The position numbers and the translations under genes were made by a program. From Syntrophomonadaceae bacterium (GTDB lineage: Bacteria > Bacillota > Dethiobacteria > DTU022 > UBA8154), in contig PWRZ01000152.1 of the NCBI GenBank assembly GCA_003563385.1, positions 1-35,300 of the forward strand: DNA of 35,300 nt, given 5' to 3'. Position 1 is the first letter of the stretch; the number at the start of each line of letters is the position of its first letter. Below are positions 1 through 35,300 of the stretch, one piece after another. Below the pieces are notes generated by a model. The model made no database searches, was not told where the DNA came from, and saw only the letters and a list, made by a program, of their open reading frames with translations.

Positions 1-156
1 AACTTTCTCCTTTACCTCCCGGCACCCGGCAGCAATTAAAATACCCCCTCAATAGCACTATACAGGCTGGTAAATATATGGTAACATTTTGGCATAATGT
101 GCCTGTAATTACAGCTTTATGACGAAAAGCATTCAACAAGGGAGGTCGTTGTCGTA

Positions 157-1863
157 ATGGCGGCAGATAAAAGAGCCGTTATTTTAGCAGTTAAGGGTGC
201 GGGTCGTCACGGCGTGGTTTTGTTCCTGCTGCTGCTTGCTGCGGCGCTGCTGCTGCCCTGCCTGCCGGCCGAGGGTAGCAGCGCGGCCGCCGTCAAAGTT
301 ACCGCCGGCACACTTAATTTAAGAAGCGGGCCCGGCACCTCTTATGAGGCACTGGGAAAGCTTTCTGCCGGTACAACCGTGCACGTCCTTCACCGGGAAG
401 AAGAGTGGCTGCTTGTAACCCTTGATAACGACAGCAGCGGGTGGGTTGCCGGGCAATATACTGAATTTTGTGCTTCCATGGTGGACAGGCTTCCTTCTCC
501 CTTACATAACAGCATTGAAGTACAGGCAAGCCTGCTGAATATCAGGAGCGGGCCGGGGCTGGAGTTTGAGACTATGGGCCAGCTGCAGCACGGCAGCACG
601 ACGACGGCTTATTTCCAGCAGGGCGACTGGCTGCTGGTGAAACTTCATGACGGCTCCACGGGCTGGCTGGCACACCGCTACACCTCCTTTGATGAAACAG
701 CCGTCCAGGCCGCAGAAAGTGCCGGGGAAGAAAATGACTCCGCCGTTGAGGAAGCAGTTTTAACAGGTGAGAGGGAAGACGAAAAAGAAGGTGACAGCCG
801 GGAAGAAGAAGAGCTTCCTAAGTACCGGGTCACCGTCACCGCCAGCGCCCTGCGGGTGAGAGAAGGGCCCGGCCTTGACTACACCCAAGCAGGAACCCTG
901 CCCGGGGATACATTGGTGGATGTGCTGCAGGAAAAAAAGGACTGGCTGCAGGTACTGCTCCCCGAAGGGGAAGAGGGATGGATTGCCGGCTGGCACACCA
1001 GCAAGCTGCCGGAAGAGGAAAAGAAAGACACCACAGAGGAGGTGCTCTTCAAGCTGGTTTCGGTAAACGTCGACGCCCTTAGGGTGCGCTCCGGGCCGGG
1101 GCTGGAGTACGAACAAAGCGGCCGGGTCTCCCGCGGGAACAGCCTGCTCGTCCTGGAAGAAGAAAAGGGCTGGTATAATGTAAAACTGCCCTGCGGCGGG
1201 CTGGGCTGGGTATGCGGTGACTACGTTGATGCCGGCAAAATTACCTCCGCGAAAAGCGGCAACCCCGGCCTTCCGGAAAGCGGCGGCACAGCCACGGACA
1301 GCCTTGACAGCAGCAGTCTTACCATTGTCATCGACCCCGGCCACGGTGGAAATGATGCTGGAAGCACCGGTTTCAGCGGCCTGAAAGAAAAGGACGTCAA
1401 CCTCAAAGTGTCCCGCCACCTGGCAGAGCTGCTGCAGGAAAAAGGTTTTCATACAGTAATGACCCGCAGCAGCGATAAAAATATCGGCCTTGCCGAGAGG
1501 GTGGAGCTTGCTGAAAACGCCGGGGCGGACCTTTTTATCAGCATACATGCCAACGCCCACCCAAACAGCTACACATCGGGGACGGAAACCTATTACGTGC
1601 CCGGCAGAGACACCTCCACGTCCAGTTTCTCTCTCGCTTCCCTGATCCAGGAGGAGGTCTCCCGGGCTTACAGGCTGCCCAGCCGGGGGGTAAAAAAGGC
1701 AAACTTCCACGTCATAAGAGAAACGAGCATGCCCGCAGTCCTGGTTGAGCTGGCCTTCCTCTCCAACGCTGTAGACGAGACTATACTGCGATCGCAGGAA
1801 TGCCGGGAACTGGGCGCTGCAGTTATAACCAGGGCCGTGTTGAGGCACTACAACCTTCTGTGA
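157..1863 (+). CDS. Secreted N-acetylmuramoyl-L-alanine amidase (Amidase_3) with four SH3b repeats
   Basis: 568-aa ORF; N-terminal hydrophobic signal segment; four SH3b-like repeats (LNLRSGPGTSYE, LNIRSGPGLEFE, LRVREGPGLDYT, LRVRSGPGLEYE); Amidase_3 motif IVIDPGHGGNDAG and C-terminal VLVELAFLSN; GGGAGG RBS upstream of ATG. Confidence 0.93.
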   Translation: MAADKRAVILAVKGAGRHGVVLFLLLLAAALLLPCLPAEGSSAAAVKVTAGTLNLRSGPGTSYEALGKLSAGTTVHVLHREEEWLLVTLDNDSSGWVAGQYTEFCASMVDRLPSPLHNSIEVQASLLNIRSGPGLEFETMGQLQHGSTTTAYFQQGDWLLVKLHDGSTGWLAHRYTSFDETAVQAAESAGEENDSAVEEAVLTGEREDEKEGDSREEEELPKYRVTVTASALRVREGPGLDYTQAGTLPGDTLVDVLQEKKDWLQVLLPEGEEGWIAGWHTSKLPEEEKKDTTEEVLFKLVSVNVDALRVRSGPGLEYEQSGRVSRGNSLLVLEEEKGWYNVKLPCGGLGWVCGDYVDAGKITSAKSGNPGLPESGGTATDSLDSSSLTIVIDPGHGGNDAGSTGFSGLKEKDVNLKVSRHLAELLQEKGFHTVMTRSSDKNIGLAERVELAENAGADLFISIHANAHPNSYTSGTETYYVPGRDTSTSSFSLASLIQEEVSRAYRLPSRGVKKANFHVIRETSMPAVLVELAFLSNAVDETILRSQECRELGAAVITRAVLRHYNLL

Positions 1864-1867
1864 CATC

Positions 1868-1893
1868 CTCACGGGATCAATAGACCCCGTGAG
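1868..1893 (+). repeat. Inverted repeat/hairpin immediately downstream of the amidase stop codon
   Basis: CTCACGGG (1868-1875) pairs with CCCGTGAG (1886-1893); no T-run follows, so terminator function is uncertain. Confidence 0.5.
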
Positions 1894-1936
1894 TCAGGGG
1901 ACGGTTCTCTGACTCAGGGGACGGTTCTCTGACTCA
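1890..1936. repeat. Tandem 20-bp repeat of a hairpin-forming GGGGACGGTTCTCT unit (REP-like)
   Basis: GAGTCAGGGGACGGTTCTCT (1891-1910) and GACTCAGGGGACGGTTCTCT (1911-1930) then GACTCA; each TGAGTCA...TGACTCA unit folds into an 11-bp stem as RNA (with G:U pairs). Confidence 0.8.
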
Positions 1937-1982
1937 GTTCGGAGAACTCAAAATTTTTGCAAAAAAGTTTTTATAAAAAGTA

Positions 1983-2011
1983 TTGACAAAACCGCCCTCC
2001 GGTGAGATAAT
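1983..2011 (+). promoter_or_regulatory. Sigma-A type promoter of candidate ncRNA
   Basis: TTGACA (1983-1988), 17-bp spacer, GATAAT (2006-2011); predicted TSS about 2017-2019. Confidence 0.75.
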
Positions 2012-2017
2012 GTGTTC

Positions 2018-2258
2018 AGCACAAGTCTCGAGAGGCACGGAAAGTTAGTCCTTCAGTTGTATTCCGTAAATGCCGGGCGGTTCCCGAGCGGAGGAAGGCA
2101 GGTGAACTTCCAAAGCGAGGGAAAAGGTACCGGCAAGCCGGGAGCAACTGGGCAGGTGGAACCGCAAGAAATACTGCGGAAAGCCTGCTCCGGTAAACAA
2201 ACCGGGAGGAAAAACTGGAAGGTTTGTTGGGACTTGTGCATTTTATTTATTTTTTATC
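2018..2258 (+). ncRNA. Candidate structured non-coding RNA, family not assigned
   Basis: Starts at the predicted TSS; closing stem GCACAAGTC (2019-2027) with GACTTGTGC (2231-2239), extendable to 13 bp with G:U; hairpin GGCACGGA (2034-2041) with TCCG/TGCC (2063-2066, 2071-2074); GCGGTTCC (2077-2084) with GGAACCGC (2158-2165); alternative hairpin CCGCA/TGCGG (2162-2179); followed by ATTTTATTTATTTTTTAT. No credible CDS. Confidence 0.65.
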
Positions 2259-2341
2259 TAAAATAGAAGTGGGAAGGAAATGGATTTAGCTGGGACATCC
2301 TGCTAGTTTGGTGCGAAACGCAAGGTGTTTGGGGGTGCGTC

Positions 2342-2800
2342 CTAAAACTTTTTTTCGCTGTCGAGCAGTATGGTAACGGGGCCGTCATTGTCGACAAACA
2401 CCCTCATCATTGCCTGGAACACTCCCTCTTCTACCCGGAGGCCTTTTTCCTTTATCATGGCACAAACCTTTTTATAGAGGTGCGCTCCTTTTTCCAGGTC
2501 TGCCGCAGCGGCAAAGCTGGGGCGGCGCCCCTTGCGGAGGTCGCCGTAAAGCGTAAATTGGGAGATGCACAAAATCTCCCCTCCCACGTCCTCTACAGAA
2601 AGACTCATCTTGCCGTTACCATCCTCGAAAATTCGCAGCCCCGCTATCTTGTCGGCTATATAGCGGCAGTCTTTTTCCTCATCGCTTTCCCCGATACCGA
2701 TAAAAGCGACCAGCCCTTTTTCTATCTCTCCGACTATTTTTCCATCAACTTCTACCCGGGATGGGCCTGCCCTCTGCACAACAGCGCGCAAATGGCTCAC
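2342..2800 (-). CDS. dtd: D-aminoacyl-tRNA deacylase
   Basis: 152 aa; MRAVVQRAG..V.V.G, SQFTLYGDLRKGRRPSF and GPVTILLDS motifs of the Dtd family. Confidence 0.96.
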   Translation of the reverse strand: MSHLRAVVQRAGPSRVEVDGKIVGEIEKGLVAFIGIGESDEEKDCRYIADKIAGLRIFEDGNGKMSLSVEDVGGEILCISQFTLYGDLRKGRRPSFAAAADLEKGAHLYKKVCAMIKEKGLRVEEGVFQAMMRVFVDNDGPVTILLDSEKKF

Positions 2801-5007
2801 CTGCCTTTCCGCAGCGATTGTTTGGCCCCTTTTTCCTGGGGAGCGCTGGCCCCTGTATGACGTCTCACGGAAAAGACATCTTTCACCTTCTTGATCCGGG
2901 CCAGGATCAGCTCCAGGTGTTCAAGGTTCCGGACAACAAAAGTAAGGTAGATAACAGCTATCTTTTGTTTGGTAGTACGGCCGTGAACGGCGGTAATATT
3001 CACCTTGCTCTCGCTGACGGCGTGCATTACTTCGGTAAGGAGATTGGGGCGGTCCATGGCCGTAACCTCGATTTCGACGGGATAGGAAACCTCGCTGTCG
3101 GTCTCCCAGCTCACATTGATAGTGCGCTCATCCCCGGCACTGGCACTGGCAACATTGGGACAGTCCATGCGGTGAATGGAGACTCCCCGCCCCCTGGTAA
3201 CAAAGCCGACAATCTCATCGCCGGGGAGCGGGCTGCAGCATTTTGAAAAGCGCACCAGGAGGTTATCTACACCCTGCACCCTGACACCCTTAGCTGCCCT
3301 GGCCGACTCTTTCCAGGGCTTCAATTGGACTGGCTGGGGCGGTTGTTTTTCTTCCCCGAACTTTTTGCGGTACTCTTCTCTCAGCCTGGAGATAACCTGG
3401 TGCGCAGAAACACCGCCGTAGCCTACGGCTGCATAAACGTCTTCGCCGGAGAGAAGGTTAAACCTCCTGCCAACTTCCTCCAGCAGCTGCTCTTTAAGCA
3501 GCAGGTGCGGCTCAAGCTGCAGGCGGCGAATTTCTTTCTCCAGTGCTTCCTTACCCTTGGCAATGTTTTCCTCTTTGCGTTCCTTTTTAAACCAGGCCCT
3601 GATCTTGCTCTTGGCCTGCGAGCTTTTGACCATCTTCAACCAGTCGCGGCTGGGGGTCCCCTGGTTGCTGGTTATGATTTCCACTATATCCCCGATCTTT
3701 AGCGTATAGTCAAGGGGCACAATGCGCCCGTTTACCTTCGCACCCACGCAGTGGTTGCCGACATCGGTATGGATCTTGTAAGCAAAGTCAAGCGGGATTG
3801 AACCGGCCGGCAGGTCAATCACATCACCCCGGGGAGTAAAAACAAACACCTCGTCCGTAAAAAGGTCGATCTTCAAGTGTTCCATGAACTCGTGGGCATC
3901 TTTCAAGTCCTGCTGCCAGTCGAGAAGCTGGCGCAGCCAGGACAGTTTCTCCTGGAACTCCCTGTCGTCCCGGACCTTTTCCTTGTATCTCCAGTGGGCG
4001 GCAATGCCGTATTCTGCCGTGCGGTGCATATCCCAGGTGCGGATCTGCACTTCCAGCAGCTCGTTTTCAGGACAGACAACTGTTGTGTGCAGCGATTGGT
4101 ACATGTTTGGCTTGGGCATGGCAATATAATCGTTAAAATGCCCGGGAATGGGGCGCCACAGCGTATGGACCACCCCGAGGGCAGCATAACAATCCCTGAC
4201 GCTGTCCACTATAACGCGCACGGCAGTGAGGTCATAAATCTCATTGAAGTCCTTTTGCTGTTCTTTCATCTTGGTATAGATGCTGTAAATATTTTTAGGG
4301 CGGCCGCTTATTTCAGCATCGATTCCCGTTTCCTGCAGCCTGGACTTGAGAACAGCGATCACCTCGTTGATAAACTCTTCCCTTTCCTTGCGCTTTTTGG
4401 ACAGTTTATCGACCAGGTCATAGTACTCTTTTTTATTAAAGTATCTGAAAGAGAGGTCTTCCAGTTCCCACTTGATCCTGTAGATACCGAGCCGGTGGGC
4501 CAGGGGGGCATATATTTCCAGTGTTTCACGTGCTATCTCCTTCTGCTTGGCATCGCTCAGGTAGCGCAGGGTGCGCATGTTATGCGTCCGGTCAGCCAGC
4601 TTGACAAGGATCACCCTGATATCACGGGCCATGGCTACAAACATTTTGCGCCACGTTTCGGCCTGGTGTTCCTCCTTGGACCGGAATTCCATGCGGCTCA
4701 ACTTGGTTACCCCGTCAACCAGCTGTGCTATCTCTTCGCCGAACTCCTTCTCTATCTCCTCGTAGGAAACCGGCGTATCTTCCAGGACATCGTGAATAAG
4801 CCCGGTCACTATGGTAACCAGGTCCAGTTCCAGGTCCGCCAGGATATAAGCCACTCCCAGCGGATGCGTAATATATGAGTCCCCGGAGACTCTTTTCTGG
4901 CCGGCATGAGCTTCCAGGGCAAACTGGTAAGCCTTGCGTACGAGGGCCCAGTCTTCTTGCCTGTCATTGTACCTTGTAAGTCTTTTTTTCAGCTTCTGCA
5001 GGCTCAT
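2797..5007 (-). CDS. relA: Bifunctional (p)ppGpp synthetase/hydrolase, RelA/SpoT family
   Basis: 736 aa; HD domain (HPLGVAYILADL...GLIHDVLED), synthetase (YTKMKEQQK...AVRVIV), TGS and C-terminal ACT domains; overlaps dtd by 4 nt. Confidence 0.97.
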   Translation of the reverse strand: MSLQKLKKRLTRYNDRQEDWALVRKAYQFALEAHAGQKRVSGDSYITHPLGVAYILADLELDLVTIVTGLIHDVLEDTPVSYEEIEKEFGEEIAQLVDGVTKLSRMEFRSKEEHQAETWRKMFVAMARDIRVILVKLADRTHNMRTLRYLSDAKQKEIARETLEIYAPLAHRLGIYRIKWELEDLSFRYFNKKEYYDLVDKLSKKRKEREEFINEVIAVLKSRLQETGIDAEISGRPKNIYSIYTKMKEQQKDFNEIYDLTAVRVIVDSVRDCYAALGVVHTLWRPIPGHFNDYIAMPKPNMYQSLHTTVVCPENELLEVQIRTWDMHRTAEYGIAAHWRYKEKVRDDREFQEKLSWLRQLLDWQQDLKDAHEFMEHLKIDLFTDEVFVFTPRGDVIDLPAGSIPLDFAYKIHTDVGNHCVGAKVNGRIVPLDYTLKIGDIVEIITSNQGTPSRDWLKMVKSSQAKSKIRAWFKKERKEENIAKGKEALEKEIRRLQLEPHLLLKEQLLEEVGRRFNLLSGEDVYAAVGYGGVSAHQVISRLREEYRKKFGEEKQPPQPVQLKPWKESARAAKGVRVQGVDNLLVRFSKCCSPLPGDEIVGFVTRGRGVSIHRMDCPNVASASAGDERTINVSWETDSEVSYPVEIEVTAMDRPNLLTEVMHAVSESKVNITAVHGRTTKQKIAVIYLTFVVRNLEHLELILARIKKVKDVFSVRRHTGASAPQEKGAKQSLRKGR

Positions 5008-5073
5008 TATTCTCCCCGCCTCATGATAAAAAAGCCTTTACACCATCTTTATGTCTACTGTACTGATGTACAT

Positions 5074-5102
5074 ATATTAACATTCCCGGCCGGGAAAGAC
5101 AA
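5074..5102 (-). promoter_or_regulatory. Putative relA promoter with palindromic spacer
   Basis: Minus strand TTGTCT (5102-5097), 17-bp spacer, TAATAT (5079-5074); the spacer contains the perfect 14-bp palindrome TTCCCGGCCGGGAA (5083-5096). Confidence 0.5.
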
Positions 5103-5246
5103 CAGCAGGGAAGGGGCTGACTGGGACTGTTCCGGGATGCTGAGCGGCAGGAACGGCAGCGAGCCTCTTTGGTGAGCATGGCACGGCCGGTACATTTTTA
5201 CAGGCCGGTTCGCTTTCAAGCACCGGGCAATTTTGGATAAACAGCC

Positions 5247-7718
5247 CTACTGGCCCCGTGAGGATGTCACCGAAAATGACAGCAGTTCTTCTCCCTCCGT
5301 GTAAAGCATGTATTTCTGCCACGACAGGAACTTTTCCCATCCCTTTCTTTCACATAAAAACGTCTTTGACTTGACCACATCTTCAAGCAAATAGCATTCC
5401 CCCGCCTTCAGCGGTGAAACGATACCCTCAAACATATCTATGTATGATATCTCTCTTAAAATAGCAACACTTTTCTCCAGGAGATGCCTGGTAGTGGGAA
5501 TGGGAAGCCTCTTTCCCAGATCCATAAAAGCATCACTGCAGTGAACGGCCCCCGCAGCAGCCAGTTCCTGCAGGCCTGTATATACCTGCTTTACCGAACA
5601 GAGGGAGGGAACGGCGGCCCGCAGCAGCTTCAAATTATCCTTGTAATCCTTTTCCCCGTAAAGGAGGTGTACTCTTAAAACATCCTTTTCACAAAGATCC
5701 TCCAGCTGCACAAACATCTGATTTAACTTTTCTTCCAGTATGGGAAGGTCATAAAGAACGATATGCCGGGGTTTCTTTTGCGGCCTGGCAGCCGGTGGAC
5801 TGCCCTGGTGGGTAAAGGCAATGTTATCCCAGCCGCCAAAAATTTTCTCCAGGTAATGCAGGCGCCCGATGGTATTTACAAATACGAACACGGCATCGCC
5901 TTTTTGTAAAAGCTCCTTAACGTATGCTGTTTTAGCCCGCAGCCCCCGGCGGTCTACCAAAAAATAGCTGCCCATTTTATACTCATCGCTGTACGCAAAA
6001 TGACAGACCTCCAGCTGCAGTGCCTTTTCTCCCCTCCACTGGTTAAACGAAACCGTAAATACGAGGTCTATCTCCCTGAAAGCATCGAGCTGGGGAAGCC
6101 TTCTTTTCCCGTTAAAGCTAATCCCCTCAAAAAAGTGTGCTTCTTTTTTTAAACCCAGCTGAAGGTGGCGCTGGTTTTTGCCCACCCCTCTTTTTTTCTC
6201 CAGGAGCCAGCCTTTCCCCAAAAACACCGGTCGGGGATTGCCAAAGCCGTGGGGCTCCAGCGCTTCCAGCGCAGAGGCCAGCGCCGCTGTAATGTCCGCC
6301 GGTTCAAGCTGGGCTTCCATGTTCACGGCAGGGGGCTCTCCCTCACTGGCAAAAAATTCGCCGGCCAGGTTGTCCAGCTTATCTCTAAGCGGATTTATGT
6401 ATTTCTCTTCCACCGTTAAGCCTGCTGCAGACTTGTGGCCTCCATACCCGGTCAGCATGGCACTGCAGGATTCCAGGGCCGCGGTTAGATTAAAATCCCC
6501 GGTGCTCCTTCCCGATCCTTTCCCTATCCCCTCCTCCACGGCAATAAGGACAACAGGGCGGTTGTATTTCTCCACCATGCGGCTGGCTACAACACCGAGA
6601 ACACCGTGGTGCCATCCTTCACGGGCAAGGATCAAAAGGTTTCTGCCCCTCTCTTCGGGATAATCCTCTACCATCCGGCAGGCCTCTGCAAAAATAGCGG
6701 CCTCCAGCCCCTGGCGGCGGCTATTCTCCTCATTGAGCTCCCCGGCAATCTCAAAAGCCCGCGCCTCGTCCTCTTCCATGATCAGGCGCAGTGAGCGGGA
6801 AGCTTCTCCCATACGCCCGGCTGCATTCAGGCGCGGCGAAATAATAAAGGCGATATCCTCGGCCGTAAAGCGGTCCCTGCTTAAACCGGCCGCTCTGGCA
6901 AGCGCCTTTAAACCGGCACGGGGGCGCTCTCCCATCATCCGAAGCCCGTGCGTGACAAAAATACGATTTTCACCGAGCAGGGGGCATACATCGGCTACCG
7001 TGCCAAGGGCCACCAGGTCAAGGTAATCCCATATGCAATCTTCACGTCCCACTCTGCTTAAAAGAGCCTGTCCCAGTTTAAAGGCAACCCCTACCCCGGC
7101 CAGCTCTTTAAAGGGGTATGCGCAGTCGTCCCTGAAAGGGTTTGCCACGGCAGCAGCATCCGGTAATGCCTGCAGCGGCCTGTGGTGGTCCGTAACAACA
7201 ACCTCCATCCCCAGTTCCCCGGCATAAGCTACCTCTTCAACAGCGTTTATACCGCAGTCTACGGTCAGCAGTAGGGAAACACCCTCCCCGGCCAGGTGCT
7301 CAAGAGCCTGGAAGTTAAGCCCGTAGCCCTCCTGCAGGCGGTTGGGAATGTAACAGGTTACCTTCCCTCCCAGCTGCCGCTGCAGCACGGAAAACAAAAG
7401 AGCGGTAGAAGTAACACCGTCGACATCATAGTCCCCGTAAACGGCTATTCTCCGTCCTTTTTGGACAGCCTGGAGCAGAATGTCCGCTGCACGGCCTATA
7501 TCGCGCATCAGAAAAGGGGAATGAAGCAGTGAAAGAGAGGGTTCCAAAAACAACCTTCCCTCTTCAACGGTCTCAATTCCCCTGTTCAGCAAAACCTGCG
7601 CCACTACTTCGGGAACATTCAGTTCTCGGGCCAGTGAAGCGCTTTTTTGGCGATCCTGCGGGTACAGGTTCCAGCCTGTTTTAACGGACCACTCCCGGTT
7701 TTGGCTTCCACTTCTCAC
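5247..7718 (-). CDS. recJ: Single-stranded-DNA-specific exonuclease RecJ
   Basis: 823 aa; DHH motifs VYGDYDVDGVTS, LLTVDCGIN, VVTDHHRP; DHHA1 GYGGHKSAAGLTV; Firmicute-type C-terminal extension. Confidence 0.95.
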   Translation of the reverse strand: MRSGSQNREWSVKTGWNLYPQDRQKSASLARELNVPEVVAQVLLNRGIETVEEGRLFLEPSLSLLHSPFLMRDIGRAADILLQAVQKGRRIAVYGDYDVDGVTSTALLFSVLQRQLGGKVTCYIPNRLQEGYGLNFQALEHLAGEGVSLLLTVDCGINAVEEVAYAGELGMEVVVTDHHRPLQALPDAAAVANPFRDDCAYPFKELAGVGVAFKLGQALLSRVGREDCIWDYLDLVALGTVADVCPLLGENRIFVTHGLRMMGERPRAGLKALARAAGLSRDRFTAEDIAFIISPRLNAAGRMGEASRSLRLIMEEDEARAFEIAGELNEENSRRQGLEAAIFAEACRMVEDYPEERGRNLLILAREGWHHGVLGVVASRMVEKYNRPVVLIAVEEGIGKGSGRSTGDFNLTAALESCSAMLTGYGGHKSAAGLTVEEKYINPLRDKLDNLAGEFFASEGEPPAVNMEAQLEPADITAALASALEALEPHGFGNPRPVFLGKGWLLEKKRGVGKNQRHLQLGLKKEAHFFEGISFNGKRRLPQLDAFREIDLVFTVSFNQWRGEKALQLEVCHFAYSDEYKMGSYFLVDRRGLRAKTAYVKELLQKGDAVFVFVNTIGRLHYLEKIFGGWDNIAFTHQGSPPAARPQKKPRHIVLYDLPILEEKLNQMFVQLEDLCEKDVLRVHLLYGEKDYKDNLKLLRAAVPSLCSVKQVYTGLQELAAAGAVHCSDAFMDLGKRLPIPTTRHLLEKSVAILREISYIDMFEGIVSPLKAGECYLLEDVVKSKTFLCERKGWEKFLSWQKYMLYTEGEELLSFSVTSSRGQ

Positions 7719-8278
7719 CTTTCCCTGTCTTCCCTTTTTTCGGTTTCCGCTTCCGCCTCCAGGACTTCTTCCTCACCGGCCGAATGCTCTTCCTCGCCGG
7801 CGATCTTTTCTTTTATTTCTTCCTGCTCAGCTGATTCATCGACAGCTGATTCGGCAGTACCCTGCTGTTGTTCCGTGGTTGTTTCCACAGGAGGTGGATG
7901 GCTCTCCCCGGCTGCTGCCTCCCCGGCAGCCTCTTTTTCACCTTCTACCGCCAGGGCTTCTTCCTGGAGCTGCCCTACCTGTGCTAAAAGAGCATCGCGT
8001 TCTTTTTCAATGCCGTGCAGTTTTTCTTTTAGCTGATTTATTTCGCTGCGCAGGCTGCGCAGCTGCAGCCTTGTCCTTATATTTTTTACGAGGTTGATCA
8101 TGAAGATGACCAGCGCACCGAGTATAGCCGCTCCCAGTATGACCACAATAGCGGAGACTTCCGTTCTCCCGTAAAGATAGTTAATGATAATGGGATGTTG
8201 ATTGGCAATGGCAAAAATGGCAATTATGAGGCTGAAAATAAGGGCTAGAATTACGCCGAACTGGTTCACCAGGTTCAC
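7715..8278 (-). CDS. LapA-domain membrane protein with coiled coil and acidic C-terminal tail
   Basis: 187 aa; two N-terminal hydrophobic segments (GVILALIFSLIIAIFAIANQHPIIINYLYG, VVILGAAILGALVIFMI), coiled coil, Glu/Ala-rich tail. Confidence 0.75.
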   Translation of the reverse strand: MNLVNQFGVILALIFSLIIAIFAIANQHPIIINYLYGRTEVSAIVVILGAAILGALVIFMINLVKNIRTRLQLRSLRSEINQLKEKLHGIEKERDALLAQVGQLQEEALAVEGEKEAAGEAAAGESHPPPVETTTEQQQGTAESAVDESAEQEEIKEKIAGEEEHSAGEEEVLEAEAETEKREDRER

Positions 8279-8465
8279 CTCCTCTCCAAAAATAAACAGC
8301 GGTGATCAAACAGAACAGAATCAGTACGTGTATATAATTTTGTAAACAGGTTCCCGGTCAAAGACAAACCCGGAATAAATTGTCCTTACTGCTATAATTC
8401 GCCATAGAGCTGCCCCTTTCCTGCTGACAAAAGAAGGGTACAAAAGATATTTGTATCTTCCCGCT

Positions 8466-9386
8466 TCAGGCATGCGCCTTTTGACCCTTTCTTTCCTTTT
8501 GATGCAGCAACAGCCACATCGGGCTGGCAATAAAAATAGAAGAATAGGTGCCGCTGATAATCCCAAGCAGGAGGGCCAGAGCAAAGACTCTCAGGTCCAT
8601 ACCTCCAACAAAGTAGTTGAACGCCATAAAAAGCGATATCAATACCGCCAGTGTCGTCAGGGAGGTATTTATTGAACGGGTCAGGTTTTCGTTGATACTG
8701 TCGTTGACAACCTCTTCAAGGCTTCTCTTGCGGCGAAACTTAAGGTTTTCCCTGATGCGGTCAAATATTACTATGGTGTCATTTATGGAGTAACCGACAA
8801 TGGTGAGCACAGCAGCTATGAAAGGGCTGTTAATCTCTATACTGAAAACAGAAAAAACGGCTACAATTATAAAAGCGTCGTGCAGCAGGGCTGCTATAGC
8901 GGAAAGGGCAAATTTAAACTCAAATCTTACCGTAATATAGACAACAATCCCGGCGACTGCAAAAAGCAGGGCCAGGAAAGCCTCCCTGGCAAGCTCCCTG
9001 CCGATAACAGCACCCACATTTTCCACGCGCAGGACATCTTCAGATGTAATTCCCGGCCAGTGCTCCTTAAAAGCGCCGATTACCTCGTTCCTGGTAGACT
9101 CGTCCAGGTGGGGTGCCTTTACAATGACTTCGTTTCCCCCGTGGGCGCCGTCTCGGCCCGCTCTCTGCAGGGGCACACCATCAAGGTCGAAAGGAGCGAG
9201 CAGCTCTCTTACTTCTTCCATGCTGTAATCATCGGCCAGGCGCAGGTGCAGGATCGTCCCGCCGGTGAAATCTATACCGAGGTTCAACCCGACAGACAGG
9301 AGCGAGACAATACCAACAGCGATAATGAGCCCTGAAATGATGAAGGCGGCGCGCTTGTATTTTAAAAAAGGGATTTTATATTTCAC
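8466..9386 (-). CDS. secF: Protein translocase subunit SecF
   Basis: 306 aa; GIDFTGGTILHLRL, VGYSINDTIVIFDRIREN, C-terminal TM segments; overlaps secD. Confidence 0.97.
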   Translation of the reverse strand: MKYKIPFLKYKRAAFIISGLIIAVGIVSLLSVGLNLGIDFTGGTILHLRLADDYSMEEVRELLAPFDLDGVPLQRAGRDGAHGGNEVIVKAPHLDESTRNEVIGAFKEHWPGITSEDVLRVENVGAVIGRELAREAFLALLFAVAGIVVYITVRFEFKFALSAIAALLHDAFIIVAVFSVFSIEINSPFIAAVLTIVGYSINDTIVIFDRIRENLKFRRKRSLEEVVNDSINENLTRSINTSLTTLAVLISLFMAFNYFVGGMDLRVFALALLLGIISGTYSSIFIASPMWLLLHQKERKGQKAHA

Positions 9387-10624
9387 TGCGGGGATACCTC
9401 CTTAAAGCCCAGGTAGGAAGGAGTCTTGAGCATCTTGGATCGGGCAGCCAGGCGCAGCAGCATCCTGGTCAAAAATATCGCAGAGACAACGCTGGAAAAT
9501 ATGCCCACCAAAAGAACAACGGCAAAGCCCCTGACCGGACCGCTTGTCACCAGGAACAGCACTACCGCTGCAATCACCGTGGTGATGTTGGCATCAAGTA
9601 TGGCCCGCAGTGCTCTTTCAAACCCGGTGTTGATAGCAGCCAGCGTTGTCTTGCCCTTCTGTAGCTCTTCCTTAATACGCTCAAATATGATGATATTGGC
9701 ATCAACGGCCATACCGATAGATAATATCAGGCCGGCTATGCCGGGCAGCGTTATAGTAGCATTGAGCCCTGCCAGCAGTAAAAATACCAGGGCCAGGTAC
9801 ACTACCAGGCTGACGTCAGCCACCAGGCCGCCGAAACGGTAATAATAGAGCATAAAGGCCAGTACGATCATAAAGCCGACCATTCCGGCCTGAAAACTGA
9901 GCCGCAGGGCATCCTCACCCAGTACCGGCCCGATAGAACGCGTTTCCAGCTCAACCAGCTCTACGGGAAGAGCACCGGAACGAAGCATCAGGGCGATGTG
10001 CCTGGCCTCATCAGATGAAGGGATACCCGTTATAACGGCGTTGCCGTCCCGGATCACATTCTCCACGACCGGGGCGGAGACTAGCTCGTCATCAAGAAAA
10101 ATGGCGATGACCTCACCGAGATGCTCTTCCGTAGCAAGGGCAAACAACTCCCGGCCCTCGGCATCAAACTCAAGGGCAACGACGGGCTCGTTGTACTGTC
10201 CGTAGGTAAAACGGGCAGTCCTCAAGTTTGCGCCGGTGAGCAGAATATCTCCTTCAGGACTGACAAAATTTAGCATGGCGGTCCTGCCGATAGTCTCCAT
10301 AGCCTGGGCCTGGTCTTCTATGCCGGGCAGCTCTATGCGTATACGCCTCTCCCCCTCGCGCTGCAGGATCGGCTCCACTACTCCCAGCTCGTCTATCCTG
10401 TTGCGTATTATGCTCATGGCCCTCTGGATGGCATCGTGATCATGCTCTGCATCACCGGTCGTTGTGGCCTCCAAAAGGACGTAGACTCCTCCTTCCAGGT
10501 CCAATCCCTTTCGCAGGTAGCGCTCCCAGTTGAATAGGAACCCGGCTGAAGCAGCCACCAGGACCACCGTAATAACAATAAAAATAACAAAACCTCTCCG
10601 GGCACTTTTTCTTCCGGCTGACAA
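9383..10624 (-). CDS. secD: Protein translocase subunit SecD
   Basis: 413 aa; RKGLDLEGGVYVLLE, GIAGLILSIGMAVDANIIIFERIKEEL motifs. Confidence 0.97.
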   Translation of the reverse strand: MSAGRKSARRGFVIFIVITVVLVAASAGFLFNWERYLRKGLDLEGGVYVLLEATTTGDAEHDHDAIQRAMSIIRNRIDELGVVEPILQREGERRIRIELPGIEDQAQAMETIGRTAMLNFVSPEGDILLTGANLRTARFTYGQYNEPVVALEFDAEGRELFALATEEHLGEVIAIFLDDELVSAPVVENVIRDGNAVITGIPSSDEARHIALMLRSGALPVELVELETRSIGPVLGEDALRLSFQAGMVGFMIVLAFMLYYYRFGGLVADVSLVVYLALVFLLLAGLNATITLPGIAGLILSIGMAVDANIIIFERIKEELQKGKTTLAAINTGFERALRAILDANITTVIAAVVLFLVTSGPVRGFAVVLLVGIFSSVVSAIFLTRMLLRLAARSKMLKTPSYLGFKEVSPQ

Positions 10625-10775
10625 ATTAATCCTCCTTCACATCAAACTTGTCTGCTCCTTAAATATCCGGCACAGCAGCGCCCTGTTTCTGCCTGCTGTG
10701 CCTGCAGCACGGGAAAACAGTCCTTCTTACTTCGGTCCTGCTGGAGCTGCCCGTTTAAGACCCTTCAGGCTTTCT

Positions 10776-11459
10776 TTAAAGAAGCTGAACTTCATTGATG
10801 ACAAGGGCAAACCGGGCTGACAGGAAATCGGCGGCCCGGCGGCAGAGGATCATGCGGATCAAGAAGATCTCAAAGTATTCCATCACCCTGCTGATCTGAG
10901 TATCAATTTTCAGCCTCAGGGTAACGGTTCTCTCACCGGGGTCCAGCTCCAGCGCGGACTCCTCGACAGCGTAGTTGACACGGTCGTGAATATCAAACCT
11001 GGCAAAATCCCTGTTGCGGACCCTGGTGCGGTGCACATCGGCCTTGTCGGCCAGTATTACGGCAGCCGATACATTGCTGACCGGGTGGCCGTTTTTCTCG
11101 TCATGGTTGCCAATGGCAGCCGCTATTGTCGTAATCTCTTCATTTTCCATCCCCAGCTCCCTCAATACGCTCATGGCGATAAGGGCACCGCTGTAATAAT
11201 GGTGGCTTCTTTCCACCACGTTGCCGATATCGTGCAAGTACCCGGCAATGGCGGCCAGCTCTGCTTCCCTTTCCGTATAGCCCATTTCGGACATTATCCG
11301 GTAAGCGGTGCGGGCAACCGTCCCCGTATGGCGGAAGCTGTGCTCTGTATACCCGAGCACGCCCAGGTTGTCATTGGCCCTTTGTATACAGGCAGTGACA
11401 AAAGGATGGTTCCGAATATCGTCCAGGGTAATAACTCTTTTCTCTGTCCCGCTGCTCAT
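10776..11459 (-). CDS. HD-domain putative phosphohydrolase
   Basis: 227 aa; HSFRHTGTVARTAYRI...AGYLHDIGNV...GNHDEK HD metal-binding pattern. Confidence 0.85.
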   Translation of the reverse strand: MSSGTEKRVITLDDIRNHPFVTACIQRANDNLGVLGYTEHSFRHTGTVARTAYRIMSEMGYTEREAELAAIAGYLHDIGNVVERSHHYYSGALIAMSVLRELGMENEEITTIAAAIGNHDEKNGHPVSNVSAAVILADKADVHRTRVRNRDFARFDIHDRVNYAVEESALELDPGERTVTLRLKIDTQISRVMEYFEIFLIRMILCRRAADFLSARFALVINEVQLL

Positions 11460-11517
11460 TAAACAACACCTGCTTTGTTCTTTGTATCTATTATCCAGCT
11501 CTTTATTTTCCCCTCTT

Positions 11518-12621
11518 TTACAGCTGTATTATTTCTCCACCCAAAAATTCTTCTATTACTCTTGATACCAGGTGTTCAGGTGGAGATCTGTATATTGATA
11601 CCCTGCCTATTTCTTCGGGAAGGATAAAAATAAGCTCTTCTCTTTCTTTCTTCTTGTCAAAAAGCAGCGCTTTCATTACAGAATGCACGGTAAGCCCCGC
11701 TGGAGGTCCTGGAGGGTTAAGCTTTTTGACAATATTGACAATCCTTTTTTCAGCAGGGCGGTCCAATCTACCCAGGCAGGCAGAAAGCCGTGCCGCCATG
11801 GCCATACCGCATGCCACCGCCTCACCGTGCAGGTAGTGCCGGTAGCCGGTAGCTGCCTCAAGGGCGTGACCGAAAGTGTGTCCAAAATTTAATATCCGCC
11901 GCAGGTCCTCTTCTCTTTCGTCAAGGAAAACTATTTTCCCTTTTATGGCTACAGACGCGGCTATTAACATCACCAGTTCCCTGCTGTTAAAATGCCCGTT
12001 CCTGAAAAAAATTTTCTCCAGCCGTTCAAAAAGCCTGCCGTCCCAGATAACACCGTACTTCACCAGCTCGGCCAGCCCGGCCTTAAACTCCCTCCCGGGG
12101 AGTGTGGCAAGGGTGGCAACATCGCTCAAAACGGCGGTCGGCTGGTAGAAGGCGCCGATAATGTTCTTTGCCAGTGGATGGTTAACGGCCACCTTGCCGC
12201 CGACGCTGCTGTCGATCATGGCCAGAAGGGTCGTGGGCACCTGCACGTAAGGAATTCCCCGCAGGTAAGTGGCGGCCACAAAGCCGGCCAGGTCTCCGAC
12301 CACCCCTCCTCCCAGCGCCACAATGGCGGACCTCCTGTCAAGGCCTGCAGCCAGCGCCTTTGAATAAATACGTGCAGCCACGTCAAGCGACTTGTCACTT
12401 TCCCCTCCATGGAGCACTTCCAGGTGCGGCTCAAAGCCTCCCCGCTTCAAGGACTGCAGGCAGCCCTCCGCGTAGTGAGCGCAGACATTCCTGTCGCTGA
12501 CCAGGAGCAGGGAACAGGCCGGCAGGTGCCCGGCCAGGATGATACCCAGTTTCTCTATTAGGTGGCGCCCCAGGTAAACGGGGTAGCTTTTTGGACCGGC
12601 CCGCAAAACCACTTTCAGCAT
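11518..12621 (-). CDS. aroB: 3-dehydroquinate synthase
   Basis: 367 aa; GGGVVGDLAGFVAATYLRGIPYVQVPTTLLAMIDSSVGGKVAVN, NFGHTFGHALE. Confidence 0.97.
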   Translation of the reverse strand: MLKVVLRAGPKSYPVYLGRHLIEKLGIILAGHLPACSLLLVSDRNVCAHYAEGCLQSLKRGGFEPHLEVLHGGESDKSLDVAARIYSKALAAGLDRRSAIVALGGGVVGDLAGFVAATYLRGIPYVQVPTTLLAMIDSSVGGKVAVNHPLAKNIIGAFYQPTAVLSDVATLATLPGREFKAGLAELVKYGVIWDGRLFERLEKIFFRNGHFNSRELVMLIAASVAIKGKIVFLDEREEDLRRILNFGHTFGHALEAATGYRHYLHGEAVACGMAMAARLSACLGRLDRPAEKRIVNIVKKLNPPGPPAGLTVHSVMKALLFDKKKEREELIFILPEEIGRVSIYRSPPEHLVSRVIEEFLGGEIIQL

Positions 12622-13835
12622 TTAATATCCCCCAGGTAACCCTCGAGCAGTTTCCGGTAACCCTGAAAACCGGCTTCCATTTCCTGGAGGGAGTCCCCGG
12701 AAAATTTTTCCCTCAGGGCCCGGGCTATCTCCCAGGATACGGCTGCCTCACCCACTACAGAAGCCGCCGGCACGGCACAGACATCGGAGCGTTCCACCTC
12801 CGCCAGGCAGGTATGCCCCGTCTCCAGGTCTACACTGGGCAGTGAGTTTAACAGTGTCGGTATCGGCTTCATGGCCGCCCTCACGGTGATGGGCTGCCCG
12901 TTGGATACTCCCCCCTCCAGGCCGCCGGCATTGTTGGAGGGTCTTTTCAAAAGCCCTTCTTCGCCCAGCTCTATGGGGTCGTGCACCCGCGATCCCGGTC
13001 GTGCCGCCGCCTCCAGGCCAAGCCCCACTTCAACGGCCTTAATTCCGGGGATACTCATAAGCGCGGCCGCGAGCCGACCGTCAAGGCGCCTGTCCCAGTG
13101 GACATAGCTTCCCAGGCCCGGCGGGACACCCTCTACTTGAACTTCAATAATCCCCCCCACGGTATCACCGTTTTCACGGGCACGGTCAATACTGTCGAGC
13201 ATCTTTTTCTCCGCTTCCCCATCGGGGCAGTAAAGGGGGGAACGGCCTGCTGATTCCTTAATATTACAGATATGCCATCCCGGCGGCAAAGGGGCGGCCC
13301 TTATCTCTCCAATCGCAACCACGTATCCGAGGACAGTGATCCCGAAGTGCTCCAACATCTGCTGGGCAACAGCACCCACGGCCACACGCATTGCTGTCTC
13401 CCGGGCACTGGCCCTCTCCAGCACACTGCGCAGGTCGGCATGCAGGTATTTCAAGCCGCCGGCCAGGTCGGCATGCCCGGGACGCGGGCTGGTCACTTTT
13501 TTTTCACCGCTTTCATCCCCCGGATCTGCAGACATTACCTTCTGCCAGTTGACCCAGTCCCTGTTCTCAATAATTATGGACAGGGGGCTGCCCAGGGTCC
13601 GGCCGAAGCGTACCCCCGAAAGGAAACGGGCCCGGTCTTTTTCTATGGCCATTCTTCCCCCGCGGCCGTAACCTCCCTGGCGCCTGGCCAGCTGACGGTC
13701 AATATATCCCTTATCCAGCGTAAGGTTGGAGGGCAGGCCTTCAATAATGCCCACAACCGCCGGTCCATGTGATTCTCCTGCTGTAAGATAGCGCATTACC
13801 TGCCGGCAAAAGCAGGACCTGTTTGGGATAAACAT
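12615..13835 (-). CDS. aroC: Chorismate synthase
   Basis: YLTAGESHGPAVVGIIEGLP, RPGHADLAG, RASARETAMRVAVGAVA. Start ambiguous: ATG at 13835 has AGGAG 7 nt upstream; the family-conserved start MRYLTAGESHG would be at 13796. Confidence 0.96.
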   Translation of the reverse strand: MFIPNRSCFCRQVMRYLTAGESHGPAVVGIIEGLPSNLTLDKGYIDRQLARRQGGYGRGGRMAIEKDRARFLSGVRFGRTLGSPLSIIIENRDWVNWQKVMSADPGDESGEKKVTSPRPGHADLAGGLKYLHADLRSVLERASARETAMRVAVGAVAQQMLEHFGITVLGYVVAIGEIRAAPLPPGWHICNIKESAGRSPLYCPDGEAEKKMLDSIDRARENGDTVGGIIEVQVEGVPPGLGSYVHWDRRLDGRLAAALMSIPGIKAVEVGLGLEAAARPGSRVHDPIELGEEGLLKRPSNNAGGLEGGVSNGQPITVRAAMKPIPTLLNSLPSVDLETGHTCLAEVERSDVCAVPAASVVGEAAVSWEIARALREKFSGDSLQEMEAGFQGYRKLLEGYLGDIKC

Positions 13836-13874
13836 GCCGCTGCTCCTGCCAGGTTCCCTCCTTTAACTTAACCG

Positions 13875-14028
13875 CCTAACCCTACAGCGAAAGATTGTCT
13901 CTCATAGCTACATCGCTAGCCACAGGGGACGGTTCCATCGTCTTCCCTTCGGGCCTCCGCTTCGCTACGGTGACGCTCGAACCGTCCCCGTGGCAACGCT
14001 CAGTGCAAGTTTCGCTGTAGACCTAACC
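13875..14028. mobile_element. MITE-like non-autonomous element (13882-14021) with putative 7-bp target duplication
   Basis: CCTAACC direct repeats (13875-13881 and 14022-14028) bracket perfect 11-bp terminal inverted repeats CTACAGCGAAA (13882-13892)/TTTCGCTGTAG (14010-14020); inner inverted repeat CCACAGGGGACGGTTC (13920-13935)/GAACCGTCCCCGTGG (13979-13993). No transposase ORF. Confidence 0.65.
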
Positions 14029-14029
14029 G

Positions 14030-14566
14030 CTACTTTAAAACACCTTCCAGCTTCAACAGCTCTCTTTTCCAGTGAAGACCGCAGCTAAATCCCACCAGTT
14101 CGCCTCCCTGCCCGACGACACGGTGACAGGGGATAAGAATGGGGGTTCTATTACGCGCCAATGCCTGGCCGACGGCCCTGGCCCCTCCGGGAGCCCCTGC
14201 TTCTTCGGCCACCTCACTGTAAGTACACGTCCGGCCGTAAGGTATCCTCTTTGTTATGGCGAGTACTTTCAATGCCCATGGAGAATAACCATCCATTAAA
14301 ATAGGATAATTAAACTCCGTTTCACGGCCGGCGAAGTAGCTGCGCAGGTCCTCTGCCAGCCCCGGCCACATTTTTCTGTCCTCCGTGCTTCCGCATCCTA
14401 AAAGAGGCTCGGAACCCTTTTCAGCCAGCAAAATGCGGAATATACCCATTTGATTGTAATAAATAATTACCGTGCCCGGAGAAAATTCCAGTTTATGGTG
14501 TTTCATATTGTTAAAGGGCACTTCCCCCGGGGTGATCATCCTGCACGCCCCTTCAGTATGTTTCAT
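14030..14566 (-). CDS. ogt: Methylated-DNA--[protein]-cysteine S-methyltransferase
   Basis: 178 aa; [45 protein letters not shown] motif. Confidence 0.93.
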
Positions 14567-14912
14567 TTCCCAACCCCCCAGTCAGCTGCAGGGAACGGTA
14601 AAAACAGCTCCTCTCCCCGGTATGGCACGCCGGTCCTTTCTGGTGTACCTTTATTAAAAGGGTATCGGCATCGCAGTCGTAAAGTATTCTTTTAACTGCC
14701 TGGATATTCCCGGAGCTCTCTCCCTTTTGCCACAGCTTATTCCTGCTGCGGCTCCAGAACCACGACCGGCCCGTCTGCAGGGTTTTTTCCAAAGAATGCC
14801 GGTTCATGTATGCCAGCATCAGCACCTCGCCGCTGTCATCATCCTGCACAATAGCGGGAATAAGCTCGTACCTGTCAAAGGAGATACAAGACAGGGCTTC
14901 ATCAATATTCAT
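14553..14912 (-). CDS. hisI: Phosphoribosyl-AMP cyclohydrolase
   Basis: 119 aa; [53 protein letters not shown]; no fused HisE domain. Confidence 0.95.
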
Positions 14913-15673
14913 GGTCTTAAATCTACCTCCAGGCCCTGCTCAAGCAGGTATCTTTTTACCTCTTCGACTGTAAAATGGCCGTAGTGAAATACGGAGGCAG
15001 CAAGGGCCGCATCCGCTTCACCTTCGGTAAGGACCCGGGCAAAGTGCTCAATTTTGCCCGCCCCGCCTGACGCTATAACGGGGATGGACACTTTTTCGGC
15101 GACGGCCATCGTCAGTAAAATATCGTAACCGTCTCTGCCGCCGTCGGCGTCCATGCTCGTGAGCAGTATCTCTCCCGCACCGAGCTGTTCCGCCCGCACC
15201 GCCCAGTCAACGGCGGAAATACCGGTCGCCATCCTCCCGCCGTGCGTATATACTTCCCAATCCTGCATTTCACCGTTCCAGGAGGCATCGATAGCAACAA
15301 CTATGCATCCGATGCCGAGCTCGCGGGCGGCCTCTTCAATAATGAGGGGGTTCTCCAGTGCCGCCGTGCTTACGGAAACCTTGTCCGCGCCCGCCCCAGT
15401 AATAGCGCGCATTTGTTCCACGGTCGAGATGCCTCCGCCTACAATAAAAGGTATGGAAACTTCACGGGCCACCCTTGCGGCCATATCGAGCATAGTTTCC
15501 CTCTTTTCCGGTGTAGCGGTAATGTCCAGGAAAACCAGCTCGTCGGCACCGCTTTTGTCATAATACCGGGCCAGCTCAACAGGGTCACCGGCATCCTTTA
15601 GATGGACAAATTTAACACCCTTTACCACGCGACCGTCCTTAACATCGAGACACGGTATTATCCTTTTGCTCAA
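14909..15673 (-). CDS. hisF: Imidazole glycerol phosphate synthase subunit HisF
   Basis: [29 protein letters not shown]. Start placed at TTG 15673 with GGAAGGAGG upstream; the ORF-track start at 15787 adds a low-complexity N-terminus not expected for HisF. Confidence 0.94.
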
Positions 15674-15811
15674 AGAGTGGCCTCCTTCCCCTCGCTGAAA
15701 TGGCGGCAGGAAACCGCCTCCGCAGCCCCGTGCATCGCGGGTTGCTGCGCCGTCCCGGCGGGTTAAAGCGGCCCGCCTTCGGCCCACGGTGGACCTGCCC
15801 CGCGCTGCAGC

Positions 15812-16540
15812 TCATCTTTTTTCTATTTTGGCGACAGCCTCCTTCAGGGTGAATTTACCTGTATAAAGGGCCTGTCCCACTATAACCCCACTGATGCCCA
15901 TGTGCTGCATTTTTTTAATACTGAAAAGGTCTTCCAGTGAAGAGACCCCTCCGGAGGCAACGAGAGGGATGCTGAGCGCGGCAGCCATTTTGGCCAGGCT
16001 TTCCAGGTTGGGGCCCTCCAGGGTGCCGTCACGGGAAATGTCGGTATAAATAATTTCCTTTACCCCGCACTCCTGCATTTGGAGGGCAAATTGGACTGCT
16101 TCCTTTTCAGAGCCCTGCACCCACCCCTTGACGGCCACCATGCCGTCTCTGGCATCAATACCGACAATAACCTTTTCCCCGTAACTGTGTACCAGTTCCC
16201 TGACCAGCTCCCCGTTCTCTACTGCCGCCGTCCCCAGGATAACCTTATCCACACCCAGCTCAAAGGTATTCTCCACCGTCTGCCTGTCCCTCATGCCCCC
16301 GCCGAGCTGAACCGGTATATTGACACGGTCCGCAATAGCGGCTACGGCCCGGGAATTAACCGGCCGGCCTTGAAAGGCCCCGTTCAGGTCAACAACGTGC
16401 AGGCGCATAGCCCCCTCGGCCTCCCAACGCACCGCCATTTCGGCCGGGTTGTCGCTGTATACCGTTTTTTTTCTTTCATCCCCCCTGAGGAGGCGAACAC
16501 AGCGACCCTCGTACAAATCTATCGCTGGAATGACATGCAT
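15812..16540 (-). CDS. hisA: Phosphoribosylformimino-5-aminoimidazole carboxamide ribotide isomerase
   Basis: 242 aa; IPAIDLYEGRCVRLLRGD, VQLGGGMRD, VASGGVSSLEDL. Confidence 0.96.
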   Translation of the reverse strand: MHVIPAIDLYEGRCVRLLRGDERKKTVYSDNPAEMAVRWEAEGAMRLHVVDLNGAFQGRPVNSRAVAAIADRVNIPVQLGGGMRDRQTVENTFELGVDKVILGTAAVENGELVRELVHSYGEKVIVGIDARDGMVAVKGWVQGSEKEAVQFALQMQECGVKEIIYTDISRDGTLEGPNLESLAKMAAALSIPLVASGGVSSLEDLFSIKKMQHMGISGVIVGQALYTGKFTLKEAVAKIEKR

Positions 16541-16578
16541 GTCCCATCACCCCGGGAATCGACAAAAATGTGCATTGT

Positions 16579-16607
16579 ATTTTAACACGGCGGGGAAGCG
16601 CTGTCAA
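16579..16607 (-). promoter_or_regulatory. Consensus promoter for hisA, -35 overlapping the bshA stop codon
   Basis: Minus strand TTGACA (16607-16602), 17-bp spacer, TAAAAT (16584-16579); bshA stop TGA occupies 16606-16604. Confidence 0.7.
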
Positions 16608-17734
16608 CGAAACTGATGAGGAGAAGAAATGCCCCTGTAAAGCGCCTCGTAACGCGGTATAATTACTTCCGAGGAAAACAGCTTCGCCTTTTCCCTGGAG
16701 TTACGGGCAAATCGTCCGCGCAGGGAATCGTCATCCAGCAGCTCCCTCATCGCTTCGCACAGGGCCCGCCTGTCGCCGACAGGAACGAGGAAGCCGTTCT
16801 GACCGTGATCGACCAGTTCCGGCAGGCCCCCGGTATTTGTTGCTATCACCGGGACGCTGCAGGCCATGGCCTCCAGGGCGGCAAGCCCGAAACTTTCCTT
16901 CTCCGAAGGGAGCACGAAAAGGTCGGCCGCCGAAAAAAGGGGGACCATGTTTTTCCTGATACCGAGAAACCTGACCCTCTCTTTAAGGCCCAGCTTCTCG
17001 GACAGCTCCGCCACCCTGTTTCTTTCCACCCCGTCACCGGCCAGGGCCAGGACAACATCCCTGTTTGTCTCCTGCAAAAGAGCAAAAGCATGCAGCAGGT
17101 CCGGGATTCTCTTTACAGGACGGAAATTGGAAACATGAAGGACGATCTTCTCCCCGCCGGGTGCCAGCTTCAGTCGCAGCTTTTCGCCCCCGCTGCGCCT
17201 GTAAACACCGGTATCAATAAAGTTGTAGATGGTGTGGATCTCCTTCTCAACCCCCAGGATTTCCACTGCCTCCCGGCGCAGGCTTTCGGAGACTGCTGTA
17301 ACAAGGTCGCTTTTTTCCAGGCTGTAGCGGATAACAGGCTGTAGAGATTTATCTCTCCCCCAGATAGTAATATCGGTCCCATGAACGGTGGTGATAATTT
17401 TGACGCTGCGGCCGGCCATCTCCCGGGCCAGAAGTGCGGAAACAGAATTGGGCAGGGCATAGTGGACATGGACGAGGTCCAGCGAGTGCCGCTCGATCAC
17501 CTCCACCAGCCTGGCAGTTATTTCCACTGTAATTAGGGGATGTGGGAAAAGGGGGTATTCTTTCAGCTCGACCTCGTGGTAATGTATCCTGCTGTTCTCA
17601 CTATCCATGCGAAAAGGGACGCGGTAAGATAACACATGTATTTCGTGTCCTCTCCGGGCCAGTTCATTTCCCAGTTCTGCTGCAACCACCCCGCTGCCGC
17701 CGGGCGTGGGAAAACAAACAATTGCTACTTTCAA
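16604..17734 (-). CDS. bshA: N-acetyl-alpha-D-glucosaminyl L-malate synthase BshA (GT4 glycosyltransferase)
   Basis: 376 aa; MKVAIVCFPTPGGSGVVAAELGNELARRGHEIHVLSY.VPFR, VHVHYALPNSVSALLA, VHGTDITIWG, PSEKESFGLAALEAMACSVPVIATNTGGLPE. Confidence 0.92.
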   Translation of the reverse strand: MKVAIVCFPTPGGSGVVAAELGNELARRGHEIHVLSYRVPFRMDSENSRIHYHEVELKEYPLFPHPLITVEITARLVEVIERHSLDLVHVHYALPNSVSALLAREMAGRSVKIITTVHGTDITIWGRDKSLQPVIRYSLEKSDLVTAVSESLRREAVEILGVEKEIHTIYNFIDTGVYRRSGGEKLRLKLAPGGEKIVLHVSNFRPVKRIPDLLHAFALLQETNRDVVLALAGDGVERNRVAELSEKLGLKERVRFLGIRKNMVPLFSAADLFVLPSEKESFGLAALEAMACSVPVIATNTGGLPELVDHGQNGFLVPVGDRRALCEAMRELLDDDSLRGRFARNSREKAKLFSSEVIIPRYEALYRGISSPHQFR

Positions 17735-17737
17735 CTG

Positions 17738-18448
17738 TCATTCACCACTCCATTTTATAAGATCGCTCACCGCGGGCCTTTCGTTTACCAGCAGGCCTTC
17801 ACCCCACTGCACCCCGATCAGGGAACCGAAGTAGCTGTCCCGGCTGCGTATATAGTGCAGGAAGAAGGGGTCATTCACAAGTGTCTGCGCCTTGTCCCTG
17901 CTGTGGTGAAAAAACTGGGTCCGGTGAGCCCTGATCGCTTCCTCTTTTTGTTTATGGACGGCGGAAACATCGACAATTATGTCGGGGGGCTGCTCCGTGG
18001 AAAGCAGGTAGAAATACAGTTTTTGCGGCCTGAACGGCTCCCCGTCAACCGGCAGGCGCTTCAGCCCGGACAGGTAGGCGGCCCTCCTGACAAGCTCTCC
18101 ACAGGTACTGTGGTCCGGGTGGCGGTCATCCCTGAAAAAAGGGGCCAGGACAATCCTGGGCCTTAACGAGCGCAGCGCGGCGATCACTTCATATAGGCTT
18201 TCGCTGTTTACAAAAAGGTGTGCGTCGGGCAGGTGCAGGCAGCGCCGCAGTGCACATTTCAATATTTTTGCCGCTTCGGCGGCCTCCAGCTGCCTTTCTT
18301 CCACCGTGCCGTTGCTGGCCATTTCCCCGGCCGTCAGATCAACGATCCCGCAGCTGTAACCGAGTACAGAGTGCGCGGCCAGGATACCGCCGGCCCCGAT
18401 TTCAACGTCGTCCGGATGCGCTCCAAAAACGAGGAGGTCAACTGTCAT
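17738..18448 (-). CDS. bshB1: Bacillithiol biosynthesis deacetylase BshB1 (PIG-L/LmbE family)
   Basis: 236 aa; LVFGAHPDDVEIGAGGILA, DLTAGEMASNGTVEERQLEA, FFRDDRHPDHSTCGELVR. Confidence 0.92.
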   Translation of the reverse strand: MTVDLLVFGAHPDDVEIGAGGILAAHSVLGYSCGIVDLTAGEMASNGTVEERQLEAAEAAKILKCALRRCLHLPDAHLFVNSESLYEVIAALRSLRPRIVLAPFFRDDRHPDHSTCGELVRRAAYLSGLKRLPVDGEPFRPQKLYFYLLSTEQPPDIIVDVSAVHKQKEEAIRAHRTQFFHHSRDKAQTLVNDPFFLHYIRSRDSYFGSLIGVQWGEGLLVNERPAVSDLIKWSGE

Positions 18449-19886
18449 TTAATTCACCGTTCCCCCACTGGCAAATATAATGGCCGGCAGCTAAAGGAAA
18501 CTCTTCACAAAAACGATGCCAGAAAGTGAAACCGTAACTGATAATATATGAAAATATATTGAAAACCCTTTCCTGGGGCCTGGACCGGGGCCAGAGGTTT
18601 TCACGGACTATATTTCCAGGTACAAGCTTCCTGCCGCGGGGGCTGTTTCTCTCTTCATTTTGGGAACAGCGCCTCATTGCCTCCTCTGCGCTCAAATTAT
18701 ACTTCTGCAGGAGCCTTCCTATTTCCGGCTCCACCAGGGTGGCACCAACCCGCGGGTATAAAGGAGGCATTTCCTGGCCAAAGATTTCATAGACACCTCT
18801 TACCTGGGCGAAGTAGGCCAGCTCATGAGGCCCGGGTACGTAAGAAAGGGTGGGGAAAAGGCTGTCTTGAAAAAGCGGCCTCAGCAGAACATTGGGGCTG
18901 AAAAGGTGCGGTTCTTCCCTTATAAGCCCAAGCAGTTCCTTTTTTGATAAAGACAACTCCCCTTTTGCAGTGAAAAACATATCACCGTCCCTGTAGAGGG
19001 CACATCGCCTTCCTTTCCAGACTATCATGATAAATGACTCCTGTCCAGTCCTCTCTACCTGCAGTGGGAACCCGGCCGCTTTTATTTTCTCTTCTTCCCG
19101 GCTGATAAGGGAGTGAATAAGAGCCCCCTCTTCGACCACCTTGAGAAGCATTTCAGTATAGAGGCCTTCTGCGGAAGCGCGCAAAGGATCGAAAAAAACC
19201 AGTCCCAGGCTGCTGAAAAGAGGGGACATCACATTTATAAACCATTCGCACAAGTTCCCGGACAGCAGCGCCTTCTCTTTGAGCAGGGACATCAACGCGG
19301 CCTTATGTTCACCTTCCGGGGCGAGCTGTTCAAAGCGCTCCAAAAGCTTCTCCAAGGCCCTGGGCCTCAGCTTGATCCTGCCTGCAGGGGGCCCGAAATA
19401 AGGAACGGACAGGCGCACCCTTCTCGCTTCCCCCCCACGCGGCATGGCCGGAACAAATATCCTGGTCATTTCAAATATGTTATGATCTTCGCCGGCTACC
19501 CAAAAAAGAGGCTGCACAGGCCTCCCGAGCACTCTTTCCATCTCACGCGCCAGCTTGATCACCGTTAAGGCCTTGTAAACCACATAAAGCGGCCCTCCCA
19601 GTACACTCGGCTGCTGCCCGGTGATAACAAAAACTGTCTCCTTCCCGGCTATTTTATCCTCCAGTGCCCGGCGGCCATTTTCATCCGGAAAGCGGTTTAT
19701 CTCACGAACTATATTCCGCGGCGCCCGGGAAAAAGAGAGCCCTTCCAGGTGCCTGTTTCTCCGAATAAAAGTATTATTGTCAGCAAAATCTCCGCTATAA
19801 AAATCAACAACCCCCTCATCTCTCTGCAAGTAACGATAAAAAAGAGGGGGATAAAGAAACTGCAGATCGACTACAGGTCTAAACAT
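18438..19886 (-). CDS. bshC: Bacillithiol biosynthesis cysteine-adding enzyme BshC
   Basis: 482 aa; VFVITGQQPSVLGGPLYVVYKALTVIKLA, PLFWVAGEDHNIFEM, SYVPGPHELAYFAQVRGVYEIFGQEMPPLYPR; overlaps bshB1 by 11 nt. Confidence 0.9.
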   Translation of the reverse strand: MFRPVVDLQFLYPPLFYRYLQRDEGVVDFYSGDFADNNTFIRRNRHLEGLSFSRAPRNIVREINRFPDENGRRALEDKIAGKETVFVITGQQPSVLGGPLYVVYKALTVIKLAREMERVLGRPVQPLFWVAGEDHNIFEMTRIFVPAMPRGGEARRVRLSVPYFGPPAGRIKLRPRALEKLLERFEQLAPEGEHKAALMSLLKEKALLSGNLCEWFINVMSPLFSSLGLVFFDPLRASAEGLYTEMLLKVVEEGALIHSLISREEEKIKAAGFPLQVERTGQESFIMIVWKGRRCALYRDGDMFFTAKGELSLSKKELLGLIREEPHLFSPNVLLRPLFQDSLFPTLSYVPGPHELAYFAQVRGVYEIFGQEMPPLYPRVGATLVEPEIGRLLQKYNLSAEEAMRRCSQNEERNSPRGRKLVPGNIVRENLWPRSRPQERVFNIFSYIISYGFTFWHRFCEEFPLAAGHYICQWGNGELNDS

Positions 19887-19917
19887 GCTCTACTCTCCCA
19901 CGCCTTTCCGGTTGCAG

Positions 19918-20553
19918 TTAAAATTTCTCGTAAAACTTTAAAAACAGGGGAACCGGGTCACCCGCTGCCAGGGAAATCCAGTATATGTAGTTGTCCTTAC
20001 TGTAGTAGTAATTATTAAAATTGAGACCTTCCACGTGGTGCACCTCTACGTTCTGCAGAAAAAAAGAGCCGCATGGTGTAAAAGTCTCGCTCTCCTTGAT
20101 ATAGCTGTTAATTATATCGACATGCTGCCGGGCCTTACAGGCACTCTCCAGCTTTAGTATCCATACAATCCCCTGTGCATCACCGCTGCTGTAATACGGT
20201 ACAAACGCTTTCCTGATCGGCGCTTCGGCCCCAAAAATCTTGCGGGAATGTTCCAGTGCCTCTTCCCCGGTTAACAGCTTATCCATGTGCAGGTCATCCA
20301 CCCGGGAGGGTAGTTGAAGGTCGCCGGTTTGTTCATCGATTCGGGGACCGACCAGGGTATCACCCATAAACATATCTCCACCACCCCATGCAGCCTCTTC
20401 TTTCTGATCAGCAGAAAACTTCGGGGCCGCGGGGGAATAGCTGACTGCTTCCCATAACATACCCCGCGATATCGCGTAGTACTGGCCCAGTAGAAACCCC
20501 AGCCCCACCAGGAGCAAAGACATGAAAACAGTGCAAACAGTTTGTCTCTGCAA
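19918..20553 (-). CDS. Hypothetical exported or membrane-anchored protein
   Basis: 211 aa; single N-terminal hydrophobic segment (VFMSLLLVGLGFLLGQYYAI), no recognised family; 31 nt upstream of bshC, same strand. Confidence 0.7.
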   Translation of the reverse strand: MQRQTVCTVFMSLLLVGLGFLLGQYYAISRGMLWEAVSYSPAAPKFSADQKEEAAWGGGDMFMGDTLVGPRIDEQTGDLQLPSRVDDLHMDKLLTGEEALEHSRKIFGAEAPIRKAFVPYYSSGDAQGIVWILKLESACKARQHVDIINSYIKESETFTPCGSFFLQNVEVHHVEGLNFNNYYYSKDNYIYWISLAAGDPVPLFLKFYEKF

Positions 20554-20754
20554 GAGAGACCCCTCCCAAGCTTTCCGCAGCTCTAAACATCAAAATACGG
20601 GCATCTTAACATTATTCTGCTTTTATAAATAAAACCCTTTTAATTTAGCATAATTTTCTTACCTGTTAAACAATTTGAGCTCACGCCAATATTGATACTC
20701 CATCTACCGCTGCGCCACGGGGACAAAAAGAATCTGTTTTTGCCTCCACTTCCA

Positions 20755-22050
20755 TCAACAGCTCAACTGGTCGAGCATCTCAAAAAAACCGGGGAAAGAA
20801 ACGGGAACGGCATCAACCCCTTCTATAACTGTCTCACCCCGCGCATAGAGAGCGGCAACAGCCAGGGCCATGGCAATGCGGTGGTCCCCGTGGCTCTGGC
20901 AGCGGGCCCCGCAAACATGGGCACCGCCCTGGATAACCAGGCCGTCGGGCATCTCCTTTATTTTCCCGCCCATCTTTCCCAACTCCGAGCTCAATGCCTG
21001 CAGGCGGTCTGTTTCTTTAACGCGAAGCTCGCCGGCTCCCCTGATAACAGTTTCACCTTCGGCAAAGAGGGCCGCCACGGCCAGAACCGGTATCTCGTCT
21101 ACCAGGCTGGGGATCACTTCTGCGGTAATCTCCACCCCTTTTAAAGGAACGCCTCCCTTGACATAAAGATCGGCAACCGGTTCCAGGTTGTATTCCCTTT
21201 GATTGAATATCTCTACCCTGGCTCCCATCTGCAGCAGTATATTTAGTATTCCAGTCCTGGTTGGATTAATGCCCACTTCTTCAATTACAAGCTCCCCGCC
21301 GTGGGAAAGGGCGGCCGCTACGAGAAAAAAAGCGGCCGATGAGATGTCCCCGGGGACCCTGATGCTTTCTGCGGCCATCCTAAAGGGATTTTCAATGACC
21401 ACTTTTCCTTCTCTTTCCCGGGATATCCGCGCCCCCAGGTAGAGAAGCATCCTCTCGGTGTGATCACGGGATGGTATGTCTTCGGCAATCACGGTATTGC
21501 CTTGCGTGTAGAGGGAAGCCAGCAGTATGGCCGATTTTACCTGCGCACTGGCAACAGGCATAACATAGTGAAGGGGCTTTAACTTTGTTCCACGCACGCT
21601 GAAGGGGAGCAGTGTACCACCGGCACGGCCGTCAATTTGAGCGCCCATCATCTTTAAGGGCTCGCTGACCCTTCCCATGGGCCTTTTCCTTAGAGAGCGG
21701 TCACCGGTAAGCACAGTAAAAATGGGTTGCCCGGCAAGCACCCCCAAGAGAAGGCGAGCCGTAGTCCCGGAATTTCCGGCATCGAGAATATCACCCGGCT
21801 CTATATAATTATGCAGCCCCACCCCTTTTAAAATTACTTTCTGTCCCCCCTTGTCCTCTGCAATATCCACACCAAGACTTTTCAGGCAGTGAAGGGTCGA
21901 AAGGGGATCATCCGCTTTAAGCAGCCCTTCTATCTCCACTGTACCTTCGACGAGAGAAGACAGTATCAAAGCGCGGTGGGAAATGGATTTGTCACCCGGC
22001 ACTTTGACCTGCCCCTTGAAGCCCCCCCTGGGCTCGATAGTGATATCCAT
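20755..22050 (-). CDS. aroA: 3-phosphoshikimate 1-carboxyvinyltransferase (EPSP synthase)
   Basis: 431 aa; VPGDKSISHRALIL, GNSGTTARLLLG, SGDRS-type LTGDRSLRKRPMGR, CQSHGDHRIAMALAVAAL. Confidence 0.97.
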   Translation of the reverse strand: MDITIEPRGGFKGQVKVPGDKSISHRALILSSLVEGTVEIEGLLKADDPLSTLHCLKSLGVDIAEDKGGQKVILKGVGLHNYIEPGDILDAGNSGTTARLLLGVLAGQPIFTVLTGDRSLRKRPMGRVSEPLKMMGAQIDGRAGGTLLPFSVRGTKLKPLHYVMPVASAQVKSAILLASLYTQGNTVIAEDIPSRDHTERMLLYLGARISREREGKVVIENPFRMAAESIRVPGDISSAAFFLVAAALSHGGELVIEEVGINPTRTGILNILLQMGARVEIFNQREYNLEPVADLYVKGGVPLKGVEITAEVIPSLVDEIPVLAVAALFAEGETVIRGAGELRVKETDRLQALSSELGKMGGKIKEMPDGLVIQGGAHVCGARCQSHGDHRIAMALAVAALYARGETVIEGVDAVPVSFPGFFEMLDQLSC

Positions 22051-22156
22051 TATTGCGGCCCCTCCTTATCCTTAATAGATCCGTCGCCAGGCGGCCTTCC
22101 GTTTCGCCGCAACTCTCCGGCCCCGTCCGTCAAGCCGCCGGCAGCATACTCCCCGT

Positions 22157-23275
22157 TCAGCCCCTTTTCCAGGCGCGGTATCCCCTGGCGGTGAGTATCT
22201 CCAGGGCCTTTTCCCTTTCGGCAGGGCTGCTGAACCCTATCCGTATGCTCCCGCCTTCTTCTTCCCGGACCCTCAGAATCTCGATCTCGCTTATGTTTAA
22301 CCCCGCTTCGCCAACGAGGGAAGCCACTTTCCCGAGCACACCGGGGACATCAGCTATCAGGATTATGAGCTCGTACACCTCCGGGAGGAATCCCCGGCCA
22401 CGGTAAGGGATGGAGCGCCTGAACCGGGCCGCCTGGCGGAGATTGTCCTTGGCCCTATTTTCATCTCCGCGCTCAATTGTATCCACCAGCAACTCTATCT
22501 CCCGCAAGAGCTTCTCCAGGGAGGCCCGCAGGTGCTCTTTATTGCTGACAAAAATATCGTACCAAACGGATGGTTCGCCCATGGTAATGCGGGTAGTGTC
22601 CCTGAAACCTCCCCCGGCCAGTGTCAGGAGCAGCTCTTCTTTCTCGCCGCAGTTTTTGACTGCGTTAACCAGGGCCACGGCGGCAAGGTGGGGGAGGTGG
22701 CTGACAAGGGCCACCAGCCTGTCATGTTCATCCGGTTCGAGCACCACGGGGATCGCTTTCATGGACAGGATTGCTTTGCGCAGGGTTTCCACGGCCCGGT
22801 GGGGTGTATTTTCCGTCGGTGTAAGGACATAGATGGCGTTTTCCAGCAGCAGGGGGTCCGCAGCCGTTATCCCGGACCGCTCCGAGCCGGCCATGGGATG
22901 TCCGCCCAGCCCCATCACTCCGAAAGGCAAAACTGCATCCATAACCTGCACAATTTCCCTCTTGCTGCTGCCCACGTCGGTAACTATTGCCCCCTCGCTC
23001 AGCAGTGGGGCTATTTTCTTAAGCAGCGATATCGTTTCCCTTATAGGCAGGGAAAGAACTACCAGATCGGCACCTTCAAGGGCCTCATCCAACGGGGCCG
23101 TCCTGTCCACCGCTCCCCTCTCCCGGGCTTCGCTCATGGCCCGACTGTCAATGTCATACCCCCACCGCTCAGCGGAGATGGCGTACCGGCCCAGGGCCAT
23201 GCCCAGTGAGCCTCCCATCAGCCCCAGTCCAATGATGCAGCTCTTTTTAAACAGCGGGCTGCAGGGATCGGTCAA
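22157..23275 (-). CDS. tyrA: Prephenate dehydrogenase (with C-terminal ACT domain)
   Basis: 372 aa; CIIGLGLMGGSLGMAL, GGHPMAGSERSGI, C-terminal ADVPGVLGKVASLVGEAGLNISEIEILRVREEEGG. Confidence 0.94.
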   Translation of the reverse strand: MTDPCSPLFKKSCIIGLGLMGGSLGMALGRYAISAERWGYDIDSRAMSEARERGAVDRTAPLDEALEGADLVVLSLPIRETISLLKKIAPLLSEGAIVTDVGSSKREIVQVMDAVLPFGVMGLGGHPMAGSERSGITAADPLLLENAIYVLTPTENTPHRAVETLRKAILSMKAIPVVLEPDEHDRLVALVSHLPHLAAVALVNAVKNCGEKEELLLTLAGGGFRDTTRITMGEPSVWYDIFVSNKEHLRASLEKLLREIELLVDTIERGDENRAKDNLRQAARFRRSIPYRGRGFLPEVYELIILIADVPGVLGKVASLVGEAGLNISEIEILRVREEEGGSIRIGFSSPAEREKALEILTARGYRAWKRG

Positions 23276-24272
23276 TGCTCTGCGCCACCTTTTCCACCAG
23301 TTCGATCATCTGCTGAAACTTTTCCGGCGTCAGCGACTGTGCGCCGTCCGAAAGGGCTTCCGTGGGACGCGGGTGCACCTCCACCAGCAGGCCGTCGGCA
23401 CCGGCAGCCACCGCGGCAAGGCTCATCGGCGCCACCCAGCGCCAGTTCCCGGTGCCGTGGCTGGGGTCCACAAATACAGGGAGGTGGCTGAGCTCTTTTG
23501 CTATGGGAACGGCGCTTATATCGAGGGTATTGCGGGTATAGGTTTCAAACGTCCTGATCCCTCTCTCGCAAAGGATGACCATGGAATTACCGCCGCTGAC
23601 GATATACTCCGCCGCCATCAACCACTCCTCTATAGTAGCGGACATCCCCCTTTTAACAAGAACGGGCCTGTCAATAAAACCGAGCTCCCGCAGCAGTTTG
23701 AAATTCTGCATGTTGCGGGTGCCTACCTGGACAATATCGGCATATTGGGCGACAACTTCCACGGAGTGCTGGTCCAGGACTTCGGTGATAAAAGGCATAC
23801 CCGTCTTTTCGCGGGCCTCGGCCATGATCTTCAGCCCCTCTTCTTCCAGCCCCTGGAAGCTGTACGGAGAAGTGCGCGGCTTGTAGGCACCGCCTCTTAA
23901 AATTTGGGCGCCCGCTTTTTTGACCGCCTCGGCGGCCTCCAGGTAGGCATCTCTTCCTTCCACCGCGCAGGGGCCGGCCATGAGCACAACCCCCTGGCCC
24001 CCTATTTCCACTCCACCGACATTGAAAGATGTCCTTTCCTGCTTGAATTCCCTGCTCACCATCTTAAACGGCTGTGATATAATCACTACCTTCTCCACGG
24101 AAGGCATAACCTGCAGGGCGTCCCTGGCGTCCTCCTTGGGAGCCCCTATAGCACCGATAATGGTGCGGTTTTCCCCTGTAGAGCGGTGCACGCCAAATCC
24201 AAGGTTCTTCAGCCTTTTTTCAACCTCCTCGATCTCCTCTTTGCTGACGCCTGGATTCATGACCACAATCAA
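23247..24272 (-). CDS. aroF: 3-deoxy-7-phosphoheptulonate synthase (N-terminal FeS/ACT-like regulatory domain, type Ibeta)
   Basis: VVMNPGVSKEEIEEVEKRL, MAGPCAVEGRDAYLEAA, GGAYKPRTSPYSFQG, DPSHGTGN. Start at TTG 24272 with AAGGAGGAG RBS; the ORF-track start at 24368 lies in the T-box leader. Confidence 0.94.
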   Translation of the reverse strand: MIVVMNPGVSKEEIEEVEKRLKNLGFGVHRSTGENRTIIGAIGAPKEDARDALQVMPSVEKVVIISQPFKMVSREFKQERTSFNVGGVEIGGQGVVLMAGPCAVEGRDAYLEAAEAVKKAGAQILRGGAYKPRTSPYSFQGLEEEGLKIMAEAREKTGMPFITEVLDQHSVEVVAQYADIVQVGTRNMQNFKLLRELGFIDRPVLVKRGMSATIEEWLMAAEYIVSGGNSMVILCERGIRTFETYTRNTLDISAVPIAKELSHLPVFVDPSHGTGNWRWVAPMSLAAVAAGADGLLVEVHPRPTEALSDGAQSLTPEKFQQMIELVEKVAQSIDRSLQPAV

Positions 24273-24313
24273 TGATCTTCTCCTCCTTGTTGCAGTAATA
24301 TTTTGCTGCCAGC

Positions 24314-24627
24314 CAAAAAAAGCTTCCATCCCTGCAGGGACGGAAGCTCCAGCTTCTCGCGGTACCACCCTAATTGAGCCTCAGCCCGAGGCCCCTCTCT
24401 TTAAGAAGGCACTGACCGGTTTTCCGGTCCGATACCCCCTCCCTTTTAACAGCGGGAGCTCCTGTCAAAGCCTACTGGCCCGCTTTAATAAAAGCGCGCT
24501 TTCGGTTTGCTTCTCCGGGGTGTATTTGGCCGGCTGAGGACACCGGGTTTCAGCAACCCCCGGCTCTCTGCAGTCCTTACAGACCGGTTACTCATCCCCT
24601 TCATAGACTTTACCCTCTTACCTGTTA
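24314..24627 (-). promoter_or_regulatory. T-box leader (probable tyrosine specifier UAC) upstream of aroF-tyrA-aroA
   Basis: T-box sequence AGGGTGGTACCGCG (minus; 24371-24358); terminator GAGCTTCCGTCCC-TGCA-GGGATGGAAGCTTTTTTT (24348-24315); AGTA loop-E motif (GGGGATGAGTAACCGG) opposite CCGGCCAAATACACCCC, placing UAC (24524-24522) in the specifier loop. Confidence 0.92.
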
Positions 24628-24633
24628 GCTGAT

Positions 24634-24663
24634 ATTTTACACTCTCCGCTGCACTGGTGTCAA
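24634..24663 (-). promoter_or_regulatory. Promoter of the T-box/aroF transcript
   Basis: Minus strand TTGACA (24663-24658), 18-bp spacer, TAAAAT (24639-24634). Confidence 0.65.
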
Positions 24664-24695
24664 GAACGTTTTACAGCCGCTGCCTGCTCCATGCT

Positions 24696-25922
24696 TCAGC
24701 TGTCTTTACCCAGGTAGAAATTTTCATGGAGGGTCTTAACAGCTTCACGCAGGTCGTCCTGCCTGATCAGCAGCGATATGGTAATGTTTGAGTCACCGGT
24801 CTGCTTAATTTCGATGCCCTGCTCGTTAAGCGCCTTTACCACCCGGGCCATGACGCCGGGGATGCTGTGCATGCTCACACCGACCACCGAAACCTTGGCA
24901 CAGCCCTTTTCCATCTTGTAGGGCGTGCCCAGCCTGTCCAGTATGTCGGCCACTTTGCCGCTGTATTCTTCCTTTACGGTAAAGGCCTTCAATAGGGGAA
25001 AAACACTGATCAGGTCAATGTTCACCCCCGCCTCCCCGATACGCTCGAATATCTCCAGCTCCCTGTTTTTGTCGGGGCTGTCGAATTCAATCAGAAACTG
25101 GACCAGTTCCATAGAATGGGCAATGCCGGTAACAGCCCTGCGGCCGCGCGTGCTGTAATTACCTTCTTTCATGGAAGCCTCTCCCGTTATCAGGGTTCCC
25201 CGCTCCGGTTCCTCGAGGTTTTTTACCACTACATCGACGTTGTTTCTCATGGCTACTTCCACGGCGCGCGGGTGTATTACCTTGGCGCCTTCATAGGCAA
25301 GCTGGCAGACCTCCCCGTAAGTTATATGCTGTATTATTCTCGCTTCCTTAAGTATGCCGGGGTCGGCGGTCATTATGCCCGAAACGTCGGTGAATATTTC
25401 TACTTTTTCGGCCTCCAGGGCTGCACCCAGTATTACCGCCGTTGTATCGCTGCCGCCCCTTCCGAGCGTGTTTACTTCTCCATCGGCATCGACACCTTGA
25501 AACCCGGCCACGACGGGGACATCGCCCCTTTGCAGCGCCTCTTTTAACTTTGACGGCTGGCAGTCTATGACCTCCGCTTCACTGTAATGGCCGTCGGTAA
25601 GAAACCCCGCCTGCGCCCCCGTAAAAGCACTCGACTTAGTCCCCCGCCGGCAGAGCGTTGCCGCCATGACAACGGCAGAGATGGTTTCCCCGCAGGACAT
25701 CACCAGATCCAGCTCCCTGAGGCTGGTATCTGGGTAGACCTCCAGCGGCAGCGATTTAAGCGTATCAGTAGCATAAGGGTCACCTTTCCTTCCCATGGCC
25801 GAGACGACTACCACAACCCTGAAGCCTTCGTCCATTGCGTCACTGATCCGCTGGGCAACAAGCTCTCTTTTTTCAAGAGTGGACACCGACGTGCCCCCGT
25901 ATTTCTGCACTAGAATTTTCAT
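24696..25922 (-). CDS. lysC: Aspartate kinase
   Basis: MKILVQKYGGTSVSTLEKRELVAQRI; FTDVSGIMTADPGI; tandem ACT domains. Start set at ATG 25922 (GAGGAA upstream) rather than the ORF-track 26003. Confidence 0.95.
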   Translation of the reverse strand: MKILVQKYGGTSVSTLEKRELVAQRISDAMDEGFRVVVVVSAMGRKGDPYATDTLKSLPLEVYPDTSLRELDLVMSCGETISAVVMAATLCRRGTKSSAFTGAQAGFLTDGHYSEAEVIDCQPSKLKEALQRGDVPVVAGFQGVDADGEVNTLGRGGSDTTAVILGAALEAEKVEIFTDVSGIMTADPGILKEARIIQHITYGEVCQLAYEGAKVIHPRAVEVAMRNNVDVVVKNLEEPERGTLITGEASMKEGNYSTRGRRAVTGIAHSMELVQFLIEFDSPDKNRELEIFERIGEAGVNIDLISVFPLLKAFTVKEEYSGKVADILDRLGTPYKMEKGCAKVSVVGVSMHSIPGVMARVVKALNEQGIEIKQTGDSNITISLLIRQDDLREAVKTLHENFYLGKDS

Positions 25923-26005
25923 TTCCTCACCCCAGGTATAATTAATTAAATAATGGCCTGCCGCACAGGGCACCAGGCGCACGGCGGCGCCTGCCGCCGC
26001 CACCG

Positions 26006-27025
26006 CTAAAGCAGCAGCTCTGCTATCTGTATGGAATTGGTGGCCGCCCCTTTGCGGATATTGTCGGCGACAACCCAGAGGTTAAGGCCGTTGCTGACGG
26101 AGCGGTCGACCCTGACCCGCCCTACAAATACCTCGTCCCTGCCCTCCGTGTCGACGGGCATGGGGTAAAGAAGCTGGCCCGGGTCGTCGATCACTTCCAC
26201 GCCGGGAGCCTGTGCCAGGATCTGGCGTGCCTTTTCCGCGGCCAGCGGCGAATGCAGCTCTACATTGACGGCCTCGGAATGGCCGTTAAAAACGGGCACT
26301 CTCACCGTAGTTGCCGTTACGGGAAGGTCGGGCAGCCCCATGATTTTGCGGGTCTCGCGGATCATCTTCATTTCTTCCTTGGTATAGTCGTCTTCCTCGA
26401 ACACATCGATGTGGGGGACCATATTGAAGGCTATCTGGTGATGCCTGGGGGCCCCCTTGTAGGGTATTACCTCCCTGGATACCTCTTCATTGTTGAGCAC
26501 CGCGCGGCTCTGCGCTTCCAGCTCGTCTACGGCCTCTTTTCCGGCACCGGAGACGGACTGGTAGGTGGCCACTACAACTCTTTTCAGGCCGGCGGCATCA
26601 TGGAGGGGCTTCAAAACAACGACCATCTGGATAGTAGAGCAGTTCGGGTTGGCTATCAGTCCATTGTGTCCGCGAACAGCCTCCGGGTTAACCTCGGGGA
26701 CAATAAGGGGAACCTGGGGGTCCATCCGAAAAGCGCTGCTGTTGTCTACAACCACAGCACCCTTCTTGACCGCCTCAGGAGCGAGCTGTTTGCTGATGTC
26801 GCCTCCGGCACTGAAAAAAGCAAAGTCAACGCCTTCGAACGCTTCGGGCCTGGCCTCTTCTACGGGATAACTGCGCCCCTCAATGTCCATCTTTTTATCG
26901 GCGGAACGCGCCGAAGCGAGAAGTTTCCACCCCTTTACCGGAAATTTTCGTTCCAGGAGCACGTCGATAAGGACCTGGCCGACATTACCGGTAACACCAA
27001 CTATGGCAACATTGTAACCGGGCAT
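26006..27025 (-). CDS. asd: Aspartate-semialdehyde dehydrogenase
   Basis: 339 aa; VAIVGVTGNVGQVLIDVLLERKFPV, DFAFFSAGGDISKQLAP, LIANPNCSTIQMVVVLKPLHD, TYQSVSGAGKEA. Confidence 0.96.
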   Translation of the reverse strand: MPGYNVAIVGVTGNVGQVLIDVLLERKFPVKGWKLLASARSADKKMDIEGRSYPVEEARPEAFEGVDFAFFSAGGDISKQLAPEAVKKGAVVVDNSSAFRMDPQVPLIVPEVNPEAVRGHNGLIANPNCSTIQMVVVLKPLHDAAGLKRVVVATYQSVSGAGKEAVDELEAQSRAVLNNEEVSREVIPYKGAPRHHQIAFNMVPHIDVFEEDDYTKEEMKMIRETRKIMGLPDLPVTATTVRVPVFNGHSEAVNVELHSPLAAEKARQILAQAPGVEVIDDPGQLLYPMPVDTEGRDEVFVGRVRVDRSVSNGLNLWVVADNIRKGAATNSIQIAELLL

Positions 27026-27043
27026 TGAATATCTCCCCCTATA

Positions 27044-28219
27044 TTAATAATATTGAACTGCCCCCTTGATACGCTCCATGGCCTCTGCAAGCCTGCTTTC
27101 GTCAACGGTAAGTGCTATGCGGAAATAACCTTCCCCGTATTCACCAAATCCCCTGCCGGGCGTTACGACGACCCCCGTTTTTTCCAGCAGGTGGGTGACG
27201 AACTGGCCGGAAGTAAAGCCTTCGGGAACCGGTGCCCATACGTAGAATGTTGCCCGGGGAGGTTCAATGGGCCAGCCCATTTCCCGCAGCGCCCCGACAA
27301 CCACGTCCCTCCTCCGCTGGTACATGCGGCGAAGATCCCCTACAAAGGACTCCATGAGCGGGTTTGTAAGCGCCTCTACGCCGGCATACTGTACGGCCTT
27401 AAACAGGCCCGAGTCCAGGTTCGTCTTGAGGCGATAAAGAGTTTCCACCACTTCGCTGCTGCCCACGGCATAGCCGATGCGCCACCCGGTCATGTTAAAC
27501 GTCTTGGACAGGGAGCCGAATTCAATGCCGGTATGGACGGCGCCGTCCGCTTCCAGAAAGCTCAACGGCCTGTAGTCGTCAAAAGCGAGCTCGCTGTAAG
27601 CAGCGTCGTGGCAGATAATGATCCCGTATTCCCGGGCAAAGTCAACCGCTTCTTCAAAGAAATCTCTCCCGGCCGCCGCCCCGGTCGGATTGTTGGGGTA
27701 GTTTAAAAACATGAGCTTGGCCCGGTGTGCCGTTTCTGCGGGCACAGAACTGAAATCAGGCCGGAAGCCGTTTTCTTTTAACAGCGGCATCCTCCAGGCA
27801 GCCCCCCCGGCCAGCATCGTCCCGATACCGTAAACCGGGTAACCGGGGTCGGGCACCAGGTTAACGTCCCCGGGATTGGTAAAACAGAACGAAATATGTG
27901 CTATGCCCTCTTTTGAACCAATCAGGGGCAGCACCTCTTTGTGCGGGTCCAGCTCCACGCCGTGGCGCCACTTGTAATAACCCGCCACGGCCTCCTTAAA
28001 TTCCTTCAACCCCTCGTCGGGCGGATAGCAGTGATTGCGCGGGCTGGCCACCTCTTCCTGCATTCTCTTGACAATATAACCGGGAGTGGGCGAGTCGGGA
28101 TCCCCTATCCCCAGCTTGATCACATCGACACCTTTTTCCTGGGCCTCCCTTACCTTTTTGTCAATTTCGGCAAACAGGTAGCGAGGCAGCATCTGTACTC
28201 TGTCGGCACTCTGCTTCAT
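27044..28219 (-). CDS. dapL: LL-diaminopimelate aminotransferase (class I/II PLP aminotransferase)
   Basis: 391 aa; DVIKLGIGDPDSPTP, LNYPNNPTGAAA, SLSKTFNMTGWRIGYAVG; embedded in the lysine/DAP cluster. Confidence 0.9.
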   Translation of the reverse strand: MKQSADRVQMLPRYLFAEIDKKVREAQEKGVDVIKLGIGDPDSPTPGYIVKRMQEEVASPRNHCYPPDEGLKEFKEAVAGYYKWRHGVELDPHKEVLPLIGSKEGIAHISFCFTNPGDVNLVPDPGYPVYGIGTMLAGGAAWRMPLLKENGFRPDFSSVPAETAHRAKLMFLNYPNNPTGAAAGRDFFEEAVDFAREYGIIICHDAAYSELAFDDYRPLSFLEADGAVHTGIEFGSLSKTFNMTGWRIGYAVGSSEVVETLYRLKTNLDSGLFKAVQYAGVEALTNPLMESFVGDLRRMYQRRRDVVVGALREMGWPIEPPRATFYVWAPVPEGFTSGQFVTHLLEKTGVVVTPGRGFGEYGEGYFRIALTVDESRLAEAMERIKGAVQYY

Positions 28220-28221
28220 TT

Positions 28222-29094
28222 TCAGTATCCCGCCTCCTCTCTAGTAATTATATGCCCGGCAGTACCGCTGAACACCTCTACGGCCGGCCCCTCCATGAAA
28301 ACCTTCTCTCTTTCACGCCAATCCACCTGTAAAGAGCCTCCCGGAAGGTGCACCTTTACCTTTTCACGGAGGCGCCCTGTCAAAACCCCGGCCACCACGG
28401 CGGCGCAGGCCCCCGTGCCGCAGGCCAGCGTCCTGCCGGCACCTCTTTCCCAAACCTCGACCTTTATTTCCTGCGGGCTTAACAGTTCCACAAACTCGAC
28501 ATTGGTCCTGCCGGGGAAAAGAAGGTTTTTTTCAATCAGCGCTCCCCATTTTTGACACTGTTCCTGCTCCAGCGAGGGAAGGAAAATGACGCAGTGAGGG
28601 TTGCCCATGCCCACGGCCGTGAAAACGAGCTCATCCCCGTTGACGGCCAGCTTCTCCTCGATTACCCGCCGCGGCGGGCCGGCAACGGGGATATCCCCGC
28701 TTTCCAAAAAGGGTCTGCCCATGTCGACCGTCACCGCTCTAACATCAGGGCCTTCCAGCAACACGGTTACTTCTCTTATCCCCGCACCTGTCTCAAAGCT
28801 GAAAGTGCGCTCCTTTATAAATCCTCTCTCAAAGACATACCTGGCCAGGCAGCGTATAGCGTTTCCGCACATTTCCGCCTCGCTGCCGTCCGGGTTAAAA
28901 ATTCTCATGGCGAAAGAGGCGTGCCCCGAGGGGTCCAGGACTACCAGACCGTCGGCACCAATGCCAAAACGCCTGCGGCAGAGCGCCGGTGCCGCAGAGG
29001 CAAAATAGCTGTCAGCCAGGCGGCGTTCAATATTGTTGACGATAATGAAGTCATTTCCGAGCCCGTGCATCTTTGTAAAGTCCAAAAAAACCAC
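28222..29094 (-). CDS. dapF: Diaminopimelate epimerase
   Basis: 290 aa; FTKMHGLGNDFIIVN, AEMCGNAIRCLARYV, GAGRTLACGTGACAAVVAG with both catalytic Cys. Confidence 0.96.
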   Translation of the reverse strand: MVFLDFTKMHGLGNDFIIVNNIERRLADSYFASAAPALCRRRFGIGADGLVVLDPSGHASFAMRIFNPDGSEAEMCGNAIRCLARYVFERGFIKERTFSFETGAGIREVTVLLEGPDVRAVTVDMGRPFLESGDIPVAGPPRRVIEEKLAVNGDELVFTAVGMGNPHCVIFLPSLEQEQCQKWGALIEKNLLFPGRTNVEFVELLSPQEIKVEVWERGAGRTLACGTGACAAVVAGVLTGRLREKVKVHLPGGSLQVDWREREKVFMEGPAVEVFSGTAGHIITREEAGY

Positions 29095-29127
29095 CTCCCA
29101 CTTCCAGCTATGCCGGCAGCCAACCCT

Positions 29128-29158
29128 AAAAAACTGGCCGCTTCTTCAGCGCCCGGCC
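29128..29158 (-). terminator. Possible intrinsic terminator/attenuator between lysA and dapF
   Basis: Minus strand GGCCGGGCGCTGAAGAAGCGGCCAGTTTTTT directly after the lysA stop; stem has a bulge. Confidence 0.5.
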
Positions 29159-29166
29159 TGCTTTTT

Positions 29167-30468
29167 TTACAGCTCGTCAAGGGCGATAATATGCTCGTAG
29201 CTTTCCCGGCGCACAACCAGCTTCGGACGTCCGCCGCGGACGAAAACAACTGCCGGCCGAGGGTTGCGGTTGTAATTGCTGGCCATGGAATAGCAGTACG
29301 CCCCGGTGCTGAAAACAGCGACCAGGTCGCCTTTCTGCACCGCTGGAAGGGCAGCTTCTTCTATCAAAATATCGCCCGATTCGCAGGCCTTTCCGGCAAT
29401 GGTAACCTTTTCACCGGCCGCTTCCGCCGCCCTGTTGGCCAGTATGGCCTCGTAGCGTGCCTGGTAGAGGGCCGGGCGGATATTATCGGTCATCCCCCCG
29501 TCAACCGACACATAACGCCGGATAGCGGGTATGTCTTTAATGACGCCGACGCGGTAAAGGGTTATACCGGCCTCACCGGTAATGGAGCGGCCCGGCTCCA
29601 GCATCAACTCCGGCAGCGCTATGTCAACCCTCCGGGCGGTATCCTTTACCGCGTCGGCGATACTTTCAACAAAAGCCTTGATTGAAGGAGGATTGTCGCC
29701 GGGCTGGTAACGTATTCCCAGGCCGCCTCCCAGGTCCAGCTCCCCGGCAACGAAACCGGTTTCATCCCTGACAGCGGCCATAAAATTGACCATTACCTCC
29801 GCCGCCAGGCGGAAAGGTTCAAGCTGCAATATTTGTGAACCGATATGGCAGTGAAAGCCCTTCAAGGCAAGGCCGTTACCGGCACGAAGGGCTTTCTTTA
29901 CCGCCCTCATGGCGCTGCCGTCGTGAAGGCCGAACCCAAACTTGGAGTCTTCCTTTCCCGTCTGGATATAGCCATGGGTATGCGCCTCCACCCCCGGTCT
30001 TATCCTGAGCATAATTCCTGTCTCGTGCGTACCGCAGCGGCCGGACAGCTCGATCAGCTCTTCCAGCTCCATGAAGCTGTCTACGACAATCCTGCCTGTA
30101 CCGGACTGCAGGGCATCGAGGAGCTCCCCGGTGGTCTTGTTACTGCCGTGAAAATAAAGCCGCCCGGGGGGAAAGCCCGCCTTCAAAGCGGTATACAGCT
30201 CGCCGCCGGAAACTATGTCGAGGCCGAGACCTTCTTCCTCTACAAGCCGCGCCATGGCCAGTACCAGGAAAGCCTTGCCGGCATAAATTATCCTGCCCCG
30301 CGGGTAGTTATCTTTGAGGGCCTGAACATAGGAACGGCAGTTCTGCCGGATCAGCTCTTCGTCCATGACATAAAGCGGCGTGCCGAACTCCCTTGCCAGT
30401 TCAACCGTATCGCACCCGCCTACTTCAAGGTGTTGCCTGCTGTTAACCTGCATTGTTCCTGTCAACAT
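29167..30468 (-). CDS. lysA: Diaminopimelate decarboxylase
   Basis: PLYVMDEELIRQNCRSYVQAL, YAGKAFLVLAMARL (PLP-Lys), HCHIGSQI, EPGRSI; likely start MQVNSRQHLEVGG at 30453. Confidence 0.95.
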   Translation of the reverse strand: MLTGTMQVNSRQHLEVGGCDTVELAREFGTPLYVMDEELIRQNCRSYVQALKDNYPRGRIIYAGKAFLVLAMARLVEEEGLGLDIVSGGELYTALKAGFPPGRLYFHGSNKTTGELLDALQSGTGRIVVDSFMELEELIELSGRCGTHETGIMLRIRPGVEAHTHGYIQTGKEDSKFGFGLHDGSAMRAVKKALRAGNGLALKGFHCHIGSQILQLEPFRLAAEVMVNFMAAVRDETGFVAGELDLGGGLGIRYQPGDNPPSIKAFVESIADAVKDTARRVDIALPELMLEPGRSITGEAGITLYRVGVIKDIPAIRRYVSVDGGMTDNIRPALYQARYEAILANRAAEAAGEKVTIAGKACESGDILIEEAALPAVQKGDLVAVFSTGAYCYSMASNYNRNPRPAVVFVRGGRPKLVVRRESYEHIIALDEL

Positions 30469-30509
30469 CCTGCAACCTCCAGCGATAATGTTATCAGTGC
30501 CGCTAATAG

Positions 30510-30546
30510 AAAAACGGCCGACAGGTTTACCCGCCGGCCGTTTTAG
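30510..30546 (-). terminator. Riboswitch expression-platform terminator
   Basis: Minus strand AAAACGGCCG-GCGGGTAAACCTGT-CGGCCGTTTTT perfect stem with T-run. Confidence 0.85.
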
Positions 30547-30577
30547 AACAGCCCACGCAAACCCTCAACTGCCCTTA

Positions 30578-30762
30578 GTGAGATAGCGCTCCACCGGGAA
30601 ACAGGGCCTTTTACCCGGTGACAGTCCGGCAGTTATTCACTGACAGACCAGCTATTGGCCGTGGGTAGGTCCAAAAGCTTCGGCGGCAGCACCTTTCAGC
30701 CCGCTTCATGGGGTTCCCGTTCTCAGCGGGCATACTTATTGCCATCCGCACCTCTACCCCAC
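30578..30762 (-). promoter_or_regulatory. Lysine riboswitch (L-box) controlling lysA
   Basis: Minus strand GTGGGGTAGAGGTGCGGATGGCAATAAGTA...AAAGGTGCTGCCGCCGAAGC...GCTGGTCTGTCAG...GACTGTCACCGGG...GGAGCGCTATCTCAC; P1 pairs GTGGGGTAG with CTATCTCAC. Confidence 0.93.
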
Positions 30763-30803
30763 CTCAGGTTTAGAGATGAGGTATTGATTCAATTTTAGAA
30801 GGT

Positions 30804-30832
30804 ATTTTAACACAAATGTTGCCGTATTGCAA
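30804..30832 (-). promoter_or_regulatory. Promoter of riboswitch-lysA transcript
   Basis: Minus strand TTGCAA (30832-30827), 17-bp spacer, TAAAAT (30809-30804). Confidence 0.6.
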
Positions 30833-30834
30833 CA

Positions 30835-31332
30835 TTATTCACCGCCGGGCGTGGAAGGACCGTCCAGGCGCATATCTTCAGGAATGTCTTCCTCGGTGAC
30901 CACGGCGGTAATCTTGGCCTTGAAGCGGCTGCCCCTGTCCAGTCGTCGTTCCTGCCTGCGCAGAAACACAAAAACAGCTGCCATCAGTACCAGGCCCGAA
31001 ACGAGGCCCCATATATCCGGGCTGCCGGCCAGCCCCCTGCTGATAGCCCAGCTGCGACCGGCAAACAGGCCCGCCAGCAGCCCCAGGAGGGGGGTAATGT
31101 AAAGGAGAAAAGCGGCCAGGAGCATCTCGCTGTAGTTCGATTCCATGCGCACAAGATCTCCCGCCCTGGCCCCGATGGAATTGATGACCTCCACCTCTTC
31201 GTCCAGGTTTTTCTCCGGGTCACCGAAAAACCCGCCGCAGCGGCCGCAGCTCCCGCAGGAGAGATGGCGGCGCACTTTCACCATGGCCCTGTCACCGGCA
31301 ACCAGATCTGTAACCAGCCCGTACTTTTCCAC
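30835..31332 (-). CDS. rseC: SoxR-reducing system protein RseC family membrane protein
   Basis: 165 aa; N-terminal CGSCGRCGGFF Cys cluster, GDLVRME, two TM segments. Confidence 0.75.
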   Translation of the reverse strand: MEKYGLVTDLVAGDRAMVKVRRHLSCGSCGRCGGFFGDPEKNLDEEVEVINSIGARAGDLVRMESNYSEMLLAAFLLYITPLLGLLAGLFAGRSWAISRGLAGSPDIWGLVSGLVLMAAVFVFLRRQERRLDRGSRFKAKITAVVTEEDIPEDMRLDGPSTPGGE

Positions 31333-31364
31333 TGCATACCACTTCCCTTTTCCATCATAATAAC

Positions 31365-31393
31365 AGTATAGGCCTTCCCGGGCTTTAATTCAA
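31365..31393 (-). promoter_or_regulatory. Putative rseC promoter
   Basis: Minus strand TTGAAT (31393-31388), 17-bp spacer, TATACT (31370-31365). Confidence 0.5.
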
Positions 31394-31528
31394 GGCCGTC
31401 AAACATATTTATTATTGGACAAAAGCTCCGGGAATATCCCTGGCAGCTTCGCCGCTGAACGGGGCACCGCCAGTGGGAAAGGGTAAAAACAGCTCCACAG
31501 GGCTCCCGGCAGGGCAGGGGGGCGCTGC

Positions 31529-32518
31529 CTACAGGATAAATTCTTCGCTGTCATCAGGCCTGAATGCGGCCTGGAAAGGCGGCGAATCCGGGTCCAGGCC
31601 GGGCTGGAAGCCGTACCGCTCATAGACCTCCCGGGCCAGTTTCCGGTTCAGCAGCATTAAAGGAACTTCCACCGGGCAGGCCCTCTCACAGGCCCCGCAT
31701 TCCACGCAGCGCCCGGCCAGGTGAAAGGCGCGCGCCAGGTGAAAGGCGGCATTCTCTGATAGGTTAACAGAGCGGAAAAGCCACGCCGGGCTGAGCCTCT
31801 CCAGCAGGCAGTCACTGCAGTAGCACAGGGGACAGGCATTACGGCAGGCATAGCACCTTATGCACGTGTTAAAAATTCTCTTCCAGTACAGCCAGCGGTC
31901 CGCGGAGGATTTCTGCTCAAACATGGAGACATCCTCGCGGGCAGCAAGCCGGCGCAGCTTGACTTCTTCACAGGGCATTATGTCAGCTAGCACCGGGTTG
32001 GGGTGGCTGCAGTCCAGGCACCCGGCCGACAGCACTTCTTCACCGGGAAGAGTCACTTTTTGTCCGCCTGTCCAAAAGACCACCGCCCCGTTTTCCCACC
32101 CGGCACGTACCGGTTCAACCGTGCCGGGGAACTTCTTTTCCACCTTCCCCGGGTCGACAACTCCCTCACAGGGACAGCCGACCAGGAACAGCCTTTCCCT
32201 GTCCACACCCCGCTCGACGATCTGCTGCACAACGGCGCGGCTGTCACAACCCTTCACCATGACCGCTATCCTCTCTTTAGCGGCGGCGCCCTTTGCCGGC
32301 GCGGCAACATCATACTCCATGGTCAGGAAAACGGCCAGATTGCTTCCGCACAGGGGCGAAAAAGTAAGCCTGTGCACCTCCCCCGCATCACGCAAGAACA
32401 GGGGGGCGGTGCGAAACCCGTACGAGCCGACCCCCCAGCCGATAAGATATCCTATATCGTCACGGGATAAAACATTTCCGGCCGCTGCCCTTAACTTTTC
32501 CAGGTCCACCGCTTTCAT
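31529..32518 (-). CDS. 4Fe-4S dicluster protein with FrhB/FdhB-like region (probable electron-transfer subunit)
   Basis: 329 aa; CIRCYACRNACPLCYCSDC and CVECGACERACPVEV cluster motifs; N-terminal half with KGCDSRAV and GCPCEGVV typical of FrhB/FdhB-type proteins; next to mvhD/hdrA. Confidence 0.75.
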   Translation of the reverse strand: MKAVDLEKLRAAAGNVLSRDDIGYLIGWGVGSYGFRTAPLFLRDAGEVHRLTFSPLCGSNLAVFLTMEYDVAAPAKGAAAKERIAVMVKGCDSRAVVQQIVERGVDRERLFLVGCPCEGVVDPGKVEKKFPGTVEPVRAGWENGAVVFWTGGQKVTLPGEEVLSAGCLDCSHPNPVLADIMPCEEVKLRRLAAREDVSMFEQKSSADRWLYWKRIFNTCIRCYACRNACPLCYCSDCLLERLSPAWLFRSVNLSENAAFHLARAFHLAGRCVECGACERACPVEVPLMLLNRKLAREVYERYGFQPGLDPDSPPFQAAFRPDDSEEFIL

Positions 32519-32524
32519 CTCCCT

Positions 32525-32956
32525 TTACCAGCCGATCATTTCCCTGCGGAACTGTTCAAAAGGTCCGGCCTCCCTGGCCATCTCTACAGCTTCCCGCACA
32601 ACTTCCCTCCATTTTGCCCCTTCAGAAGCGGAAACCCAGCTCATGTTAAAACGGCGCCGGTCCACACCGGTGAAAACGAGCAGTTCGCGCAGGAGGGTAA
32701 ACCTTCTCCGGGCATGGTAGTTCCCTTCCCGGTAGTGGCACTCACCGGGGTGACATCCCGAGACCAGGACCCCGTCAGCGCCCTGCTGGAAAGCATTGAC
32801 CACAAAAAGGGGGTTTATCCTTCCCGTGCACATCACCCTTACTATGTGCACGTTGGGAGGATACTGCATCCTGCTTGTCCCGGCGAGGTCGGCGCCGGCG
32901 TAAGAACACCAATTGCACAGGAAAGCGACAATATTGGGCTCAAAGCGCTCCTCCAT
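32525..32956 (-). CDS. Methyl-viologen-reducing hydrogenase delta subunit family (MvhD-like)
   Basis: 143 aa; IVAFLCNWCSYAGADLAGTSRMQYP, RVMCTGRI, GADGVLVSGCHPGECHY, all-Cys form. Confidence 0.92.
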   Translation of the reverse strand: MEERFEPNIVAFLCNWCSYAGADLAGTSRMQYPPNVHIVRVMCTGRINPLFVVNAFQQGADGVLVSGCHPGECHYREGNYHARRRFTLLRELLVFTGVDRRRFNMSWVSASEGAKWREVVREAVEMAREAGPFEQFRREMIGW

Positions 32957-34966
32957 CTAGACCTGATCACCCTTTCCTTTCGAACCCAAAACGGCAACCT
33001 GGGAAAGAATGTGCTCGTCCCGGAAAGATCTCTGCTGCATGGAACCGGAGAAACAGGCCGCTGCACAGGCGCCGCATCCCTTACATAGAACTTCGTTCAC
33101 AAGGGCTGTTTCGTGGGAGTATCTTTCCGAAAAAGCCAGCTCCACGGCACCGTAAGGACATATCTGGACACAGTAACCGCATCCGCGGCAGGTCTCTTCG
33201 TTAACAACGCATACCTCTGCACCCACTTTAATCCTGCCCGCCGAAAGAAGGCCCAGGGCCGAAGCCGCCGCCGCCTTGGCCTGGGCGACGGTATCCGGTA
33301 TGTCTTTGGGGGCCTGGCAGGCACCGGCCAGGTAAATCCCGTCCACGGCGGTGTCTACCGGGGCAAGCTTGGGGTGGGCTTCCAGGAAAAAGCCGTCGGC
33401 AGACCTTGACAGGCGCAGCATGTCCACAATGCGCCCGGCATCGCCGCGGGCCTCCAGCCCCACCGCCAGCACCACCATGTCCACTTCGTCTTCCAGGGGA
33501 GTGGAAGCAAGCGTGTCCTCAACTTTTACAACCAGCCTTGAGCCTCTCTGAAAAATCTCCGAGGGGCTGCCCCTGATATAGCGCACCCCTTCACGGCGCA
33601 CGCGGTCATAAAATTCCTCGTAACCCTTGCCGGAGGCGCGCACGTCCATATAATAGACCCTTATGCTGGCACCGGGCACCTTTTCGCCCAACAGGTGCGC
33701 CAGCTTGGCGGTGTACATGCAGCACACCTTTGAACAGTGCTCGCTGCCGGCACTTTTGTCCCGCGAACCAACGCACTTGATAAAAGCGATATCCCGGGGG
33801 ACGGAAGCATCCTCCCCTTCCCCGAGGACGACACTGCCTTCCGTGGGGCCGCTTGCCGAAAGCAGGCGCTCCAACTCCATAGCGGTGATAACATTGTTGT
33901 AATCCCGGTAGCCGTACTCGGGCTTCCGGGAAGGGTCGAAAAGATCGCAGCCCGTAGCCACGACAATGGCCCCCACCTTGAGCTCCACTACCTCGTCCCG
34001 CTGTTCAAAATCAATGGCCCCCGGGGAGCATACCTGTACGCACGGGGGAGCATCTCCACAGCGGCCCTTCGTCAAAAAGAGGCAGCGCTGCCGGTCTATG
34101 GTATAGTGTGCCGGTACGGCCTGTGGAAAAGGCCGGTATATGGCCGACCTCCTGCCCAATCCCAGGTCAAAGCTACTGGGAACGCGCCCGGCCAGGCGGC
34201 ATTCCCTGGCGCAGTCCCCGCAGCCGGTACAGCGGTCCGCATCAACGTAACGGGCCTTTTTACGCACCCTAACAGAAAAGTTACCGGCATAACCGGACAC
34301 TTCTTCCAGGCATGAATAGGAGAGCAGCTCTATACGCGGGTGGGCGGCGGCGTCAACCATCCTGGGAGTGAGGATACAGGCCGAACAGTCCAGCGTGGGA
34401 AAGGTTTTATCCAGCTGGGCCATCCTCCCGCCGATAGAAGGTTCTTTTTCAACCAGGTAAACAGTAAAGCCGGCACCGGCAACGTCAAGGGCGCACTGTA
34501 TACCGGCAATCCCGCCTCCCAAAACGAGTACGGCCGGCTCCACCGGCACCTCTTTTTGCTGCAGCGGCTCCAGCAGCCGGGCCCTCGCTGCGGCTGCTGC
34601 TACCGTCTTGCGGGCCTTGGCCGTGGCCCCGGAGCGGTCCCCGTGGACCCAGGAGCACTGCTCCCTGATATTGGCCATTTCCAGGCAGTAAGGATTAAGT
34701 CCCGCTTCCTCCAGGGTGCGGCGAAATGTATTCTCGTGAATGCGGGGAGAGCAGGCAGCCACCACGATGCGGTTAAGCCCTTTATCGCGGATATCCTGCC
34801 TGATAAGTCCCTGGCCCGGATCGGAGCACATGTACGGGTAGTGCCGGGCCGTTTTGACATGCGGCAGCCGGGCAGCAAAAGTGGTAACATCTTCAACATC
34901 AACAGTTGCGGCGATATTGCTGCCGCAGTGACACACATATACTCCTGTCTTCGTTTTAATGCCCAT
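32957..34966 (-). CDS. CoB-CoM heterodisulfide reductase subunit A-like flavin/Fe-S protein (HdrA-like)
   Basis: 669 aa; GVYVCHCGSNI, VLGGGIAGIQCALDVAGAGFTVYLVEKEPSIGGRMAQLDKTFPTLDCSACILTPRM, internal CTGCGDCARECR, C-terminal CRGCGYCVQICPYGAV and CKGCGACAAACFSGS. Confidence 0.94.
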   Translation of the reverse strand: MGIKTKTGVYVCHCGSNIAATVDVEDVTTFAARLPHVKTARHYPYMCSDPGQGLIRQDIRDKGLNRIVVAACSPRIHENTFRRTLEEAGLNPYCLEMANIREQCSWVHGDRSGATAKARKTVAAAAARARLLEPLQQKEVPVEPAVLVLGGGIAGIQCALDVAGAGFTVYLVEKEPSIGGRMAQLDKTFPTLDCSACILTPRMVDAAAHPRIELLSYSCLEEVSGYAGNFSVRVRKKARYVDADRCTGCGDCARECRLAGRVPSSFDLGLGRRSAIYRPFPQAVPAHYTIDRQRCLFLTKGRCGDAPPCVQVCSPGAIDFEQRDEVVELKVGAIVVATGCDLFDPSRKPEYGYRDYNNVITAMELERLLSASGPTEGSVVLGEGEDASVPRDIAFIKCVGSRDKSAGSEHCSKVCCMYTAKLAHLLGEKVPGASIRVYYMDVRASGKGYEEFYDRVRREGVRYIRGSPSEIFQRGSRLVVKVEDTLASTPLEDEVDMVVLAVGLEARGDAGRIVDMLRLSRSADGFFLEAHPKLAPVDTAVDGIYLAGACQAPKDIPDTVAQAKAAAASALGLLSAGRIKVGAEVCVVNEETCRGCGYCVQICPYGAVELAFSERYSHETALVNEVLCKGCGACAAACFSGSMQQRSFRDEHILSQVAVLGSKGKGDQV

Positions 34967-35076
34967 ACTCGACCTCCGGCAGAGGGATTTTAGCGGCTTA
35001 ACTGCTGCCGGTACTTAAGGAACCACCTGTGCGCCCGCACCGGGGGCAGTAAATGTACGCCTCTTCAGGCAGCCTC

Positions 35077-35300
35077 TCATTTGAGCATCTGGCCCAGCTT
35101 TTCCGTGAGCAGGGGAACAACTTTGAAAAGGTCATCGACGATGCCGTAGTCGGCTGCCGAAAAAATGGGGGCGTTGGGGTCCTTGTTTATGGCCACCACC
35201 GTTTTGGCCCCCTTGATCCCGGCCAGGTGCTGGAAAGCCCCGGAAATGCCGATGGCCACGTAAAGCCTGGGCTTGACCGCTTTCCCCGAGGTGCCTACCT
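35077..35300 (-). CDS. etfA: Electron transfer flavoprotein alpha subunit, C-terminal part (runs off window edge)
   Basis: Open frame to the window end; [64 protein letters not shown] is the EtfA FAD-binding C-terminus. Confidence 0.92.

Follow-up and report, generated by a model that had tools for sequence, protein, structure and literature searches.

In the window (the whole 35,300-nt stretch of DNA analysed here), an RNA gene occupies the gap between an amidase ORF ending at 1863 on the forward strand and dtd (2800-2342) on the reverse strand. Its features are listed in Table 1. A promoter scan of the region gave a single 11/12 match on the forward strand, compared to an average of 0.3 promoter-like sites in the shuffled region, and 7 nt separate the -10 box from the closing helix, P1. 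The segment GCACAAGTC (2019-2027) is complementary to GACTTGTGC (2231-2239), with ATTTTATTTATTTTTT coming next. A preliminary description of this interval had proposed a TTGACA-N17-GATAAT promoter and transcript ends that coincide with the closing stem; the coordinates were verified, and promoter and stem ends coincide in nearly all related copies. Judging from these signals, the transcript would start at about 2018 and end at 2245-2258, giving a predicted length of ~220-240 bases.

Table 1. Coordinates of the promoter and RNA features in the window
Feature	Positions	Strand	Basis
A/T-rich stretch 5' of the -35 box, UP-element-like	1948-1982	+	Kept in the second genomic copy (C43)
-35 box TTGACA	1983-1988	+	Sequence scan; TTGACA in 84/91 copies (partly a selection criterion)
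-10 box GATAAT after a TG, 17-nt spacer	2006-2011	+	Sequence scan
Structured RNA, both ends of the closing helix included	2019-2239	+	Fold, 84% identical copy, family
P1 5' arm GCACAAGTCTCGA	2019-2031	+	Partner 2227-2239; P1 pairing kept in 91 copies
5' G of the G.G mismatch, partner G2226	2032	+	G.G in 90/91 copies
Upper P1 (2033-2036/2222-2225), purine internal loop, P2 5' arm (2043-2046/2213-2216)	2033-2046	+	Fold, family P1 table
P3 5' arm, partner 2206-2210, closing the three-arm junction	2049-2053	+	Fold
Arm A, long interrupted helix	2054-2150	+	Fold; in the second copy kept mostly by single-side changes
Arm B hairpin	2151-2189	+	Fold; the second copy carries a 12-nt insertion
Arm C hairpin	2190-2205	+	Fold
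3' family-signature sequence AACTGGAAGGTTTG	2213-2226	+	Pattern search with RRCYGGAARGTYTGTTGGRRCY
P1 3' arm TTGGGACTTGTGC	2227-2239	+	Fold, family P1 table
U-rich tail, presumed termination region	2240-2258	+	Sequence; relatives also U-rich, mean 6.5 T per 10

The region 2018-2258 folds at -107.1 kcal/mol versus -70.8 +/- 4.5 kcal/mol for dinucleotide shuffles (z = -8.06; 0/200). The closing helix P1 has 13 pairs (2019-2031/2227-2239), followed by the G2032.G2226 mismatch and another 4 pairs. Enclosed by it are a loop of purines, then two short stems and finally the three arms; the preliminary description had drawn several internal helices. The 84-aa ORF at 2012-2266, in which the preliminary description saw no family features, is a chance frame: it is not conserved as coding sequence, the majority of indels in related copies having lengths not divisible by three. 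Upstream, at 1895-1948, TGACTCAGGGGACGGTTCTC occurs in tandem copies 3' of the amidase gene, with a terminator-like hairpin at the end.

A DNA search identified another copy elsewhere in the window genome (G000:C43:2377-2682, here C43), with 84% identity across promoter and RNA. The two copies align from about 1948, and most relatives are also A/T-rich before the -35 box. A third copy lies at L072:4415-4703. In relatives giving weak DNA matches, the conserved portion consists of the ends, 5' GGTYCCGAGAGRC..GAARG and 3' GAAGGYYTGTTGGRRCC. With two mismatches, the 3'-end pattern RRCYGGAARGTYTGTTGGRRCY matched 48 sites among 71 genomes of the order versus 6 for the reversed control. For an exact 16-mer, 98 genomes of the class yielded 92 sites, and its reverse none. 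About 90 complete copies were gathered, and 91 were entered in the P1 and promoter tables. The family is spread over the GTDB class of the window genome and four families beyond it, as seen in genomes that are mostly incomplete MAGs and, beyond the class, in a sample. DNA-search matches at L003, L005, L006 and L007 were rejected as short chance matches, promoter or coding sequence. The lone 1-mismatch pattern matches beyond the class (L131, L132, L139 and L140) are not relatives either.

The relatives, about 150-410 nt long, all have a promoter in front and a U-rich tail behind, and in common between these are P1 carrying the G.G mismatch, inner loops rich in purines and a number of arms. One family of the class carries several paralogous types per genome, namely type I, of about 315 nt, type II, which is about 292 nt long and has an AATAAT-type -10 box, and type III. 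Tandem paralogs were observed ahead of hpt2, an HPRT paralog described below, in f6 genomes (L120 637-894 and 983-1241; L121 on the reverse strand), with a similar arrangement at L135 and L137. Close to an intact copy, at a distance of ~1 kb, a solitary RNA 3' end without the 5' arm (L089/L115, G038:C72) represents a truncated copy.

The 25 type I/III sequences share 81 pairs, with 93.8% of the cells paired. In this best-sampled set, changes on both sides of a pair are seen at 40/81 pairs versus 23.0 +/- 2.6 after shuffling (0/500 shuffles). When the alignment partners are slid, pairing drops to 26-51%, a one-column slide leaving 46-51%. For the two types, both-side changes were counted at 44/81 and 45/82 pairs, the latter being type II with RIBOSUM scoring. 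RNAalifold, run independently under its default scoring, returned 66 pairs for type I/III, 32 of them with both-side changes, and a run for type II returned 56 pairs, with both-side changes at 26. The arms of types I/III and II are supported by compensatory changes. For the window copy itself, the fold draws on its thermodynamics and on a single close paralog, and covariation is scarce: compared to C43, 66 pairs are the same, 7 have a one-side change with pairing kept, 3 are broken and none shows a both-side change, with substitutions at 11/152 paired and 12/69 unpaired positions.

P1 is paired at most positions in 91/91 or 90/91 copies, with GC/AT/CG exchanges, a table which is partly circular because P1 pairing served to find the copies. 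The G.G mismatch in its CGA-G-A / U-G-UUG context is present in the window and in 90/91 copies, the search motif having favoured this context. Concerning the promoter, the spacer is 17 nt in 86/91 copies, and P1 starts 6-9 nt past the -10 box in 84/91. An unbiased version of the promoter and P1 test is given by the 68 places found with the 3' 16-mer alone: here, a promoter lies directly 5' of a complementary arm in 61 (2 in shuffles), and a CCGAGAG-like motif is present in 59 (0 in shuffles). Based on promoter and ends, the RNA is very probably an independent transcript.

A cmscan of the window region against Rfam 15, relaxed to E = 10, gave no meaningful match, the only Rfam matches in the window being a T-box and a lysine riboswitch at other positions, and nothing matched at 24 family loci, including loci beyond the class, at E = 1. 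This also holds specifically for the raiA motif, OLE, ROOL and GOLLD models at the same thresholds; the 6S and raiA models were those to which the preliminary description had drawn particular attention. No description of the RNA or of the F0 fusion presented below was found in the literature, searched with open-access coverage and few subscription journals or bioRxiv-only preprints. The preliminary description had suggested a discrete structured RNA of a possibly unannotated family and had named in advance a lack of conservation and of compensatory changes as grounds for abandoning this idea. With empty Rfam results, conservation throughout the class and more widely, and abundant compensatory changes in relatives, the locus almost certainly belongs to a real structured RNA family that was previously uncatalogued. 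The earlier observation was right and too modest; it included neither the sister copies nor the link to a kinase-nuclease-like gene.

The ancestral locus has the order RNA, hpt2 and then a gene designated F0, and this arrangement is vertically conserved across five of the families that make up the class. The hpt2 gene (e.g., L008 1794-2336, reverse strand) encodes an HPRT paralog distinct from the housekeeping hpt and occurs in only part of the class, hpt being present in nearly all genomes. F0 (e.g., L008 2348-3274, reverse strand) encodes a Cytidylate_kin2 kinase fused to a T7-endonuclease-I-like domain. Its N-terminus is the cytidylate-kinase-like Cytidylate_kin2 domain, and the C-terminal 100 residues form the better conserved half. 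A profile comparison relates this C-terminus to T7 endonuclease I (E = 3.7e-4 to PDB 3cae), and 4/19 F0 members show a Phage_endo_I match; no Pfam family reaches its gathering score in the C-terminus. Since the full-length model is poor (pLDDT 60), only the AlphaFold model of the C-terminal domain (pLDDT 91.7) was used. Its best matches are PD-(D/E)XK nucleases such as Bax1, I-Bth0305I and PspGI, along with mitoribosomal proteins, all with modest scores. F0 shares the PD...E motif and the PD-(D/E)XK-type fold with T7 endonuclease I (PF05367), a remote similarity, but differs in the fused kinase and in having a threonine where the phage enzyme has its usual catalytic lysine. T7 endonuclease I binds four-way junctions.

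Among genomes that are at least 90% complete, 37 have the RNA and F0, none has F0 only, two have the RNA only (G036 and G053) and 24 have neither. A uniform 16-mer test of the same genomes gave 33 with both, 4 with F0 only, 2 with RNA only and 24 with neither (p = 3e-11, uncorrected for phylogeny); only this test is unbiased, because the RNA was searched more closely near F0 loci. The RNA without a detected F0 was seen in the two nearly complete genomes mentioned and in five incomplete ones. F0 is a better correlate of the RNA than hpt2, since one genome without hpt2 (G097) keeps F0 and RNA adjacent. Genera of mixed content (g2, g4 and g38) suggest that RNA and F0 were jointly lost more than once.

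In a 150-genome sample of the phylum, full-length F0 is present in a few distant families. At 8/10 of the loci examined beyond the class, an RNA with matching 5' signature lies at most 1.5 kb from F0. One F0 locus (G176, L236) has no adjoining RNA. The f18 RNAs beyond the class are 333 nt long and retain the G.G mismatch. Those of f38 are 150 nt long, with an A.A mismatch in P1 and both-side changes at 12/48 pairs, and at L232 and L233 two such 150-nt RNAs flank F0. Many paralogs, including the window copy, are distant from F0. Ancestral linkage, with the locus lost as a block, could explain why RNA and F0 occur together, yet unlinked paralogs vanish too.

As the RNA nearly always occurs with F0, an RNA-protein machine is suggested. 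The favoured explanation, with a probability of roughly 0.6, is a new family of trans-acting RNAs, probably forming part of a ribonucleoprotein (RNP) with F0. According to this model, a strong sigma-70-type promoter would start the RNA on the first base of P1, and the closed, multi-armed body would end just past P1 in the U-rich tract. P1, the G.G mismatch and the flanking purine loops are the identity element of the family, the arms differing by paralog type. F0 is the likely partner and, its C-terminal relative being a binder of four-way junctions, might recognise P1 or the arm junction. Towards F0, the RNA could act as a scaffold, an inhibitor or a substrate for processing and might thereby affect its activity. 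From the genomic data, a functional partnership between RNA and F0 is slightly favoured over its absence. Because no near-complete genome of the class has F0 without the RNA, while the RNA sometimes occurs without F0, a dependence of F0 on the RNA is mildly favoured. More tentatively, a previously unknown Bacillota RNP system might combine the multi-armed RNAs, in up to several paralogs per cell, with the kinase/PD-(D/E)XK fusion and often the HPRT paralog. If true, a domain resembling junction resolvases would have come to work on an RNA junction, either binding it, processing it or being restrained by it, and the system would possibly sense the nucleotide state.

The alternative that survives best, albeit unlikely, is a scaffold or homo-oligomer made of RNA only, in the manner of OLE, ROOL and GOLLD, with the proximity to F0 and hpt2 being inherited synteny and not function. 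A fold this complex and conserved, with its several arms and its loops rich in purines, would suit such a role, paralogs are remote from F0, and large ornate RNAs are known to assemble into RNA-only complexes (PMC12286853). Against it stand the disappearance of unlinked paralogs where F0 is lost and the recurrence of F0-RNA adjacency beyond the class. More doubtful still is an RNA that inhibits the nuclease-like part of F0 as an antitoxin would, akin to the RNAs of type III toxin-antitoxin systems, with extra copies providing dosage. The nuclease-like fold speaks for such a pair, as does, at 90% completeness or more, the restriction of F0 to genomes bearing the RNA, which itself can occur without F0. 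Nevertheless, the chromosomal locus is vertically conserved, the active-site lysine is replaced and F0 also contains a kinase domain. The tandem-repeat RNA beside a ToxN-family endoribonuclease that marks type III systems was not found: the RNA shows no ToxI-kind repeat array, and neither Pfam nor PADLOC assigned F0 to a ToxN family. A defence system was rejected, PADLOC giving only weak and partial matches, as was a viral origin, one exact pattern having 0 matches in viral contigs.

A cis element, i.e. an attenuator, riboswitch-like leader or antisense regulator of a neighbour, is very improbable. Intergenic gaps are short, and type II copies lie co-directional and 5' of proC or NADH-dehydrogenase genes, but the RNA has a promoter to itself, with constant spacing to P1, and a U tract directly after P1; the ancestral locus places it convergent with hpt2, the window with dtd, and the neighbours vary among paralogs. 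A MITE-like mobile or repeat element with a promoter and no functional RNA would account for several copies per genome, yet it has a negligible chance given the compensatory evolution across deep divergence and the fixed syntenic sites, target duplications not having been noticed. Partial copies near repeated DNA do occur in G093, where two type I-like 3' halves lie ~1.5 kb apart with identical unrelated upstream sequence on each (L126, G093:C1:2919400-2925400); it looks as though the RNA had been captured or interrupted by a repeat or mobile element.

The size and the Bacillota host would fit a diverged 6S, Y RNA, tmRNA, raiA or OLE, a reading with hardly any probability left in view of the empty Rfam searches and the following comparisons. 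With 6S RNA (RF00013), the family shares a long terminal helix as closure and its own promoter. The preliminary description had judged the layout unlike that of rod-shaped 6S, and both the minimum free energy structure and the covariation agree on a multi-arm fold instead of a rod with one central bubble. No RF00013 match was found in the window or its relatives, and true 6S sits at a separate locus in 87/98 genomes (G000:C157 in the window genome), which led to rejection of a 6S replacement. A tmRNA, which had not been recognised earlier either, was rejected as ARAGORN was negative at the six loci tested. The CCGA...UUGG helix prompted a comparison with Ro-bound Y RNA, which likewise has a terminal helix with a conserved irregularity close to CCGA, but this identity was rejected. 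In Y RNA the irregularity is a bulged C, in contrast to the G.G mismatch here, and the Ro protein (TROVE) is present in one genome of the class only and missing from 97/98.

The raiA motif RNA (RF03072) is also an independent structured RNA of ~200 nt from Bacillota with a poorly known function, but differs in sequence and covariance model, ends, neighbours and P1 signature. Loss of raiA has been reported to affect sporulation (cited in PMC12286853). By analogy, a link to sporulation was considered and rejected: Spo0A, which does not track the new RNA, is missing from the genomes richest in it and present in many that have none. OLE RNA is similarly large and ornate and found in extremophilic anaerobes, and an RNP with dedicated proteins would be a common trait; the new RNA is shorter, lacks an OLE match and has other protein neighbours (hpt2 and the kinase/PD-(D/E)XK fusion). 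ROOL and GOLLD resemble it in their elaborate multi-arm folds of unknown function, but are longer and tied to phage or prophage (PMC12286853), whereas the new RNA is chromosomal.

Deeply conserved large bacterial RNAs of unknown function are few (OLE, raiA, ROOL and GOLLD), most of them without an identified partner. The new family could also connect a T7-endonuclease-I-like domain with a cellular RNA. Its function is directly testable because of the clear identity element, the covariation, the paralogs and the strong genomic pointer to one protein. Elsewhere in the window, a T-box leader (24333-24613) and a lysine riboswitch (30576-30764), both on the reverse strand, score above the Rfam gathering threshold.
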